This document shows, in pieces, positions 1-64,000 of a stretch of 64,000 nucleotides of DNA. The DNA lies in contig NZ_RZNC01000001.1 in NCBI RefSeq assembly GCF_004078655.1, positions 248,001-312,000 of the forward strand, given 5' to 3'. A program made the translations under genes and the position numbers. Below the pieces are notes generated by a model, which was not told where the DNA came from, made no database searches, and saw only the letters and a list, made by a program, of their open reading frames with translations. The stretch comes from Labedella populi. Lineage in GTDB: Bacteria > Actinomycetota > Actinomycetes > Actinomycetales > Microbacteriaceae. Within the stretch, counting starts at the first letter, position 1. Each line of letters opens with the position of its first letter.

Positions 1-646
1 TCGTCACGCCGGCGGAGCTCACGAGGGCCGCGAGGTCCTCGTTCGTGGGTGACCCACCGCTCGCGTTCGCCTGTTCGGCGATGAGTGCGGTGTGCGCGGT
101 GAGGAAGTCGTCCGGAGCGAACGAGGCGACGCACGCAGCAGCGTTCGCGGCACGCAGGCCGTAGCCGTCTCCGGAGAGCGCGACGGGGTGCACCTCGAGC
201 GACGCGTAGCCGGCCGTCACCCACTGCTGCACCTGCTCGAGGTTCGCCGTCGAGAAGCTCGCGGCATCCGCGTCCGAATAGTCGACGTAGAGGCGCATGT
301 TGACCTGGTTCTCGGCCATGCCCTCGGCGGTCGCCACCGGATCGGCGCCCCATTCGAGAGCCGCCGTCGGCGTCGCGGTGAGCGCGGTGCCGTCGCCCGA
401 GAGCACGATCCCATCGCTCAACATGTTCTCGGGCCCCCGGTTGGCGGCCCGGACCGCGGTGAGGACCGCCCAGGCGACGAGGGCGAGCACCGCGAGGATT
501 GCGACGACGCTCACGACGATGGTCACGATCTTGCGGCGCTTCCGGCGCTTGCGCTCCTGCTCCCGCTCGATGCGAGCGATCTCGCGCTGAAACTCCTTGC
601 GTTCCTTCTTCGTCATCGCCGCGAGTTCGCGGTTGAGGTTCGTCAT
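1..646 (-). CDS. DsbA-like thioredoxin-fold membrane protein, C-terminus cut by window edge
   Basis: Read on the minus strand from ATG at 646 (MTNLNRELAAMTKKERKEF). A basic, charged N-terminus of about 35 residues (REQERKRRKRRK) is followed by one membrane segment (IVTIVVSVVAILAVLALVAW), then an extracytoplasmic domain. The order resembles actinobacterial membrane-anchored DsbA/thioredoxin_4 proteins, with VNMRLYVDYSDADAASF where the family normally has a beta strand followed by CxxC. Here SDAD replaces the CxxC, so no redox dithiol is visible; the only Cys in the visible part is in NAAACVASF. A disulfide oxidoreductase role is therefore doubtful and a structural or chaperone-like role is possible. 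The frame stays open upstream and no strong Shine-Dalgarno sequence precedes the chosen start; a second Met lies 10 residues in. The 3' end is outside the window. Confidence 0.72.
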   Translation of the reverse strand, partial: MTNLNRELAAMTKKERKEFQREIARIEREQERKRRKRRKIVTIVVSVVAILAVLALVAWAVLTAVRAANRGPENMLSDGIVLSGDGTALTATPTAALEWGADPVATAEGMAENQVNMRLYVDYSDADAASFSTANLEQVQQWVTAGYASLEVHPVALSGDGYGLRAANAAACVASFAPDDFLTAHTALIAEQANASGGSPTNEDLAALVSSAGVT

Positions 647-737
647 GTCGCGGGACCAGGGCTTTCGATCGGAGGCGGAAATCCTCGCAGAGTCTATCGG
701 CGGGCGCCTTTCCGTCCGCTGGGACGTCCCGGCCGGG

Positions 738-1445
738 TCAACCGACGAGGAGGGATGCGAGCTGGTCGGTCGAGTGCACGACGGCCATCGCGTCGGCCGC
801 CTCGGCGGGAGAGCCGTAGCCCCACTCGACGATGATCGCCGGGATGCCGTGCGCCGCAGCCCCCTCGACGTCGTGGATACGATCGCCGACCAGCACGATG
901 CGGCTCGTGTCGACGTCGAGCGCGGTGAGTCGCCGGAGCGCCTCGTCGACGACGTCGGCCTTGGCGCTGCGGGTCTCGTCGTCACTCGCGCCGCAGATCA
1001 CCCGGAAGAAGGAGTCGAGACCGAAGTGCTCGAGGATCGGGACGACCTGCGACTCCGGCTTGCTGCTCGAGACGGCGAGGGGGATGCCGCGAGCGTGCAG
1101 CCGCTGGATGAGGCCGGCCATTCCCGGGTACACGGCGGATTCGTTGTACGGGCCGACCTCGGCGACGAGGCGGCGGTAGATCTCGAGGGCGCGTGCCGAC
1201 TGCTGCGGCGTGAAGCCGGCGAAGTCACGGAACGAGTCGAGGATGGGCGGGCCCACCCAGCGGAGGAGGTCGGCGTTCGAGGGTACCGGCGCGCCCATCT
1301 CCGCGAGCGTCAGGGCCAGCCGGTGGACGATTCCGGGGGCCGAGTCGGTGATCGTCCCGTCGAGGTCGAAGAGGATGCACGACCACGTCCGGGTGATCGA
1401 GGACGGGGCACCGTCCGGGGTCGTGACGGCATCGGGGTTGCTCAT
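738..1445 (-). CDS. HAD-superfamily phosphatase, phosphoglycolate phosphatase-like
   Basis: 235 residues. HAD motif I is FDLDGTITDS (nucleophile and acid/base Asp), motif II the Ser of AVSSSKPESQ, and the C-terminal acidic motif GDRIHDVEGA. A helical cap domain lies between motifs I and II (GPPILDSFRDF...). Size and motif spacing fit the Gph/PgmB subfamily, which hydrolyses small phosphorylated metabolites; the substrate cannot be told from sequence. It lies between the DsbA-like gene and nucS, all on the minus strand but with gaps of 90-160 bp, so co-transcription is uncertain. Confidence 0.85.
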   Translation of the reverse strand: MSNPDAVTTPDGAPSSITRTWSCILFDLDGTITDSAPGIVHRLALTLAEMGAPVPSNADLLRWVGPPILDSFRDFAGFTPQQSARALEIYRRLVAEVGPYNESAVYPGMAGLIQRLHARGIPLAVSSSKPESQVVPILEHFGLDSFFRVICGASDDETRSAKADVVDEALRRLTALDVDTSRIVLVGDRIHDVEGAAAHGIPAIIVEWGYGSPAEAADAMAVVHSTDQLASLLVG

Positions 1446-1607
1446 GGGTGGTCCGTTCGGGAGGGGATGCGGGGTCGGCCGGGTCGCCGAGCGACGCGGC
1501 GTCGCGCCCCGCAGGGCATCGTAGCCGACCCACGTGGCTCGCCGGAGCGCCCCTGGTCCGGGTGCACCTGACGACTCAGGGGATCATCGCCGGGGTGAGG
1601 GGGGCGG

Positions 1608-2300
1608 TCAGAAGAGGCGGGCGGCGCCGTCGTCGATGCCGCGCATGGCGTCGTAGTCGAGCACGAGGCAGCGGATGCCGCGGTCCTCGGCGAGGGTGCG
1701 GGCTTGCGGCTTGATCTCCTGGGCTGCGAAGACGCCGGTGACGGGGGCGAGGAGCGGGTCCCGGTTCATGAGTTCGAGGTACCGCGTGAGCTGTTCCACG
1801 CCGTCGATGTCGCCACGTCGCTTGAGTTCGACGGCCACGGATGCGCCCGCCGCGTCGCGCGCGAGGATGTCGACGGGCCCGATCGCGGTCATGTACTCGC
1901 GTCGGACGAGCGAGTGCCCGTCGCCGAGCAAGTGGATCTGCTCCGCGAGGAGCTTCTGGAGGTGCGCCTCGACGCCGTCCTTCTGCAGACCGGGGTCGAC
2001 GCCGAGGTCGTGAGCGGAGTCGTGCTCGATGTCGTGGATCGACACGATGAGCATGTCGGCGGTCTTCGAGTGTGTGACCTTCCACACCTCGGTGACGCCG
2101 GCCTCGCGCTGCGCCTCCTCCGGCTCGATGATGCTGAGCGTGCACGGCGGGCTCATCCAGTTCAGGGGCGCGTGCTGTACGTCTCGATGGAACGCCACAG
2201 TGCCATCGGCCTTGATCATGATGAGTCGGGTAGCGAGGGGAAGATGCGTGTTGAGCCGACCTGAGTAGTCGACCGAACAACGGGCAATGACGAGGCGCAC
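1608..2300 (-). CDS. nucS: Endonuclease NucS/EndoMS, chimeric: host C-terminus with island-encoded N-terminus
   Basis: 230 residues from GTG at 2300 ([16 protein letters not shown]). A longer reading to 2336 adds 12 residues absent from the family. NucS is the mismatch-specific endonuclease of actinobacterial non-canonical mismatch repair. The N-terminal DNA-binding/dimer domain runs to about residue 110 and the RecB-like nuclease domain follows ([29 protein letters not shown]). Codons 1 to about 48 have lower GC and differ from the stranded host 5' end at 14322-14483: about 14 substitutions, and a VQHA loop where the host copy has the longer GGSFK before PLNWMSPP. From codon 52 on, codon use is host-like. 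The switch lies in the 17-bp core at 2146-2162. The frame is intact, so the protein is probably made, driven from island DNA. Whether the chimera is fully active is unknown. Confidence 0.93.
2146..2162. repeat. Left island boundary (attL-like core) inside nucS
   Basis: GGCGGGCTCATCCAGTT, identical to 14326-14342 and overlapping the partial copy at 6834-6850. On the minus strand it encodes LNWMSPP of NucS. Host-like nucS sequence lies to the left and lower-GC island sequence, with a replacement nucS 5' end, to the right. The short identity at a coding site fits large serine recombinase integration; the exact crossover dinucleotide cannot be fixed by eye. Confidence 0.8.
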
Positions 2301-2599
2301 CGACCTATTGTCCCAAAACACGTCGCCAGCTGTCACTGGATCGAGTCTGCGCCCCCTTCATGATGAGTCCGCATCGTCGTGTCATCCCTGAGGTCGTCGC
2401 GCCGGATCGCGAGCCGCTGGCCTCTCTTCCGAGAACGGACACAGCTCACAGCTATGGACGCGAACGGAGTGAGCAAGAGCGAGCACTACACGAGGCGCTA
2501 GCCGAGACACGGCGTCGTCACGAAACCTATCGGACACTTCGTAACGCAGCCTCTGGTGCCGTCCGGCCTTCTAGCTGCCTGTTGGAAGCTCGCCGGCGT
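2301..2599. other. Intergenic DNA at left end of island
   Basis: About 300 bp between the start of chimeric nucS and the 3' end of the HxlR gene. It must hold the promoter now used by nucS. No convincing gene, terminator hairpin or repeat was seen; the open frame on the plus strand here has no family resemblance and no ribosome site. Confidence 0.5.
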
Positions 2600-2986
2600 C
2601 TATTGCGCCTGACCGTCGGAGCCGCCGGACACCTCTTGCCGTTGCGCCCATTGCACGAGGGGATGCAGGATTCGGATCAGTTCGTCACCTGACTCCGCCA
2701 GACGATAGGTGACCTGCACCGGAACCGTGGGAATCACTTCGCGCACTACGAGTTCACGTGCTTCGAGTTCTCGAAGACGGGCGCTGAGAAGTCGCGCTGA
2801 GATCCCGTCGACCGCGTGTTCGATCTGGGAGAAACGCGTGGCACCACGCGCGAGCGCTAGCAAGATCGCAGCGTTCCACTTCCTGCCAGCGAACTCCGCG
2901 GCGGCCCGGAAGACGCGACATGCTTCGTCGTCGATGTGATGGGCATGCAGAGCGGGGCCCGATGGGGTGGCGGTAGCGGAGGTCAT
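2600..2986 (-). CDS. HxlR-family transcriptional regulator
   Basis: 128 residues from ATG at 2986 (MTSATATPSG). A winged-helix HxlR domain covers nearly the whole protein: EFAGRKWNAAILLALARGATRFSQIEHAVDGISARLLSARLRELEARELVVREV, with the typical wing and TYRLAESGDELIRIL. HxlR proteins often sense aldehydes, quinones or thiol stress and regulate an adjacent divergent gene. Here the divergent neighbours are oxidoreductases, so it probably controls the 3027-6667 gene set and itself. A start 14 residues upstream is possible but would cover the likely promoter. Confidence 0.85.
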   Translation of the reverse strand: MTSATATPSGPALHAHHIDDEACRVFRAAAEFAGRKWNAAILLALARGATRFSQIEHAVDGISARLLSARLRELEARELVVREVIPTVPVQVTYRLAESGDELIRILHPLVQWAQRQEVSGGSDGQAQ

Positions 2987-3026
2987 GGTAACTAATAGTA
3001 AGCGCGTAACCCGCTGCTCGCAAGCC
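2987..3026. promoter_or_regulatory. Divergent promoter/operator between hxlR-type gene and reductase
   Basis: The 40-bp gap holds an AT-rich patch (GTAACTAATAGTAAGC, 2987-3002) with short symmetric arms ACTA/TAGT around a central base. It is a plausible HxlR operator overlapping both promoters; this is inferred from position and symmetry only. Confidence 0.4.
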
Positions 3027-3731
3027 ATGGCGGAGCTGCGCAGACTCGAGCTCGTGAGTTCAACGCATGAGAAGCAGGAGTCAGTCGTCCAAACGATTGC
3101 AGTGCTAGGGGTTGGCCGCGTCGGTTCTGCCGTGGCGCGAACGGCGCTCGCTGCGGGCTATGACACGCGGGTTGCCGGCTCCGGCGCCGCGGAGGACATC
3201 GAGTTGCTGGCCGAGATCGTGATCCCTGGCGCGCGCGCGATGACCGCTACGGACGCGGTGAGCGACGCTGACTTGGTCGTCGTCGCTGTGCCACTGAGTA
3301 AGTACCGCTCTGTAGACGCGAGCATGCTGGCGGGCAAGACTGTCGTCGACGCGATGAACTACTGGCCTCCAGTCGACGGTCAGATCGCGGACTTCGAAGA
3401 GGACATCGCGTCCACGAGCGAGGTAGTCAGCAGGTATTTCTCGGGCTCTCGAGTCGTGAAGACCCTCAACCACATCGGCTATCACGAGCTTGAGGACGAT
3501 GGCGCGCCGAGCGGGACAGCCGGTCGCCGGGCACTGGCGATAGCCAGCGACGACGAGGCGGCGGCTGCCGCGGTGCAGGACGTACTCGACAGGTTCGGCT
3601 TCGACACCGTGTACGCGGGGCCGCTGGCTACCGGTCGGGCCTTCGAGCCGGGGACGGCCATCTTCAATGGCGCCTTCTCTCAGAACGACCTCCTGAGGGA
3701 GCTCGAACTGAATCTCCACCCCACTCACTGA
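3027..3731 (+). CDS. NAD(P)-binding reductase, F420-dependent NADP reductase-like
   Basis: About 234 residues from ATG at 3027; GTG at 3054 is an alternative and neither has a clear ribosome site. A Rossmann motif (IAVLGVGRVGSAVARTAL) starts about residue 23, followed by DADLVVVAVPLSKYRSV, VVDAMNYWPP and VKTLNHIGYHEL, the pattern of the NPD/F420-NADP oxidoreductase and ProC-like coenzyme-binding domain. Such proteins reduce F420 or flavin-type cofactors, or act as small imine/ketone reductases. It heads a same-strand set with two luciferase-like monooxygenases and an SDR, so supplying a reduced cofactor to them is a reasonable inference, not shown. Codon use has lower GC than the host backbone. 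Confidence 0.75.
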   Translation: MAELRRLELVSSTHEKQESVVQTIAVLGVGRVGSAVARTALAAGYDTRVAGSGAAEDIELLAEIVIPGARAMTATDAVSDADLVVVAVPLSKYRSVDASMLAGKTVVDAMNYWPPVDGQIADFEEDIASTSEVVSRYFSGSRVVKTLNHIGYHELEDDGAPSGTAGRRALAIASDDEAAAAAVQDVLDRFGFDTVYAGPLATGRAFEPGTAIFNGAFSQNDLLRELELNLHPTH

Positions 3732-3751
3732 CTTCAGATCGAGGCACTCAT

Positions 3752-4789
3752 ATGGAACTCGGCGCGTATAGCTTCGGCGATACTCAACTCAACCCCGACG
3801 GTTCTCTCCGCTCTACAGCTGAGGCGATCAAGAACTTGTTCGACGCCATCGTGCTTGCGGACAGCGCAGGACTGGACTACTTCGCGGTTGGCGAGCATCA
3901 CACTCTAGAGATGCCCGCCTCCTCCCCCGGATCTATGATCGCTGCAGCCGCGGGGGCGACGAAGCAGATTCGGCTTGGCTCGGGCGTGAGCGTCATCAGC
4001 ACGGATGACCCCGTTCGGGTCTTCCAACAGTTCGCCACGGCCGACGCTGTTTCCGGTGGTCGTGTGGAGATCACTGCCGGGCGTGGGTCGTCCGTGGAGT
4101 CCTACCCTCTGTTCGGGTACAACCTGAGCGACTACGAACGGCTGTTTGAGGAGAAGCTCGAACTGCTCATGCGAGTGAACGAGCAGGAGCAAGTCACCTG
4201 GTCCGGTACGACCCGATCACCTCTGCAGGATCTGACGGTGGTGCCGCGTCCCGTGGACGGATCTCTGCCGTTGTGGGTTGGAACCGGCGGAAGCGCGCCG
4301 TCGAGCGTTCGAGCGGGCCGACTCGGGTTGCCGATCAGCTACGGCATCATCGGCGGGGCACCGCACCGGTTCGCTGCACTGTCCGATCTCTACCGTCGTA
4401 CCGCTGAGCAGGCCGGACACGCCGGCGCCAACATCAAGGTCTCCGTCGCCGCCCTTGGCCTGGTCGCGCCGACGAAGCAGGAGGCGCTGGAGCGGTTCTA
4501 CCCCGGATGGCGGAACATGCACACCCAGCTCGGCAAGCTCCGCGGCTGGCCGGCGCCGGATGACAACGCTTACCTCGCGCAGGCGCATGCGCCCGGCGCG
4601 TATTACGTGGGCGACCCCGACGATGTAGCGCAGCGCATCGTGCATCTGCACGGCTTTATGGGGCACATGCGTCATTTCCTGCAAATGGACATCGGTGGCC
4701 TTCCGCAAGAGCACTTCCTGGAGTCCCTCACCTTGCTGGCCACCGAGGTGAAGCCGCGCGTCGAGCGGCTCATCAGGATCGAGGGCTGA
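3752..4789 (+). CDS. LLM-class flavin-dependent oxidoreductase (copy 1)
   Basis: 345 residues, bacterial-luciferase-like TIM barrel of the full-length oxidoreductase type. Family signatures are GLDYFAVGEHHT (early barrel), AAAAGATKQIRLGSGVSV, DPVRVFQQFATADAVSGGRVEITAGRGSS (phosphate/flavin-binding region) and LPLWVGTGGSAPSSVRAGRLGLPISYGIIGG. These enzymes use FMNH2 or F420H2 to oxidise or reduce small organic substrates; the substrate is unknown. The gene starts 20 bp after the reductase and ends 2 bp before a close paralogue, so the genes form an operon and arose by tandem duplication. Confidence 0.87.
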   Translation: MELGAYSFGDTQLNPDGSLRSTAEAIKNLFDAIVLADSAGLDYFAVGEHHTLEMPASSPGSMIAAAAGATKQIRLGSGVSVISTDDPVRVFQQFATADAVSGGRVEITAGRGSSVESYPLFGYNLSDYERLFEEKLELLMRVNEQEQVTWSGTTRSPLQDLTVVPRPVDGSLPLWVGTGGSAPSSVRAGRLGLPISYGIIGGAPHRFAALSDLYRRTAEQAGHAGANIKVSVAALGLVAPTKQEALERFYPGWRNMHTQLGKLRGWPAPDDNAYLAQAHAPGAYYVGDPDDVAQRIVHLHGFMGHMRHFLQMDIGGLPQEHFLESLTLLATEVKPRVERLIRIEG

Positions 4790-4791
4790 CA

Positions 4792-5850
4792 ATGCACGAG
4801 GCGAGTCCCCTCGGAATGGAGCTGGGGGTCTACAGCTTTGGCGACACCCAGCGAAACGCGGACGGCACCCTGCGCGCCACTGCCGAAGCCATCGCCAACC
4901 TTCATGAAGCCATCGTTCTCGCGGATGCTGTCGGGCTGGACTACTTCGGAGTCGGAGAACATCACACCGTAGACATGCCCGCGTCTTCGCCGGGTGCGAT
5001 GGTTGCGGCGGCGGCCGGCGCCACGCAACAGATTCGCCTTGGCAGCTCGGTCACGGTCCTAAGCACAGACGACCCTGTGCGGGTCTTCCAACAGTTCGCC
5101 ACGGCTGACGCGATCTCGGGGGGCCGGGTCGAGATCACCGCGGGACGCGGCTCATCCGTCGAGTCCTACCCCCTGTTCGGATATGAGCTCAGCGATCACG
5201 ACCAGCTCTACGCCGAGAAGCTCGATCTGCTGATGACCCTCAACAGCGGGGAACGAACCAGTTGGTGCGGCTCGGTGCGCTCCGGCATCGATGACCTCGT
5301 CGTCGTTCCTCGGCCCGTGCAGGGGAGCCTGCCCATCTGGCTCGGGACCGGAGGCAGCGCCCCTTCCACAGTCAGGGCCGGTCGCCTGGGCCTACCAGTG
5401 TCCTACGGCATCATCGGGGGCATCCCGGCACGTTTCGGGCGCCTCGCCGACCTGTACCGGGCAACGGCCCAACGGTCCGGCCACCATGGTCCAAACATCA
5501 AGGTCTCGGCTGGCACCTTCGGTCTGATCGCACCGACGAAAAAAGACGCAGTGGACCGCTTCTATCCCGGGTGGCGAAACCTGCAGCTCCTGATGACGCA
5601 GCGCCGTCATTGGCCAGAGCCAGAGCGCGCTCGCTACGAAGAGCAAACTCACGCCCCGTTCGCGTACTACGTCGGTGACCCCGACGACGTCGCAGAACGG
5701 ATCATCGATCTGTACCGGCACCTCGGCCACATGCGCCACTTCTTCCAGATGGACCTCGGCGGCCTCCCGCACGAGCACTTCCTGGAAGCGATCACCCTGC
5801 TGGGCACCGAAGTCAAGCCGCGCGTCCAACGCCTGATAGACCGCCTCTAA
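4792..5850 (+). CDS. LLM-class flavin-dependent oxidoreductase (copy 2)
   Basis: 352 residues, strongly similar to the preceding protein along its whole length: MELGVYSFGDTQ, GLDYFGVGEHHTVDMPASSPG, GGRVEITAGRGSSVESYPLFGY and the C-terminal GGLPHEHFLEAITLLGTEVKPR all have counterparts. ATG at 4792 adds eight residues before MELGVYSF; ATG at 4816 would give the same start as copy 1 and is equally likely. The pair may form a heterodimer in the manner of luciferase alpha/beta subunits, or have split substrates. Only 2 bp separate it from copy 1. Confidence 0.87.
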   Translation: MHEASPLGMELGVYSFGDTQRNADGTLRATAEAIANLHEAIVLADAVGLDYFGVGEHHTVDMPASSPGAMVAAAAGATQQIRLGSSVTVLSTDDPVRVFQQFATADAISGGRVEITAGRGSSVESYPLFGYELSDHDQLYAEKLDLLMTLNSGERTSWCGSVRSGIDDLVVVPRPVQGSLPIWLGTGGSAPSTVRAGRLGLPVSYGIIGGIPARFGRLADLYRATAQRSGHHGPNIKVSAGTFGLIAPTKKDAVDRFYPGWRNLQLLMTQRRHWPEPERARYEEQTHAPFAYYVGDPDDVAERIIDLYRHLGHMRHFFQMDLGGLPHEHFLEAITLLGTEVKPRVQRLIDRL

Positions 5851-5911
5851 TCCCGACAACAGCCTCGTCCGTGGCGAGCGTGCCACGGCCCCGACAAAGG
5901 AGTACATCGTC

Positions 5912-6667
5912 ATGAACCGACTCGAAGGACGCGCCGCATTCATCACCGGCGCAGCTTCAGGGATTGGGCGAGCGCAGGCGCTACTTTTCGCCAGAGAGGG
6001 TGCCCGTGTCGTCGTTGCCGACCTCGATGCAGACGGCGCGGAGCGTGTCGCCGCACAGATCCGTACCGAGGGGGGCGACGCGGTCAGCACAGGCATCGAC
6101 ATCACGGACGAAGAGAGCGTGGCTACCGCAATCGCATTCGCGGTTGACGCGTATGGAACCATCGACACCCTGTCGAACACGGCCGGGATGTTCGACAAGA
6201 TGGTGCCTCTTGCGGACGCTGACCGGTCGTTCTTCGAGCGGGTACTGACGGTCAATCTCACCGGGATGTTCAACGTCACCAAGGCTGTCCTTCCGCACAT
6301 GCTCGCCGCAGGCAAGGGTGCCATCGTCAACATCGCGTCCGGCGCGGGACTGCGGGGAGGGGGTGGCGGAATCGGCTACACCTCTTCCAAGCACGCTGTC
6401 GTTGGGTTCACCAAGCAACTCGCCGCGGACTACGGCCGCAAGGGTGTCCGGGTCAACGCGATCGCTCCGGGACTGATCGACACGCCCATGGTCTCCCACT
6501 TCTCGAAGGCCCCCGAAACCGTCGCTGGCCTAAAAGCGCAGCCTGCCGGACGCCTTGGTCAGCCCGAAGACATCGCGAACGCCGCCCTGTTCCTCGCCAG
6601 CGACGAAGCCGACTTCATCCACGCCGTCACCCTGTCCGTCGACGGCGGCCAGGTCGACACCCTCTGA
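5912..6667 (+). CDS. SDR-family NAD(P)-dependent oxidoreductase
   Basis: 251 residues, classical short-chain dehydrogenase. The cofactor motif is TGAASGIG near residue 12, the structural motif is present as SNTAG in place of the usual NNAG, the catalytic Ser is in NIASGAG, and YTSSKHA provides the Tyr-x3-Lys pair. The C-terminal region RVNAIAPGLIDTPM is typical. A ribosome site AAGGAG precedes the ATG. It is the last intact gene of the HxlR-linked set and may oxidise or reduce an alcohol/ketone made or used by the two monooxygenases. Confidence 0.88.
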   Translation: MNRLEGRAAFITGAASGIGRAQALLFAREGARVVVADLDADGAERVAAQIRTEGGDAVSTGIDITDEESVATAIAFAVDAYGTIDTLSNTAGMFDKMVPLADADRSFFERVLTVNLTGMFNVTKAVLPHMLAAGKGAIVNIASGAGLRGGGGGIGYTSSKHAVVGFTKQLAADYGRKGVRVNAIAPGLIDTPMVSHFSKAPETVAGLKAQPAGRLGQPEDIANAALFLASDEADFIHAVTLSVDGGQVDTL

Positions 6668-6684
6668 CACAACGCGCAATCACC

Positions 6685-6709
6685 AGGAGGGGCGAACATG
6701 CGACCTTAG
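6685..6709 (+). other. Orphan ribosome site and start codon, rest of gene missing
   Basis: A strong AGGAGG (6685-6690) is followed after 7 nt by ATG at 6698, but the reading stops after three codons (ATG CGA CCT TAG). This looks like the beginning of a fourth operon gene deleted just after its start. The sequence from here to the terminator at 6795 has no recognisable coding content. Confidence 0.45.
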
Positions 6710-6794
6710 GTATTCGACGGAGAACGCAGAAGCCTCGAACGCCAACCCGATGGCGTCGGCGCCAATGATCTCGATGTCGCACCCGTCCCCAAAA

Positions 6795-6828
6795 GCGAAG
6801 GCCTGTGACGCCTGTCACAGGCCTTCGC
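6795..6828 (-). terminator. Strong hairpin terminator beside the middle att-like core
   Basis: Perfect 15-bp stem (GCGAAGGCCTGTGAC / GTCACAGGCCTTCGC) with a 4-nt loop. On the minus strand the stem is followed by CTTTTGGGG, a T-run typical of intrinsic termination. It lies 5 bp beyond the core at 6834, so it would stop leftward transcription coming through the nucS remnant. Confidence 0.8.
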
Positions 6829-6833
6829 GATCT

Positions 6834-6850
6834 GGGCTCATCCAGTTCAG
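6834..6850. repeat. Middle att-like core copy
   Basis: GGGCTCATCCAGTTCAG; the first 14 bases match the cores at 2146 and 14326, and the full 17 bases match the left copy (2149-2165). It separates the terminator-bearing end of one element from a second nucS 5' remnant, which suggests two related elements inserted in tandem at the same nucS site. Confidence 0.7.
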
Positions 6851-6952
6851 TGGCGAATACTGTACGTCTCGATGGAAGACCACTGTCCCGTCGGCTTTGA
6901 TCATGATGAAGCGGGTAGCGAGGGGGAGATGCGTGTTCAGTCGACCGGAGTA
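6834..6952 (-). pseudogene. nucS: Second nucS 5' fragment, truncated by IS
   Basis: In frame on the minus strand this gives [15 protein letters not shown]..., then KADGTVVFH..., then PLNWMSP, i.e. NucS residues about 12-51. It differs from the island-derived N-terminus of the intact gene at only about four residues but differs widely from the host fragment at 14322. Its first 11 codons are missing: the sequence ends at the IS inverted repeat. After NWMSP it runs straight into the core and terminator, so no functional protein can be made. Confidence 0.85.
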
Positions 6953-6964
6953 GGGCGTGTCTCC

Positions 6965-7423
6965 TCACCGCTTGAGCCAGAGGGTGATGGCTCTGAGGAC
7001 TGCGCCGCCGCGGTAGGTGAGGGCGAGATTGTCGTATCTGGTGGCGAGTCCGCGCCATTGCTTGTCTTCGTTGAATCCGCGTTCGACGACGTTGCGGCCC
7101 TTGTAGTCCTCGGCGTCGTAGCTGACCGGTCGTCCGCCGCGTGAGCCGCGACGCTGACGGTGTCCCCGCTGGTCGGAGAGCTCCGGGATGGCGGCGACGA
7201 TGTCACGCTCACGCAGGTGTTCCCGGATTGCGCGGGACGAGTACGCCTTGTCACCGCGAACACGTTCGGGACGGGTGCGGGGCCTGCCCAGTCCGCGTCG
7301 GGCGACACGCAGGTGGTCCATGAGCACCGGGAACATCGGCGCATCGCCGGCCTGTCCGGGGCCCACGAGCACGACCAACGGCAGCCCGCGACCATCGACA
7401 AGGTGATGGATCTTCGTGCTCAA
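6965..7423 (-). CDS. IS5/IS427-type transposase, second frame (OrfB)
   Basis: 152 residues from the first ATG, but the frame is open to about 7465 and joins OrfA by frameshift. It carries STKIHHLVDGRGLPL, GPGQAGDAPMF, the second catalytic Asp in RGDKAYSS and the Glu in RNVVERGF, so both catalytic residues of the C-terminal half are present. It ends 12 bp from the left inverted repeat. The element looks competent if frameshifting works. Confidence 0.85.
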   Translation of the reverse strand: MSTKIHHLVDGRGLPLVVLVGPGQAGDAPMFPVLMDHLRVARRGLGRPRTRPERVRGDKAYSSRAIREHLRERDIVAAIPELSDQRGHRQRRGSRGGRPVSYDAEDYKGRNVVERGFNEDKQWRGLATRYDNLALTYRGGAVLRAITLWLKR

Positions 7424-7451
7424 ACCGCCTCGTGACCGGCCAATGGCGTGA

Positions 7452-7847
7452 TCAGACGGCTCCTCGCGCAGATTCTAGTAACTCGATAGAGCCCCCTGTG
7501 TCGCGCGGGAGGTTCGTCGCGTGCTGATGCGCACGGTTGATGGTCGAGTCCACGCTGACCGCCCATTCGATCTCACCCGCCGCGTCCGCGTCAGCGAGAA
7601 TCTCCGCGTAGATCCGATCCCAGGTGCCGTCCCCGCTGAACCGGCGATGACGCTTCCATGCCGTCTGCCACGGCCCGAACTCGGCCGGCAGATCACGCCA
7701 CGGCGAACCCGTCCGATACCGCCACACAATCCCCTCGAGCACCCGCCGATGCGACTGAAACGGGCGCCCGCCCTTACGAGAGGCGACCGGCATCAACGGC
7801 TCGATTCGAGCCCAAGCAGCATCCGAGAGAGTACGAGTACGAGACAC
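7452..7847 (-). CDS. IS5/IS427-type transposase, first frame (OrfA)
   Basis: 131 residues. The N-terminal part (LSDAAWARIEPLMP, GGRPFQSHRRVLEGIVWRYRTGSPWRDLP, FGPWQTAWKRHRRFS) is the DUF4096-like DNA-binding region of these transposases, and VSVDSTINRAHQH carries the first catalytic Asp. The frame ends with SARGAV then stop, while the second frame picks up at EEPSDHAIGRSRGG, a shift of one base near 7450. Many IS427-type elements make the full enzyme by frameshifting between two such frames; a mutation is the alternative. Confidence 0.85.
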   Translation of the reverse strand: MSRTRTLSDAAWARIEPLMPVASRKGGRPFQSHRRVLEGIVWRYRTGSPWRDLPAEFGPWQTAWKRHRRFSGDGTWDRIYAEILADADAAGEIEWAVSVDSTINRAHQHATNLPRDTGGSIELLESARGAV

Positions 7848-7909
7848 GCTCCCCAGCCTGCATCCAACCCCTCGAAGAGGTTAGGAGACACGCCCTAGCC
7901 CCGAGGCGA

Positions 7910-8694
7910 TCAGAGAAGAAGCTGGCCACCGTCGACGGTCACTCCGGTTCCGGTGATGTAGCGGCTCTGATCGCTTGCGAGGAACAGAACCGCCTGGGCA
8001 ATGTCGTCGGGTACACCTTTGTAGCCGAGCGCCACGGTGGCAGCGGCCATGGTGTCGAGATCGATCACTGAGCTGGGATCACCGCCCTCAAGCGCACCCA
8101 GATCACCCCAGGCCGGGGTCTCGATGATGCCGGGGTGGATGGAATTCACTCGGATGCCTGTGCGGTTCTGGGCGCATTCGAGAGCTGCCACTTTGGTCAG
8201 CTGCGCGAGAGCCGCTTTGCTGGCGGAGTAGGCGGACATGTTCGCGAAGGGCTTCGTGGATGCCGCAGAGGAGAGATTGATGATCGAGCCGCCACCGCTC
8301 TCGGTCATCAAGGGGATGGCATGCTTCATGCCGAGGAACATGCCGTCCACGTTCACGGCAAAGATTGAGCGGAAGGTGCTGAGCGACATCTCGGTGAGCG
8401 GGGCTGGCCTACCGAGGCCGGCGTTGTTCAGTAAGACGTGTAGGGCTCCGTGCGTTGACCGCACGCTCTGAATCACATCGACCCAGGCCTGCTCGTCGGT
8501 GACGTCGATGCGGCGAACGACGCCTTTCCGCCCGCCGCGACGATTGCCTGGGTCGTGGCGCGCCCTGCTTCCCGATTGAAGTCCGTGAGGATGACGCTGG
8601 CGCCGTGGACGGCTAGCGTGGCGGCGCTGGCTGCTCCGATGCCCTGGGCGGCGCCCGTGACGAGGGCGACTTTGCCTTCGAGAGTTGCGTTCAT
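7910..8694 (-). pseudogene. SDR-family oxidoreductase broken by one frameshift
   Basis: Two adjoining frames make one SDR. The N-terminal half (8473-8694) has TGAAQGIG. The C-terminal half (7910-8476) has NNAGLGRP, the catalytic Ser in INLSSAAS, YSASKAA and a C-terminal GTGVTVDGGQLLL. The frames change near 8530: adding one G in the AAGGCG stretch would give GGKGVVRRIDVTDEQAW, a normal SDR connection. It may be a real inactivating deletion or an assembly error. The 3' end stops 15 bp from the IS right end. The next gene on the same strand is a flavin monooxygenase. Confidence 0.82.
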
Positions 8695-8756
8695 GAGGAA
8701 TCCGCTCTGTTTTAAGTGGCGCTCATACGCCGCTGTCCCGGGTTTTTGGGGGTGAA

Positions 8757-10079
8757 TTACTGCGTGACGCGAGGGTCTACACCGTACTGGGCTGGTGCGC
8801 CTAGGTGCTCGCGCAAGGTGGTGCCTTCGTAGTCGTGGTGGAAGAGTCCGCGGTCTTGCAGGATCGGCACGACACCGTCGACGAAATCGTCCACTCCGCC
8901 TTCTTCGAGGTCAGGCAGGATCCAGAACCCATCGGCTGCGTCGGCTTCGAACCATTCCTGCATGTGGTTGGCTGCCTCGACCGCTGGCCCGGTGATGACG
9001 GGGTGGTAGTCGATGACTCCGTGCGCGAGGATGTCTCGGACGGTCCAACCTTGATGGGCGACCTCGAGTGCGTGCACTGAACGCGGGTCTGCGGGTGATG
9101 GGCGCGCCGCTGCCAGTTGCTCGGGCGCGAGGGGGCGGTCAAGGTTTTTTGCATCGAGGTGCAGGCCGAGCATGTGTCCGAGGTACGAGGCGCGCTGGCC
9201 GAATACCCGTCCACTCAGGGAGATTCGCCGGTCGAGGCTCTCCCTCTTGGTAGGGGCGAGGGAGGTCATGAGACCGACGATGAATTTGATCTCGTCGGGG
9301 TTGCGTCCAGCACGCTCAGCCCCTTCACGGAACGCCTCCCGCTGCGCTCGCGCGTCGTCGATCGAGAATGCTGATCCGATCACGGCGTTAGCCCAGCGGC
9401 CCGCGAACTGGTGGGCGTTCGGGCTACCCCCCGCGTGGAAGATGACGGGCTGACCCTGCTCTGACGGCGGGATGTAGAGCGGCCCACGGGAGGCCACGTA
9501 CTGCCCACCCAAATTGATCGGAGCGACCTGGTCGGCGTGGGCGTAACGGCCCGATTCCTGGTCGTGGGTCCAAGCGGACTGTTCCCAACTACCCCAGAGC
9601 GCTTGCACGAGGTGCACCACCTCGTGCGCTCGGCCGTAGCGTTCGTGGCTGGGAGGTAGTTGCCGACCGTAGTTCGCAGCGACGTCCTCAGCGCTTGAGG
9701 TGACGGCGTTCCAGCCAGTTCGTCCGTGACTCAATACGTCGAGGGCTTTGAAATGGCGTGCAACATTGAACGGCTCGTTGAAGGTGGTCGACCCGGTAGC
9801 AACCATACCGATCCGGCTCGTCTCGCGCGCGACTGCCGCCAAGGTGACCATGACATCGAGATTGAAGCCAGGAGGTTCGTTGTCGAGGTCACCGACATGG
9901 CTGGGACCGTCGGGGAAGAACAAGAACTGCAGTTTCCCGCGCTCGGCTGCTTGAGCCTGACGAACTTTCGCGTCGAAACTGGTGTAGTTCGTGGGATCCA
10001 TGCCCGGTGCGCGCCATGACCCCGGTATCGTGCCGTAGCCATTACCCAGGTGCATGCCGATCAGCATTTGTTTCGTCAT
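8757..10079 (-). CDS. FMN-dependent monooxygenase, NtaA/SnaA/DszA type (copy 1)
   Basis: 440 residues, starting MTKQMLIGMHLGNGYG. Signatures of the nitrilotriacetate/DszA monooxygenase branch of the luciferase superfamily are YTSFDAKVRQAQAAERGKLQFLFF, GMVATGSTTFNEPFNVARHFKALDVLSHGRTGWNAVTS, YGRAHEVVHLVQALWGSWE, and SEQGQPVIFHAGGSPNAHQFAGRWANAV. Such enzymes use FMNH2 from a separate reductase to oxygenate chelators, sulfur heterocycles or similar; the substrate is unknown. The reductase gene that should sit upstream is reduced to a fragment (10181-10303), so activity would depend on another reductase, such as that at 12471. It is a homologue of the enzyme at 11119. Confidence 0.88.
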   Translation of the reverse strand: MTKQMLIGMHLGNGYGTIPGSWRAPGMDPTNYTSFDAKVRQAQAAERGKLQFLFFPDGPSHVGDLDNEPPGFNLDVMVTLAAVARETSRIGMVATGSTTFNEPFNVARHFKALDVLSHGRTGWNAVTSSAEDVAANYGRQLPPSHERYGRAHEVVHLVQALWGSWEQSAWTHDQESGRYAHADQVAPINLGGQYVASRGPLYIPPSEQGQPVIFHAGGSPNAHQFAGRWANAVIGSAFSIDDARAQREAFREGAERAGRNPDEIKFIVGLMTSLAPTKRESLDRRISLSGRVFGQRASYLGHMLGLHLDAKNLDRPLAPEQLAAARPSPADPRSVHALEVAHQGWTVRDILAHGVIDYHPVITGPAVEAANHMQEWFEADAADGFWILPDLEEGGVDDFVDGVVPILQDRGLFHHDYEGTTLREHLGAPAQYGVDPRVTQ

Positions 10080-10180
10080 CGTGTTTCTCTCTCTGTGCAG
10101 GCCGGCTTCGGCGTCTTGTCAGTTGCTTCTGGGCGCTCCGCGGGGCTTGAGCCACCGCGATCGTCAGGAACGTATGGTGT

Positions 10181-10303
10181 TCACTCGACGGTTGTAATAC
10201 GTGAGGGGGGGGCTACTTGGTCGTCTCGATAGTGTTCAAGAACCTGGAAGAGGACCAGCTCGTGGTCTCCAGCGGGGATGTATTGATGTGGTCGGACCAC
10301 GAA
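10181..10303 (-). pseudogene. C-terminal remnant of a flavin reductase
   Basis: On the minus strand the frame RIAATFVVRPHQYIPAGDHELV, then LFQVLEHYRDDQVAPP and a stop at 10181, matches the C-terminus of the intact flavin reductase at 12471 (DALATIAVAPRTVVEAGDHDLVLLEV). The rest of the gene is missing: at about 10300 it meets the FtsK-like fragment on the other strand. Position upstream of the monooxygenase matches the arrangement of the intact pair. Confidence 0.75.
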
Positions 10304-10304
10304 T

Positions 10305-11117
10305 GTGGCTGCTATCCGCTTCGAGGCGCACACCGTCGAGCCGATTGACAGACTCACCACCGAGAAGATTGAGGCAGACTTCTTCGACGCTCACCCCTGC
10401 ACGAACCCTTCCCTCATCCCGCTTGCGCGCACCGCGTTTGGTGATGTGTGGTCCCTGCCGCTTCACCACACGATCATCCTCGGCATGACTGGTTCCGGTA
10501 AGGGGTCGCCGCTCGCAGGTATCGTCCGCCAGCTTGCACCGTTCGTCGTGGAGGGTCGTGCGAAGCTCTATGGCTCTGACCCGAAGGCATCCAAACTGAA
10601 GCCCTACGGGTACTCAACCCTTTTCGAGGATCTTGCCTACGACGACCCCGAGATGGCCGCGATGATCGAGACCGTTCACGACATCATGAAGGACCGCACG
10701 AAGAACAAGCGCCTCGACCTCGACAACGCCGACCTTGGCCGTTCGCTTGAGTACACCACCGAGACCCCACTCATCGTGCTCATCATCGATGAGTTCCTAA
10801 GTCTCTTGATTCAGCTTCAGGAAATGGGCAAGGAGGGCAAGCGGACACTCACCCTTCTCACGGCGATCCTCGCTCAGGGCCGTTCTCTCGGTGTGCTTGT
10901 GGTAGCCGCTACTCAGGAAGCCGACAAGGAGCTATTGGGTCGCATGCGTGGCAACTTTGCTAATGCCATCGCCCTTAAGCAACCCTCCGAATACTTCAAT
11001 GATCTGTTCCTCGGTCAGGGTGCCGCCGCCGCTGGCTTCGACTCCACCAAGATCGCCCCAGCCAACAAGGCGAACAACTCCGCTGACGCGCCCTCGCATC
11101 GTACGACGCCAACCCTG
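10305..11117 (+). pseudogene. FtsK/TraB-type DNA translocase fragment
   Basis: About 265 residues are recognisable. After RFEAHTVEPIDRL comes Walker A GMTGSGKGS, a conserved SDPKASKLKPYG stretch, Walker B LIVLIIDEF, and a sensor-like VVAATQEADKELLGRMRGNFANAIALKQ. This is the motor domain of FtsK/SpoIIIE and of the TraB-like translocases of actinomycete integrative conjugative elements. The 5' end abuts the flavin reductase remnant and the 3' end stops at about 11117, where the sequence becomes the 3' end of the next monooxygenase; the open frame continues to 11387 but only as its antisense. GC is clearly lower than the host. It is evidence for a conjugative ancestor. Confidence 0.8.
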
Positions 11118-11118
11118 A

Positions 11119-12456
11119 TTAGGAGGTACCGCCCGCGACGCGGGGGTCGAGGCCGTACTGTGCGGGCACGCCGAGATTCTCTCGCAGGGTGGAGCCCACG
11201 TATTCCTCGGGGAAGATACCGCGTCTGCGCAGTTCGGGAACGACCTCATCGACGAACGCGTCGACACCGTCCTCATAGATGTCCGGGGAAAGCCAGAACC
11301 CGTCGGCGGCTCCCGCTTCGAGCCACTCCTGCAGGTGGTCCGCGTGCACCTCTGCTGGGCCGACCGTGGTCGGGTGGAAGTCGATGACACCGTGGGCGAG
11401 GATGTCTCGTGGGGACCACCCTTCGCGCGCAACTTTCAGGACGATCCCGGACCGCGGGTCCATCGGGGAAGCGTGCGCGGCACGCAGCTGGGCTTCTGTG
11501 AGGGGCTGGTCGTAACGGCTCGGGTCGAGCTGCAGTCCCAGCAGCGCGCCAACATGGGGCAGTCGGGCTTCGATGACGTCGCCTGACAGTGCGAGGCGGC
11601 GGTCAAGGCCCGCCCGCACAGTCGGAGCGACTGTGGTCATGAGTCCGGGGATGTACTTGATCTCGTCGGGGTTGCGCCCTGCTCGTTCGGCGGCATCTCG
11701 CACCATCTGACGCTGCGCTCTGGCTTCCTCGATTGTCCACACTTCGGCAATGAATCCGCTGGCGTAGCGGCCGGCGAGTTCGAGAAGGTGCGGGCTGGGC
11801 CCCCCGGAGGTGAATATGATTGGTTGGCCTTGCTCTGACGGGGGGATGGGCAGAGGTCCGCGTGAGGCGACGTGTTCGCCTTGCAGATTGACGGGACGAA
11901 GCTTGGATGCGTCGAGGAAGCGGCCGGACGCCTGGTCTTTGATCCACGCGTCCTTCTCCCAGCTGCCCCACAATGCCTGCACGATCTGGATCGCCTCGTT
12001 AGCACGCTGGTACCGCTCGGCACGGTCGGCGACAGGTCGGCCGTAGTTGGCAGAGACCATCGAGTCGCTGGTGGTGACCGCGTTCCACCCGGCGCGGCCG
12101 TGACTCATCGCATCGAGGGCTTTGAACTGGCGTGCGGTGTTGAACGGTTCCTGGAAGGTCGTGGATCCCGTCGCGATGAATCCGATGTTGCTGGTCGCTT
12201 GCGAGATCGCGGCTAGCGCCATCATCGGTTCCATGATGTTCTGGATGCCCGAGAACTCGACGTCCCCACGGACGGTGGGAAAGTCAGGGGTGAACAGGAA
12301 CGCGAATCCACCCCGCTCGGCGGCCTGGGCATAGCGGATGTTCGATTCGATGTTTGCGTAGTTTCCCGGGTCGACTTCCGGTGCCCGCCAGGCGCCAGAG
12401 ATGTTGCCGTAGCCGGAGTTCAGAGTCATTCCGAGGATCATTTTTTTATCTGCCAT
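11119..12456 (-). CDS. FMN-dependent monooxygenase, NtaA/SnaA/DszA type (copy 2)
   Basis: 445 residues from ATG at 12456 (MADKKMILGMTLNSGYG), preceded by AAAGGA. It has the same architecture as the enzyme at 8757: YANIESNIRYAQAAERGGFAFLF, GFIATGSTTFQEPFNTARQFKALDAMSHGRAGWNAVTT, SEQGQPIIFTSGGPSPHLLELAGRYASGF. The paired flavin reductase lies 14 bp upstream on the same strand, giving a complete two-component monooxygenase, and a MerR regulator is divergent from the pair. The C-terminus (DPRVAGGTS) is close to normal length, but the FtsK fragment abuts it directly, so a rearrangement endpoint lies at or very near its stop codon. Confidence 0.88.
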   Translation of the reverse strand: MADKKMILGMTLNSGYGNISGAWRAPEVDPGNYANIESNIRYAQAAERGGFAFLFTPDFPTVRGDVEFSGIQNIMEPMMALAAISQATSNIGFIATGSTTFQEPFNTARQFKALDAMSHGRAGWNAVTTSDSMVSANYGRPVADRAERYQRANEAIQIVQALWGSWEKDAWIKDQASGRFLDASKLRPVNLQGEHVASRGPLPIPPSEQGQPIIFTSGGPSPHLLELAGRYASGFIAEVWTIEEARAQRQMVRDAAERAGRNPDEIKYIPGLMTTVAPTVRAGLDRRLALSGDVIEARLPHVGALLGLQLDPSRYDQPLTEAQLRAAHASPMDPRSGIVLKVAREGWSPRDILAHGVIDFHPTTVGPAEVHADHLQEWLEAGAADGFWLSPDIYEDGVDAFVDEVVPELRRRGIFPEEYVGSTLRENLGVPAQYGLDPRVAGGTS

Positions 12457-12470
12457 GTGGGCTTTTCCTT

Positions 12471-12962
12471 TCAATGGGACAGCAGGTGTGTCGTGCTGTT
12501 GAAGAAGACGAGGGGCTGCTGCGTTTCGTCTCTGTGTAGGTGGGTCACCTCGAGAAGCACGAGATCGTGGTCTCCAGCCTCGACAACGGTGCGAGGGGCA
12601 ACGGCGATCGTCGCGAGAGCGTCGCGGATGTATACCGCACCGTCATCGATGTTCAATCCAACGCCTTGGAAACGCGCACCGGCAGGGCGCCGAAGAACAT
12701 CGAGGAGGGCAGCCTGCTCTTCAGCGAGAACGCTGATACCCCAGCGCGGCGCGGTGCGAAGCGCGGGCCACGTCGTCGACGTGCGCGCGAACGCGAGAGA
12801 CACAAGCGGGGGATCCAGGGACACCGAGGCGAGTGAGTTCGCCGGCATCCCAACGACCCGGCCGTCCAGTTCGGCGGCGACGACAGAGAGGCCCGTCGCG
12901 AATCCTGCGAGGGTTCGCCTCATCGCCGCCGATGTCACAGATTGCGGAACCGTTTGTGTCAT
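12471..12962 (-). CDS. Flavin reductase-like FMN-binding protein
   Basis: 163 residues from ATG at 12962 (MTQTVPQSV) with AGGATG 7 nt upstream. It is a small split-barrel flavin reductase: MRRTLAGFATGLSVVAAE, GMPANSLASVSLDPPLVSLAFAR, WGISVLAEEQ, and the C-terminal GDHDLVLLEVTHL. It supplies reduced FMN from NAD(P)H to the monooxygenase encoded 14 bp downstream, as HpaC- and NtaB-type reductases do. Transcription probably starts in the gap shared with the MerR gene. Confidence 0.88.
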   Translation of the reverse strand: MTQTVPQSVTSAAMRRTLAGFATGLSVVAAELDGRVVGMPANSLASVSLDPPLVSLAFARTSTTWPALRTAPRWGISVLAEEQAALLDVLRRPAGARFQGVGLNIDDGAVYIRDALATIAVAPRTVVEAGDHDLVLLEVTHLHRDETQQPLVFFNSTTHLLSH

Positions 12963-13005
12963 GCATTCATCCTGCAACCTTCACATAAGTGGTAATGTCA
13001 AACCC

Positions 13006-13024
13006 AGGTCGAAAAGGTCAACCT
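13006..13024. promoter_or_regulatory. Candidate MerR operator in divergent promoter
   Basis: Inverted repeat AGGTCGA-N5-TCAACCT with one mismatch. On the minus strand a TTGACA hexamer (12996-13001) follows, a possible -35 for the flavin reductase/monooxygenase pair. Position between a MerR gene and its divergent target fits the family pattern. Not tested. Confidence 0.5.
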
Positions 13025-13038
13025 GCAGACGGAGCAAC

Positions 13039-13428
13039 ATGCGAATCGGAGAACTCTCCAAAAAAACGGGCGTAGCATCGCGTATGCTCCGCTACTACGA
13101 AGAGCAAGGGCTGATCAGCCCGACACGGCTCGACAACGGCTACCGCGACTACCAGGACTACCTCATCGACCGTGTCGGCAAGATACGGGGCCTCGTGGAC
13201 TCCGGTATCCCGTCCCGCATCATCGTCGACATCCTCCCCTGCCTAGATCAGGAGCAAGACATCGTCGTCCGCAACGTGGAGCCCGGCCTTCGTGACCTGC
13301 TGGCACAGGAGCGCGACCGGATGTCGCAGAAAATCGACTTCCTCACCCAGAACCGCGACGCCATCACTAAATACATCGCGGCCCTCGACGAGGCTGCCAC
13401 GGAGGCCCCGCTCGCGAGCGCCAGCTAG
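13039..13428 (+). CDS. MerR-family transcriptional regulator
   Basis: 129 residues from ATG at 13039 with GGAG 4 nt before it. The N-terminal winged helix is MRIGELSKKTGVASRMLRYYEEQGLISPTR, followed by the LDNGYRDYQDY wing and a predicted coiled-coil dimer helix (LLAQERDRMSQKIDFLTQNRDAI). There is no clear effector-binding Cys cluster or aromatic pocket domain, so it is of the short MerR type. It is divergent from the flavin reductase/monooxygenase pair and probably controls that pair by changing promoter geometry at 13006-13024. Confidence 0.87.
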   Translation: MRIGELSKKTGVASRMLRYYEEQGLISPTRLDNGYRDYQDYLIDRVGKIRGLVDSGIPSRIIVDILPCLDQEQDIVVRNVEPGLRDLLAQERDRMSQKIDFLTQNRDAITKYIAALDEAATEAPLASAS

Positions 13429-13500
13429 CTCCAGCTCTCGGCAGGGGTGTCGAGGATGCCGGAGTCCACCCTCATGAGCATGGCTGCGCACGGGGGGCTT

Positions 13501-14274
13501 ACAGCGTTCCCAGACCGTGGGGAACTGCTCGATGATCGCGGTGGGTTCCGTGGCGTCTGATAGTGCGCGGGAGAGTACCCAACGACTTCGCAGGATCGCG
13601 CGAAGACGGTCGGCGCGCTCGTTCGTTTCTGCAGCAGTCGTCTTGTCCATTGCGGCCACGCGGCGAAGAACCTCATCGGAGTCCGCGTTCTCCGAGTGGA
13701 CCTTTAGGAAGAGCTGCCAGTCAATAGCAGGGATTCCCAAGATCGGATGCGCGAGCGCCTCTTCCACGAACACATCCATGAGGAGCTTGCAGCGAGGGAG
13801 TCGCCCGTAGTTGTTGCCACCGCCATGGACGGGCTTCATGCTCACCAGATCCGCCTTGTGGGGATATGCAGCAGCATTTGCAGGCGCGATCACACCGCGG
13901 CGCTCGATCGGGTCTTTGGAGTCGCGCACGTACTGCCACCAGTAGTCCCGCCACTCCGCGGCGTATTCGAGTTCGAGCATGCGGCGCATGAGGCGCGAGA
14001 TTGAGTAGGCAATGATGTGGCTGTATCGACCAGCGCGCGCGCCTTCGAGCAATGCGGCGTAGGCCGTACGAATCTTCAGCTTGCTTGTCTTGTCCGACGC
14101 GCCGATGTCGTTGTCGACCTTGACGTCGATTACCTCGAGGCCGTGGCGTTCAGCGACTTCGCGGCACGGCCGTTCCTGACGCTCGACACCCTCGCCGTCG
14201 CCAGTTGCGTCGCGTGAGATGCGGCAATAGATCGCTGCACGGTCGTCGTCTTGCATGTTCGCGACGCTGCCCAC
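13501..14274 (-). pseudogene. Truncated large serine recombinase fused to an unknown fragment
   Basis: From GTG at 14274 (GAGGGG upstream) residues 12-95 are the N-terminal catalytic domain of a serine recombinase: AAIYCRISRDATGDGEGVER (catalytic Ser in CRIS), a conserved Asp-Asn-Asp stretch (VKVDNDIGASD) and YSHIIAYSISRL. After about residue 96 the expected recombinase continuation and zinc-ribbon/coiled-coil DNA-binding domains are absent. Instead about 160 residues of an unrecognised sequence follow (EYAAEWRDYWWQYVRDSK, RRGVIAPANAAAY, GIPAIDWQLF) to about 13501, after which the open frame is only antisense to the MerR gene. It lies 50 bp from the right island boundary, the usual place of an integrase. 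As it stands it should be inactive. Confidence 0.8.
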
Positions 14275-14321
14275 GACCTATCCCCTCGATCCTGCGATGT
14301 GGGCCGATCGCAAATACACGC

Positions 14322-14483
14322 TTAGGGCGGGCTCATCCAGTTGAGCGGCTTGAAACTGCCGCCGTCCGAATGGACGAGGAGGCTGCCGTCGCCCTTCACG
14401 ACGAGGAGCCGCTTCGCGAGGGGGAGATGAGCGGTCAGTCGTCCGGCATAGTCGACCGAGCAGGTCGCGATCACGAGGCGCAC
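14322..14483 (-). pseudogene. nucS: Stranded host 5' end of nucS
   Basis: From GTG at 14483 ([16 protein letters not shown]) through KPLNWMSPP, then a TAA directly past the core: 53 codons of a typical actinobacterial NucS N-terminus, including the conserved DGGSFKPLN loop. Codon use is host-like and high GC. It lies downstream of the MFS gene on the same strand in what must be the original nucS position. Joining it to the host part of the gene at 1608-2145 would give an ordinary NucS of about 231 residues, so this is the 5' half cut off by island insertion. Confidence 0.92.
14326..14342. repeat. Right island boundary (attR-like core)
   Basis: GGCGGGCTCATCCAGTT, identical to 2146-2162. Island sequence lies to the left (unrelated, giving an immediate stop to the nucS fragment) and host nucS 5' sequence to the right. 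It marks the end of the composite island, about 12.2 kb from the left core. Confidence 0.82.
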
Positions 14484-14534
14484 CCAGCGAGTTTCGCTCG
14501 GCGGAGTGCGACGGTCAGCCCGCGCCGGCCCGCG

Positions 14535-15773
14535 TCAGCCCGCCGACTGCGCGGCTGCCGACCGCTCGCGGGCGGCTCCCGAGGACAGCCCGGCCACGAT
14601 CATGAGCACGAAGACGATGAGGAGCGCGTTCAGGATGCCGACGTGGTCGGCGACGATCCCGATGAGCGGCGGGCCGACGAGGAACGCGCAGTACCCGATC
14701 ATGGCGACGGCGCTCACGCGCGCCGCGGCATGCCGGGGATCGTCGGCCGCCGCCGACATGCCGACGGGGAAGCCGAGCGAGCACCCGAGCCCCCACAGCA
14801 CCGCCCCGACGATCGCGAGCGGGAAGGCGGGCGAGAAGATGAAGAGGGCGAGGCCGATGATGCCCGTGACCGCCGAGATGCGGAGGACCGAGACGCGGTC
14901 GAACCGGTCGATGAGCGGCCCTCCCGCGACCCGACCCACCGTCATCGCGCCGACGAAGACGCCGAAGACGATCGCGCCCGTCGTGTTGCTCCGACCGTGT
15001 CCGTCGACGACCGCGATCGGGAGCCAGTCGTTCGCGCTGCCCTCGGCGAACGCCATGCCGAGCATGATGAGGCCGATGAAGATGAGGCGCGGATCCGACC
15101 ACACGAGGAGCTTCTCGCGGACGCGCTCGCCGAAGGGCGCGCGATCCTCGGGCAGCACCGCCTCGATGTCCTGCCGGATCGGCACGAAGCGCACGGCCAC
15201 GAGCACACCCACCGCGAGGACCACGGACATACCGATCGCGTGCCACGTCACGTCGATGCGTACGGCGGAGGCCGCAGCTCCGATGCCGGCTCCCGCGACC
15301 GTTCCGGCACTGAACAGCGCGTGCATGAGCGGCATCACGGTCTTGCCGAGCTCCTTCTCCACCGCGGCGCCCTCGACGTTCATCATGACGTCGACACTGC
15401 CGTTCCCGTAGCCGAAGATCGCGAGCCCGATGAAGACGACGACGGGTGACACGAGTACCCCGGCGCCGATGCCGACGACCGCGAGCCCGACCGCGACGAG
15501 GAGCATCGAGAGCGCCATGCCGCGTCGGGGTCCGAGTGCGTTGAGGATCCACGCCGACAGCAGCAGCCCCAGGATCGAGCCGGCCGACATGCCGAAGATG
15601 AGCACGCCGACGTTGCCGGTCGTGAGGCCGAGCCCGTCGCGGATCGCGGGGAGGCGCGAGACCCACGTGGCGATGCTGAGGCCCGAGAGGGCGAACATCA
15701 CGAAGATCGCGTTCCGCCAGGCGACGAGTTCCGATCGCGTGACGGGGCTGGTGCGCTGCGGTGAGGAGGACAT
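14535..15773 (-). CDS. MFS transporter, YbjJ-like
   Basis: 412 residues with about 12 predicted membrane segments, beginning WRNAIFVMFALSGLSIATWVSRLPAIRDGLG and including an MFS loop between TM2 and TM3 (WILNALGPRRGM) and the second-half loop PLIDRFDRV. The N-terminal pattern (SRLPAIRDGLGL..NVGVLIFGMSAGSILGL) fits the YbjJ/Inner-membrane MFS branch, whose substrates are mostly unknown. It is divergent from a LacI-type regulator with a perfect palindrome between, so it probably exports or imports a sugar or related compound under that regulator. Confidence 0.87.
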   Translation of the reverse strand: MSSSPQRTSPVTRSELVAWRNAIFVMFALSGLSIATWVSRLPAIRDGLGLTTGNVGVLIFGMSAGSILGLLLSAWILNALGPRRGMALSMLLVAVGLAVVGIGAGVLVSPVVVFIGLAIFGYGNGSVDVMMNVEGAAVEKELGKTVMPLMHALFSAGTVAGAGIGAAASAVRIDVTWHAIGMSVVLAVGVLVAVRFVPIRQDIEAVLPEDRAPFGERVREKLLVWSDPRLIFIGLIMLGMAFAEGSANDWLPIAVVDGHGRSNTTGAIVFGVFVGAMTVGRVAGGPLIDRFDRVSVLRISAVTGIIGLALFIFSPAFPLAIVGAVLWGLGCSLGFPVGMSAAADDPRHAAARVSAVAMIGYCAFLVGPPLIGIVADHVGILNALLIVFVLMIVAGLSSGAARERSAAAQSAG

Positions 15774-15797
15774 CGGTGTTTCCCGTGAAAGAGCGGA

Positions 15798-15811
15798 TCG
15801 AATCGATTCGA
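15798..15811. promoter_or_regulatory. Perfect 14-bp palindrome, candidate LacI-family operator
   Basis: TCGAATCGATTCGA is fully symmetric, with a central CG as in LacI/GalR-family operators, and lies 25 bp upstream of the MFS start in the 132-bp divergent gap. Assignment is from symmetry and position. Confidence 0.6.
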
Positions 15812-15905
15812 CTGGCGAATCCGCCTAAGCTATCCCGCGCGGGCCGAACGCGTCAAGGCGCGAGCCGGCCGGCCGGGACGACCGCACGAGGACGGCAGGG
15901 AGACG

Positions 15906-16985
15906 ATGGGCCGACGGAGCGACAACGCCGACGCCGAGGCGCGCGCGACACTCTCGGACGTCGCCGCGCGTGCCGGCGTCTCCCCGTCGACGGCGTCCAT
16001 CGCCTTCAGCGGCCAGGGTCCCGTGTCCGACTCGACGAAGGCCCGCGTCCGCGCGGCCGCCGAAGAGCTCGACTACACCGGCCCGGATCCGCTCGCGCGC
16101 TCGTTGCGCACAGGCCGCAGCGGTATCGTGGGCGCACTCATTCCCCAGCGGATCGGCACGTCCTTCCGGGATCCCGTCATCATCCAGACCCTCGACGGAC
16201 TCGCCGAGGAGCTCGGCCAGGGCGGGTCGGGACTTCTGCTGCTGTCCGAGCGGACCCGCGACACCGACCGAGTCTCGATCGAGGCGGCGCCCGTTGACGC
16301 CCTCGTCCTCCTCGGCTGCGGCGTCTCCTCGACGACGGCGATCTCCGTGCTCCGCCGCCGGGGCGTCCCCGTCATCACGATCGAGGGCGACCCGGAAGCG
16401 GGTGTCGCGAACATCGACGTGGACAACCGCGGGGGAACACGGCTGCTCGCCGGCAAGCTCCGGGACCTCGGTCACCGCGACGTCGCACTCGTGACGCTGC
16501 CGCTCGCGATCGCCGACGATCTCGCCCCGCTCACCGCGGCTGCCCTCGATGCCGCGACGGTGCGTCCCGCCGTCACCCGGACCCACGGCGCACGCGACGT
16601 CTTCCCCGACGCGCAGGGGATCGTCGCGAGTGGCAGCACCATCGCGGACGGCCGCGCGGCGGGTCGCGTGCTGCTCGACGTACCGCCGTCCGATCGCCCC
16701 ACGGCGATCATCGCCCAGAGCGACTTGCTCGCCGCGGGCGTGGTGTTCGCGGCTCAGGATCTCGGGTTGTCCGTGCCGCGCGACCTCAGCGTCGTCGGTT
16801 TCGACGGCATCCGCATCGACGAGTTGCCGATGCCGCTCACGACCGTCGCCCAGCCCGCTCAGGAGAAGGGGACGGCAGCCGGCCGCGCGGTCGTGGACCT
16901 CCTCGACGGCGGACGGCCGGAGAGTCGCTGCTTCCCGGTCGTGTTCGAGCCGGGCGCGACGATCGCGCTGCCGGCCGCCCGGTGA
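15906..16985 (+). CDS. LacI-family transcriptional regulator
   Basis: 359 residues. The LacI helix-turn-helix is TLSDVAARAGVSPSTASIAFSGQGPVSDSTKARVRAAAEELDY with the hinge following (DPLARSLRTGRSG). The periplasmic-binding-like effector domain has DALVLLGCG, GVPVITIEGDPEAGVANIDVDNRGG, a dimer/effector signature TAIIAQSDLLAAGVVFAAQDLGLSVPRDLSVVGFDGI, and LTTVAQPAQEKGTAAG. It is a ligand-responsive repressor, probably of itself and the divergent MFS gene via the palindrome at 15798-15811. Confidence 0.92.
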   Translation: MGRRSDNADAEARATLSDVAARAGVSPSTASIAFSGQGPVSDSTKARVRAAAEELDYTGPDPLARSLRTGRSGIVGALIPQRIGTSFRDPVIIQTLDGLAEELGQGGSGLLLLSERTRDTDRVSIEAAPVDALVLLGCGVSSTTAISVLRRRGVPVITIEGDPEAGVANIDVDNRGGTRLLAGKLRDLGHRDVALVTLPLAIADDLAPLTAAALDAATVRPAVTRTHGARDVFPDAQGIVASGSTIADGRAAGRVLLDVPPSDRPTAIIAQSDLLAAGVVFAAQDLGLSVPRDLSVVGFDGIRIDELPMPLTTVAQPAQEKGTAAGRAVVDLLDGGRPESRCFPVVFEPGATIALPAAR

Positions 16986-16991
16986 GTGGAC

Positions 16992-17017
16992 GACCGTCGA
17001 GGACGTCCTCGACGGTC
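16992..17017. terminator. Perfect 26-bp palindrome between convergent genes
   Basis: Arms GACCGTCGAGGAC (16992-17004) and GTCCTCGACGGTC (17005-17017) are fully complementary without a spacer, so in RNA the centre would form the loop. It lies between the convergent LacI-type gene and the hydrolase and overlaps the latter's stop. A bidirectional terminator is the simplest reading; no T-run follows. Confidence 0.6.
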
Positions 17018-17579
17018 ACCTCGCGGCGGTCTCGTCGAGCAGGCGATCGAGGATCGGCAGCACAGCGGGGAGGGACCGGTGGCCCTGCCGATCGACGAAG
17101 TGGCCGCCGCCCGGGACGATCGTGACGGGAGCGTCGAGGAGCATCGCCAGGCGGTCGGTGATGTCGGGAGCGACGGTCTCGTCGTCGTCGGAGCGGAGGA
17201 CGTGACGGGCCGTGGTGTTGCGCCGGACCCGGTCGAGGTCGAGGGGCTCCTCGGTGAAGCGGTCGAGCTTCGGCAGGTTCGGCAGCCGGTCGACGAAGCC
17301 CGAGACGAGCACGAGGCCGCCGAGCCGCCACGGCTGCTCGAGGCGGTTGAGGACGTGGAGGAGAGTGACGCAGCCGAGCGAGTGGCCGAGGAGGATCGTT
17401 TCCTCGTCGACCGCGCCGATCCCCGCGGCCGCCGTGTGCACCCAGGATCCGAGGTCGGGGTCGTCGGGCTCGGGGAACTCGAGGACGGTGATGGTACCCG
17501 CGCCGTAATGCTCGACGAGCCAGGGGAACCAGTGCCGAGTGGGATCGGCGAGGTAGCCGTGGGCGACGACGATGCGCAT
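17016..17579 (-). CDS. RBBP9/YdeN-type alpha/beta hydrolase
   Basis: 187 residues. MRIVVAHGYLADPTRHWFPWL at the N-terminus, nucleophile elbow GHSLGC (Ser near residue 66), an acid in RSDDDETV and a late His in PGGGHFVDRQGH give a full catalytic triad. Length and the early VAHGY motif are typical of the RBBP9/YdeN family of small serine hydrolases, whose substrates are unknown. It stands alone between convergent terminator and the polymerase gene. Confidence 0.85.
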   Translation of the reverse strand: MRIVVAHGYLADPTRHWFPWLVEHYGAGTITVLEFPEPDDPDLGSWVHTAAAGIGAVDEETILLGHSLGCVTLLHVLNRLEQPWRLGGLVLVSGFVDRLPNLPKLDRFTEEPLDLDRVRRNTTARHVLRSDDDETVAPDITDRLAMLLDAPVTIVPGGGHFVDRQGHRSLPAVLPILDRLLDETAAR

Positions 17580-17635
17580 CGCCTCAGCCTACAAGCGCGG
17601 CATCGGGCGGTCGCTTCCCGAGGGGGACCGCCCGC

Positions 17636-19360
17636 TCATTTCGCCTGGTCGTAGCTCGACACGATCGCGGTCGTGACGGGGAAGTCGACGGGGGCGTCGC
17701 CGAAGATCAGCCGTCCGGCCTCCGCCGCGCTCTCGATGACGAGACCCGCGACGGTCTCCGCGTGAGCGGCAGGAGAGTGCACGACGATCTCGTCGTGCAG
17801 GAAGAAGACGAGATGCGCCGATGCGGTCAGAGGGCCACCGCCCGCGAGCGTGGTCAGCCGCGTGCGGAGCGAGGCCATCCAGCAGAGCGCCCACTCCGCC
17901 GCGGACCCCTGCACCACGAAGTTCCGAGTGAAGCGGCCCCAGTTGCGGGCCTCCGTGCGGGCGCGGCGACCGATCGCCTCGGTCGCTGTGTCTCCGCCCG
18001 CCTGCTCCTGGAGCTCCTGCCACGCCCGGCCGGGGCGCGGGGAGCTGCGGCCGAGCCGGGTGCTGACGCGATCACCGCGTTCCCCCGCGCGTGCAGCCTC
18101 TTCGACGAAACCGATCGCTCGCGGGTACGCGCGGGCGAGCCGGGGAAGCAAGCGGCCGCTCTCGCCCGTCGTGGCGCCGTACATCGCGCCGAGCATGGCG
18201 ACCTTCGCGTGTGCCCGGGTGTCGACGGCACCCGCCGCCACCATGCCGTCATAGAGGTCGACGCCCCGCGCGGCCGCCGCCATCGCCGCGTCCCCCGACA
18301 GGGCGGCGAGGATGCGCGGCTCGAGTTGAGCGGCGTCGGCGACGATGAAGGTCCAGCCCGGGTCCGGGACGACGGCGCTGCGGATCTGGTGCGGCAGTTG
18401 GAGCGCTCCGCCACCGTCCGAGGCCCAGCGTCCGCTGACGACGCCTCCCGGAACGTACGTGGGTCGGAACCGGCCGTCCTTCACCCACTGATCGAGCCAG
18501 TTCCAGCCGTTCGCGGTGTACAGCCGGGCCAGCTTCTTGTAGCGCAGCAGGGGTTCGATCGCCGGGTGCGCGAATTGCTTCAGCTCCCAGGACCGCGTCG
18601 AGGTCGCGGGGATCCCGGCGCTCTGGAGGGCGCGCAGGAGTTCGCCGGGCGACTCGGGCGAGAACGGAGCGACGTCGAGCGCGGCGACGACCTCGGCGAG
18701 CGCGTCCTCGAGCAGACGAGGACGAGCGCCCGGCGCGGGCCGGGGACCGAGCAGCTCCGTGAGCACGGCGTCGTGTCGTCCGGCGTCCCACGGCAGGCCC
18801 GCGAAGGTCATCTCGGCGGCGATGAGCGCACCGGCCGACTCCGCGGCGATGAGGAGGGACAAACGGGAGCGGGAGTCCGGCGCGGCTCCGGCGACCGCCG
18901 CACGCTGCACCGCGAATTCGGCGACGGGGTCGCGATCGTCGTCCGCCGGCCCGGTGTCGAGGTCGAAGAGCGCACCGGCGTCGGCGGCCGCGTCACGGGG
19001 CACGGCGACGGGTGCGTCCCACGGTCCCGGCGGAGCGGAGGCGAGGGCTGAGGCGGCGGTCGCGATCGACGCGCGGAGGATCGCGTGGCAGAGGCGCAGG
19101 TCGATACAGCGCGTCACTCTGACGTCGGCGCGGAGCAACTCCGGGTACCACGCGGCCGTGTCGTCCCAGACCCAGCGCACGCCCGGCTCGTCGCGTTCGA
19201 CGCGGTCCACGAACCGCGCCCACTCGTCCGGGCCGACCGTCTCGGAACCGGAACCCGCGCCGGAACCCGCGCCGACCCCGGGTCCGGCTTCGGGGTCGGC
19301 GCCGTGGATCCGGGACACCACGACTCGCCGATCGGGAAGACGGCGGACGACGAGGTGCAT
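17636..19360 (-). CDS. PolA-like bifunctional 3'-5' exonuclease/DNA polymerase
   Basis: 574 residues from ATG at 19360 (MHLVVRRLPDRRVVV), with a purine-rich AGGGGG just before; a frame extension to 19540 has no family match. Family A polymerase motifs are visible: motif A ADAAQLEPRILAALSGD near residue 341, the finger region EARNWGRFTRNFVVQGSAAEWA, and motif C LHDEIVVHSP near residue 522. Also typical is the TYVPGGVVSGRWASDGGGALQLPHQIR stretch. The N-terminal third aligns with the degenerate exonuclease part of this actinobacterial PolA-like family, which is shorter than PolA and lacks the 5' nuclease. It probably acts in DNA repair; cellular role is not well established. Confidence 0.87.
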   Translation of the reverse strand: MHLVVRRLPDRRVVVSRIHGADPEAGPGVGAGSGAGSGSETVGPDEWARFVDRVERDEPGVRWVWDDTAAWYPELLRADVRVTRCIDLRLCHAILRASIATAASALASAPPGPWDAPVAVPRDAAADAGALFDLDTGPADDDRDPVAEFAVQRAAVAGAAPDSRSRLSLLIAAESAGALIAAEMTFAGLPWDAGRHDAVLTELLGPRPAPGARPRLLEDALAEVVAALDVAPFSPESPGELLRALQSAGIPATSTRSWELKQFAHPAIEPLLRYKKLARLYTANGWNWLDQWVKDGRFRPTYVPGGVVSGRWASDGGGALQLPHQIRSAVVPDPGWTFIVADAAQLEPRILAALSGDAAMAAAARGVDLYDGMVAAGAVDTRAHAKVAMLGAMYGATTGESGRLLPRLARAYPRAIGFVEEAARAGERGDRVSTRLGRSSPRPGRAWQELQEQAGGDTATEAIGRRARTEARNWGRFTRNFVVQGSAAEWALCWMASLRTRLTTLAGGGPLTASAHLVFFLHDEIVVHSPAAHAETVAGLVIESAAEAGRLIFGDAPVDFPVTTAIVSSYDQAK

Positions 19361-19439
19361 CCCCCTAGTCTCCCTCGCCCCACCGACCTCGCCGTCGCAC
19401 GCCGGCCGACCCGAGACGGCAGCTCGCCGGGAGCCTGGG

Positions 19440-20471
19440 CTAGGCGGGACGGAGGACGGACCACCAGTCGGCGAGCGCGTCCTCCGACGCGAGCATGCGC
19501 TCGTCGAGGAGGTACGCCGTGGACGCAGCGACCGCTTCACGGCGACGCCGTGGGGAGTCGGCGAGCTCCTCGATCGCGGAGAACCACACGTCCGGGTCGT
19601 TGTCCACGAGGACCGCTCCGTTCGCGTCGGTGCCCGCGTAGGGACTGTCAGCCGACGCGACCGTCGGTAGGCCGAGGGCGGTGTACTCGAGGAACTTCAG
19701 GTCGCTCTTCGCGTCGTTGAACGGTGTCTTCGCGAGCGGGGCGATCCCGATGTCCCACCGCCGATGGTGCCGACGAAGCCACGTACTGAACCGGTCGTAC
19801 GAGCGTTCCCCGCGCGGGACGTCGAGCCGGGTGAACCAGTCCTCGTCGTCGTCGAGCACGCCGACGACGTCGAGTTCGATCGTCGAGCCGTAGCGCGTGG
19901 AACGGCCGTCGAACACGGACCGGACGATCGCGATGTCGTCGACGTGCGTCGCCGACCCCATGTAGAGGACGCGGACGGCGGCGTTCGGCCGGCGCGTGGG
20001 CACCGTCTCGACTTCATCGGTCCAGACGACGGGGCTCAGTCGATTGGGCACGACGTGCACGTCGCGTGCGGCGTCCCCCAGACGGTCCGCGAGTTCCGCT
20101 GTGCTCACGATCACCGCGTCCGCCGCGGCGACGATGCGCTGCAGGCCGTCCAATTCGGCCTCCTCGTAGCCGCCGTCGAGGAGGCGGCCCCGGGAGGAGG
20201 GCGACAGGAGGTCGTCGTCGAGGTCGATCACGAGGCGCACACCGCGTTCTCGGCAGGTCGAGACGACCGCATCGACGAGTTCGGCGGGGACCGCGTCCCG
20301 TTCCACGAGGAGGACGTCGGTGCCCTCGGGCCCGTGGAGCCAGTCCTCGGCCGTGGTGTAGGCGACCTCCTCCCCGAGCAGAGCGCTCGCCGCCTCGGCT
20401 CGAGCGACGGTGCGGACGTAGGCGGAGCCGGGGTAGCCGCCGGGGGCGCCCTTGGCGATGAAACGGATCAC
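19440..20471 (-). CDS. Glycosyltransferase, GT4/GT1-like
   Basis: About 343 residues from GTG at 20471 (VIRFIAKGAPGGYPGSAYVR); an upstream start would overlap the divergent gene. It resembles GT-B fold glycosyltransferases: an N-terminal half with VLLVERDAVPAEL and LVIDLDDDLL, then VHVVPNRLSPVVW, and the nucleotide-sugar side RWDIGIAPLAKTPFNDAKSDLKFLEYTALGLPTVASADSPY, where a Glu in the KFLEYTALG stretch matches the conserved EX7E-type position. It is divergent by 73 bp from the large glycosyltransferase, forming one cell-surface glycan group with the genes to 25451. Confidence 0.8.
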   Translation of the reverse strand: MIRFIAKGAPGGYPGSAYVRTVARAEAASALLGEEVAYTTAEDWLHGPEGTDVLLVERDAVPAELVDAVVSTCRERGVRLVIDLDDDLLSPSSRGRLLDGGYEEAELDGLQRIVAAADAVIVSTAELADRLGDAARDVHVVPNRLSPVVWTDEVETVPTRRPNAAVRVLYMGSATHVDDIAIVRSVFDGRSTRYGSTIELDVVGVLDDDEDWFTRLDVPRGERSYDRFSTWLRRHHRRWDIGIAPLAKTPFNDAKSDLKFLEYTALGLPTVASADSPYAGTDANGAVLVDNDPDVWFSAIEELADSPRRRREAVAASTAYLLDERMLASEDALADWWSVLRPA

Positions 20472-20544
20472 ACGAGAGAGTCTGCCCCACGGGTGGGTTA
20501 CGTGCACGCCGCGGCGGCGCGAGGCGAACAGGTAGATTGGCCCG

Positions 20545-23172
20545 GTGAGCTCCCTCCAGCGACTGCACACCCGCCGCGCCGAGAACGGGTTCGACCCCGT
20601 CTACTACCGAGCGCAGGCCGCGCTGCCGGGCGTGAGCGATCGAGCGGCCCTGCGGCACTATCTCACCGAGGGATGGGCGAAGGGCTTCGCTCCGCATCCG
20701 GCCGTCGACCTCCTCTCCGTCGCCACCGATCGTGCCGAGAGCGCTCGGGTGCGCTCCGCCGTCGAGGCCCAGAACCCGGCGTGGCTCGGCACGGCCGCAC
20801 CGGCGCTCCACGTCCCGCTGGCCGAGATGCCTCTGCGCGTCGAGCGGCTCGCCGCGTCCGGGCTCTTCGACCTCGAGTTCTACTCGGCCCAACTGCACCG
20901 CACCTTCCTGTCGCTCGAGGTCGCGTTGTGGCACTACGTCGTCACCCCCGACGGTCCGGCGGCACCCAACGTGCTCTTCGATTCCGAGTGGTTCGGCCGG
21001 AAGGCGAAGGCGCGCGGACGGCAGGCACGCGGACTCGAGAACCTCGTGCGCGCGAAGCACCGGCTCGACTCCCCCAGCCCCCACTTCGACCCGGTGGCCT
21101 GGAGCGAGCAGCACCCCGATGCGCTCTCCCACCCCGCGGGGCCGCTCGGCCACTACCTCGCATCGGCGACCGCGGAGACGCCGACCGTCCCGCTTGACGG
21201 CGCGCCCGTCGTGCCGCTCGGCGTGCTCCGCGGCCGGCTCCTGGCCGTGGCGGAAGGGCGCCAGCCCTCCGTCGTCTTCGATGAGGGCGAGGACCGTCCA
21301 GACTGGTCCGTCGACTGGAGCGCGATCGCGGACCGCGAGCGCGTGCCCGGCCGGATCTCGATCGTCATCCCGACCTACGAGGACTGGGGGATGACGGCTC
21401 GCGCCGTGCGATCGCTGCTCGCTCACGCCGGCGACGACGACATCGAGATCATCGTGGTCGACAACGGGTCTCACGCCGCGGTGTCGAACCTGCTCACGGC
21501 GTTCTTCGTCGGCGACGAGCGCGTCGTGCTCTACCGTGTTCCCTCGAACGCGAACTTCGCGAACGGCAGCAACATCGGCTTCGCGCTCTCCACGGGGGAG
21601 ACGACCGTCTTCCTCAACAACGACACCGAGGTCACGGCCGGGTGGCTCGACCCGATGAGGGCGCGACTCGCGCAGCCCGGCGTGGTCGGGGTCCAGCCGC
21701 TCCTCCTCTTCCCGAACGGAACGATCCAGGCGGCCGGCACCGTGTTCTCCGGGTTCCACTCGTTGCCGTACCACGTGCTCTCCGGCTTCCCGCGTGAGGA
21801 TGCCGTCGCGGTGGAGGGCGTCGAGTTCCAGGCCGTCACGGCCGCATGCCTCATGATGCGGGCCGCCGACGTCCAGGCGCTCGAGGGTTTCGATCCCGCC
21901 TACGTCAACGGCATGGAGGACGTCGACCTCTGCCTCCGTGCGGCGCGCGCCCTCGACGGAGTCTTCCGCGTCGTGACCTCCTCGGTGGTCTTCCACTACG
22001 AGAGCCAGACGCCCGGACGGTTCTCCGGCAAATGGGGCAACCGGAAGCTCTTCCTCGAGCGTTGGGCGGGGCAGCTGCCGCCCGCCGACGACGAGCCCTA
22101 CGTGCGCGCGGGTCTCGAAGTCGTGGGCCACACGAGCGCCGTCCCCGAGGACGGCGGCTACATCCGCGCCGTGCGCCCGATCGTCCTCCGGCCGAAGCGA
22201 CTCGTCGAGTCGGGTCCCGCTGAGGGCCTGCCGTCGCTGCGCTGGGCGATCAAGAGCGCGGCCCCGGGGACGCCGGACGGCGACCTCTGGGGCGACACGT
22301 TCTTCGCCGACGACCTGGCCGAGGCCCTGCGGCGATTGGGTCAAGAGGTGGTCATCGACCGCCGCAACGCCCACGCGCGGGAGGTGAGCGATCACGTCGA
22401 CGACGTCGTGCTGAACCTGCGTGGCCGCGTGCCGGTCGCGCCGCAGCCCGGAGCGACGAACCTGTCCTGGATCATCAGCCACCCGGAGGACGTGCCCGAC
22501 GAGGAGCTCCTCGCTGCGTACGACATCGTCTATGCGGCGAGCGTGCCGTGGGCGACGGAGCAGTCGCGCCGGCTCGGCCGCACGATCCGGCCACTCCTCC
22601 AGGCGACGAACGCCGATCGCTTCCATCCGGACGTCGAGCGGAGTGTGGGCGAGCACGGCGCCCTGTTCGTGGGCCGCACGCGGAAGGTGTTCCGCCCCAT
22701 CGTGCGGGACGCGCTCGCGATCGGAGCGGACGTCGAGATCTACGGCGACGGCTGGGAGGAGTTCATCGATCCCTCCCTGGTCCGGGCCGAGCACCTCGAC
22801 AACAGCGAGCTGCCGACGACCTACGCGAGTGCGCGCTTCGTGCTCAACGACCATTGGGAGGACATGGCGCGGCTGGGCTTCCTCTCGAACAGGCTCTTCG
22901 ACGCCGCCGCGACCGGAGCGCTCATCGTGAGCGATCACGTTGCCGGGCTCGAGGACACCTTCGGCGGACTCGCCCGCACCTACCACCGTCAGGACCAGTT
23001 GCGCGCGCTCCTGCTCGCGGACGACGGCGCCTGGCCGGACGCGGAGGAACGGCGCCGACTCGCACTCACCATCATCGAGCGGCACTCCTTCCGGACCCGG
23101 GCGGTGCAGCTCCTCTCGGACGTGCTCGAACTGCGCGGCGTTCCCTACGAGCGCGCGGTGCTCCTCGGCTGA
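20545..23172 (+). CDS. Large composite glycosyltransferase: GT2 plus GT-B C-terminal domain
   Basis: 875 residues from GTG at 20545. Residues 1-230 contain repeats around ENGFDPVYYRAQAALPG and FDLEFYSAQL with HYLTEGW/HYVVTPDG, as seen before surface glycan GT2 domains. A family 2 domain follows (about 265-500): ISIVIPTYEDWGMTARAVRSL, IEIIVVDNGSH, TVFLNNDTEVTAGWLDPMRARL and GMEDVDLCLRAA (the ED catalytic-base region). The C-terminal part (about 560-860) is CgeB/Glyco_trans_1_2-like: LSWIISHPEDVPDEEL, LFVGRTRKVFRPIVRDAL, NSELPTTYASARFVLNDHWEDMARLGFLSNRLFDAAATGALIVSD. Two different transferase domains in one chain imply sequential sugar additions to a cell-wall or exopolysaccharide. Confidence 0.87.
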   Translation: MSSLQRLHTRRAENGFDPVYYRAQAALPGVSDRAALRHYLTEGWAKGFAPHPAVDLLSVATDRAESARVRSAVEAQNPAWLGTAAPALHVPLAEMPLRVERLAASGLFDLEFYSAQLHRTFLSLEVALWHYVVTPDGPAAPNVLFDSEWFGRKAKARGRQARGLENLVRAKHRLDSPSPHFDPVAWSEQHPDALSHPAGPLGHYLASATAETPTVPLDGAPVVPLGVLRGRLLAVAEGRQPSVVFDEGEDRPDWSVDWSAIADRERVPGRISIVIPTYEDWGMTARAVRSLLAHAGDDDIEIIVVDNGSHAAVSNLLTAFFVGDERVVLYRVPSNANFANGSNIGFALSTGETTVFLNNDTEVTAGWLDPMRARLAQPGVVGVQPLLLFPNGTIQAAGTVFSGFHSLPYHVLSGFPREDAVAVEGVEFQAVTAACLMMRAADVQALEGFDPAYVNGMEDVDLCLRAARALDGVFRVVTSSVVFHYESQTPGRFSGKWGNRKLFLERWAGQLPPADDEPYVRAGLEVVGHTSAVPEDGGYIRAVRPIVLRPKRLVESGPAEGLPSLRWAIKSAAPGTPDGDLWGDTFFADDLAEALRRLGQEVVIDRRNAHAREVSDHVDDVVLNLRGRVPVAPQPGATNLSWIISHPEDVPDEELLAAYDIVYAASVPWATEQSRRLGRTIRPLLQATNADRFHPDVERSVGEHGALFVGRTRKVFRPIVRDALAIGADVEIYGDGWEEFIDPSLVRAEHLDNSELPTTYASARFVLNDHWEDMARLGFLSNRLFDAAATGALIVSDHVAGLEDTFGGLARTYHRQDQLRALLLADDGAWPDAEERRRLALTIIERHSFRTRAVQLLSDVLELRGVPYERAVLLG

Positions 23173-23200
23173 TCCGCCGTCTCGGGGCTCCGCCTCCTCC

Positions 23201-24304
23201 TCAGAGGAGCTCGGCGAATACCCGATCGAGACGGTCGTCCTGCGACTCCTCTGCGCTCCGGTCTGCGGGAATGAACGCCATCTCCTGACCGCGCGCGGCA
23301 CAGACCACTCGCTGATTGGCGAGGGCCTTGACTCCGCTGCGGAGATCGCCCAGCTCGATCACTCGCGTGTGCGAGGTCGCGAACGCGGCGAGGTGGAGCG
23401 CGGTCCCGCTCCCTCCGGCGATGACGGCGGCGTTCGCGACCGTGCGGATCTGGTCGTCGATGCTCAGCGTCTCCGGGTGCACGATGCGGAAGCCCGCCCG
23501 CTCGAACGACGCCTCGAGCTGCTCGGCGTCCCACGCGAGGCTCGCACGGTGGTTCCGCGTGGAGACGCCGGCGGGGGCCAGCGAGTCCTCGAAGCGTCGT
23601 CGTGAGAGGAACACGCGGTCGGTCGGCTCGGCGTCCGGTGCCGCGGTGTCACGGATGCGGTCCCACAGGGCCGTCGCCCGCGGGCGCGCGAACGCATTGA
23701 GGACGAGCCGCCGACGCGAGATCATGAGCCGCTCGGGGAAGCAGTCTCCCGTCGTCACGACGTGCCGACGCTGCGGGAGGCCGGCGAGTTCGGCGAGCCG
23801 ATCACGCCAGGCATACGACGAGCTTGGCCGGGTCGGCAGTGACGAGTGGGCGACGATTCCCTTCACGTCGCCGTCGTCGACCGACTCCACGGGGATCGCG
23901 GTGAGCGTCTCCGTGATGAAGTGTCCGAAGTGGTCCATCCAGTGGCCGCCGTACGCCCACAGGCCGTCGAGCGTCGTCGAGCCGCTGCGGTCCCGACCGC
24001 GTCCGAAGCGTTCGAGGGAGCTCGCGAGGCGCCGAGGCGGGATCGACGGCAAATCGGCGGGGACGTACTGGTCGCCGGACAAGCCGCCGACGCGCTGGGA
24101 CGCGGTGACGAGGTCGCCGGAGGCGGTGTAGACAGCGCCGGTGATGAAGTGTTTCGGGGCGGGGAGGGGAGTCGGCACGTTCCCGATTTCGTAAGGCGTG
24201 AGGAGCGGGCTCGCGATGATGGTGGCGTGCTCGGCGTCCGCGCTGTTGTCGGGATCGGTGTCCTCGACGGGGAAGGCGGGGACGGCCCACTCGATCGACG
24301 CCAC
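23201..24304 (-). CDS. Glycosyltransferase family 61 protein
   Basis: 367 residues from GTG at 24304, only 4 bp after the upstream glycosyltransferase, so probably translationally coupled. Family GT61 (DUF563) features: YGGHWMDHFGHFITETLTAIP near residue 118, TDRVFLSRRRF, NHRASLAWDAEQLEASFERAGFRIVHPETLSIDDQI, and the C-terminal VIAGGSGTALHLAAFAT. These transferases work on polysaccharides or glycoproteins; the acceptor here is unknown. The gene is convergent with the large glycosyltransferase. Confidence 0.85.
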   Translation of the reverse strand: MASIEWAVPAFPVEDTDPDNSADAEHATIIASPLLTPYEIGNVPTPLPAPKHFITGAVYTASGDLVTASQRVGGLSGDQYVPADLPSIPPRRLASSLERFGRGRDRSGSTTLDGLWAYGGHWMDHFGHFITETLTAIPVESVDDGDVKGIVAHSSLPTRPSSSYAWRDRLAELAGLPQRRHVVTTGDCFPERLMISRRRLVLNAFARPRATALWDRIRDTAAPDAEPTDRVFLSRRRFEDSLAPAGVSTRNHRASLAWDAEQLEASFERAGFRIVHPETLSIDDQIRTVANAAVIAGGSGTALHLAAFATSHTRVIELGDLRSGVKALANQRVVCAARGQEMAFIPADRSAEESQDDRLDRVFAELL

Positions 24305-24308
24305 CGTC

Positions 24309-25451
24309 CTACTTCCTCAAGCCGAGCGTGCGGAGCATCCGTCCGGCGAAGGACCGCCCGCGCTGGTACAGCGTGCGGCTCGCCGGACGACCGGCGACGG
24401 CCTGCGCGGCACGCAAGTCGCGGTTGGCCTTCTGCAGGGCCGAACGGAACGACTGCAGGGTCTCCGTGTATGCGGTCTCGAGGGGGATGACGAGGCGCGC
24501 GACCTCGGCGGCCGCCTCCCAATCGTTGCGCCGGTACGGCTCGTCCTCGGAGTCGTCGAGGGCCTTCTCGACGAGGTCCGGGCGGACGGCGGTGCCGGAG
24601 GCGAGGATCGACTCGAGTGACTCGATGACGGCGTCGTCGATCCCGAGCTCCTCGGGAGCCCCCTCGACGACCTCGCCGTCGACGACCGAGTGCCGGAAGA
24701 CGTAGAAGTGCTCGAGCATGTCCGCGAGGTGCCGGCGGTAGTCGCGCATGCCGTGGTGCTTCGGGCTCGGCCGCAACAGCGGATTCGCGGCATACGCGGC
24801 TCCGGACCGCTCGACCTTCCCTCCGTACTGGGCCCACGACCGCCACGGGAAGTGCAGGACCTCGACGAGCGAGCCGACGGGCACCTCTCCGCCCGGCTTG
24901 AGGTTCACGTTGTGGTTGCCCTGGATGACCTCGACGGTGGACGAGCCGATGTGCACGGCGTCCGGCGTCGCGTGGGCGTGCAGCCCAGTGCGCTTCCAGA
25001 GGTTGCGCGGACTGCGGTGGTCGCGCCACCGCAAGCGCCGGATGCCCGCGCCCTGCCGGGCGGGGATACCGGTCATATCGGTCACCGGGGCGTGGAAGGT
25101 CACGACGCTCTGGGGGATGCCCTCGAAGGCCTGCTTGAGCGTCTGTCGGCGGTCGACGGCGAGCCAGAACTCGTCGGCGTCCGCATTGATGACCCAGTCC
25201 GCCCCGTGTTTCTCGTAGGCCTCGCGCGCCATCGCCGTCACGACGGTGCTCTGCTGCTTCTCGTGGCGGGGGTCCTCCGAGAGGAGGACGCGGCCGGTCC
25301 CGACGTAGTTCTCGATGATCTCCCGCGTGCCGTCGACGGAGCCGTTGTCCGTCACGAGGATCAGGTCGATCCCCTGAGCCAGGTGGTGCTCGAGCATCGG
25401 GGCGATGATGTCCGCCTCGTCCCGGACCATGAGCGTCATGACGAGTTTCAC
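24309..25451 (-). CDS. Glycosyltransferase family 2 protein
   Basis: 380 residues. MKLVMTLMVRDEADIIAPMLEHHLAQGIDLILVTDNGSVDGT is the start of a GT-A domain, and WVINADADEFWL is a DxD-type metal-binding motif; both mark the Glyco_tranf_2_4/GT92-like group. Later motifs include GNHNVNLKPGG and VLHFPWRSWAQYGGKV. The C-terminal 60 residues are charged and helical (SFRSALQKANRDLRAAQAV). It leads a two-gene minus-strand unit with the GT61 gene, part of the same surface glycan group. Confidence 0.85.
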   Translation of the reverse strand: MKLVMTLMVRDEADIIAPMLEHHLAQGIDLILVTDNGSVDGTREIIENYVGTGRVLLSEDPRHEKQQSTVVTAMAREAYEKHGADWVINADADEFWLAVDRRQTLKQAFEGIPQSVVTFHAPVTDMTGIPARQGAGIRRLRWRDHRSPRNLWKRTGLHAHATPDAVHIGSSTVEVIQGNHNVNLKPGGEVPVGSLVEVLHFPWRSWAQYGGKVERSGAAYAANPLLRPSPKHHGMRDYRRHLADMLEHFYVFRHSVVDGEVVEGAPEELGIDDAVIESLESILASGTAVRPDLVEKALDDSEDEPYRRNDWEAAAEVARLVIPLETAYTETLQSFRSALQKANRDLRAAQAVAGRPASRTLYQRGRSFAGRMLRTLGLRK

Positions 25452-25577
25452 GTGACATCCGTCTCGTTCGGGACCGCCCGCGCGAGGGGTCGGCCGGTGG
25501 GCTGGGGCGCCGTCGGACGCCGCGCATCAGTCTAGCCAGCACCCCACGCACCAACCCCCCAGACAGCTAGTCCCGCA

Positions 25578-25627
25578 CGAGGGCGCCACGTGTACGGGGC
25601 GCCCTCGCCTCCAAAATGGCGCCCTCG
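25578..25627. terminator. Hairpin with duplicated right arm, repeat family copy 1
   Basis: CGAGGGCGCC (25578-25587) pairs with GGCGCCCTCG at 25598-25607 and equally with a second copy at 25618-25627. It lies past the 3' end of the MATE gene (minus strand) and before the GT2 start, so it can terminate MATE transcription. A closely similar arrangement occurs at 30188-30236. Confidence 0.65.
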
Positions 25628-25710
25628 CGTGATGCCGTGGACCCTCTCGGGAGGTGCGACGTCAGATGGTCGGGCCGCGACAGATGACTGGGACGCGGAG
25701 ACAGCCGGTC

Positions 25711-27045
25711 TCACACACCCGTCCGTTGCCACGCCGTCCCGCGAGTGCGGAGTCCGAGCGTCGTGGCGCGTGCGGCGATGTAGCCGATCGCGAACGTCGC
25801 CGTCAGCCACGCGAGGCCCGCCGCCCCGGTGCCACCCCACGCGCCGGCCGCGAGTACGAGCGGCACGAACACGGCGAGGTTGATGAGCCCCGTGAGTGCG
25901 AGGTATCGCGCGTCGCCTGCACCGATGAGTACGCCGTCGAGGACGAAGACGTAACCGGCCAAGGGGGTTCCGGTCGCCACGACGACGAGGCTCGGCGCGA
26001 TCAATGCCGCCGCCTCAGCGGACCCGGTGAAAAGCAGGCCGGCCACACCGCTCACCGCAGCGAGCCCGGCGCCCAGGACGGCACCGCCCCCGACTCCCCA
26101 CACGAGGCACCGCCGGAGCACCGACCGGACGAAGTCGACGTCGGCCGCCCCGAGTCCCTTCCCGACGAGAGCCTGGGCTGCGACGGCCAACGCGTCGAGC
26201 GCGAAGGCGAGCGTCGAGAAGACGGTGAGCACGACATGGAACCCGGCGAGCTCGGCCGTGCCGATCCCGGTGGCGACGACGGTTGCGAGTACGAGTGCGG
26301 CGCGCAGGGACGCCGTGCGGACGAGCAGCCATCCACCGGACAGTGCCGAGCTGCGGATGCCCGCCCGTTGGGGCCGCAGCGCGGCACCCGAGCGGCGCGC
26401 GTGACGGACGACCACGACAGCGTACGCCGCCACCATGCCCCACTGCGCGATGACCGTCCCCACCGCGGAGCCGGCGATGCCCCAACCCGCCCCGTAGATG
26501 AGGAGGGCGTTGAGCGCCGCATTCGCCCCGAACCCCGCGACCGCGACCACGAGCGGGGTGCGCGTGTCCTGCAGTCCGCGGAGGAGTCCCGTCGCGGCGA
26601 AGACCACGAGCATCGCGGGCAATCCGGCCATGGAGATCGCGAGGTACGTGATCGCGGCTTCGGCGACGGCCTCCTCGGGTCCGAAGAGGGCGATGAGCGC
26701 CGGGGTGAGCAGGGCGCCCGCCGCCGCGAGCACCGCGCCCAGCCCGAGGGCGAGCCACATGCCGTCCACGCCGATGGACACCCCGCCGCGCTCGTCCCCG
26801 GCGCCGAGGCGCCGAGCCACGGCGGGAGTCGTCGCGTAGGCGAGGAAGACGAGCAGACCGATGATGGTCTGCAGCACGACGCTCGCGATGCCGAGACCCG
26901 CGAGCGGCACGAGCCCGAGGTGCCCGACCATGGCGGAGTCGGCGAGGAGGAAGAGCGGCTCCGCGATGAGGGCGCCGAGCGCGGGCACGGCGAGGCGCAG
27001 GATCTCCCGGTCGACCCCGCGCGCCGGTCTCCGCCCGCTCGTCAC
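25711..27045 (-). CDS. MATE-family efflux transporter, DinF-like
   Basis: 444 residues from GTG at 27045, with about 12 predicted membrane segments in two MatE halves: ILRLAVPALGALIAEPLFLLADSAMVGHLG at the start of the first and the equivalent LATVVATGIGTAELAGFHVVLTVFSTLAFALDALAVAAQALVGKGLG in the second. Such DinF-type exporters remove cationic drugs or metabolites with proton or sodium coupling. The 3' side carries a hairpin terminator at 25578. It is divergent from the metallopeptidase gene, with 63 bp between them. Confidence 0.9.
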   Translation of the reverse strand: MTSGRRPARGVDREILRLAVPALGALIAEPLFLLADSAMVGHLGLVPLAGLGIASVVLQTIIGLLVFLAYATTPAVARRLGAGDERGGVSIGVDGMWLALGLGAVLAAAGALLTPALIALFGPEEAVAEAAITYLAISMAGLPAMLVVFAATGLLRGLQDTRTPLVVAVAGFGANAALNALLIYGAGWGIAGSAVGTVIAQWGMVAAYAVVVVRHARRSGAALRPQRAGIRSSALSGGWLLVRTASLRAALVLATVVATGIGTAELAGFHVVLTVFSTLAFALDALAVAAQALVGKGLGAADVDFVRSVLRRCLVWGVGGGAVLGAGLAAVSGVAGLLFTGSAEAAALIAPSLVVVATGTPLAGYVFVLDGVLIGAGDARYLALTGLINLAVFVPLVLAAGAWGGTGAAGLAWLTATFAIGYIAARATTLGLRTRGTAWQRTGV

Positions 27046-27108
27046 CCGTTCACGCTACCGGCCGACACGACCCCGTCGCCTCGAGCAGCCACGGCCTAGG
27101 CTGGAGGG

Positions 27109-29061
27109 ATGAGCGCATCCGGCATCGATCTCGACGAACTCGACCCGAACGTCCGCCCCCAGGACGACCTCTTCCGGCACGTCAACGGCCGGTGGATCGG
27201 CCGCACGGAGATCCCGTCGGACAAGGCGCGATGGGGGTCGTTCCACCTTCTCGCAGAGGAGGCCGAGAAGGCCGTACGCGAGATCATCGTCGAGTCGCAG
27301 GACGCCGAGCCCGGCACCGAGACCCGCAAGATCGGTGACGTCTACGCGAGCTTCATGGACACGGAACGCATCGAGCGCGTGCGCCTCGAACCGCTCGCGC
27401 CCTTGTTCGCTGAGGTCGACGCAGTCTCGTCCATCTCGGACGTGCTCCCGACACTCGCACGGCTCGAGCGCCTCGGCGTGCGCGGCCTCTTCCAGCTCTT
27501 CGTCGACAACGACCCGGGAGACCCGGAGCGGTACCTCGTCTTCCTGGAGCAAGGCGGCATCGGTCTGCCGGACGAGTCGTACTACCGCGAGGACAAGTTC
27601 GCCGAGACGCGTGACGCGTACCGGTCGTTCGTCGAGAAGATGATGGCGATCACAGGGGTGATGGACGCCTCGGGCAGCGCCCAGCGGATCGTCGACCTCG
27701 AGAAGGCCATCGCGTCGCAGCACTGGGACAACGTGCGCAGCCGCGACAGCAATGCGACGTACAACCCGATGACCTGGGACGATGCGCTGGCGCTCGCCGA
27801 GGGTGCCGATCTCGCGGGCTGGCTCGAGGCCCTCGGAGCGCCGGACGGTGCTTTCGCCGAGGTCGTCGTCCGCCAGCCGAGTTTCGTCTCCGGCGTCGCC
27901 GGTCTGCTGACCGTCGGTTCGCTCGACGCCTGGCGGGACTGGCTGCGCTTCCAGGTCCTGCGGAGCTTCGCCCCCTACCTCCACGACGAGGTCGTGGACA
28001 CCAACTTCGACTTCTACGGCACGACGATCACGGGGACCCCCGAGATCCGCGAGCGGTGGAAGCGCGGCGTCTCCTTCGTGGAGGGCGCGCTCGGTGAGGC
28101 GGTCGGACGCGTGTACGTCGAGCGTCACTTCTCGGCAGAATCGAAGACGCAGATGGACGAACTCGTCGCGAACCTCGTCGAGGCCTACCGGCAGTCGATC
28201 CAAGCGCTCGATTGGATGGGCCAGGAGACGAAGGTCCGCGCCCTCGAGAAGCTCGACAAGTTCACGCCGAAGATCGGGTACCCCGCGAAGTGGCGTGACT
28301 ACTCGGCCCTCGTGGTTTCCGCCGACGACCTCGTCGCGAACGTGATCGCGACGAACGCGTTCGAATTCGATCGAGAGCTCGGCAAGATCGGCAAGCCGCT
28401 CGACCGTGACGAGTGGTTCATGACTCCGCAGACCATCAACGCTTATTACAACCCCGGCTTCAACGAGATCGTGTTCCCCGCAGCGATCCTGCAGTTCCCG
28501 TTCTTCGACCCGACGCGCGACGCCGCCGCGAACTACGGGGCCATCGGTGCGGTCATCGGTCACGAGATCGGTCACGGCTTCGACGACCAGGGGTCGCAGT
28601 TCGACGGCGACGGGCGTCTCACGGATTGGTGGACGGCCGAGGACAAGAAGGCCTTCGAGGAACGCACCAAGGCGCTCATCGAGCAGTACGACGCGCTCGC
28701 CCCCGCGCAGGTCCCCGACCATCACGTCAACGGCGCCCTCACGATCGGCGAGAACATCGGCGATCTCGGCGGCCTCTCGATCGCGTGGAAGGCCTACGTG
28801 CTCTCGTTGGACGGCGCCGAGCCTCCGGTCGTCGACGGCCTCACCGGGGGAGAGCGGTTCTTCCTCTCGTGGGCCCAGGCCTGGCAGCAGAAGGGGCGCG
28901 ACGCCGAAGTGATCCGGCTGCTGTCGATCGATCCGCACTCGCCGAACGAGTTCCGGTGCAATCAGATTGTCAGGAACCTGGACGTCTTCTACGGTACTTT
29001 TGACGTGGTCGAGACGGACGCCCTCTGGCTCGATCCCAGCGAGCGCGTCACCATCTGGTAG
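27109..29061 (+). CDS. M13-family zinc metallopeptidase, PepO/neprilysin type
   Basis: 650 residues, normal for bacterial M13 enzymes, with no signal peptide or membrane anchor, so cytoplasmic. The zinc site is HEIGH (485-489) with the third ligand Glu548 in GENIGDLGG. Other family marks are an N-terminal DDLFRHVNGRWI, PQTINAYYNPGFNEIVFPAAILQFPFFD, FDDQGSQFDGDGRL and the C-terminal FRCNQIVRNLDVFYGTFDV (substrate C-terminus-binding Arg region). It cleaves short oligopeptides and probably takes part in peptide turnover. Confidence 0.95.
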   Translation: MSASGIDLDELDPNVRPQDDLFRHVNGRWIGRTEIPSDKARWGSFHLLAEEAEKAVREIIVESQDAEPGTETRKIGDVYASFMDTERIERVRLEPLAPLFAEVDAVSSISDVLPTLARLERLGVRGLFQLFVDNDPGDPERYLVFLEQGGIGLPDESYYREDKFAETRDAYRSFVEKMMAITGVMDASGSAQRIVDLEKAIASQHWDNVRSRDSNATYNPMTWDDALALAEGADLAGWLEALGAPDGAFAEVVVRQPSFVSGVAGLLTVGSLDAWRDWLRFQVLRSFAPYLHDEVVDTNFDFYGTTITGTPEIRERWKRGVSFVEGALGEAVGRVYVERHFSAESKTQMDELVANLVEAYRQSIQALDWMGQETKVRALEKLDKFTPKIGYPAKWRDYSALVVSADDLVANVIATNAFEFDRELGKIGKPLDRDEWFMTPQTINAYYNPGFNEIVFPAAILQFPFFDPTRDAAANYGAIGAVIGHEIGHGFDDQGSQFDGDGRLTDWWTAEDKKAFEERTKALIEQYDALAPAQVPDHHVNGALTIGENIGDLGGLSIAWKAYVLSLDGAEPPVVDGLTGGERFFLSWAQAWQQKGRDAEVIRLLSIDPHSPNEFRCNQIVRNLDVFYGTFDVVETDALWLDPSERVTIW

Positions 29062-29198
29062 CCGCCCGCCGAGTCTCTTCTCCCTCTTCCGCACGCGACG
29101 TCGCGTCACCCGGGGCGGCACCCCGGGGAGGTCCGGTCTCACCCGGAACGGCACTCGATGGGTGCCGGGACTCCAGCGATGGTGTCCCGGCGGCCACC

Positions 29199-30170
29199 GT
29201 GATCGGTGATGATCGGTCGGCGTTCCATCACGTGCACGTGTTCGCACCTGGAGTGATTCCCGTGGTCCCATCCCCGTCGCCGTCGGATCGACGCATAGAG
29301 CAGCGAGCCCGCCGCCACGCCCGCCATCGGGCGGACGAGCGCGGTGCGTCGTTCGCTCGTGGGTTCACGGCGCTCGGCTTCCTCGCGCGGAACGGCGTTC
29401 AGGTCTCCGCTCGCGCGATCGACCTCGCGAGTGGTCGCGAGCTCTTCTCGATCGACGACTACGTCGTGATGCCGACGGCGTCGATCGGGAAGGTGCTGCT
29501 CCTCGTCGAGGTGGCGGCGCGGCTGCGGGGGCCGGACATGTCGGCGCTCGCGCTGCTCGACCGCGATGTCACAGGCGGCGTCGGGGACTCGGGCATGTGG
29601 CAGCACCTCCAGGTGCCGACGCTGCCGATCGCCGACATCGCCGCGCTCATCGGTTCCTCGAGCGACAACCTCGCGACCAACGTGCTCCTGCGCACGATCG
29701 GGCTCGACGCCGTACACGCGCGCACGGAACGACTGGGTCTCACGAAGCTCGCGCTTCTCGATCTCGTGCGGGACCACCGGGGACCCGACGATGCGCCGAC
29801 GCTCTCAGTGGGCTCCATGAAGGAGCTGACGTGGCTCTTCTCCGAACTGGCACGTGGCGAGGTCGTCGACGCGGAGACGAGTCGGCGGGTCGTCGGGTGG
29901 TTGTCGCTCAACACCGACCTGTCGCTCGTCGCGTCGGCGTTCGGCCTCGATCCGCTGTCCCACCTCGGTTCCGACCATGGGCTGACGCTCTTCAACAAGA
30001 CCGGCTCGGATGTGGGGGTCCGCGCCGAGGTGGGCGTCTTGCGAGGGCCACGTGCCGGTGTCGCTTATGCCGTCGCCGCCTCGTTCTCGGACACCGACCT
30101 CCCGTCCCGCCTCGCGGTCATCGACGGGATGCGCACGGTCGGCGCCGACCTCCTCGAGTACGTCCACTGA
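29199..30170 (+). CDS. Class A beta-lactamase-fold serine hydrolase
   Basis: Up to 323 residues; the real start may be later because the first 60 residues have no family match and no ribosome site is clear. Three active-site motifs are present: SxxK as TASIGK (Ser95, Lys98), SDN (155-157) and KTG (267-269). The class A ExxLN motif holding the deacylating Glu is not visible (LALLDLVRDHRG in that region), so a penicillin-binding or esterase-like hydrolase is more likely than a true beta-lactamase. No signal peptide is evident in the visible N-terminus. It is convergent with the alanyl-tRNA editing gene. Confidence 0.78.
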   Translation: MIGDDRSAFHHVHVFAPGVIPVVPSPSPSDRRIEQRARRHARHRADERGASFARGFTALGFLARNGVQVSARAIDLASGRELFSIDDYVVMPTASIGKVLLLVEVAARLRGPDMSALALLDRDVTGGVGDSGMWQHLQVPTLPIADIAALIGSSSDNLATNVLLRTIGLDAVHARTERLGLTKLALLDLVRDHRGPDDAPTLSVGSMKELTWLFSELARGEVVDAETSRRVVGWLSLNTDLSLVASAFGLDPLSHLGSDHGLTLFNKTGSDVGVRAEVGVLRGPRAGVAYAVAASFSDTDLPSRLAVIDGMRTVGADLLEYVH

Positions 30171-30187
30171 GAGCGCTACACCCGCAT

Positions 30188-30236
30188 GAGGGCGCCACCT
30201 CTATCTAGCGCCCTCGCGGCAATACTGCCGCCCTCG
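30188..30236. terminator. Hairpin with duplicated right arm, repeat family copy 2
   Basis: GAGGGCGC (30188-30195) pairs with GCGCCCTC (30208-30215), followed by another GCCGCCCTCG (30227-30236). The order of motifs and the flanking GCGCCA match the hairpin at 25578-25627. It sits between convergent genes and probably terminates both. Confidence 0.65.
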
Positions 30237-30318
30237 TGGACTTGCGGCGCCGGCGACGCCGACACGAGCGGCTCGTTCGTGCAGCGTCACCCCGTTGCAA
30301 CGCCGAGGACCCCGAGGC

Positions 30319-31206
30319 TCAGTCATCGCCGCTCGCGGGGATCGCGGTCGTCGTCATCGTCAGGACCGTCGCGCCATCCTTCGCCTCGCTCGCGAACCGG
30401 ACCGCGACAGTCGAGAAGGCGCCCAACGCCTCGACGTGCGTCCCTCCGCACGGGATCGAGACGCTTCCCTCGGGGAGGTCGCAGACCCAGTCGCGCCGGT
30501 CGGTGAGCCCTTCGCCCGTCCGCTCGATGCGAGCGGCGGCGGCGCTCACCACCCAGTGGGCGAGGGTGTCGTCGACGCGACGGGCGAGGCCGTCGAGGTC
30601 TGCGAGGGATTCGGGGTCGAAACCCTTTCGGCGAAGCGACTTGCCGATGCGGTACACGTCGACGGAACCGTCGGGCGTGATCGTCGACGTCTCGATCGCG
30701 AGCGCGTCGAAGTTCGGCGATCCGGCGGCATCCGGCACGACGTCCTTGCGCCAGGCCTCCGCGAGAGCGCGGTTGAGTGCGAGCGACGCCAGGTGACACG
30801 CGGTGTGTCCGGCCGACAGCGCGCGGCGGTACTCTCCGTCGACCTCGACCCTCACGTGCTCGCCTTCGAGCGGCCCGGAATCCGTCGCGACGATGTGCAC
30901 GACCACGAAGGCCCATCCGTCTGTCCCTTTCTTCACGGGAACGTCCGGTCCGACGAAGAGGGCGGTGCCATCGGTCGCGCCGACGACGGCGCCGTCGATG
31001 GCGACTGCGGTGCCGTCCGGCGAGCGGACGACTCCGCGATCGGCGGGCTGGTCGGGCCAGGCCGCATCGACGGCGTGGAACGACGTGCGGTCGAACACGA
31101 GCCCGATGCGCCCGTCGAGGAGCGGCTCGCGGTGGAGCACGACCCCGTCGGAGACGAGGGTGCCGGCGGGGTAGAGGACGAGGGTATCGGTGGAGGGAAG
31201 AGTCAC
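30319..31206 (-). CDS. Alanyl-tRNA editing protein, AlaX-like
   Basis: 295 residues. An N-terminal beta-rich region (TLVLYPAGTLVSDGVVLHREPL...VGATDGTALFVGPDVPVKK) is followed by the editing domain with zinc motif HTACH (HxxxH, in SAGHTACHLASLALN) and the later CGGTH (CxxxH, in SIPCGGTHVEALGAF). These four residues are those of the AlaRS/ThrRS second additional domain that hydrolyses mischarged Ser-tRNA(Ala) or Gly-tRNA(Ala). The protein is stand-alone with no synthetase domain. The SAD region is somewhat divergent, so substrate choice is uncertain. Confidence 0.8.
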   Translation of the reverse strand: MTLPSTDTLVLYPAGTLVSDGVVLHREPLLDGRIGLVFDRTSFHAVDAAWPDQPADRGVVRSPDGTAVAIDGAVVGATDGTALFVGPDVPVKKGTDGWAFVVVHIVATDSGPLEGEHVRVEVDGEYRRALSAGHTACHLASLALNRALAEAWRKDVVPDAAGSPNFDALAIETSTITPDGSVDVYRIGKSLRRKGFDPESLADLDGLARRVDDTLAHWVVSAAAARIERTGEGLTDRRDWVCDLPEGSVSIPCGGTHVEALGAFSTVAVRFASEAKDGATVLTMTTTAIPASGDD

Positions 31207-31244
31207 CGCATCACGCTATCGCTGCTCATGAGACGGCGACCGTG

Positions 31245-31757
31245 TCACTCCGTGGTGTCGGGGATCTCGAGCTCGTCGGCACCGACGCAGGCGGTGAAGG
31301 GTGCGGTCGGGACGTTGGACACGGCGGGCTCGAGGTCGACGAGCGCCGTCGAGCCGTGCACGACGTCCGAGTCGACGATGACCTCGACGGCAGGGTCACG
31401 GCCGTAGGTGGTGAAACGGTAGTTGGGCGCGTCCGAGTCGTCGATGATCCAGTCGACGCCGTTGACGGTCGTGCATTCGAGCGTCGTGGGCTCGGGCACA
31501 GCGACGCCGCAGCGGAGCAGGATGGAGGCAGGGGATCCCCACGCACCCGTCGCTTGCGCGTCGGTGTCCCTCTCCGGCAGATCGGCGACGGTCGGGGGGA
31601 GCGCGACGGTCACGTAGGCGCAGTCGGCGTTGTTCGCGTCGTCGGCAGGCTGGAGCGACACCGCGGCAGCGCACCCCGTGAGGAGGGAGGCGCCGGCGAC
31701 GACGAGGGTCGCGGACGAGACCAGCCGAAGGGCCGTCCGTCGAGAGCGCGTGATCAT
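31245..31757 (-). CDS. DUF3515 lipoprotein
   Basis: 170 residues. A basic start (MITRSRRTALRL), hydrophobic core and lipobox LLTGC (Cys near residue 29) mark a lipoprotein. The rest fits the actinobacterial DUF3515 family: CAYVTVALPPTVADLPERDTDAQATGAWGSPASILLRCGV, then TTLECTTVNGVDWI and FTTYGRDPAVEV. The function of the family is not known. It is divergent from the DUF3500 lipoprotein. Confidence 0.85.
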   Translation of the reverse strand: MITRSRRTALRLVSSATLVVAGASLLTGCAAAVSLQPADDANNADCAYVTVALPPTVADLPERDTDAQATGAWGSPASILLRCGVAVPEPTTLECTTVNGVDWIIDDSDAPNYRFTTYGRDPAVEVIVDSDVVHGSTALVDLEPAVSNVPTAPFTACVGADELEIPDTTE

Positions 31758-31900
31758 CGGATCCAGCCTAAACGGCCTCGCTGAGAGCTTCGCCGCGTCG
31801 CCCGGACCCGCGTCGCCGTCGGGTCGACACCCGGCGGCTCATGCGACCTTCATAGGAACAGCAGAGGATTCGCAAAGCGGGTCTCCTTAGCGTCGTGGAC

Positions 31901-33166
31901 ATGACGAACCCCATCGACTCCCTCGACTCAGCCCGCCCGCGGCGCGCGAAAGGCTCCCCGGTCCTCTGGCTCACCTCGGCGTTCCTCGTCACGAGCCTCG
32001 GCCTCTCGGGCTGCGCTGCAGCGGCGACCACCGCTTCTTCCTCTTCCTCCGCGAGTGGGACGAGTACGTCGCTCTCGACCCTCACCTCGGACAGCCTCTC
32101 CGCCTCGACGACGGCCGACACGATCACGAGCACGGCGGCGGCCGCCGAAGCGTTCCTCGCGATCCTCTCTGAGGAGCAGCAGGAGCAGGTGCTCTACGCC
32201 TACGACGACGAGACGAAGACCACGTCGTGGTCGAACTTCCCCGTGACCATGGTCGAGCGGGCGGGGCTGAATCTCACTGACCTCTCCGAGGAGCAGCAGG
32301 CTGCCGCGATGGCGGTGCTCGAAGCGCTCCTGAGCGACGAGGGCTACACGACCGTCACGGGCATCATCGGCGGTGACGAGTACCTCCTCGAGAACAGCTC
32401 GAGCACCGAGGAGTCGCTCGGTCAGTACTACATCGCCTTCTTCGGTGATCCGACGGACTCGAGCGCGTGGGAGCTGCAGTTCGGCGGGCACCACCTCGGG
32501 ATCAACGCCACCCTCGACGAGACGGCCGATGAGATCACCTTCGCGCCGACCCACCTCGGCGTACAGCCCGCCGTCTACACCGACGCCGACGGCACCGAGG
32601 TGCAGCCCTTCGCCACCATCTACGAGATGGCGTTCGCCTTCTACGACAGCCTCACCGATGAGCAGAAGGCGGAGCTCTACCAGGGCGAGGAACCGGCTGC
32701 CATGGTCTGTGAGCCGGGGGGCACATGTGATTACCCGACGGGCACGGGCATCTCCGGCGCCGACCTCACGGACGAGCAGAAGCAGCTCCTCCTCGACGTG
32801 ATCGCCAATTGGGCAGGACTCGCCGATGAGGAGACGACGGCCGAGGCGCTCGCCGAGATCGAGGCGACCCTCGACGAGACGTACGTGAACTGGTCGGGAG
32901 CGACGGTCTACGACATGTCACAGGGCGACGGCATCTCCTTCCAGATCTCCGGTCCGGACGTCTACATCGAGTTCGCCGCGCAGCGCGGGTCGGCGGGGGC
33001 GGACGTCGACGGCGTCATCACCTCAGGCTGGGGACACGTCCACACGATCTCCCGCGATCCGAGCAACGACTACGCACTGAGCGTCGAGCAGCAGGAGTCG
33101 AGCGGCGTGGGCGGCGGATCGCGACCGAGCGGCTCCGGGACCCCAGCCGAGGACGAGGACGAGTGA
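31901..33166 (+). CDS. DUF3500 lipoprotein
   Basis: 421 residues from ATG at 31901 (GTG at 31895 is an alternative). The signal with lipobox LGLSGC is followed by a Ser/Thr-rich linker of about 45 residues. The domain then matches DUF3500: AFLAILSEEQQEQVLYAYDDE, NLTDLSEEQQAAAMAVLEALLSDEGY, GQYYIAFFGDPTDSSAWELQFGGHHLGIN. The His-His pair and acidic residues suggest metal or ligand binding, but family function is not established. The tail is Ser/Gly-rich and acidic. Many Thr/Glu codons reflect a surface protein composition. Confidence 0.85.
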   Translation: MTNPIDSLDSARPRRAKGSPVLWLTSAFLVTSLGLSGCAAAATTASSSSSASGTSTSLSTLTSDSLSASTTADTITSTAAAAEAFLAILSEEQQEQVLYAYDDETKTTSWSNFPVTMVERAGLNLTDLSEEQQAAAMAVLEALLSDEGYTTVTGIIGGDEYLLENSSSTEESLGQYYIAFFGDPTDSSAWELQFGGHHLGINATLDETADEITFAPTHLGVQPAVYTDADGTEVQPFATIYEMAFAFYDSLTDEQKAELYQGEEPAAMVCEPGGTCDYPTGTGISGADLTDEQKQLLLDVIANWAGLADEETTAEALAEIEATLDETYVNWSGATVYDMSQGDGISFQISGPDVYIEFAAQRGSAGADVDGVITSGWGHVHTISRDPSNDYALSVEQQESSGVGGGSRPSGSGTPAEDEDE

Positions 33167-33262
33167 CCCTCGTCCCCGATGCAGTCATCGAGCGCGCGTG
33201 GTCACGGGCAGCTCCCGCTGACAGGATGGACGTACGCCCCTCACCGATGAGACAGGAGACCC

Positions 33263-34279
33263 GTGAACGACGCAGCGCCGTTCTCACCCGCCCCGGAACG
33301 CTACGCGTCCATGAGGTATCGGAGGGCCGGCCGAAGCGGTCTCGATCTCCCGGCGCTCTCCCTCGGGCTCTGGCACAACTTCGGCGAGGGGCGCAGCTTC
33401 GAGTCGCAGCGTGCGATCGTCCGGCGCGCGTTCGACCTCGGCATCACCCACATCGACCTCGCCAACAACTACGGGCCGCCCTACGGCTCCGCCGAGCAGA
33501 CGTTCGGGCGTATCCTCGCCGCGGATCTCGCCCCCTTCCGTGACGAGTTCGTGATCTCGACGAAGGCGGGCTACGACATGTGGCCCGGGCCCTACGGCGA
33601 CGGCGGATCGCGGAAGTACCTGCTCTCGTCGCTCGATCAGAGCCTCACGCGCCTCGGCCTCGATTACGTCGACATCTTCTACCACCACCGCCCCGATACG
33701 ACGACGCCGATCGAGGAATCGATGGGCGCGCTCGCGACAGCCGTCCGGCAGGGCAAGGCCCTCTACGTCGGCGTCTCGAACTACGATCCCGAGCAGACCC
33801 GCCGGGCGGCCGCCGTCCTCGGCGACCTGGGCGTGCCGCTCCTCATCCACCAGCCGCCGTACTCGATGTTCAACCGCACGGTCGAGGAGGGGCTGCTCGA
33901 TGCCGTCACGGAGACGGGCATCGGCAGCATCGTGTTCTCACCGCTCGCGCAGGGCCTGCTCACCGACCGCTATCTCGACGGCACGGTCCCGAGCGACTCC
34001 CGGGCGGCGACGAGCCGGTTCCTCTCGGGGGAGCACATCTCGCAGACGTACCTCGACCGGGTGCGCGGCCTCTCGGCGATCGCGGCGGAGCGCGGACAGA
34101 CCCTCGCGCAGCTCGCGCTCTCCTGGGTGCTGCGGCACGACGCCGTCACCTCCGCGCTCATCGGCGCGAGCAGCGTCGCCCAGCTCGAGCAGAACATTGC
34201 GTCGCTCCGCGCCCCGGCGCTCACCGCCGACGAACTCGAGCGCATCGACGAGTTCGCGGTGCACGGGACGGCGCGATGA
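33263..34279 (+). CDS. Aldo/keto reductase, YghZ-like
   Basis: 338 residues. The AKR barrel shows ALSLGLWHNFG, DLGITHIDLANNYGPPYGSAEQTFGRIL (Asp and Tyr of the catalytic tetrad), EFVISTKAGYDMW (Lys) and YVDIFYHHRPD (His), with the cofactor end IVFSPLAQGLLTDRYL and SALIGASSVAQLEQN. It is closest to YghZ/L-glyceraldehyde 3-phosphate reductase-like members, NADPH-dependent. Its stop overlaps the start of the next gene by 4 bp (ATGA), so the two enzymes are translationally coupled and may handle the same hydroxyacid/aldehyde. Confidence 0.9.
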   Translation: MNDAAPFSPAPERYASMRYRRAGRSGLDLPALSLGLWHNFGEGRSFESQRAIVRRAFDLGITHIDLANNYGPPYGSAEQTFGRILAADLAPFRDEFVISTKAGYDMWPGPYGDGGSRKYLLSSLDQSLTRLGLDYVDIFYHHRPDTTTPIEESMGALATAVRQGKALYVGVSNYDPEQTRRAAAVLGDLGVPLLIHQPPYSMFNRTVEEGLLDAVTETGIGSIVFSPLAQGLLTDRYLDGTVPSDSRAATSRFLSGEHISQTYLDRVRGLSAIAAERGQTLAQLALSWVLRHDAVTSALIGASSVAQLEQNIASLRAPALTADELERIDEFAVHGTAR

Positions 34280-35391
34280 CGGACTCGTCGCTCCCGGCCT
34301 CACACGTCGACGCCGCCACGGCGGTCGAGCCCGTCGACATCTCGCGCGGCTGGCTCGCGGCGCTCGAGGAGCAGGCGAACGCGGCGCTGCCTCCGCATAT
34401 CCGCGAGTACGTCGGCACGACCGCGGGTTCGGCTGAACGAGCGGCGCGCGATCTCGCCGAGTGGGACGCCGTGTCGTTCGCTCCACGGACCCTCCTTGGG
34501 GAACGGTCGCTCGATCTCGGTACCACCGTGCTCGGCCGGTCCGTATCCTCTCCCGTCCTGATCGCGCCGATGGCCCAGCAGGTGGGTGCGCACCCGGCGG
34601 GGGAGCGCGCGACCGCGGCGGCGGCGGCCGCTGTCGGAACGGTCATCGGTGTTTCCACCAACACGGCCGTGCCGTTCGGCGAGATCCAGGGCACGGGCGC
34701 CGAGTGGTGGTTCCAGGTCTATCCGCTCGCCGATCGCGCGGCGACGGAGCGGATCGTCGAACGCGCGGCGGCGGCGGGCGCCGCGGCGATCATCCTCACC
34801 GTCGACACGACGGCCCTGCTCGTGAGCGCGCCCGGGATCGAACCGACGGAGTGGCCCGAGGGACCGGAGCGGGCCCGCCTCGTCAACCTGACGGCCGCGG
34901 AACTCGCAGGACTCGAGGGCCGCCCGACGGTCGCCGCAACGCTCGACGACATCGCGTGGTTGACGCGCGCGAGTGGTGGACTGCCCGTCATCGTGAAGGG
35001 CGTGCTCCGCGGTGATGACGCCACGCGGGCCGTCGACGCCGGAGCATCCGCGGTGATCGTCTCGACGCACGGGGGGCGCCGCTCGGGAGCCTCCATATCG
35101 TCGCTCTCCGCATTACCGTCCGTGGTCGGGGCCGTCGGCGACGCCGCCGAGGTCTACGTCGACAGTGGTGTGCGTTCCGGTGGTCACGCGCTCGTGGCCC
35201 TCACCCTCGGGGCACAAGCGGTGTTCGTGGGTCGCCCGGTCATGTGGGGGCTCGCGTTGTCGGGCGCGGCAGGAGTCGAGCGGGTCCTCCGCGGTCTGAA
35301 CGCCGAGCTCACCCTCGCGCTCTCCCAATCCGGCGCGACGTCGCTCGCCGGACTTTCCACCGAGCTCACCATCTCCCTCGGCTCACGCTGA
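34276..35391 (+). CDS. FMN-dependent alpha-hydroxy-acid oxidizing protein
   Basis: 371 residues from ATG at 34276. The lactate/glycolate oxidase family pattern is complete: YVGTTAGSAERAARDLAEWDAVSFAPRTL, PVLIAPMAQQVGAHPAGERATAAAAAAVGTVIGVST, WWFQVYPLADR, VIVKGVLRGDDATRAVDAGASAVIVSTHGGRRSGASISSLSALPSVVGAVG (catalytic His before GG), then VYVDSGVRSGGHALVALTLGAQAVFVGRPVMWGLA. STHGGRRSG replaces the usual SNHGGRQLD. It oxidises a 2-hydroxy acid to the 2-keto acid with FMN; the actual substrate is unknown. A strong hairpin terminator follows at 35396. Confidence 0.9.
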   Translation: MTDSSLPASHVDAATAVEPVDISRGWLAALEEQANAALPPHIREYVGTTAGSAERAARDLAEWDAVSFAPRTLLGERSLDLGTTVLGRSVSSPVLIAPMAQQVGAHPAGERATAAAAAAVGTVIGVSTNTAVPFGEIQGTGAEWWFQVYPLADRAATERIVERAAAAGAAAIILTVDTTALLVSAPGIEPTEWPEGPERARLVNLTAAELAGLEGRPTVAATLDDIAWLTRASGGLPVIVKGVLRGDDATRAVDAGASAVIVSTHGGRRSGASISSLSALPSVVGAVGDAAEVYVDSGVRSGGHALVALTLGAQAVFVGRPVMWGLALSGAAGVERVLRGLNAELTLALSQSGATSLAGLSTELTISLGSR

Positions 35392-35395
35392 ACAC

Positions 35396-35432
35396 GAACG
35401 CCCCGCGGGATCATGGATCTCGCGGGGCGTTC
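35396..35432. terminator. Bidirectional hairpin terminator
   Basis: Perfect 12-bp stem GAACGCCCCGCG / CGCGGGGCGTTC with a 13-nt loop, beginning 5 bp after the oxidase stop codon and lying between convergent genes. Confidence 0.85.
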
Positions 35433-35461
35433 ATGGTGGCGGCAACGCCGCGTGATGAGGG

Positions 35462-35887
35462 TCAGGCGGCTGCGACGGTCGCGCGCTGACGCCCGCGCGC
35501 GGGGTGGGCGGCTTGTGCGGCTTCCGCAGCGGCGTCGACGATCTTGCCGGCGGCGGCGACGACGGCCTCGGACTCGCCGTCGGCGGACGCCTCAGCCCCC
35601 TCGATGTAGGTGAGGCCCGCGCCGCTGTAGGACTGCTTCATGAGTTCTTCGAGCCACTCGCGGTCGAGCTGCTGCGAGGCCTCGGAATCGTAGGAGAAGG
35701 AGACGGCGGCTCCCGGGGTCATCCACGTGGAGCGACGCCGGCGGTCGGTACCGGTCCCCGTCACGAGCGTCATGACGAACGGTTCGTGGCGGCGGTAGCG
35801 CTGGAAGATGACGTACTGCAGGTGCGCGAGGGCGCGATCCTCGATCGTCACCGTCGTCGCGTCGGGGCCGTAAGTGAGCGTTGCCAT
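35462..35887 (-). CDS. DUF7882-type small protein
   Basis: 141 residues from ATG at 35887 (MATLTYGPDATTVTIEDRALAHLQ) with GGAG 6 nt upstream; an ATG four codons earlier has no such site. The N-terminal 90 residues, including ALAHLQYVIFQRYRRHEPFVMTL and a TPGAAVSFSYDSE segment, resemble the small proteins grouped as DUF7882, common in Microbacteriaceae and sometimes misnamed as DNA ligase. The tail is Ala-rich with a basic RGRQR. Function unknown. It is divergent from a MarR regulator across an unusual CTAG-rich gap that probably controls both. Confidence 0.75.
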   Translation of the reverse strand: MATLTYGPDATTVTIEDRALAHLQYVIFQRYRRHEPFVMTLVTGTGTDRRRRSTWMTPGAAVSFSYDSEASQQLDREWLEELMKQSYSGAGLTYIEGAEASADGESEAVVAAAGKIVDAAAEAAQAAHPARGRQRATVAAA

Positions 35888-35946
35888 GAGGTTCTCCATA
35901 ACTGTGTTCCGGGGGCGTAGTTGCTCACGGTGCAGTGCTTCGCCCG

Positions 35947-36077
35947 GTGAGTATGTAGTTCGTCTAGCTACTTAGAAGACCATACTCACGTTGACCGAGA
36001 AAAGAAAAGTGGTGAATTCTCGCGGAACCCTACGCTAAGGTAGCTAGGCGTTCTAGGCATGCTGCTAGACCCTCTAG
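35947..36077. promoter_or_regulatory. CTAG-rich divergent control region
   Basis: AT-richer gap between the DUF7882 gene and the MarR gene. An inverted repeat GTGAGTATG (35947-35955)/CATACTCAC (35981-35989) encloses one CTAG (35964). Four more CTAG sites lie at 36044, 36053, 36065 and 36074, spaced 9, 12 and 9 bp. CTAG is scarce in the surrounding host DNA, so this array probably forms a multi-site operator for the MarR protein; inference from spacing and position. Confidence 0.55.
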
Positions 36078-36099
36078 CAAAAAGGATGAGGTGGAACGA

Positions 36100-36663
36100 A
36101 TGGAAGCCCCGTACCCCGATGGCGTCTCCGGTGACCTCATGGAGACCGAATCGGCAGACCTGTCGAGCGTCGCCCCGAACGATGCACGTGAACTCTTCGA
36201 GAGCGTCGATCACGGCACCCGTGCGAGCAGCGCCGATGTCCTCACCCTTCTCCGCGAGTACCGCGCCGCCGAGAACACCTCACGGCGAGAGTCGCGTCGG
36301 GAGACCGCGATGGGTGAGACCGACCTCATCGCCATGAGGCTGCTCGTCGAAGCGGAGTCGGACGGACGACGCCTCACGCCCGGTTCGCTCAGCACGTCGC
36401 TCGGCATCTCGACGGCGTCGACGACAGCGCTCATCGATCGGCTCGCAACTGCCGGCTTCGTGGAGCGCCGCCCCCATGAGACGGACCGCCGTTCGACGGT
36501 CATCGTTCCGACGGTGCGCAGTGAGCGCGAGGTCCGTGAGGCGCTCACCCGTATGCAATCGGACCTCGCGCGTGTCGCCGACGGCATGAGTCAACACGAG
36601 ATCGACGTCGTCGCGCGCTTCCTCACGAACATGATCTCCGCCGTCCGCGGTAAGCGCGACTGA
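36100..36663 (+). CDS. MarR-family transcriptional regulator
   Basis: 187 residues from ATG at 36100 (MEAPYPDG), with GAGGTGG 5 nt upstream; a GTG three codons earlier also has a possible site. An acidic, disordered stretch of about 50 residues precedes the winged helix: GETDLIAMRLLVEAESDGRRLTPGSLSTSLGISTASTTALIDRLATAGFVERRPHETDRRSTVIVPT, a standard MarR DNA-binding domain, then a C-terminal dimer helix. The extended N-terminus is unusual for MarR. It probably regulates itself and the divergent DUF7882 gene through the CTAG array. Confidence 0.85.
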   Translation: MEAPYPDGVSGDLMETESADLSSVAPNDARELFESVDHGTRASSADVLTLLREYRAAENTSRRESRRETAMGETDLIAMRLLVEAESDGRRLTPGSLSTSLGISTASTTALIDRLATAGFVERRPHETDRRSTVIVPTVRSEREVREALTRMQSDLARVADGMSQHEIDVVARFLTNMISAVRGKRD

Positions 36664-36664
36664 C

Positions 36665-37555
36665 CTACCGCGGGTCGCCGTCCTGCCACACCGCCGTCGC
36701 CGGTTCCTCGTCGAGGGGAACCTCCGCCGCGTCCGGTGCGGTGACCGTGGAGTCGTCGGCGGAGTCCTCACGCGTCTCCGGTCCCGACGCGACCTCGGTG
36801 ACGAGGAACTCGACGCCGTCGAGAATCGCGGCCAGCCCGAGCGGATCGCTGAGCAGCCGGAAGTGGCCCGGAACGTCGATCTCGACGTTCGTCGCGCCGG
36901 CGAGCTGGCTCCCGTCCGGGACATGCTGGTCGACGGGCGGATAGATCGACACGATCCGCGAGTTCACGTCGGCGTGCTTCGACAGCGACACGATCGTCGA
37001 GTCGGTGGGGAGGAAGGCGCGCAAGCTCGGGTCGAGGAGCCAGCGCGCCCATCGGGAGCCGGCGAACGGTGTGCACACGGCCACCATCCCGCGGATGTCG
37101 AGTCGTGTTCCCGCCGTGAGCATGAGGTGCTTGCCCACGAGCCCGCCCTTGCTGTGGGCGACGACGATGCGCCCGGCCGCGGGAGCGGGCCGACGGGAGA
37201 GTGCTCGGGCGAGACGTGTCGACGTGTCGACGACGGGTCGTCGGTTGTACCCGAGGCCGCGCACGACGGCCACGGGGTAGCCGCGCTCATTGAGCAGATC
37301 GGCGACGGGCTTCAGGAAGAGCCACGTCTCGTAGACGCCGGGTACGAGCACGATCGTCGGCTTCGACGGGTCGCCGTGTCGGTAGCGGTCCGGCGCGTTG
37401 CGCGTCACGAGGGCGCGGACGTGAACCCATCCGGCGATCGCGTAGTCCTCGGTGAACGCCGCGAGAAGGACGATCCCGCGGACAAGGCGATTCCCGTGCG
37501 CGGGCCGCCGGTCGGACGGTCGACGCGGCGACGTGCCCGGCTGCGTGATCCCCAT
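36665..37555 (-). CDS. Alpha/beta hydrolase, triacylglycerol lipase-like
   Basis: 296 residues. PTIVLVPGVYETWLFLKPVADLLNERGYPV gives the oxyanion region, and AHSKGGLVGKHLM is the nucleophile elbow (Ser near residue 139, with Lys after it). An acid and a His (VPGHFRLLSDP) follow. This AHSKGG form occurs in lipase/PGAP1-like esterases. A hydrophobic N-terminal stretch (IVLLAAFTEDYAIAGWVHV) may associate with the membrane but no signal peptidase site is evident. The C-terminal 45 residues are acidic and low complexity. Substrate unknown. Confidence 0.82.
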   Translation of the reverse strand: MGITQPGTSPRRPSDRRPAHGNRLVRGIVLLAAFTEDYAIAGWVHVRALVTRNAPDRYRHGDPSKPTIVLVPGVYETWLFLKPVADLLNERGYPVAVVRGLGYNRRPVVDTSTRLARALSRRPAPAAGRIVVAHSKGGLVGKHLMLTAGTRLDIRGMVAVCTPFAGSRWARWLLDPSLRAFLPTDSTIVSLSKHADVNSRIVSIYPPVDQHVPDGSQLAGATNVEIDVPGHFRLLSDPLGLAAILDGVEFLVTEVASGPETREDSADDSTVTAPDAAEVPLDEEPATAVWQDGDPR

Positions 37556-37615
37556 GCCGGAAGTCTACGGAGCGCTCATCCGGCCGATCGAGGGGTGGAC
37601 GTCGCCCGGTGAAGT

Positions 37616-37644
37616 GGGCGGGCCGGGTTCAGCCCGGCCCGCCC
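37616..37644 (-). terminator. Strong GC-rich hairpin terminator after LuxR gene
   Basis: Perfect 12-bp stem GGGCGGGCCGGG / CCCGGCCCGCCC with a 5-nt loop, located between the LuxR 3' end (37805) and the hydrolase start (37555), both minus strand. The remaining 160 bp of this gap show nothing else recognisable. Confidence 0.75.
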
Positions 37645-37804
37645 GGGCTCGACGCGAGGGGGGGCATCGAGTGGCCGACGCACCGGCCTCCTCCATGGTG
37701 ATGGCTCCGCCGCACCAGTGCGAGAGCGGACGGGGTGGATTCGGGGGTCGAAATAGGGGCTGTCCGTGGAACCGGTCGGGCTCGGCCCGGTCGTCGGCAT
37801 CGGG

Positions 37805-39424
37805 TCAGGCCAGACCCGCACGGTCCGCCAGGTCCGACGCTTCGGCGCGCGAATGCACGCCGAGTTTCCGGTAGATGCTGCGGGTGGTCCCTTTGAGAGT
37901 GTTCACGCTGATGTAGAGGGCTGAGGCGATGTCGGAGAACGAACGGTCGGACGCCAGGAGCGCGAGCACCTCACGCTCACGACGCGTGAGACGGCCGATG
38001 TCGTTCGATCTGTGACGGCCCGACGTGGTTCGGTTGAGGGCGTCAGGTGAGGCGGAGCTCGTGAGACCAGTGAGACCGATGAGCTCCCGGAGATGTTCGG
38101 GGTCGATGATCCCGTAGGCGCTATAGAGGCCTTCTGCCTCGATGATCGCGTGTGCGCTGCCGAAGGCGACGCTTGCCGACGACATCCGCCGCAATCCGAG
38201 TCGTGCTGCCGCCGTCAGCAACAGGGCACCGCCGCGGAGCCGAGGGCTCCCGCCATCGCCCGCGGCGGGCATCGCGTGAGTGATCGCGGCACGATACCGA
38301 CCGGCCCGGTAGGCCGCAGCGGCAGCCATGACGCCGTCGAACGGTGTCTGGATCGTCGGCTCGGGTGGTGTCGGCGCGGCAGAGTTCTGGAGGAGCGCAA
38401 TTCGGGCCGCTGCTGCCCCGACGTGCCGACGATTGGCGCCGTCCTGAACCAACGTGAGGGGACGACGCTGGATCTCAGCGTGCAGTGTCACGTGCATCTG
38501 CGCTGTTTCGCGCGATCCGCGCGCCACGAGCGCGCGCACCCACAACTCCGCCGCCCAGTAGTCGCGACTCGGAGCCTCAGCGAGCGCGAGAAGGCGCCGC
38601 TCGGCCGCCTCGGGATCGAGGCGGTCGTTCGAGATGAGCGCCGCGGCCAGGTGGAGGGGTGCGTCGTGGCGGGAGGAGAGTGAGCCCGTGCGTCGCGCCC
38701 GCTCCAACCAGCGCTCGGCGTCGGAGAGCCGACCGTGGTCCGCGTGGAGCCAGGCGAGGGCCGCGGCCGCGCGTCGTGCGATCTGTACCTGGCCCGTCAA
38801 CTCGCCGAGGTCCCAGGCCTCCTCGTATTCGCGTGCCCCGCCGACGTCCGCGAGTTCAAAGGTTCGTCCCCAGCGTGCGAGGAGTTGAGGCAGTGCGTTC
38901 TGGGCGTCGGCCCGAGCGCGGTCCGAGGCTTCCTCGAGCAGGCGTCGCGCGGTCCGCGCGCTCTCGACGGCGAGGGCCAGCCGGCCGCTCGTCCGCTGCC
39001 CTGCCGATCGGGCGGTAGCAGCGACGAGAGCGTCGAGCAGATCGCTCGTCCGGGACTCCCTCCCGTACGCGTCGAACGGGAGGTCGTGGAAGCGCCCGGA
39101 GTCGTCACCCCTCAGGACGTGGCGCAGATAGTTCACAGCGATCAGCAGGCTCGGCATGGCGATGATCGCCTCGCCGGGGAGCGCATTGATGGCCGCGAGG
39201 AGGGCCGAGGGTCGGGTCGCCAGGAGTTGATCCCAGCGAGCCGAGATCATGCCGACCGCGGAGCGCCAGCCGTCTCGCGCTGAGACGACGGCGATGTGGT
39301 GGGCCAGATCCTCCACGCCACCGGTCGCTGAGCGGTCGACACCGAGCGCGCGGGTCATCGTCGGATGCGATGAAATGCGACGGTGAGGCGGGCGGAGGAA
39401 GGCACGGATCCCATGTTCGGACAT
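37805..39424 (-). CDS. Large LuxR-family regulator
   Basis: 539 residues. The C-terminal 65 residues are a LuxR/GerE helix-turn-helix: LTRREREVLALLASDRSFSDIASALYISVNTLKGTTRSIYRKLGV. The preceding 400 residues are helical with TPR-like repeats (AAALAWLHADHGRLSDAERWLERARR, LRGGALLLTAAARLGLRRMSSASVAFGSAHAIIEAEGL), as in the C-terminal half of MalT/LAL regulators. No Walker A or ATPase domain is seen, so it corresponds to an LAL protein lacking its ATPase part. It is divergent from the giant surface protein, which is a candidate target. An inverted repeat overlaps its start codon (39413-39434). Confidence 0.85.
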   Translation of the reverse strand: MSEHGIRAFLRPPHRRISSHPTMTRALGVDRSATGGVEDLAHHIAVVSARDGWRSAVGMISARWDQLLATRPSALLAAINALPGEAIIAMPSLLIAVNYLRHVLRGDDSGRFHDLPFDAYGRESRTSDLLDALVAATARSAGQRTSGRLALAVESARTARRLLEEASDRARADAQNALPQLLARWGRTFELADVGGAREYEEAWDLGELTGQVQIARRAAAALAWLHADHGRLSDAERWLERARRTGSLSSRHDAPLHLAAALISNDRLDPEAAERRLLALAEAPSRDYWAAELWVRALVARGSRETAQMHVTLHAEIQRRPLTLVQDGANRRHVGAAAARIALLQNSAAPTPPEPTIQTPFDGVMAAAAAYRAGRYRAAITHAMPAAGDGGSPRLRGGALLLTAAARLGLRRMSSASVAFGSAHAIIEAEGLYSAYGIIDPEHLRELIGLTGLTSSASPDALNRTTSGRHRSNDIGRLTRREREVLALLASDRSFSDIASALYISVNTLKGTTRSIYRKLGVHSRAEASDLADRAGLA

Positions 39425-39434
39425 GCCCGAACAT
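39413..39434. promoter_or_regulatory. Inverted repeat on the luxR-type start codon
   Basis: ATGTTCGG-N6-CCGAACAT, perfect arms of 8 bp, spans the ATG at 39424-39422. It could be an autoregulatory operator or an mRNA hairpin masking the start. Confidence 0.5.
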
Positions 39435-39713
39435 CGTCCGCTGTCAAGGGCTGGAAACCACCCCCTCGTCCACCCGTTTCAACCCGAAAGGCCCTCGTTC
39501 GAGGGGCAATACCAGTCCGCTTTCGCTCGGGAGCTACTGATGAAGGCCGACGGTGCGGCGACCACCGCGCCGATCACGAGGGCGGAATCATGGGTGGGTT
39601 TCGGCGGTCTCGCTTGTCCAGCGTCCCGCCCTGACAGTTCGCTGTGATTGCGGAGCTTCGTCTCCGTACGTCGACAGACGTTTTTCGGATGCACTGAGAT
39701 GAGGGATGAACGC

Positions 39714-42700
39714 GTGTCACTACGGGTCACAGCATTAAGGCGCGGCGGAGGTCGGGATCGCTTCCCGAAGCCGCGCGGTACGAGGCGCCTCAGGTCGACG
39801 ATCGCGGCGGGGACCACAGTCCTCATGGCCGCGGCGTCGCTCGCTCTCGCGCCGCCGGCGGCGGCAGCCACCGTCTACGAGATCACCGGCGGCTGGGCGG
39901 AGAACACCCCCACCGAGGTCGCGAAGGGTGACGTGATCAACGCCGAGTGGCGCGTGAACGTCAACGACGACGCCGAAGCGCCGGCCAACGAGCCCGTGGA
40001 GAACGTCACGTTCACGGTGACGCTCGAGCACGGTCTGTTCCAGGGCATCCCCGACCTCTGCAAGACCACGGGCGTCGACCCGGTCTCCGCGTTGTCCGAC
40101 GACAAGCTCACGCTCACGTGTAACCTCGGCCCCGTGCTCCAGGGCACCGCGGTCGTCGTCCAGACCCCCGTTGTGGCCGACGGGATCACGGGCGACATCA
40201 TCAACGGCTCGGCCGAGATCAACGGTCAGACGGCGGAGCTCACGCCCATCACGATCCGCAACACGTTCGGCATGGACATGCTGTGGGGCACGCCGACGGC
40301 CACGCAGCTGCCACGCGGTGATGCCACTCACGACTTCGACTTCGAGTGGACGCTCTTCGCCGACGCGGGAAGCGACCAGGGGCCCGACACGGTCTCCTAC
40401 GACCTCACGATCACGACGCAGAACAACAAGGAACTCTTCCTCGGCGTACAGAACAACACGGCGCCGTTCAACCAGCCCTGCGGGTATTTCGCGCAGAGCA
40501 ATACGGCCGTCGGGCACCCGTACTCGCACCAGAACCCGAATGCGTACGGGGAGCGCCAGGCGCCCTTCGTCGACCAGTGCACGCTCACCAAGACGGGCCG
40601 CAACACGTTCCGTCTGACGCTCACGGGCATCGACTACTCGCAGACGATGGTTCCGACGCTCGACTCCGCAGGCCGCCCCCTGCCGGCGGACCGGGTGGCA
40701 CTCGCCTCCGGCTCGATCTGGCTGCAGGTGCGAGACCTCACGGAGGGCACCTCGGCCAACCTGCGCTCCACGGCCCCCGTCTATCGCTCGGTCACGGGGC
40801 AGACCTCGCAGGACCTCGCGGGTAACAACACGTCGAGCAAGGTGCTCGTCCTTCCCGGCACGTGGAGCCACGCGTGGGCGCGCACGACCGGTGGCACCCC
40901 GTGGGACAACTCCTACGAGATGGCGCCGGGGGCTCAGGTGTACAGCTACACCAACGACACCCTGACCCAGCAGGACCTGCCTGCGAACACCGCGATGGGC
41001 GAGTGTGTCACACTCGACAGTGCCTTCGTCGACTACCGGGCGACGCAGGTGTTCCTCTACACCCCGGGTGACCCGGCCGGCACGCCGGAGACCGACATCC
41101 CTGGCCAGCTGCAGTGGTACGTCGGCAACGACCCGACCGTCACCCCCGGTTCCGGTGGGTACAACCCCGACGCCTTCCGCGGCTGCGGTGGCGGTGCCGG
41201 CTGGGTCAACGAGGAGCCCGCGGACCTGACGACGGTCAAGGCCGTGCGCTGGGCCGGTTTCACGACCGGTGATCTCGGCAACCAGTTCCTGCAACTGCGG
41301 GTGATCGCCGGTATCGAGGCCGACGCCCCCATCGGACAGGACATCTGGACCTGGGGTGCCATGATCCGCAACGGCGTGTGGAACTACCCGGCGCGCGGTG
41401 CGCTGCCCCAGGACCAGGTGTTCACGCCGACGCCGGGCGACCGGTACACCGGCACGCGCAACGGTCGTGACGTCCTCCACGTCATCTTCGCGGTGCCGAG
41501 CGTACGCAAGGCGGTCGACCGTTCGGTCGTGCGACCGGGCGAACCGGCGACCTTCACGCTCACCTACTCCGCCAACGGCTCGGGCGCGATCCCGGACACC
41601 GTGGACGGGTACCGCATCGTGGACACGCTCCCCGTCGGCATGACCTACGTCGCCGGGTCGTCGACTCCTGAGCCGACGATCACGACGGACGCCCAGCGGC
41701 GCCAGGTGCTCACGTGGGTGCTCGACGGCGTTCCGACGAACGCCCCGAACGTGCTCACGTACCAGTCGGTCGCCGGTGACACGGTGGAGCCGGGCCAGAC
41801 GCTGACCAACACGGTCACGACGACGCTGCGCGGCGAGACCTCACGCCCCGCGACGGCGCAGGTCACGACGAGCAGCAGCGGCTACACGTTGCTCTCGAAG
41901 ACGACCGACCAGTGGTTCATCGGGAACCCCGAGGGAACGGGCGACGGCGAAGGCTCGTGGACCGTGTCGCTGCGCTCGGTCGACCCGCTGCCGCAGGCGT
42001 ACACCGACACGATCGACGTCCTCCCGTATGTCGGGGACGAGCGTGGCACGAGCTACACGGGGACCTACGAGGTGACGTCGATCGACGCCCCGGCCGGCGC
42101 GACGGTCTACTACACGACCGCCGATCCGTCGACGATCAGCGACGACCCCGCGCATGAGTCGAACGGTGCGGCCGGCGATCCGACGGGCAACGACATCGGC
42201 TGGTCCACCACGCCGGTGCCGAACCCCACGGCCGTCCGCGTGATCGGCGGCGTGCTCGACCCGGGCGCGACGTTCTCGTTCACGGTGAACATCGCGACTG
42301 ACGGTGCCGAGCCGGGGGACGTCTGGGTCAACCGGGCGCAGACGCGTGCCGAGCACACCGGACTCATCATGCGCACGTCCGAGCCGCTCACGATGGGGAC
42401 GTTCTACTCGGCCTCGCTGAAGAAGTACGTCCAGGACATCCACGGCGAATGGCACGACGCGAACGACGCGGCAGACTACCCGCGGTTCCGCATCGGCGAC
42501 ACCATCACGTACCGCATCGTCGTCGAGAACACGGGCCAGGGCACCATCCGCAACCTCACGGTGAGCGACGACAAGCAGCCGGAGCTCGGCGAGTTCGTCG
42601 TCGAGGAGCTCGCGCCCGGAGCGACGGAGTCGCACGAGTACGAGATCGTCGCAGACGACTCGCTCGAGCAGACGACCGTCAACAACGCGTGCGCCGCGGC

Positions 42701-43811
42701 CGACCAGCCGGAGGACTCCGAGGAGCCGGTGCAGGTGAACTGCGACCCGGCGGGGATCGAGCTCGTCGGTGACCCGACGCACGTGAAGTCCCTCATCTCG
42801 GCCGAGCCCATCGGCGATGGTCAGTGGGAGGTCGTGTTCGGCATCGACGTGACCAACGAGGACCCGTTCGACACGTCGTACGATCTCGACGACACGCTCC
42901 ACTTCACGGAGCAGGCGACGATCGAGTCCGCCGTCGTCTCGGTCGCACCCGAGGGTGTGACGCTCGCCGAGCCCGCGTGGAATGGTCAGGACGCCGTTCG
43001 CATCGCGTCCGGCGTGCCGCTGCTCGCGTCCGATGACGAGGAGTACGAGGCGCACCACTACGAGGTCACCGTGATCGCCGACGTGCCCATCTCCCTCGAC
43101 GGTGCAGGTTCCGGTGAGGACGATCCCACGCGGTGCGGGCCGGACGGGGACGACGCGGACCGCGCCTTCAACAACACCTCCGCGATGACCGACCCGTCCG
43201 ACACGGTGGAAGAGGACCAGGCGTGCGCCGAGATCCCCTCCATCACGATCGAGAAGACGATCTCGTCGGGCCCCACGCCGATCGGCGGGGACCAGTGGTC
43301 GGTCGTCTACGACATCGTCGCCACGAACGACGGTGGTGTGGCCGGTGAGTACGCGGTCTACGACAAGCTGCTCTACGGCCGTGGCATCGACGTCGTCTCC
43401 GCCGACGTCGTCACCGCGCCGAAGGGTGCGAGCACGGAGGAGTCGTGGACGGGACTCGGGGACGGAGCCACCTCGGCGCCGAACCTGATCGCCTCCGGCG
43501 TCTCCCTCGACGCCGAGACCGCTCACACCTACCAGGTGCGCGTGGTCGTGCTCGCCGCGGCGGGGGAGGTCACCCCGAGTGCGGCGACGTGCCCCGAGCC
43601 GGGATCGGGTGATCGAGGCGGCCTCGCCAACTCGACCACGCTCGAGCACAACGGCAACACCGTGAGCGACGACGTGTGCCCGACGGTTCCGGGCCTCAGC
43701 TCGGAGCTCGCGGTCACCGGAGCGAGCGTCGGCGGAGCCCTGGGGCTCGGAGCCCTGCTCATCGCGCTCGGTGGGATCCTCGTCCACCGGCGCCGCCGGC
43801 AGCTGGCGTAA
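39714..43811 (+). CDS. Giant secreted DUF11-repeat surface protein with LAVTG sorting signal
   Basis: 1365 residues from GTG at 39714, chosen because GAGGGA lies 7 nt upstream; ATG at 39699 and TTG at 39648 are alternatives. A basic N-region with hydrophobic core (STIAAGTTVLMAAASLALAPPAAAA) is a signal peptide. The body has repeated beta-sandwich modules of DUF11/isopeptide type, e.g. VRPGEPATFTLTYSANGSG, RIGDTITYRIVVENTGQGTIRNLTVSDD, VVFGIDVTNEDPFDTSYDLDDTL and VVYDIVATNDGGVAGEYAVYDKL. The C-terminus has LAVTGAS, a membrane segment (LGLGALLIALGGILV) and HRRRRQLA: a class E-type LAxTG cell-wall sorting signal. Probably a wall-anchored stalk or adhesin. A terminator follows at 43822. Confidence 0.88.
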   Translation: MSLRVTALRRGGGRDRFPKPRGTRRLRSTIAAGTTVLMAAASLALAPPAAAATVYEITGGWAENTPTEVAKGDVINAEWRVNVNDDAEAPANEPVENVTFTVTLEHGLFQGIPDLCKTTGVDPVSALSDDKLTLTCNLGPVLQGTAVVVQTPVVADGITGDIINGSAEINGQTAELTPITIRNTFGMDMLWGTPTATQLPRGDATHDFDFEWTLFADAGSDQGPDTVSYDLTITTQNNKELFLGVQNNTAPFNQPCGYFAQSNTAVGHPYSHQNPNAYGERQAPFVDQCTLTKTGRNTFRLTLTGIDYSQTMVPTLDSAGRPLPADRVALASGSIWLQVRDLTEGTSANLRSTAPVYRSVTGQTSQDLAGNNTSSKVLVLPGTWSHAWARTTGGTPWDNSYEMAPGAQVYSYTNDTLTQQDLPANTAMGECVTLDSAFVDYRATQVFLYTPGDPAGTPETDIPGQLQWYVGNDPTVTPGSGGYNPDAFRGCGGGAGWVNEEPADLTTVKAVRWAGFTTGDLGNQFLQLRVIAGIEADAPIGQDIWTWGAMIRNGVWNYPARGALPQDQVFTPTPGDRYTGTRNGRDVLHVIFAVPSVRKAVDRSVVRPGEPATFTLTYSANGSGAIPDTVDGYRIVDTLPVGMTYVAGSSTPEPTITTDAQRRQVLTWVLDGVPTNAPNVLTYQSVAGDTVEPGQTLTNTVTTTLRGETSRPATAQVTTSSSGYTLLSKTTDQWFIGNPEGTGDGEGSWTVSLRSVDPLPQAYTDTIDVLPYVGDERGTSYTGTYEVTSIDAPAGATVYYTTADPSTISDDPAHESNGAAGDPTGNDIGWSTTPVPNPTAVRVIGGVLDPGATFSFTVNIATDGAEPGDVWVNRAQTRAEHTGLIMRTSEPLTMGTFYSASLKKYVQDIHGEWHDANDAADYPRFRIGDTITYRIVVENTGQGTIRNLTVSDDKQPELGEFVVEELAPGATESHEYEIVADDSLEQTTVNNACAAADQPEDSEEPVQVNCDPAGIELVGDPTHVKSLISAEPIGDGQWEVVFGIDVTNEDPFDTSYDLDDTLHFTEQATIESAVVSVAPEGVTLAEPAWNGQDAVRIASGVPLLASDDEEYEAHHYEVTVIADVPISLDGAGSGEDDPTRCGPDGDDADRAFNNTSAMTDPSDTVEEDQACAEIPSITIEKTISSGPTPIGGDQWSVVYDIVATNDGGVAGEYAVYDKLLYGRGIDVVSADVVTAPKGASTEESWTGLGDGATSAPNLIASGVSLDAETAHTYQVRVVVLAAAGEVTPSAATCPEPGSGDRGGLANSTTLEHNGNTVSDDVCPTVPGLSSELAVTGASVGGALGLGALLIALGGILVHRRRRQLA

Positions 43812-43821
43812 TCGAGTGAGG

Positions 43822-43860
43822 AGCGGCCCGTTCGTGTCGTGACACGGACGGGCCGCTTTC
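43822..43860 (+). terminator. Intrinsic terminator after the surface protein gene
   Basis: AGCGGCCCGT (43822-43831) pairs with ACGGGCCGCT (43848-43857); inside, CGTGTC/GACACG extends the stem after a one-base bulge on each side. TTTC follows directly. Confidence 0.85.
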
Positions 43861-43988
43861 TCACGTCCGCGACGGCGGAATCCACGGGCGTCCCCTCGGG
43901 CGGACGGCCGGCTCCGTCTAAACTGGGAGGCAAGACTGCCCGGCGATCCGGCCGCGGCACGACCACATCACATCCCAGGAGTTCTCCC

Positions 43989-45374
43989 GTGGCATCAGCC
44001 AGCCGCCTCGATTCGGTCATCGCCCTCGCCCGCCACCGCGGGTTCGTCTTCCAGGCGGGAGAGATCTACGGAGGTTCTCGCTCCGCGTGGGACTACGGGC
44101 CCCTCGGCGTCGAGCTCAAGGAGAACATCAAGAAGCAGTGGTGGAAGTACATGGTGACGCGTCGTGACGACGTCGTCGGCCTCGACTCCTCCGTCATCCT
44201 GCCCCGCCAGGTGTGGGTGGCCTCCGGCCACGTCGGCGTCTTCACCGACCCGCTCATCGAGTGCCTGCACTGCCACAAGCGCTTCCGCGAGGACCACCTC
44301 ATCGAGGCCTTCGAGGAGAAGAAGGGGCGCTCGCCCGAGAACGGCATGCTCGACATCGTCTGCCCCAATTGCGGCACCCGCGGCGAGTGGACGCCCCCGC
44401 GCGACTTCAACATGATGCTGAAGACGTACCTCGGGCCCGTGGAGGACGAGTCCGGCCTCCACTACCTCCGCCCCGAGACCGCTCAGGGCATCTTCGTGAA
44501 CTTCGCCAACGTGCTGCAGTCCGCACGCGTGAAACCGCCGTTCGGAGTCGGCCAGATCGGTAAGTCGTTCCGCAACGAGATCACACCCGGGAACTTCATC
44601 TTCCGCACGCGCGAGTTCGAGCAGATGGAACTCGAGTTCTTCGTCGAACCCGGAACCGACGAGGAGTGGCACCAGCACTGGATCGACTACCGGATGAACT
44701 GGTACACCGACCTCGGCATCGACCCTGAGAACCTGCGCCTCTTTGAGCACCCGCAGGAGAAGCTCTCGCATTACTCGAAGCGCACCGTCGACATCGAGTA
44801 CAAGTTCGGCTTCACGGGCAGCGAGTGGGGTGAGCTCGAGGGCGTCGCGAACCGCACCGACTTCGATCTCACGACGCACGCCGAGCACTCGGGCAAGGAC
44901 CTCTCGTACTTCGACCAGACGAAGAACGAGCGCTGGGTCCCGTACGTCATCGAACCCGCAGCCGGCCTCACCCGCTCTCTCATGGCCTTCCTCGTCGACG
45001 CCTACGTCGAGGAGGAGGTGCCGAACGCCAAGGGCGGCATGGACAAGCGCACGGTCCTGAAGCTCGACCCGCGTCTCGCGCCCGTCAAGATCGCCGTCCT
45101 CCCTCTCAGCCGGAACGAGGCCCTCTCGCCACTCGCCCGCGAGGTCGCCGCGACGCTCCGCGACCAGTGGAACGTCGACTTCGACGACTCGGGCGCCATC
45201 GGTCGCCGCTACCGGCGGCAGGACGAGATCGGGACGCCGTATTGCGTCACGGTCGACTTCGACTCCCTCGAGGACAACGCCGTCACGGTGCGCGACCGCG
45301 ACACGATGGCACAGGAACGCATCTCGATCGACGCGTTGTTCGGGTACCTCGCGGAACGACTCCGCGGAGCCTGA
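43989..45374 (+). CDS. glyS: Glycyl-tRNA synthetase, homodimeric class II
   Basis: 461 residues from GTG at 43989 with AGGAG 8 nt upstream; the frame upstream has no homology. It is the alpha2-type Gly[47 protein letters not shown], motif 2 region [30 protein letters not shown], motif 3 near [14 protein letters not shown], and the C-terminal anticodon-binding domain [25 protein letters not shown] Cys4-like pair (CLHCHKRF and CPNCGTRG) lies in the insertion domain. It charges tRNA-Gly and is essential. Called glyQS in some annotations. Confidence 0.96.
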
Positions 45375-45476
45375 TCGCTCGTGCCCATGGGGAGTACCAC
45401 CCATACGGGCGCGTTGACAGTGATTCCCCCGGGCTGCCACGCTTGTCCGGAATCCCCCACCTAAGGAGACACCCCC

Positions 45477-45809
45477 ATGTCCGACCCCAACGCGTCGAAC
45501 CCCCCGTCCTACCAGCCCGCGCAGCCCTACCAGGGTGGCGGAGCCCAGGGCTACGGCCAGCCCCCGCAGTCGCAGAAGACCAACCTCCTCGCGATCCTGT
45601 CGCTCGTCGGTGCCTTCGTGTTCTCGCTCGCCGGCCTCATCCTCGGAATCATCGCGCTCAAGCAGATCAAGCAGACGGGTGAGCAGGGGCGCGGCCTCGC
45701 CCTCGCCGGCATCATCATCAGCTCGATCGGTATCGTGCTGGGGATCATCTGGGCGATCGTGGTCATCGTGGCTATCGGCTCGGCCGGGGTCGGCTATACC
45801 GAGATGTGA
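45477..45809 (+). CDS. DUF4190 small membrane protein
   Basis: 110 residues, AAGGAG upstream of ATG. A Pro/Gln/Gly/Tyr-rich cytoplasmic N-terminus (PPSYQPAQPYQGGG) is followed by two membrane segments: LLAILSLVGAFVFSLAGLILGIIALKQI, then a short basic loop, and GLALAGIIISSIGIVLGIIWAIVVIVAIG. This is the DUF4190 layout. Function unknown. Confidence 0.82.
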   Translation: MSDPNASNPPSYQPAQPYQGGGAQGYGQPPQSQKTNLLAILSLVGAFVFSLAGLILGIIALKQIKQTGEQGRGLALAGIIISSIGIVLGIIWAIVVIVAIGSAGVGYTEM

Positions 45810-45827
45810 TCGTTCCGTTCGGAACCT

Positions 45828-45861
45828 GAAGCGCCCGCAGCTACACGGCAGCGGGCGCTTC
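45828..45861. terminator. Bidirectional hairpin terminator between DUF4190 gene and hemA
   Basis: Perfect 11-bp stem GAAGCGCCCGC / GCGGGCGCTTC with a 12-nt loop, followed by TCTGC on the plus side. It separates convergent genes. Confidence 0.85.
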
Positions 45862-45894
45862 TGCGTGTCCGGCGTGCAACGGCTCGTGAACGGC

Positions 45895-47385
45895 CTAGGC
45901 CGGGAGCGCACCCTGTTCGCCGTCGGCAGCGCCATCGGTTGAGAGGCTCACGTCGATGCCGAAGAGGGCGTCGAGCGCGTCGATGTACCTCTCGTGGTCG
46001 CCGGCATGGGCGGCGTCGCGCGCACGCACCATCGGGGTATGGAGGAGGACGCCTGCGAGGTGCCGCAGCGCCTGCTCCGTCCGGCCGTCCTCGTCGCCAC
46101 GTGACCGTGCGCGGTCGATCTCGGCGTCGAGGATTCCGAACACGTGCTTGCGGAGCGCGACGACCGCCGGGGTCAGGGTGATCTCGTCGGAGACGGTCGT
46201 GTACTTCTCGGCTGCACGGCTCACCATGCGGCGCGCGACGTCGGTCGCCTGGAGCTCCTCGAGCGGAGCATGGATGCGGATCGTCTCGAGGTCGAGGAGT
46301 TCGACGCCGTGCACCGACGCGACCGAGGGGTCGACGTTACGGGGGAGGCCCAGGTCGATGACGAGCTGGCGCGCGACGTGCGCCGGGCACGTCGTCGCAT
46401 CGTCGGCGTGCGTGTTGGCGCCGTCCGACGGAGCGCCCCCGTCCTCGTCGAGGACGACCTCTGCGACGGTCGACTCCGTCGCGGGGTCGACGACCGAGAC
46501 GGACGCGGTGACGGGGTGGAGCGGTGCCGACTCGCCGACGGTGCCGTGTGCGGCCACGACCGTGTGCTCGGCGCCGATCTCACGGCGGCCCTGCTCGAGG
46601 ATCGAGGCGTCGAGGACGGAACCCGACGCGGTCGTGCACGTGACGACGAGGTCGGCGAGAGCGGCCTCCCGAGCGAAATCGGCGGCTTCGACGAGGCGGA
46701 TGCCGTGCCGGGCGGCGAAGCGCTCGCCGCGACCGGACGGCGAATAGACGCCGACGTCGGTCGCTCCGCGGTCGGCGATCGCCGCGAGGCTCGCGCCCGC
46801 GTACGCTCCCGTTCCGACGAGGAGGACGCGCACGCCGCTCCAGTCCTCGACGCGCGACTCGGCCAGATCGAGAGCGAGGCGGACGAGCGAGCGGCCGGCG
46901 CGACCGATCGGCGTGCTGTTCTTGACCCCGCGGGAGGTCTGCGACGCGCGCTGGAACGCTCGCTCGAGATCGGACGACGTGGTGCCGGCGGCGCGAGCGC
47001 GCTCGAGGGCGCGGCGCACCTGACCGGCGATCTCGCCCTCGCCGACGACGACGGATTCGAGCCCGGACGCCACGGCGAAGAGGTGTTCGGCGGCACCCCG
47101 GCCGATGTGCATGTCGAGGGTCCCGGTGAGCTCGTCGCTCTCGAGGTCGGTCGAACGGCGGATCGCATCGACCGTGGCCTCAAGGGCCTTCTGCTCGATA
47201 CCCGTCGCGGGCTCGTCCACGTCGATGTAGGCCTCGAAGCGATTGCAGGTCGCGACGACGACCGCGCCCGCGAGGCTCTCGTCGTGACTCGTGATGCGCT
47301 GGGCGATGGTGCCCGGGTCGACGGCGAGCCTCTCGAGGAGGTCGAAGCTGGCGTTCTTGTGATTCGCCGTCAGACAGATCAGCAC
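45895..47385 (-). CDS. hemA: Glutamyl-tRNA reductase
   Basis: 496 residues. The catalytic Cys47 is in VVATCNRFEAY. The NADPH domain has VRVLLVGTGAYAGASLAAIADRGA near residue 190, and the C-terminal dimer helix bundle follows (LEELQATDVARRMVSRAAEKYTTVSDEITLTPAVVALRKHVFGILDAEIDRAR). AFQRASQTSRGVKNSTPIGRAGRSLVRLALDLAE is the connecting family signature. It reduces glutamyl-tRNA(Glu) to glutamate-1-semialdehyde, the first committed step of tetrapyrrole synthesis. It is divergent from hemE across 91 bp that should hold both promoters. About 60 residues beyond the usual length are found as a hydrophilic insert (PSDGANTHADDATTCP). Confidence 0.95.
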   Translation of the reverse strand: MLICLTANHKNASFDLLERLAVDPGTIAQRITSHDESLAGAVVVATCNRFEAYIDVDEPATGIEQKALEATVDAIRRSTDLESDELTGTLDMHIGRGAAEHLFAVASGLESVVVGEGEIAGQVRRALERARAAGTTSSDLERAFQRASQTSRGVKNSTPIGRAGRSLVRLALDLAESRVEDWSGVRVLLVGTGAYAGASLAAIADRGATDVGVYSPSGRGERFAARHGIRLVEAADFAREAALADLVVTCTTASGSVLDASILEQGRREIGAEHTVVAAHGTVGESAPLHPVTASVSVVDPATESTVAEVVLDEDGGAPSDGANTHADDATTCPAHVARQLVIDLGLPRNVDPSVASVHGVELLDLETIRIHAPLEELQATDVARRMVSRAAEKYTTVSDEITLTPAVVALRKHVFGILDAEIDRARSRGDEDGRTEQALRHLAGVLLHTPMVRARDAAHAGDHERYIDALDALFGIDVSLSTDGAADGEQGALPA

Positions 47386-47476
47386 CGGACCATTCTACGC
47401 GGCGTCGAAGGCGCTCGGTGCCCCCGGTTGACACGCGGTCGAGGCCCGGCGGGTCGGGTGATGGGAGGATGGAGGG

Positions 47477-48610
47477 GTGAAGCTCGACCAGAACCATCCC
47501 CTCGTCGCCGGCCGCACGAGCACATCCCGCCTCGTCAGGGCCTACCGCGGCGACCGTCCCGAGGTGACCCCGGTCTGGTTCATGCGCCAGGCGGGGCGAT
47601 CGCTACCCGAATACCGGGAGCTGCGCGTGGGCACCCGCATGCTCGACGCGTGTCTCACGCCGCCCCTTGCGAGCGAGATCACGCTGCAGCCGATCCGGCG
47701 GCACCACATGGATGCGGCCATCTTCTTCTCTGACATCGTCATCCCGCTCAAGCTCGCGGGCGTCGACGTCGAGATCGTCCCCGGCAAGGGCCCCGTGCTC
47801 GGGAAGGCCGTTCGAACGGCCTCCGATGTCGACGAACTCGTCGCCCTCGATCCCGCTGTGCTCGACGTCGCGCTCGAGCCCGTGCGGGAGGCCGTGCGCC
47901 TGACTGTCGCGGAACTCACGGAGAAGCACGACCACACACCGCTCATCGGATTCGCGGGCGCCCCCTTCACCCTCGCGGCGTACCTCGTGGAGGGCGGACC
48001 GTCGAAGGACCACATCCACGCGCGCACTCTCATGCACGCCGAACCGGACGCGTGGGCGAAGCTCATGGCGTGGACCGCCGACATCACCGGTCGGTTCCTC
48101 GAGGCGCAAGTGCTCTCGGGCGCCTCCGCCGCTCAACTCTTCGACTCCTGGGCGGGGGCGCTCTCACTCGCTGACTATTCGCGTTTCGTCGCCCCGGCCT
48201 CGGCGGCGGCGCTCGAACGCGTGCGGTCACTTCACATCGAGCCTCTCGACGGCAGCCCTGCCCAGTCCGTGCCCCTCGTGCACTTCGGCGTCGGGACGGG
48301 CGAGCTCTTGAAAGCGATGCACGACATCGGGGCCGACGTCGTAGGTGTCGACTACCGTGTGCCGCTGGACGAGGCCAACCGTCGTCTGGGCGGTATCGTG
48401 CCACTGCAGGGCAACATCGACCCGGCGCTCCTGTCGGCACCGTGGTCCGTGCTCGAGGCCCACGTCGTCGACGTCCTCGAGCGGGGCGCGTCGGCTCCGT
48501 CGCACATCCTCAACCTCGGTCACGGCGTTCCGCCGGAGACGGATCCCGACGTCATCACGCGCGTCGTCGAGTTCGTCCACGCGTACGAGAGGCCGCGGCG
48601 AGACGCATGA
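47477..48610 (+). CDS. hemE: Uroporphyrinogen decarboxylase
   Basis: 377 residues, full length. N-terminal signature PVWFMRQAGRSLPEYRELR, active-site Asp in DAAIFFSDIVIPL, then IGFAGAPFTLAAYLVEGGPSK and HILNLGHGVPPETDPD near the C-terminus. It removes four carboxyl groups from uroporphyrinogen III to give coproporphyrinogen III. Its stop overlaps the start of the oxidase gene by 4 bp (ATGA), coupling the two steps. Confidence 0.96.
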   Translation: MKLDQNHPLVAGRTSTSRLVRAYRGDRPEVTPVWFMRQAGRSLPEYRELRVGTRMLDACLTPPLASEITLQPIRRHHMDAAIFFSDIVIPLKLAGVDVEIVPGKGPVLGKAVRTASDVDELVALDPAVLDVALEPVREAVRLTVAELTEKHDHTPLIGFAGAPFTLAAYLVEGGPSKDHIHARTLMHAEPDAWAKLMAWTADITGRFLEAQVLSGASAAQLFDSWAGALSLADYSRFVAPASAAALERVRSLHIEPLDGSPAQSVPLVHFGVGTGELLKAMHDIGADVVGVDYRVPLDEANRRLGGIVPLQGNIDPALLSAPWSVLEAHVVDVLERGASAPSHILNLGHGVPPETDPDVITRVVEFVHAYERPRRDA

Positions 48611-50118
48611 GTGGCACGGAGGCGGCCGCTCCGGTCGGCGACGGGCGCTGGGAGCCGCAGCACGTCGTCGTGATCGGCGGCGGCATGGCGGGTCTCGTCG
48701 CCGCGCTCGACTGTGCGCGCGTCGGTATCCGTGTGACGGTCCTCGAGGGCTCCGATCACGTCGGCGGCGCGTTGCGCGCCGAGGAGGTCGGCGGCCTCCA
48801 AGTGGAAGTGGGGGCGGAGAGCTACGCGACCCGAGGTGGCACCGTCCGGGCGCTCGCCGAAAGCGTCGGCCTCCGCGACAGCATCGTCACGCCGAACCCG
48901 GAGGGCGCCTGGGTCGCTGCCGCGAAGGGCCGGATGGCTCCGTTGCCGAAGGCCGGAATCCTCGGGATCCCCTCCAACCCGCTGGCCGACGACGTCCGAG
49001 CGGTCATCGGGTGGAGTGGTGCGCTGCGCGCCTACCTCGACCGCATCATGCCCGTTCTGACGGTCGGTACCGAGCACGACCTCGGCGCGCTCGTGACACG
49101 CCGGATGGGCCGTGCCGTGCGCGACGACCTCGTCGCCCCCGTGACGATGGGCGTCTACTCGTCCGACCCCGAGGCGCTCGACGTCACCTTCGCCGCGCCG
49201 GGGCTCAACCGCGCGCTCACGACGGCCGGGTCGCTCTCGGGCGCCGTGGCGACGATGCGCGCCGCCTCTCGTGCGGGATCGAACGTCGAGGGGGTCATCG
49301 GCGGCATGTCGGCGCTCGTCGATGCGATCGTGCACGAGCTGCAGCACTCGTGGGGCGTGGAGATCCGCCGGGATGCCCCCGTCTCCGCGCTCGAACGTGA
49401 CGGAGACGGCTGGGCCGTCTCGGTCTCGGGCGATTCGTCCGCTGGTCGTGAAGAGGGGGAGGGCCTCCACGCGGATTACGTGATCGTCGCGATCCCCGAG
49501 GCCCCCGCCCTCGACCTTCTCGCGGAGCTCGATCCGTCGCTCGCCGACATCGAGCCGCTCGAGCCGCCGCGTGTCGACCTCGTGACCCTCGTGCTCGACG
49601 ACTCCCGTCTCGATCGGCACCCGCGCGGCACCGGCATGCTCGTCTCGCCGACGGCCGGACTCACGGCGAAGGCCATGACGCACGCGACGGCCAAATGGTC
49701 GTGGCTGGAGGAACGCGCTCGCGTTCTCGCGCAGCACCGCCACGTCCTGCGTGTCTCGTTCGGGAAAGCGGGGGAGGACACGGTCGGCGGGTTGAGCGAC
49801 GACGAGCTCGTCGCCCTCGCGATCCGCGACCTGTCGACGATGCTCGGGTTCCCGCTTGATCCCGCGTCGATCGTCGACTCCCGCCGGACGACCTGGGCGG
49901 GTTCCATCCCGGGGGCGGTCACCGGTCAGCGGGCGCGCTCGGAGTCGGTGCGGGAGCGGATCCTCGAGATCGAGGGTCTCGACGTCACGGGCGGCTGGCT
50001 CGCGGGCACCGGTCTCGCCGCCGTCGTGCCTGACGCGCTCGCCGCCGCCGGCCGCATCCGCCACCGGGTCGCGCAGCGTGTGCTGGGCGACATCGCATCG
50101 GGCTCCTCCGGCTCCTGA
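48607..50118 (+). CDS. cgoX: Coproporphyrinogen III/protoporphyrinogen oxidase, FAD-dependent
   Basis: 503 residues from ATG at 48607. The dinucleotide-binding motif VVVIGGGMAGLVAALDCARVGIRVTVLEGSDHVGG starts near residue 18. Further marks are GAESYATRGGTVRALAESVGL, DDLVAPVTMGVYSSDPEALDV, and a C-terminal GLDVTGGWLAGTGLAAVVPDALAAAGR. It is HemY/HemG-type by sequence. Because chdC and a Cys-rich ferrochelatase are encoded nearby, it most likely oxidises coproporphyrinogen III to coproporphyrin III. The gene is also called hemY or hemG. Confidence 0.92.
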   Translation: MSGTEAAAPVGDGRWEPQHVVVIGGGMAGLVAALDCARVGIRVTVLEGSDHVGGALRAEEVGGLQVEVGAESYATRGGTVRALAESVGLRDSIVTPNPEGAWVAAAKGRMAPLPKAGILGIPSNPLADDVRAVIGWSGALRAYLDRIMPVLTVGTEHDLGALVTRRMGRAVRDDLVAPVTMGVYSSDPEALDVTFAAPGLNRALTTAGSLSGAVATMRAASRAGSNVEGVIGGMSALVDAIVHELQHSWGVEIRRDAPVSALERDGDGWAVSVSGDSSAGREEGEGLHADYVIVAIPEAPALDLLAELDPSLADIEPLEPPRVDLVTLVLDDSRLDRHPRGTGMLVSPTAGLTAKAMTHATAKWSWLEERARVLAQHRHVLRVSFGKAGEDTVGGLSDDELVALAIRDLSTMLGFPLDPASIVDSRRTTWAGSIPGAVTGQRARSESVRERILEIEGLDVTGGWLAGTGLAAVVPDALAAAGRIRHRVAQRVLGDIASGSSGS

Positions 50119-50282
50119 CGCGAGTCGGCCCGGTGGCTCTACCGCATTCCACGAGCGGAATGCAGGGGGTGGGCGGCCGGACGCCGATGCGGATACGCTG
50201 GAGTCCCTGGCCCCGGCGCGTCCGCTTCCGTGTGATGCCCGCCATGGGACCAGTCGATGGACGCCGATCGGACGGAGACGCT

Positions 50283-50612
50283 ATGAAGGGCAAGATCCTC
50301 CTCGTGACGGGGCTGGCAACGGGGTACGTCCTCGGGGCTCGTGCTGGACGCGGACGCTACGAGCAGATCAAGGCCAACTGGCTGAAGCTGTACGAGACCG
50401 AACCGGTGCAGAAGCAGGTCCGCACGGTGCAGGGCTTCGCGAAGGCCCGCGTGAGCGCCGTTCCGACGACTCTGTTCTCGGGCGCGAAGACCGTCGTGAA
50501 GATCGTCCGGAGCAACCGCTCGCCTGGGCAGAAGCTCGACGACACCCTCGGCGAGGTCGGCGACGTGAAGGACGAGATCGGCGACATCGCCGACGACTCG
50601 TCGTCGCGCTGA
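50283..50612 (+). CDS. Small YtxH-like membrane-anchored protein
   Basis: 109 residues from ATG at 50283, with GGAG 6 nt upstream. MKGKILLVTGLATGYVLGARAGRGRYEQIKANWLKLYE is a short hydrophobic Gly/Ala-rich membrane start followed by an amphipathic charged helix; similar proteins are annotated as YtxH-like in actinobacteria. The C-terminus is acidic (GEVGDVKDEIGDIADD). It is followed within 10 bp by a holin-like membrane protein and then a DUF3618 protein, a trio also seen as a unit in other actinobacteria. Function unknown. Confidence 0.72.
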   Translation: MKGKILLVTGLATGYVLGARAGRGRYEQIKANWLKLYETEPVQKQVRTVQGFAKARVSAVPTTLFSGAKTVVKIVRSNRSPGQKLDDTLGEVGDVKDEIGDIADDSSSR

Positions 50613-50622
50613 GCCGCCGATC

Positions 50623-51051
50623 ATGAGTCGGTACACGACGGAGACGCCGGGGCGTCGCTCGAAGGAGCAAGTCCCCCTCCTCGAGCTCATCAAGTCGGTG
50701 CCCGGGCTGCTCAAGAGCCTCGTCACCGTCGAGCTCGACGGCCTCAAGGTCAAGGCGAGCCACATCGGCAAGAACGCGGGCATCGGCGCGGGACTCGTTG
50801 TCGTCGCGCTCATGTTCCTGTTCTTCGCCCTCGGCACCCTCGTCGCGGTCGGCATCCTCGCGCTCGCGCTCGTGATGCCCGCGTGGCTCGCAGCGCTCAT
50901 CGTGTTCGTGGTGTTCCTGCTCATCGCGGGAGTGCTCGTGCTCATCGCCCTCCACTATTTCCGCAAGATCAGCGAGGGCCCGAGCCCGTCCGACGAATTC
51001 CAGAAAGACATCCGAGCAGTGAAAGGGGTTGGGGAGTATGACCGGCACTGA
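50623..51051 (+). CDS. Phage holin family (Phage_holin_3_6) membrane protein
   Basis: 142 residues. An N-terminal amphipathic stretch (LLELIKSVPGLLKSLVTVELDGLKVKASHIGKNAGIG) is followed by two membrane segments (GLVVVALMFLFFALGTLVAVGILALAL and LAALIVFVVFLLIAGVLVLIALHYF). This is the actinobacterial Phage_holin_3_6/DUF1469 layout; despite the name these are chromosomal proteins of unknown function, not lysis proteins. There are no phage genes nearby. It overlaps the following DUF3618 gene by 14 bp. Confidence 0.8.
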   Translation: MSRYTTETPGRRSKEQVPLLELIKSVPGLLKSLVTVELDGLKVKASHIGKNAGIGAGLVVVALMFLFFALGTLVAVGILALALVMPAWLAALIVFVVFLLIAGVLVLIALHYFRKISEGPSPSDEFQKDIRAVKGVGEYDRH

Positions 51052-51280
51052 CAACCCGAGCGCCGAAGAGGTGCGCGCCGAACTCGTCGCGACCCTCAAC
51101 GCGATCGAGGACAAGCTCAATGTTCCGAAGCAGGTCGGCAAGGCGACCGATCGGGCGAAGGCGAAGATCGCGGAGCTCCGCGAGGAGAACCCGCAGGCGC
51201 TCGTCGGCGGAGCGGCCGCTGTCGCGCTCGCCGTCGGGGCGGGCGTCTGGGCTGTGGCCCGCGCGGTGCTCAAGCGCTAG
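51038..51280 (+). CDS. DUF3618 small membrane protein
   Basis: 80 residues from ATG at 51038. The conserved start SAEEVRAELVATLNAIEDKLNVPKQV is the DUF3618 signature, followed by a charged helix and one C-terminal membrane segment (ALVGGAAAVALAVGAGVWAVARAVL). Overlap with the holin-like gene shows co-translation. Family members accompany holin-like and YtxH-like proteins and may link the cell envelope to a peripheral helix; function not established. Confidence 0.8.
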   Translation: MTGTDNPSAEEVRAELVATLNAIEDKLNVPKQVGKATDRAKAKIAELREENPQALVGGAAAVALAVGAGVWAVARAVLKR

Positions 51281-51326
51281 CGACTCGAGAAGGACATGAC
51301 GGCGGGCGCCGTCGTGCAGGGGGGTC

Positions 51327-52034
51327 TCAGAGATCCGCTGCGCCCGCGACCACGCTCGCAACTGCGCCGGCTCCCGCGGCGACGAGCATGACCCGGCGCG
51401 CGCTCTTCTGAGACGTCCTGCGAGCGAGCCAGGGACCGATCGCCGTTCCCGCGATGATGACCGCGGTTGCGCCGATCCACCCTCCGGCGGTGAATCGAGG
51501 CGGGTCGAAGCTCCCGACGACGCCGAGTCCAACGATCGTCGCCCCGCAGAGGATCGTGAAGACGAATTGCGCGCTCGCGGCGAAAGCCGCGGCGGGCCAA
51601 CGAGCGAGAACCGCGAATACTGACAGCGGCACGCCCCCGACGCCCGCCACGACATTGACTGCTCCAGCGGCGACGCCCGTGGAGGCGACGGCGGTGAGAG
51701 GGGGTGTGGCCTTCGCCTCATGCACGGGCCGGCGTGATGCGTCGAGAACGACGACCGCGAGGAGCAATGCGAGCGTCGTGCCACCGATCGCGACTTGGAG
51801 CGGCGCAGCCGGAAGAAGGGCATGGACCGCGACACCGGGGATGACGCCGACCGCCCCACTCGCGGCGAGCGGAACCGCGATCCTCCATTCGACGGCGCGC
51901 CACTGCTGGACGAGGAGCAGGAGAGATGTCCCCGCTCCGAAGATGATGACCGCATCCGGTATCCGCACAGGGGACGACTGCCCGTGTACCGGAACCTGCC
52001 CTCCCGATAGGCTGAGCGGACCGCCCACCAACAC
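51327..52034 (-). CDS. Sulfite exporter TauE/SafE-type permease, N-terminus apparently lost
   Basis: Up to 235 residues. Visible TauE elements are VIIFGAGTSLLLLVQQWRAVEWRIAVPLAASGAVGVIPGVAVHALLPAAPLQVAIGGTTLALLLAVVVL, a second half with VASTGVAAGAVNVVAGVGGVPLSVFAVLARWP, and SAQFVFTILC. The usual first one or two membrane helices, with their own VGxxxGxGGG-like repeat, are missing; the first 25 residues (PLSLSGGQVPVHGQSSP) have no resemblance. The start lies only 12 bp from the divergent SPFH gene, so the 5' part may have been deleted. It may be a non-functional remnant. Confidence 0.68.
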   Translation of the reverse strand: MLVGGPLSLSGGQVPVHGQSSPVRIPDAVIIFGAGTSLLLLVQQWRAVEWRIAVPLAASGAVGVIPGVAVHALLPAAPLQVAIGGTTLALLLAVVVLDASRRPVHEAKATPPLTAVASTGVAAGAVNVVAGVGGVPLSVFAVLARWPAAAFAASAQFVFTILCGATIVGLGVVGSFDPPRFTAGGWIGATAVIIAGTAIGPWLARRTSQKSARRVMLVAAGAGAVASVVAGAADL

Positions 52035-52045
52035 TCTGGAGTGTC

Positions 52046-53512
52046 ATGGACCTGCTCGCCATCGCGTCGATCCCGATCATCATCGCCGTGGTGGTGATCA
52101 TCATCATCCTCGCTCTGTTCACGAAGAGCCGGTACAAGATCGCGAAGCCCGATGAGGCGATCATCGTCACGGGGCGCAAGGCCAAGAAGACCATCGGGGC
52201 CGACGGCCGCACGATCACCGACCTCTCCGGTCAGAAGGTCGTCCAGGGCGGCGGCGTGTTCGTCGTCCCGTTCCTGCAGCGCCAGTTCTCCCTCTCGCTA
52301 CGTTCGCGGGCGATCGGGATCCAGGGTGTGGCGCAGACGCGTAACGGCGTCACGATCCGTGTCGAGGCCGTCGCCGTCGTGAAAGTCGGCGACAGCGACG
52401 GGGCCATCCGCTCCGCCGCGCAGCGCTTCCTCGGCCAGGACCAGCACATCGAGCCCTTCACGCAAGAGGTCCTCTCCGGTTCGCTGCGGTCGTCGATCGG
52501 TAACCTGACGGTCGAGGAGATCATCCGCGACCGCGCCGGTCTCGCCGAGCAGGTGCTCGAGGCCGCCCGCACATCGCTCCTCAACCAGGGTCTCGACGTC
52601 GACACGTTCCAGATCAAGGAGATCGCGGACGACAAGGGCTACATCACCGACCTCGGTCGTCCCGAGCAAGCCCGCGTCCGCCAGGCCGCCGAGATCGCCG
52701 AATCGCAGTCGGCGCGCGCATCCGAGCAGGCACGCATCGAGGCGGCGGAGGCCATCGCCGACGCCAACCGCGAACTGTCGCTCAAGAACGCGTCCATCAA
52801 GACCGAGACCGACGAGGCCATCGCGCGGGCCGAGGCCGCGAAGCCGCTCGCCGAGGCCACCGCGCAGCAGGGCATCCTCCAGCAGCGCGAGATCACGGCC
52901 GTCCGTGAGGCCGCCCTGCGCGAGCAGCAGCTCAACGCGGAGGTCCGCAAGGTCGCGGACGCCGAGTCGTACCGCATCCGACAGATCGCGGAGGCCGACG
53001 CCGCGAAGGTCGTCGCCGAGGCGAAGGCCGACCGCGACCGTCGTATCGCCGAGGCCGAGGCCACGCGCGCAGAGGGTGAGGCTGAGGCGGCCGCGATCCT
53101 CGCCAAGGGTGAGGCGGAGGCCCGGGCGACCGAGCTCCGCGTCGCCGCGCTCCGCAACGAGTCCGAGGCCCTCCTGCAGCAGCGCGCGATCGAGATCCTG
53201 CCGCAGATCGCCCGCGAGCTCGCCGCCCCGTACGGCTCGATCGACAACCTCACGGTCATCTCCACCGACGGTGCGTCGAAGCTCTCGAACGACGTCGTCA
53301 ACAACGTCACGCAGGTCTCGACGCTCCTCAAGGACGCGACGGGCATCGACCTCACGAAGCTCTTCAACGGTGCCACCCGGCGCTCGGGCGACGCGGGCGG
53401 CCAGAGCCTCGGCGACCTGCTCGGCGGCGGCAGCGGCGCCGGCGGTGGCACGGTCGGCGGCTCGACCGACTCGACGCCGGAGACGGCGGACGCGGCGCCG
53501 CAGCAGCACTAG
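52046..53512 (+). CDS. SPFH/Band 7 flotillin-like protein
   Basis: 488 residues. An N-terminal membrane hairpin/anchor (LLAIASIPIIIAVVVIIIILALFTKSRYKIAKPDEAIIVTGRK) leads into the SPFH domain (about 30-200: GVTIRVEAVAVVKVGDSDGAIRSAAQRFLGQDQHIEPFTQEVLSGSLRSSIGNLTVEEIIRDR, LNQGLDVDTFQIKEI). A long Ala/Glu-rich coiled coil with EAxA repeats (about 210-380) and a Gly/Ser/Ala-rich tail follow. This is the flotillin/YqiK arrangement of membrane-microdomain scaffolds. It sits directly upstream of the second heme gene group, separated from it by a terminator at 53530. Confidence 0.9.
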   Translation: MDLLAIASIPIIIAVVVIIIILALFTKSRYKIAKPDEAIIVTGRKAKKTIGADGRTITDLSGQKVVQGGGVFVVPFLQRQFSLSLRSRAIGIQGVAQTRNGVTIRVEAVAVVKVGDSDGAIRSAAQRFLGQDQHIEPFTQEVLSGSLRSSIGNLTVEEIIRDRAGLAEQVLEAARTSLLNQGLDVDTFQIKEIADDKGYITDLGRPEQARVRQAAEIAESQSARASEQARIEAAEAIADANRELSLKNASIKTETDEAIARAEAAKPLAEATAQQGILQQREITAVREAALREQQLNAEVRKVADAESYRIRQIAEADAAKVVAEAKADRDRRIAEAEATRAEGEAEAAAILAKGEAEARATELRVAALRNESEALLQQRAIEILPQIARELAAPYGSIDNLTVISTDGASKLSNDVVNNVTQVSTLLKDATGIDLTKLFNGATRRSGDAGGQSLGDLLGGGSGAGGGTVGGSTDSTPETADAAPQQH

Positions 53513-53529
53513 GCGACACTCACCTACGC

Positions 53530-53573
53530 ACGACGGAACGCGCGGTCCCCCCGGGGCCCGCGCGTTCCGTCGT
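53530..53573 (+). terminator. Strong hairpin terminator after the SPFH gene
   Basis: Arms ACGACGGAACGCGCGG and CCGCGCGTTCCGTCGT are perfectly complementary (16 bp), with a 12-nt loop, followed by CTTCGCC. It begins 18 bp after the stop codon. Confidence 0.85.
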
Positions 53574-53602
53574 CTTCGCCCGACTCGCCCCGGCCCCCCG
53601 AA

Positions 53603-53662
53603 GTAGTGCGTTTGTGCGTAGTGCGACCGTTATACAGGGCGATATGCGCACAAAGCGACTAC
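53603..53662. promoter_or_regulatory. Long imperfect inverted repeat upstream of chdC
   Basis: 53603-53620 (GTAGTGCGTTTGTGCGTA) is complementary, with a few mismatches or gaps, to 53643-53662 (TATGCGCACAAAGCGACTAC). The 22-bp interior includes an AT-rich TTATAC. It lies 70-130 bp upstream of chdC, past the SPFH terminator, where the promoter of the chdC-hemL operon should be. Likely a regulator-binding site or leader hairpin. Confidence 0.55.
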
Positions 53663-53732
53663 CCGGCGGCTCTCGGCGCCAGGGGGACTCGGCGCTTTGA
53701 AATCTTTCAGGGTTAAGAGGGAGGATGGAGGC

Positions 53733-54458
53733 ATGACTCACCCGGCCTCCGACGAGGCAGTCCTCCCTTCTCCCCACACCGAAGAACCCGACGTCGGACC
53801 GTCCGGTTTCACCCTGTGGGCGATCCTCCGTCGCAACCCGGATCGGGCCTCTGACGTGTCCGCCCCCGCGGTCTCGGAACTCGAATCGGTCGTCGACGTG
53901 CTCGACACCGACGGCGTCACCGTCCGCGGCTTCTACGACGTCTCGGGCATGCGCGCCGACGCCGATCTCATGATCTGGCTCCACGGCGACACCGCCGAGG
54001 CGCTCCAGGCCGGACTCCGTGCGCTGCGCCGCACGACGATGCTCTCCGACCTGCTGCCGACGTGGAACGCGATGGGCGTGCACCGCGACGCCGAGTTCAA
54101 CCGCCAGCACGTCCCCGGTTTCCTCCGTGGGAAGGAGCCGCTGCAGTGGCTCTGCCTCTACCCCTTCGTGCGCAGCTTCGAGTGGTACCTCCTGCCGGAG
54201 GAGGAGCGCCGCGCGATGCTCGCGGAGCACGGGCGCAAGGGCGCGGCGTTCCGCGGCGTGCTCGCGAACACCGTCGCGTCCTTCGCGCTCGGGGACTACG
54301 AGTGGCTGCTGCCGCTCGAATCCGACGACCTCGTCGACCTCGTCGACCTCATGCGTGACCTGCGTGCGACGGACGCTCGCCGCCACGTGCGCGAAGAGGT
54401 GCCGTTCTTCACGGGCCGCCGCATCCCGGCCGCCGAGGTCGCGGAGGTGCTGTCCTGA
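53733..54458 (+). CDS. chdC: Coproheme decarboxylase (heme synthase ChdC/HemQ)
   Basis: 241 residues from ATG at 53733 with GGAGG-type sites upstream. It is a chlorite dismutase-fold protein of the actinobacterial ChdC clade: FTLWAILRRNP, GVTVRGFYDVSGMRADADLMIWLHGDT, and PFVRSFEWYLLPEEERRAMLAEHGRKG, with the Tyr152 in EWYLL corresponding to the redox-active Tyr of this family. It performs the last step, H2O2-dependent decarboxylation of coproheme to heme b. Its TGA shares a base with the next ATG (TGATG), so it is coupled with the ferrochelatase. Confidence 0.95.
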   Translation: MTHPASDEAVLPSPHTEEPDVGPSGFTLWAILRRNPDRASDVSAPAVSELESVVDVLDTDGVTVRGFYDVSGMRADADLMIWLHGDTAEALQAGLRALRRTTMLSDLLPTWNAMGVHRDAEFNRQHVPGFLRGKEPLQWLCLYPFVRSFEWYLLPEEERRAMLAEHGRKGAAFRGVLANTVASFALGDYEWLLPLESDDLVDLVDLMRDLRATDARRHVREEVPFFTGRRIPAAEVAEVLS

Positions 54459-55717
54459 TGGCCGCCCGCAACCTCGGAAGCACCGACGGCAGCTTCGACG
54501 CCTTCACCGCGAAGCTCGCCGCGGAGGACGCGGCGACCCCTCTCGTCCCCTCGGCGTCGCCCGCCGCCTCGTCTGGCGCTCCGCACGTGAGCGAGCCGAC
54601 GACCTACGACGCGATCCTCCTCGCAGGCTTCGGCGGCCCGGAGGGGCAGGACGACGTCATCCCCTTCCTCCGCAACGTCACGCGTGGCCGCGGCATCCCG
54701 GACGAGCGTCTCGAAGAGGTCGCGCACCACTACCGCCACTACGGCGGTGTGAGCCCCATCAACGACCAGAACCGCGCACTGAAGGCGGCCCTCGAGTCCG
54801 AGCTGGCACGCCGCGGCATCGACCTGCCGGTGCTGTGGGGTAACCGCAACTGGACCCCCTACCTCGAAGAGGCCGTCAGCGAGGCGAACGAGCGCGGCTT
54901 CACGCAGCTGCTCGCGATCGCGACGAGCGCCTACTCCTCCTACTCCGGCTGCCGCCAGTACCGAGAGGACTTCGCTCGCGTCCTCGATGAGACGAACCTC
55001 GCCGGCACGGTCCGCATCGACAAGGTCCGTCAGTTCTTCGACCACCCCGGTTTCGTGGGACCGTTCATCGACGGTGTCCGCAATGCCCTCACGACCCTCG
55101 AGGGCCAGATCGACGGACTCGACGTGGCGACCGAGGTCGAGGTGATGTTCACGACACACTCGATCCCCGATGGGGACGCCGAGCGCTCCGGCCCGCGCGA
55201 CCGCGACTTCGGCGGGCGCGGCGGCGCGTACGGTGCTCAGCACCGTGCCGTCGCGGGCGTCATCATGGAGGCCGTGCGTGCCGAGCGCGGTGAAGGCGGC
55301 GTGCCGCCGTGGCAGCTCGTCTTCCAGTCGCGCTCCGGACCGCCCACCCAGCCGTGGCTCGACCCCGACATCAACGATGCGATGGAGTTGCTGCCCGCCG
55401 CCGGTCGTCGTGCGGTCGTCATCGTGCCGATCGGCTTCGTGAGTGACCACATGGAGGTGCTCTGGGACCTCGACAACGAGGCGACGGACACGGCGAAGCG
55501 CCTCGGGCTCGCGTCGGTGCGCGTCGCCACGCCGGGCACCCACGACGACTACGTCGCGGGACTCGTCGACCTCGTCCTCGAGCGGGTCAACGGCACCCCC
55601 GCCGAGGAGCGCCCGGCCACGACGGAGCTCGGCCCCTGGTTCGATGTCTGTCGCCCCGGATGCTGCGAGAACGCCCGTCTCGGCTTCAAGCCGGCCGTCG
55701 CGGGGGTGGCGCCGTGA
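54458..55717 (+). CDS. cpfC: Coproporphyrin III ferrochelatase with likely [2Fe-2S] cluster
   Basis: 419 residues. Ferrochelatase domain from about residue 48: YDAILLAGFGGPEGQDDVIPFLRNVTRGR, VLWGNRNWTPYLEEAV, VEVMFTTHSIP (metal-site His), and VIVPIGFVSDHMEVLWDLDNEA (catalytic Glu region). Cys165 in YSSYSGCRQYRED plus C-terminal Cys398, Cys402 and Cys403 (DVCRPGCCEN) match the ligand pattern of [2Fe-2S]-containing actinobacterial enzymes. A 45-residue Ala/Ser-rich extension precedes the domain. It inserts Fe2+ into coproporphyrin III. Also named hemH. It overlaps hemC by 4 bp. Confidence 0.95.
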   Translation: MAARNLGSTDGSFDAFTAKLAAEDAATPLVPSASPAASSGAPHVSEPTTYDAILLAGFGGPEGQDDVIPFLRNVTRGRGIPDERLEEVAHHYRHYGGVSPINDQNRALKAALESELARRGIDLPVLWGNRNWTPYLEEAVSEANERGFTQLLAIATSAYSSYSGCRQYREDFARVLDETNLAGTVRIDKVRQFFDHPGFVGPFIDGVRNALTTLEGQIDGLDVATEVEVMFTTHSIPDGDAERSGPRDRDFGGRGGAYGAQHRAVAGVIMEAVRAERGEGGVPPWQLVFQSRSGPPTQPWLDPDINDAMELLPAAGRRAVVIVPIGFVSDHMEVLWDLDNEATDTAKRLGLASVRVATPGTHDDYVAGLVDLVLERVNGTPAEERPATTELGPWFDVCRPGCCENARLGFKPAVAGVAP

Positions 55718-56697
55718 CCCTCCGGATCGGAACGCGCGGCAGCGCGCTGGCCCTCGCCCAGTGCGGCGACGTCGCGGAGCTCATCACCGAACGGACCGGC
55801 ATCGTCACGGAGCTCGTACCGGTGACGACCCACGGTGACGTCTCGCAGGCGTCGCTCTCGAGCCTCGGCGGCACGGGCGTCTTCGCCTCCGCGCTCCGGG
55901 AAGCGCTCCTCGCGGGAACGTGCGACGTCGTCGTGCACTCGATGAAGGACTTGCCGACGGCGCCGTACCCGGGTCTCGTCATCGCAGCGGTGCCGATGCG
56001 TGAAGACGCTCGCGACGCCCTCTGCGCGCGCGACGGACTCACCCTCGACGAGCTCCCCGCGGATGCCCGCGTGGGGACCGGATCACCGCGCCGCGCGGCG
56101 CAGCTTCTCGCCCGTCGCCCCGACCTCACGGTCGTCGACATCCGCGGGAACGTGGACACGCGGCTCGGGTTCGTCACGTCCGGCGAGCTCGACGCCGTCG
56201 TGCTCGCCGTGGCCGGGCTCTCGCGCCTCGAGCGCACGGGTGCGATCACGCAGATCTTCGAACTCGACGAGTGGCCCACCGCTCCGGCGCAGGGAGCGCT
56301 CGCCGTCGAGACCCTCGCGTCGCTCGACCGGGCCGGCGAAAGCGAGGTCGCCCGGGCGCTTCGCGCGATCAACGACGCCGACGCGTTCGTCGCCGCAGAG
56401 GCCGAGCGTGCGGTGCTCGCGGGTCTCGAGGCCGGATGTTCCGCACCCGTCGGTGCTTCCGCCGTCGTCGCGGTCGACGGTATCCGCCTCACGGCCAGCG
56501 TGTACGCTGGGGATGGATCGTCTTCCGTGGCGAATGACGCGCAGGCGGTCCTCCCGAACCTCATCGATCCGAGAGCTTCGAGCCACCCCGACGGAAACGG
56601 CTTCGACGCGCGGATCGCGACGGCGAGCCGGATCGGTTTCGAACTCGCCGCGTCCCTGATCAGCGCCGGCGCCCCCGGTCTTGCAGCACGACCTTAG
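55714..56697 (+). CDS. hemC: Hydroxymethylbilane synthase
   Basis: 327 residues from GTG at 55714, overlapping the ferrochelatase stop. Family motifs: IGTRGSALALAQ, VHSMKDLPTAPYPGL, GTGSPRRAAQLLARRPDLTVVDIRGNVDTRL, PAQGALAVE and dipyrromethane-cofactor Cys242 in EAGCSAPVG. It links four porphobilinogens to the linear tetrapyrrole that HemD closes. hemD starts 13 bp downstream. Confidence 0.96.
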   Translation: MTLRIGTRGSALALAQCGDVAELITERTGIVTELVPVTTHGDVSQASLSSLGGTGVFASALREALLAGTCDVVVHSMKDLPTAPYPGLVIAAVPMREDARDALCARDGLTLDELPADARVGTGSPRRAAQLLARRPDLTVVDIRGNVDTRLGFVTSGELDAVVLAVAGLSRLERTGAITQIFELDEWPTAPAQGALAVETLASLDRAGESEVARALRAINDADAFVAAEAERAVLAGLEAGCSAPVGASAVVAVDGIRLTASVYAGDGSSSVANDAQAVLPNLIDPRASSHPDGNGFDARIATASRIGFELAASLISAGAPGLAARP

Positions 56698-56710
56698 TGA
56701 GGACCACCGC

Positions 56711-57502
56711 ATGACGGCACACGCCCTCGTGGCCAAACCCCTCAAGGGGTGGCGAGTGCTCGTTCCACGCGGGGGTCCCTGGGGAGACGGCGTCGCGGCC
56801 GATCTGCGTGCGCGGGGTGCCACACCCGTTGTCGCACCCATGATCAACTTCGCGCCGACGGAGGACCCGGCGGCGTTGCGGGCGGCACTCGATGCGCTCA
56901 GGGCCGGCAAGTTCGATTGGCTCACCGTCACGAGCGCGACGACCGTCGACGTGCTCTACTCCGAGGGTGTGCGGATCCCGCCGACGACGAAGATCGCCGC
57001 CGTCGGTGAGACCACGGCCGCCGCGCTCCAAGCGGTCGGCTATGCGGTCGACCTCGTACCGGCGCGCGACAACTCCGCACGCGGCATGCTCGACGAGCTC
57101 AACGCCCTCGAGCCGAATCCCCGCCGGTTCCTCACCCTCCGCTCCGAGATCGCGAAGCCCCTGCTCTCGCGCGGGCTCGTCGAGGCGGGCCACGATGTGC
57201 TGTCCGTCGTCGCCTACCGCACGATCGGGGAGCCCGTCGACGACCGCGTCGTCCAGGATGTGCGTTCCGGTCGCATCAGCGTGATCCTCGTGACGTCCGG
57301 AAGTGTCGCGGAACAGGTCGCGAGCCAGTTCGGCCCTCTGCCCGCCTCGACCGTCGTCGCCGCGATCGGTCCCCGCACGGCGAAGGACGCGCGAGCCGTC
57401 GGCCTCGAGGTCGCCGTCGTCTCCCGCGAGCAGACGGTCGCGGGCCTCATCGACTCCGTCGTCGAGGTCGTCGCCGACCGCGACGTCCCACCCGTCTCCT
57501 GA
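56711..57502 (+). CDS. hemD: Uroporphyrinogen-III synthase
   Basis: 263 residues from ATG at 56711 with GAGG upstream. HemD is poorly conserved, but the two-lobed pattern is clear: GWRVLVPRGGPWGDGVAADLRARGATPVVAPMINFAPTED, FDWLTVTSATTVDVLY, KIAAVGETTAAALQAVGY, then in the second lobe VILVTSGSVAEQVASQF and VVAAIGPRTAKDARAVGLEVAVVS. It cyclises hydroxymethylbilane to uroporphyrinogen III with ring D inversion. Place between hemC and hemB supports this. Confidence 0.94.
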   Translation: MTAHALVAKPLKGWRVLVPRGGPWGDGVAADLRARGATPVVAPMINFAPTEDPAALRAALDALRAGKFDWLTVTSATTVDVLYSEGVRIPPTTKIAAVGETTAAALQAVGYAVDLVPARDNSARGMLDELNALEPNPRRFLTLRSEIAKPLLSRGLVEAGHDVLSVVAYRTIGEPVDDRVVQDVRSGRISVILVTSGSVAEQVASQFGPLPASTVVAAIGPRTAKDARAVGLEVAVVSREQTVAGLIDSVVEVVADRDVPPVS

Positions 57503-57575
57503 CGAGCGACATACCGTGGGGAGGACGGCCGGCCGCGCTGACCCCGCGCCCAGGGTGTCGCCGTAGGCTTGAGGT

Positions 57576-58550
57576 GTGACTTTTCCCGAGACCCGTCTGC
57601 GCCGACTGCGCACGACTCCCGCGCTCCGTCGCCTCGTGGCGGAGACCCGCCTGCACCCTGCCGAGCTCGTCCTTCCCATGTTCGTCCGTGAGGGCGTCTC
57701 CGAGCCGCTTCCGCTCGGATCGATGCCCGGGATCCTCCAGCACTCGATCGACTCCCTGCGTCGCGCCGCGAACGAGGCGGCCGAGGCCGGCGTCGGTGGT
57801 GTCATGCTCTTCGGTGTCCCCGAAGTCCGCGACGCCAACGGGTCGGCCGCCTGCCGGGCGGACGGGATCCTCAACGTCGCGACGGAGGCCGTCGCAGCCG
57901 AGGTGGGCGACGCGATCGTCGTCCAGACCGATCTCTGCCTCGACGAATTCACCGATCACGGCCACTGCGGAGTCCTTGACGCGAACGGCGCGGTCGACAA
58001 CGACGCGACCCTCGTGATCTACCGGGAGATGGCGCTCGCCCAGGCGCGCGCGGGCTCCCAGGTCCTCGGACTCAGCGGCATGATGGACGGGCAGGTCGCC
58101 GCCGTACGCGAGGCCCTCGATGGCGAGGGCTTCCACGACACCGCCATCATGGCGTACTCCGCGAAGTACGCCTCCGCCTTCTACGGGCCGTTCCGTGAAG
58201 CCGTCGACTCGCAGCTGACAGGTGACCGCCGCAGTTACCAGCTCGATCCGGGCAACCGCCGCGAGGGACTCCGCGAGGCGATCACCGACATCGAGGAGGG
58301 CGCCGACATCGTCATGGTGAAGCCGGCGATGAGCTACCTCGACGTCCTCGCCGATGTCGCTGCGGCGAGTGACGTGCCCGTCTGGGCGTACCAGGTGTCG
58401 GGGGAGTACTCGATGATCGAGGCCGCCGCCGCGCACGGCTGGATCGACCGCAACCGCGCCATCCACGAGTCGCTCGTCGGTATCAAGCGCGCGGGGGCCG
58501 ATGCGATCCTTACCTACTGGGCGACCGAGGTCGCGGGGTGGCTGAAGTGA
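57576..58550 (+). CDS. hemB: Delta-aminolevulinic acid dehydratase (porphobilinogen synthase)
   Basis: 324 residues from GTG at 57576. Schiff-base lysines are Lys197 ([17 protein letters not shown]) and Lys249 ([10 protein letters not shown]). [33 protein letters not shown] is the normal start. The metal region reads [17 protein letters not shown], which keeps two Cys of the usual three-Cys zinc set, with the rest acidic/His, so the metal preference is uncertain. It condenses two ALA molecules to porphobilinogen. Its stop overlaps the hemL start. Confidence 0.96.
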
Positions 58551-59875
58551 GCCACGTCAACCAGGACCTGTTCGACCGCGCACGCAGCATCATCCCCGGT
58601 GGCGTGAACTCGCCGGTGCGGGCCTTCGGTTCCGTCGGCGGAACCCCCCGGTTCCTCGTGGAGGCGCACGGCGCGACCGTCGTCGATGCGGAGGGTCGCG
58701 ACTACGTCGATCTCGTCGCCTCGTGGGGACCGGCCATCCTCGGACACGCGCACCCGGAGGTCGTCGCGGCCGTTCAGGAGGCCGCGGCCCGCGGGCTCTC
58801 CTTCGGTGCGTCGACGCCGTCGGAGACGGAACTCGCCGAGGAGATCGTCGGCCGCCTCCGTGCCGCCGGACCATCGCCGCTCGACAAGGTGCGGCTCGTC
58901 TCGACGGGCACCGAGGCGACGATGACGGCGATCCGGCTCGCCCGCGGTGCGACGGGTCGGGACCTGCTCGTGAAGTTCGCGGGTCACTACCATGGCCACT
59001 CCGACTCGCTGCTCGCTGCCGCGGGTTCGGGGCTCGCGACGCTCGCCCTCCCGGGTTCCGCCGGTGTGCCCGAGGCCGTCGCGCGGCAGACGCTCGTCGT
59101 GCCGTACAACGACGAGGCCGCGCTCGAAGCCGTCTTCGCGGAGCACGGTGACAGCATCGCCGCCATCATCACGGAAGCGGCGCCCGCGAACATGGGCGTC
59201 GTCCCGCCGAAGCCCGGCTTCAATGCGTTCATCGTCGACCTCGCCCACCGCCATGGAGCGCTCGTCATCATCGACGAAGTGCTCACGGGTTTCCGTGTGG
59301 GACCGGCCGGGTACTGGGGCGTCTCCCGCCGCGACGCGGTCGACTACCAGCCCGACATCTTCACGTTCGGCAAGGTCGTCGGCGGAGGTATGCCTCTCGC
59401 GGCATTGGGCGGCCGCGCGGAGATCATGGACCTGCTCGCGCCGCTCGGACCCGTCTATCAGGCCGGCACTCTGTCGGGGAACCCCGTCGCGGTCGCCGCA
59501 GGCCTGACCACGCTCCGGCTTGCGACGGACGAGGTCTACTCGGCTCTCGACAAGGTCGCTGACACCGTCTCGATTGCCGCATCTGCGGCACTCACCGAGG
59601 CCGGCGTCGAGCATGTCGTGCAGCGCGCCGGCAACCTCTTCAGTTTCGTCTTCTCCGCCGAGACCGCGCACGACTACGCGGCCGTGCAGAGGCAGGAATC
59701 GTGGCGGTATCCAGCCTTCTTCCACAGCATGCTCGACCACGGGGTGTCGCTGCCCCCGAGCGTCTTCGAGGCGTGGTTCGTCACCGCGGCTCACGACGAA
59801 GCGGCGGTGTCGCGGATCCTCGACGCGCTCCCGCACGCCGCTCGAGCAGCGGCGGCGGCGCGTCCGGCCCCCTGA
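58547..59875 (+). CDS. hemL: Glutamate-1-semialdehyde 2,1-aminomutase
   Basis: 442 residues from GTG at 58547, overlapping the hemB stop (GTGA); GTG at 58538 is an alternative. A class III aminotransferase-fold enzyme: [73 protein letters not shown]-binding Lys276 in [11 protein letters not shown] and [16 protein letters not shown]. It makes 5-aminolevulinate from glutamate-1-semialdehyde, completing the C5 route begun by HemA. Last gene of the operon; a hairpin follows at 59917. Confidence 0.96.
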
Positions 59876-59916
59876 TCGCGGCGTCGCGCCAGCGCATTCC
59901 GACGGGCGCATACAGC

Positions 59917-59954
59917 GGCGTCGTTATGTGTTTGTGAGCTTTCACAACGACGCC
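59917..59954 (+). terminator. Hairpin terminator at end of heme operon
   Basis: GGCGTCGTT (59917-59925) pairs with AACGACGCC (59946-59954); the interior has a further TGTGA/TCACA pairing possibility. It lies 40 bp after hemL and before an unrelated gene. Confidence 0.65.
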
Positions 59955-59982
59955 CCGAACGCAGCCACGGCAGACTAGGAAC

Positions 59983-60900
59983 ATGGCCAGCATCCACCTT
60001 CACTCCGATCGACTCGAGATCCGGTTGACGGCGGCGGAGAAGGCCCTCTCGCTCCGACGCGAGAACGTCGAGATCCCCCGCTCGAGCATCCGGTCGGCGA
60101 CACTCACCGACGATCCGTGGATCTGGGTGCGCGGCGTACGCGGCAAGGGGGCGGCGATTCCCCTCACGCTCGCCGTCGGCCAATGGAAGTCACACGGTGG
60201 AACCGATTTCCTCGTCATCAAGAAGGGGTCCCGCCCCGCGGTGGTCCTTGACGTCGTCGATGCCGAGTACTCGCGCGTGATCGTCTCGACCAACCACGGC
60301 GCGGAACTCGTCGCGGCCCTCCGCCTGGCGGAGGACGAGGCGCGCGCGAAGAAGGTCCGCGCGACGCGCGTGCGTACCGTCAGTCCCCGTCCGATCGCGG
60401 TGCGGGCGAAGGCCGAGGCGGCGAAGGTCGAAGCGGCGAAAGCGAAATCCGACGCGAGTGCGGCGAAGCCGAGTGGCCGCTCGTCCGTCGCGAAGAAGGC
60501 GGCGGGCAAGGGCGAGGCGGACGCGCCGGTGGTGAAGCCGGCGAAGGCGACGAAGGGCTCGAAGGCCGCCGGCGCAGCGGCCTCGGCCGAAGCGCCGGCC
60601 GCGACGAAGGCGACGAAGGCCGCGACCAAGGCCGCGACGAAGGTGCCGGAGGGTTCGCGTACCGACACGAGGCCATCGCCACGGGGGTCCCGCTCCACGA
60701 AAGCGTCCGACACGACGAGTGGAGCACCGGCGAGCTCGGACACGACTCCGGCGAAGCGCCGGACACGCGCGTCGAAGCCCGCAGAGTCTGCGGGCACCGC
60801 GACGGGGAGCACCGAGCCCGCTGGGGCGGACGGCGTGGAGGCCGAGGCTGATCAGTCGACGGCCGACGGTGCCGGCGACGCCGAGGTCACGAAGGACTGA
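59983..60900 (+). CDS. PH-like domain protein with long Lys/Ala-rich tail
   Basis: 305 residues. The first 115 residues look like a bacterial PH-type beta domain (IHLHSDRLEIRLTAAEKALSLRRENVEIPRSSIRSATLTDDPWIWVRGVRG, GGTDFLVIKKGSRPAVVLDVVDAEYSRVIVSTNHGAELVAALRLAEDEAR). The remaining 190 are disordered and rich in Lys, Ala, Ser and Thr, with repeats of the AAKVEAAKAK and ATKATKAATKAATK kind, similar to histone H1-like or SPKK-type tails, ending acidic. No signal peptide. The tail might bind DNA or acidic polymers. Exact role unknown. Confidence 0.72.
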   Translation: MASIHLHSDRLEIRLTAAEKALSLRRENVEIPRSSIRSATLTDDPWIWVRGVRGKGAAIPLTLAVGQWKSHGGTDFLVIKKGSRPAVVLDVVDAEYSRVIVSTNHGAELVAALRLAEDEARAKKVRATRVRTVSPRPIAVRAKAEAAKVEAAKAKSDASAAKPSGRSSVAKKAAGKGEADAPVVKPAKATKGSKAAGAAASAEAPAATKATKAATKAATKVPEGSRTDTRPSPRGSRSTKASDTTSGAPASSDTTPAKRRTRASKPAESAGTATGSTEPAGADGVEAEADQSTADGAGDAEVTKD

Positions 60901-60930
60901 GAGTCGGAGCCGGCACAGTGCTCCTGACCG

Positions 60931-61962
60931 TCATCCGCCTGTCTCGATGACCGTGCGCCCGCGCACGCCCCCCGACAGGACGCGCTCGGCGACCTCGCGG
61001 GCAGCGGAGAGGGGGACGACCGAGGTCATCCCGTCGAGTGTGCTCAGGTCGATGTCGCGTTCGAGACGTCGCCACGCCTCCTCACGCTCGGTCCGTGTCG
61101 CCTCGACCGAGTTGATCCCGGTGACGGTGACTCCGCGCAGGATGAACGGGAACACGCTTCCGGCGAATTCGGCGCTTTGTGCGTTCCCACACGCGGCCGC
61201 GATACCGCCAGAGCGGAGCTGCGCGACGGCGTTCACGAGCGTCGGGCCGCCGACGGCGTCGACCACGGCCGCCCAGCGCTGCGCCTGCAGGGCCTTGCCG
61301 GGCGCGCTGAGCTCCGATCGGTCCATGACGGTGCTCGCACCGAGATCCCGGAGAAAACCGGACTGGGTCGCCACCCGCCCGGTCGACGCGGTCACCTCGT
61401 AACCCGCTCGCGCCAGCAGCGAGACGGCGAGGGAGCCCAGCCCTCCTGCGGCACCGGTCACGAGGACGGGGCCGGATGCCGGAGTGATGCCGTGATGCTC
61501 GATTTGTCGCACCGCGAGCGCGGCCGTGAAGCCGGCGGTTCCGATGGCCGCAGCATGCCGGGTCGTCATCGCGGCGGGGACCCGCACGAGACGGCTCCCG
61601 TCGACGTGGGCACGACCGGCGAGGCCACCGTGCAGCGACTCCCCGTGGCCCGCACCGTTGAGCGTCACGAGGTCGCCCGGGCACCAGCGCGGGTCGCTCG
61701 TCGAGAGCACGACGCCGGTCAAGTCGATCCCCGCGATGAGCGGCACGCGTCGAACGACGCCCGGCACCCCCGTGAGCGCGAGGGCGTCTTTGTAGTTGAT
61801 GCTCGAGTAGTCCACCCGCACGGCGGTGTCGGGGTCATCGCCTCCCGACCCGCTTGCCGCGAGCTCGTCGAGAACGTCGGCGTCGACGGTCTCGAGGGAC
61901 GCACTCCGGGAGCGTGCGTCGTCGTCGGAGCGGCGTACGACCCATGCGGGAAACCTCTGCAT
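60931..61962 (-). CDS. Medium-chain oxidoreductase, AcuI/YhdH type
   Basis: 343 residues. An MDR-family quinone/acryloyl-CoA reductase-like enzyme without zinc ligands: VRVDYSSINYKDALALTGVPGVVRRVPLIAGIDLTGVVLSTSDPRWCPGDLV, GHGESLHGGLAGRAHVDGSRLVRVP, IGTAGFTAALAV and the NADPH loop VLVTGAAGGLGSLAVSLLARAGYEVTASTGR. SINYKDALA..G is characteristic of the YhdH/AcuI group, NADPH-dependent reductases of acrylyl-CoA or quinones. It is convergent with the PH-like gene, with only 30 bp between them. Confidence 0.88.
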   Translation of the reverse strand: MQRFPAWVVRRSDDDARSRSASLETVDADVLDELAASGSGGDDPDTAVRVDYSSINYKDALALTGVPGVVRRVPLIAGIDLTGVVLSTSDPRWCPGDLVTLNGAGHGESLHGGLAGRAHVDGSRLVRVPAAMTTRHAAAIGTAGFTAALAVRQIEHHGITPASGPVLVTGAAGGLGSLAVSLLARAGYEVTASTGRVATQSGFLRDLGASTVMDRSELSAPGKALQAQRWAAVVDAVGGPTLVNAVAQLRSGGIAAACGNAQSAEFAGSVFPFILRGVTVTGINSVEATRTEREEAWRRLERDIDLSTLDGMTSVVPLSAAREVAERVLSGGVRGRTVIETGG

Positions 61963-62023
61963 GGCCTCAGCCTACGGGCGAGCCCGGTCGACGCCGTTCG
62001 AGGACGAGCGGCGCTCGACGGGA

Positions 62024-62842
62024 TCAGGTGACGTCGCGGCGCCAGGTCGTGAGCGCACCGATGACCGTGAGTACGGCTGCGATGCCGGCGAGCACGAGTG
62101 CCCCCACCCACCAGTCGAGGGACTCCTGGCCCGGCGCCATGGCGCTGAAGACGCTCGCGCCGACGAGTGCATCGCTCGCCGCGCCGGGGAGGAAGCGCAC
62201 GATGTCCCCGATCCAGTCGGCCAGGGCGCCGACCGACCGGAGGACGGGTTCGACGAATTGAGTGAACGCGATGACGATCACGATGACCGCGACCTGATTC
62301 GTGACGACCGAGCCGAGCCCGATTCCGACGGCCGCCCACAGGGCCATCGCGAGGACGAGCCGAGCGAACAGCGCCCACGTGTCGCTCGAGCCGAGTTCCG
62401 TGTCGATGTCGAACAGCGCGAGCGCCCCGGCACCGCCCCCGACCGAGGCGACGAGCCCGATGACACCGAAGAGCGCCCCGAAACCGAGCAGGACCACGAG
62501 CTTCGCCGCGAGTACGAGTCCGCGCCTCGGGGTCGCGAGGAGCGTGGGCGTGAGTGTCTGGTGGCGGACCTCACCCGTCACGGCGAGGGCGCCGAGGAGT
62601 ACGGGGAAGACGTAGCCGATCGAGCTCGCGAACGAGTAGAGCAGCGGTGCCAAGCCGGTGGTGGGGATCTCGCCCGTCGTCCCGCCGGGCAGGCTGCCGC
62701 TCGAGCCGGCGCCGAAGAGTGCGCCGAGGCCGCCGGAGAGGACGAGGACATAGACGAACAGCACGAGCGCGAGGACCCACCACATCCGCGTGGTCGTGAT
62801 CTTCGCGGTCTCGGCGCTGACGGTGCGCAGGAACGTGCTCAT
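62024..62842 (-). CDS. ABC transporter permease
   Basis: 272 residues with six predicted membrane segments, beginning TFLRTVSAETAKITTTRMWWVLALVLFVYVLVLSGG, and including YSFASSIGYVFPVLLGALAVTGEVRHQTLTPTLLATPRRGLVLAAKLVVLLGFGALFGVIGL. This is the ABC-2 membrane protein pattern, with the conserved EVRHQTLTPTLLATPRR coupling segment. Start overlaps the ATPase stop by 4 bp, so the two form one exporter; substrate unknown (antibiotic, lantibiotic or lipid export are family options). Confidence 0.87.
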   Translation of the reverse strand: MSTFLRTVSAETAKITTTRMWWVLALVLFVYVLVLSGGLGALFGAGSSGSLPGGTTGEIPTTGLAPLLYSFASSIGYVFPVLLGALAVTGEVRHQTLTPTLLATPRRGLVLAAKLVVLLGFGALFGVIGLVASVGGGAGALALFDIDTELGSSDTWALFARLVLAMALWAAVGIGLGSVVTNQVAVIVIVIAFTQFVEPVLRSVGALADWIGDIVRFLPGAASDALVGASVFSAMAPGQESLDWWVGALVLAGIAAVLTVIGALTTWRRDVT

Positions 62843-63735
62843 CGGTTCCCCTCCACGAGGTGCAGGAACGTGTCCTCGAGTCCGGACGACTGCCGTTGGA
62901 GCGAGCTCAGCGGGATGCCGGCCTCGAAGGCGGTCCGGCCGACCTCCTCGGCCTCGACGCCGGCCACGATCAAGCCGGACCGGGCCCGTGTGACCGCGTA
63001 GCCGGCGGCCGCCAGCGCGTCGCCGAGCGCCGACCGGTCGGGGGCGTCGACCAGAACGCTCACGCTGTCACCGGCGGAGAGGCTCGCGAGAGTGCCGGAG
63101 TGGACGAGTTCGCCGCGGGCGATGATGACGACGTCGTCGACGCTCTGCTGCACTTCGCTGAGGAGGTGGGACGACACGAGCACCGTGCGTCCCTCCGACG
63201 CGAGCGCGCGCAACAGCGAGCGGATCCACTTGATGCCCTCGGGATCGAGCCCGTTGATCGGTTCGTCGAGGACGAGCACGCCGGGGTCGCCGAGCAGGGC
63301 GAAGGCGAGTCCCAGCCGCTGGCGCATCCCGAGCGAATAGCCGCCGACGCGGCGGTCGGCGAACTCCGCGAGTCCGACGAGCCCGAGCACCTCGTCGACG
63401 CGGGAGCGTGCGATCCCCGACGCCGTCGCGGCGACGCGGAGGTGGTTCCGAGCGGTGCGTCCCGGATGGAAGCTGGCAGCCTCGAGAGCGGCGCCGACGG
63501 TGCGCAGCGGCGAAACGAGCTCGGAGTAGGGGACGCCCCCGAAGGTCGCGCGTCCCTGGCTCGGACGCACGAGCCCGAGCAGCATCCGCAACGTCGTCGT
63601 CTTGCCAGCTCCGTTCGGGCCGAGGAAACCCGTCACCCTTCCAGGTTGCACCTGGAAACTCAGCGCGTTCACGGCTGCGACGGGTCCGAAGCGCTTCGTC
63701 ACTGCTTCGATGTCGATCGTCCGCACGTCCGTCAT
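62839..63735 (-). CDS. ABC transporter ATP-binding protein
   Basis: 298 residues from ATG at 63735 with AGGAGG 7 nt upstream; a longer frame to 63912 has no homology. Walker A GPNGAGKTT, signature YSLGMRQRLG, Walker B VLVLDEPINGLDPEG, and switch His in VLVSSHLLSEV. The C-terminal 80 residues resemble the accessory domain of ABC-2 type ATPases (DRSALGDALAAAGYAV). It powers the permease encoded immediately downstream. Confidence 0.93.
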   Translation of the reverse strand: MTDVRTIDIEAVTKRFGPVAAVNALSFQVQPGRVTGFLGPNGAGKTTTLRMLLGLVRPSQGRATFGGVPYSELVSPLRTVGAALEAASFHPGRTARNHLRVAATASGIARSRVDEVLGLVGLAEFADRRVGGYSLGMRQRLGLAFALLGDPGVLVLDEPINGLDPEGIKWIRSLLRALASEGRTVLVSSHLLSEVQQSVDDVVIIARGELVHSGTLASLSAGDSVSVLVDAPDRSALGDALAAAGYAVTRARSGLIVAGVEAEEVGRTAFEAGIPLSSLQRQSSGLEDTFLHLVEGNR

Positions 63736-64000
63736 CGGCCGCCTCCTGAATCTCGGGCTCGTCGGGGGCCCGGAAGTCGTGGCCCCAGTCTGCCCGACAC
63801 GGGTTGCGAACGCCTCCTCCCGTTGGGGGAGACCGTGCGAGCCGGGGTGATCGCCGGAGGGGCCACCGCACACCGATCCGTCTGATGCGACACCCCGGCG
63901 CGGGTGTGTCACCTGTTCAGGGGTCGAGGGGGGTGGTTTCCCTTTTCTGGGCGGGTGAACGTGCCGTTCGCACCTCGGCCCGTCCGCGCGGGGGCGGGTT
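63736..64000. other. Intergenic DNA at right window edge
   Basis: 265 bp upstream of the ABC ATPase. It should contain that gene's promoter. No gene, hairpin or repeat stands out; the frame continuing the ATPase upstream has no family match. Confidence 0.4.

Follow-up and report, generated by a model that had tools for sequence, protein, structure and literature searches.

The window analysed here is a 64,000-nucleotide stretch of the Labedella populi genome, in which a complete nucS gene lies on the reverse strand at 1608–2300. Its product matches both NucS domains (Pfam NucS_N, 8.7e-27; NucS_C, 9.8e-43), and the gene is chimeric, with a foreign 5′ part (~2149–2300) joined in frame to a host 3′ part. 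A stranded host nucS 5′ end is found on the same strand at 14322–14483, where a TAA codon directly follows a 17-bp core. This core, GGCGGGCTCATCCAGTT, is present in exact form at the inner junction (2146–2162), over the codons for NWMSPP, and again at the outer junction (14326–14342). Allowing up to three mismatches, the 17-bp sequence occurs at three sites against 0.20 expected, and none of 100 shuffles gave three.

The first 48 codons of the intact gene have a GC content of 0.604, compared with 0.667 for the stranded copy and for nucS of three same-genus species. Over these 48 residues the intact protein and the stranded host copy share only 62% identity, while the remainder is 93–95% identical to the three genus relatives. 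The stranded fragment is 96–98% identical to the same three species over 48–49 residues, identifying it as the host's own 5′ end. Between the two junctions, 500-bp windows have a GC content of 0.576–0.672, compared with 0.682–0.750 in the flanks shown (windows straddling the interval edges were excluded). Ahead of the start codon of the rebuilt gene, the only promoter-like feature judged by eye is a −10-like hexamer.

The search covered three other species of the genus, and each carries one uninterrupted nucS, so that repeat junctions and an empty site in relatives, the trait of a site-specific integrative element, are both present at this locus. A preliminary description of this DNA had reported the divergent, low-GC start of a complete nucS, the stranded host-like 5′ end with the same core in both places and the lower GC of the intervening DNA, and had predicted the empty site in close relatives; these observations are confirmed, and none of the refuting outcomes it named beforehand was found.

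Two stacked elements in the nucS interval

Element E1 (2163–6833, ~4.7 kb) lies next to the rebuilt gene. It carries an HxlR-type regulator (2600–3028, reverse strand) and, on the forward strand, an F420/NADP oxidoreductase-like gene (2967–3731), two luciferase-like monooxygenases (3752–4789 and 4792–5850) and a short-chain dehydrogenase (5912–6667); no recombinase was recognised among the open reading frames scanned. Beyond E1 is a third nucS 5′ copy on the reverse strand (6834–6953), which is of the foreign type, extends from codon 12 to the core and is 87% identical to the left copy across 120 bp. It ends in AACTGGATGAGCCC and is truncated upstream by an IS4/5-type insertion sequence at 6951–7897. 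This third copy, which we read as the displaced 5′ end of the second element (E2), rules out a single element spanning 2162–14342, and the interval therefore consists of two. The earlier proposal of an element that sits within nucS and brings its own 5′ replacement is supported by the chimera, the core and the empty sites and largely holds with two amendments, among them that one element becomes two stacked ones (~4.7 and ~7.5 kb).

The second element, E2 (6848–14325, ~7.5 kb including the insertion sequence), is a decayed serine-recombinase/FtsK element with metabolic-looking genes. Its serine-recombinase remnant (13243–14274, reverse strand) is recognisable in the catalytic domain alone (13966–14241), with a match to the resolvase N-terminal domain (PF00239, 3.9e-11) that starts ~50 bp in from the right junction. 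An FtsK/TraB-like remnant (10305–11387, forward strand) has an FtsK_SpoIIIE match of 6.5e-6, and 10320–11078 shares 48% identity with an FtsK-like protein adjoining the integrase of genome G308. Both remnants had been noticed in the preliminary description and are borne out. The window contains no complete integrase and its genome has no match to the large-serine-recombinase domain PF07508; among the open reading frames scanned in E2, integrase and FtsK/TraB were seen as remnants and no Rep was found.

Recurrence of the arrangement in other genomes

In five of 398 family genomes (G000, G085, G140, G184 and G312), a rebuilt nucS has core-ended 5′ copies of the gene upstream of it. These genomes represent five genera including that of the window, and in each the copy and the intact nucS share contig and strand. 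Outside the family, the arrangement was found in one species (G993) of another actinobacterial class. The contigs bearing it in the four other family genera and in G993 range from 16 kb to ~290 kb. No further core-ended second copy was detected in 36 genomes from the genera of G140, G184 and G312, nor in 362 genomes from other families of the order.

In G993, the order is host 5′ end, an intact 512-residue serine integrase, a Rep-like gene, AAA and subtilase genes, and a complete nucS with a divergent 5′ end. The integrase adjoins the junction, the element has an IetAS-like defence pair, and nucS is uninterrupted in a genus mate (G929). The integrase sequences of the window and G993 are barely related (26% identity over 88 residues, E 0.014) and therefore support one another by position only. 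All five family carriers lack a PF07508 match.

The split ancestry of the chimera is seen in comparison with G312, which belongs to another genus. The N-terminal part of the window NucS is 90% identical to that of G312, far above its identity to its own host copy, whereas the C-terminal part is only 78% identical to G312 and much closer to its own genus. The NucS of G312 is itself divided, with an N-terminal part 67% identical to its own stranded copy and a C-terminal part sharing 97–99% identity with the two genus mates used for comparison, both of which match the stranded copy at 100%. In G184, an uninterrupted nucS is also present on a second contig, and its upstream flank matches that of the filled gene.

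Several candidates were rejected. A possible sixth family case (G142) has a second copy covering residues 4–36 without the core. In five other genomes a frameshift or gap lies within one nucS copy, in three the nucS pieces are at contig ends, in five the second match is weak, C-terminal and elsewhere, and two have a single match each. The stretches read from the five nearest integrase carriers fetched (G308 among them) gave no nucS match; in one, an HhH-GPD-like gene is interrupted, and a second copy of its 5′ end was not found. A phage origin was also rejected: two DNA-pattern scans of viral contigs were empty, two protein scans gave 14 and 3 stretches with no relative, and neither a free attachment site nor a phage carrier was found in the viral contigs scanned. 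The foreign 5′ end matches 11 plasmid records and five phage-collection records, of which the two examined are unannotated faecal scaffolds, both with a complete nucS.

Eleven payloads were compared. Four are stacked in one family carrier, Alpinimonas psychrophila, three of them ~1 kb each. Strong defence-gene matches are present in five of the 11, and seven are defence- or toxin–antitoxin-like, two of the seven being judged so from gene arrangement alone; a recombinase was recognised in only two, among the open reading frames scanned. The distal end of the window interval carries the motif CCTAAGCGTGTATTT (14312–14326, reverse strand), common to payloads of two other genera. Of the nine displaced cores in family genomes, five, from three genera, are followed by CYTARGNGTGTATTT, and the distal motif is missing at the other four; CYTARGNGTGTATTT occurs once in the window and in none of 100 shuffles. 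The exact distal-end pattern, which is too strict for counting carriers, retrieved only Alpinimonas from the contig collection. A search by eye for inverted-repeat arms flanking a central TG gave none that were clean, and we make no claim for them.

Proposed mechanism and rival explanations

At the level of sequence, the chimera, core, empty sites, stack and recurrence are shown, and they make it very probable that the codons of the nucS NW-x-x-P motif serve as an attachment site for integrative elements, that crossover there rebuilds a chimeric nucS, and that repeated events give stacks. The incoming element would be a circle that brings a nucS 5′ end together with a putative promoter for it; this 5′ end would stop at the short core shared with the host gene, and the distal end of the element would come next. 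A single reciprocal crossover at this core would integrate the circle: the host 5′ end would be stranded upstream, closed by an early stop codon, and the 5′ end brought by the element would be read in frame into the 3′ part of the host gene, giving an intact chimeric NucS frame under a new putative promoter. Since the rebuilt gene again has the core, a later element could enter next to nucS and displace older ones upstream, hence the stacks. In the window, E2 would have arrived first and E1 second. A serine integrase probably carries out the crossover, as suggested by the catalytic-domain remnant here and by the intact integrase that G993 has at this position. Movement in trans may account for E1 and the small cassettes, and the chimeric NucS is presumably expressed and active. 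Several observations weigh against the model: the window has no complete recombinase and the family carriers no PF07508 match, the distal motif is missing at four of the nine displaced family cores, G140 and G184 bear signs of homologous recombination or gene conversion, further core-ended copies and phage carriers were not found in the genomes and viral contigs searched, and the window and G993 integrases are barely related.

The strongest rival, which we consider unlikely, is homologous single crossover, in which circles or concatemers with a truncated nucS 5′ piece recombine anywhere in ~150 bp of homology and need no site-specific enzyme after the first event. The absence of a PF07508 recombinase from the family carriers fits this, as do G140 and G184, which appear recombined inside the 5′ segment: between the rebuilt 5′ end and the stranded one, G140 has one mismatch in 147 bases and G184 has 20 in 147, half of these within the first 20 bases, and these patterns indicate that homologous recombination or gene conversion acted in both. 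However, the displaced copies stop at the same codons despite differing DNA beyond (nine family cores and G993), in the window the foreign 5′ end and that of the host have low protein identity and would be a poor substrate, and serine-recombinase sequence adjoins the junction in two cases.

Homing, with an endonuclease cutting the conserved nucS motif and repair from the element's nucS piece, is very unlikely. An Alpinimonas payload does encode an HNH protein whose repeats are of the homing-endonuclease-associated type (PF18780, 2.4e-22), but this was seen in only one of the 11, and homing would normally replace a 5′ end instead of duplicating it. The window comes from a draft genome of 15 contigs, but an assembly error or chance duplication without a mobile element is extremely improbable given the same arrangement, with junction motifs in common, in four other family genera and one species of another class.

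Beyond integration at the NW-x-x-P codons, a broader reading is possible, which we offer tentatively. nucS may be a docking site in Actinomycetota for recombinase-free cassettes, each combining a payload with a portable nucS promoter and exon that acts as attachment arm and repair patch. Unrelated serine integrases would have converged on the NW codons because these are not free to drift. Mostly defence- or toxin–antitoxin-like, the cassettes would stack by arrival with the newest beside nucS, be moved by the integrases of elements that visit without staying, and each swap the N-terminal part and promoter of NucS, the mismatch-repair nuclease of the host. If so, cassette arrivals may alter the mutation rate as well as the barrier against divergent DNA.

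Relation to known systems

Insertion that rebuilds its target gene is already known from SXT in prfC and islands in dusA, and the element here likewise supplies new 5′ coding sequence in frame. Integron gene cassettes resemble the nucS cassettes in being small, recombinase-free and stacked at one site with variable cargo, but the nucS cassettes each bring along part of the target gene, a coding 5′ piece. The SCC elements of staphylococci use serine recombinases. As with the nucS stacks, SCC, pseudo-SCC and composite islands show repeated insertion at one gene, tandem composites, recombinase-free members and restriction–modification cargo, as far as the portions consulted describe them (PMC6243372). 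SCC, however, inserts at orfX (rlmH), which stays intact, and no replacement 5′ exon is described in those portions (PMC6243372), whereas the target in the window is nucS, which is rebuilt.

SXT/R391 elements use a tyrosine integrase and target prfC in gammaproteobacteria, in contrast to the nucS target and PF00239 recombinase remnant found here, and they are ~100 kb, compared with ~1–8 kb for the nucS payloads. The dusA-specific islands such as IMEVchUSA3, for which expression was measured by lacZ fusion (PMC8409611), differ in their integrase, 21-bp imperfect repeats, target, Vibrio host and mobilisation by IncC plasmids. Actinomycete integrative and conjugative elements and serine-recombinase integrative mobilisable elements (IMEs) are resembled by E2, which is too decayed for classification, in its recombinase at the junction and FtsK/TraB-like protein, and by G993 in its integrase and Rep-like gene. 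According to a 2017 review, site-specific serine-recombinase IMEs disrupt dispensable genes on integration (PMC5704250), whereas the nucS elements rebuild their target.

Among the matches listed in open-licence literature searches, none described an attachment site in nucS. The novel features are the nucS target, its association with serine integrases and the stacks of payloads without a recognised recombinase. Insertion inside nucS keeps the chimeric gene open while giving it an N-terminal part, and probably a promoter, of foreign origin, and links incoming mobile DNA with possible effects on repair. The stacks suggest a route by which defence genes accumulate at a fixed place through cassettes without their own recombinase, and the core and the intact G993 integrase offer a candidate attachment site and recombinase for tests in laboratory strains.

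nucS and its 5′ copies in the window

The intact nucS of the window (1608–2300, minus strand) is chimeric, and a host-like nucS 5′ end lies stranded at 14322–14483 on the minus strand. Both carry the same 17-bp junction string (the core, at the NW-x-x-P codons), confirming in sequence what the preliminary description had reported. The stranded copy shares 62% identity with the first 48 residues of intact nucS. Past residue 48, the intact gene is 93–95% identical to nucS of three species of the same genus, and the 5′ ends of these three are 96–98% identical to the stranded copy. Judged from this split in identity, the window nucS joins a foreign 5′ part to a 3′ part that belongs to the host. 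The empty site expected in relatives was also found, with a single uninterrupted nucS frame of 234 amino acids in all three of the other same-genus species searched.

The interpretation that an insertion rebuilt nucS as a chimera is supported, with the amendment that two elements are present in place of one. Because searches of the window's own genome for repeats and for the protein found a further nucS 5′ copy at 6834–6953, we divide the interval into E1 (2163–6833), adjoining the rebuilt nucS, and E2 (6848–14325), adjoining the host 5′ end. This middle copy is of the foreign type, covering 37 residues from codon 12 on at 89% identity to the start of intact nucS, and stops at the same core with unrelated DNA beyond. 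As the rebuilt gene uses the 5′ end of E1, the order of the copies suggests that E1 came in after E2. The start of the middle copy is missing; an IS4/5-type insertion sequence (6951–7897), its transposase split over two frames, truncates the copy upstream and adjoins its codon 12.

E2 contains a serine-recombinase ORF that begins ∼50 bp from the core and of which the catalytic domain alone is recognisable (PF00239, 3.9e-11). This domain matched in 35 of 398 Microbacteriaceae genomes at E 1e-12 or better; the best match, the window's own aside, was a 518-residue recombinase of genome G308 (64% identity over 92 residues). It adjoins an FtsK-like protein with 48% identity over 253 residues to the FtsK remnant of E2, and no nucS occurs at the G308 element within the 18 kb read.

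Recurrence within and outside Microbacteriaceae

The family sample comprised 398 genomes, one per species, with a nucS match in 379. We re-examined 19 of them: the 16 that, besides the window genome, had more than one nucS match, and three with single partial or weak matches. Second nucS 5′ copies on the same contig and strand, upstream of intact nucS, were present in the window genome, G085, G140, G184, G312 and G142. The last was rejected as a carrier, its second copy having no core (a decayed piece spanning residues 4–36, L045 5518–5616, ∼5 kb upstream of intact nucS), leaving core-ended copies in 5/398 genomes.

G085, which matches Alpinimonas psychrophila DSM 23737 (Microbacteriaceae), has four 5′ pieces upstream of intact nucS, three of the intervals measuring ∼0.9–1.0 kb and the other 3.3 kb. 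Among these pieces are a decayed one that lacks the core and a short remnant that retains it. G184 has two such copies; on a second contig it also has a nucS without interruption, whose upstream flank matches and which differs from the stranded copy at one of the first 147 bases. G312 carries the same chimera as the window, and the two 5′ ends share 90% identity. No further core-ended copy was found in the genera to which G140, G184 and G312 belong (13, 15 and 8 genomes). Genome G779 has two nucS pieces, at contig ends. In G284 (L047) and G363 (L048), the CCCGCC right after the core is short of one base relative to other genera, breaking the frame; a sequencing error and a scar are indistinguishable here.

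In an order-wide sample (396 genomes, 34 from the family), multiple nucS 5′ matches were confined to the window genome and G142; the 362 other-family genomes had at most one each, and five of these had no match. In a phylum-wide sample, 115 of 396 genomes matched at E 1e-4 or better, and more than one match occurred only in the window genome and G993, a member of another class. The G993 locus runs from the host 5′ end through a serine integrase, a Rep-like protein (PF01446 match below the curated cut-off) and an AAA and subtilase pair to a complete nucS whose 5′ end is divergent. The integrase is intact (512 residues; PF00239, PF07508 and zinc-ribbon domains) and reads away from the host 5′ end; nucS is uninterrupted in the genus mate G929. 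Since both G993 copies share AAGCCGCAGAACTG and part beyond it, the crossover would lie at or before AACTG. The window catalytic domain and the G993 integrase share 26% identity over 88 residues (E 0.014), so by sequence comparison two only distantly related serine recombinases appear at the same nucS codons.

Junctions and payloads

Nine displaced cores, those ending pushed-upstream 5′ copies, could be compared in the family. CYTARGNGTGTATTT lies within a few bases after the core in five of these, from three genera, and a different sequence follows the remaining four. It occurs once in the window (0/100 shuffles) and in 9/105 loci, all from the window genome, G085 or G140. By eye, an in-frame stop falls at most 11 codons past the NW (or NC) codons at all nine and in G993. 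The search for solved relatives gave two, EndoMS (5gke) and NucS (2vld), both archaeal, and each retains the NW and second P of the motif.

Between successive 5′ copies we counted 11 payloads: two in the window, four in G085, where the decayed copy forms one boundary, two in G184 and one each in G140, G312 and G993. Five matched PADLOC defence models strongly: PD-Lambda-5 A and B (G085), a type II restriction-modification pair and PDC-S46 (both G184), PDC-S06 (G312) and IetAS (G993, the AAA and subtilase pair; IetA 3.9e-66, IetS 7.4e-29). Two more, in G085 and G140, encode a ribbon-helix-helix protein with a small protein, toxin-antitoxin-like by arrangement only; for the G085 versions, Pfam gave no match to the small protein and PADLOC none to either member. 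These cassettes are 85.0% identical over 580 bp from the core region on, with GAGCCGACCCCGTACTCTGG before the nucS start codon common to both. One payload has a DUF1643 protein and one, in G085, an HNH protein; the latter (L040, 5343–6011 of the reverse complement) shows homing-endonuclease-associated repeats. Both window payloads look metabolic, their other recognised genes being metabolic or regulatory in appearance (luciferase-like monooxygenases, short-chain dehydrogenases, a flavin reductase, an F420/NADP oxidoreductase, and MerR and HxlR regulators).

Candidate mechanism and recombinases

The simplest account would be that a circle, with its own nucS 5′ end and a distal end as attachment site, recombined with the chromosome through one reciprocal crossover at the core. 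The leading candidate for the enzyme is a serine integrase, because one adjoins the junction in the window (a remnant) and in G993 (intact), in both cases ∼30–50 bp away and reading away from it. Small cassettes would then depend on an enzyme acting in trans. The rebuilt and stranded 5′ ends differ at 1/147 bases in G140 and at 20/147 in G184, unevenly, with ten mismatches in the first 20 bases, which requires gene conversion in addition to the crossover, or homologous recombination in its place.

Insertion of this kind is already known. Published accounts offer insertion in prfC as a comparison case (PMC2791158), describe SCC and pseudo-SCC islands that stack at one gene and include members without recombinases (PMC6243372), and, in a review, state that site-specific serine-recombinase IMEs disrupt dispensable genes on integration (PMC5704250). 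What appears new is nucS as the target (among the open-licence papers listed, no title or abstract opening gives nucS/EndoMS as an attachment site), the presence at a single codon motif of two serine recombinases that are distantly related, and payload stacks without a recognised recombinase.

Scanning of ORFs recognised a recombinase in two of the 11 payloads, the E2 remnant and the G993 integrase. A PF07508 search covering eight genomes (a control gave matches in 3/14) found none in the five family carriers, which counts against present self-mobility, and matches in G142, G308 and G114; the six in G308 were the most in any of the eight. In G114 (L082, L094; G114:C226), a 466-residue large serine recombinase lies within an HhH-GPD-like gene, near codon 34. 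The neighbourhood showed no further copy of this gene's 5′ end, and the adjoining ORFs look, by eye, SEFIR-like and RelA/SpoT-like.
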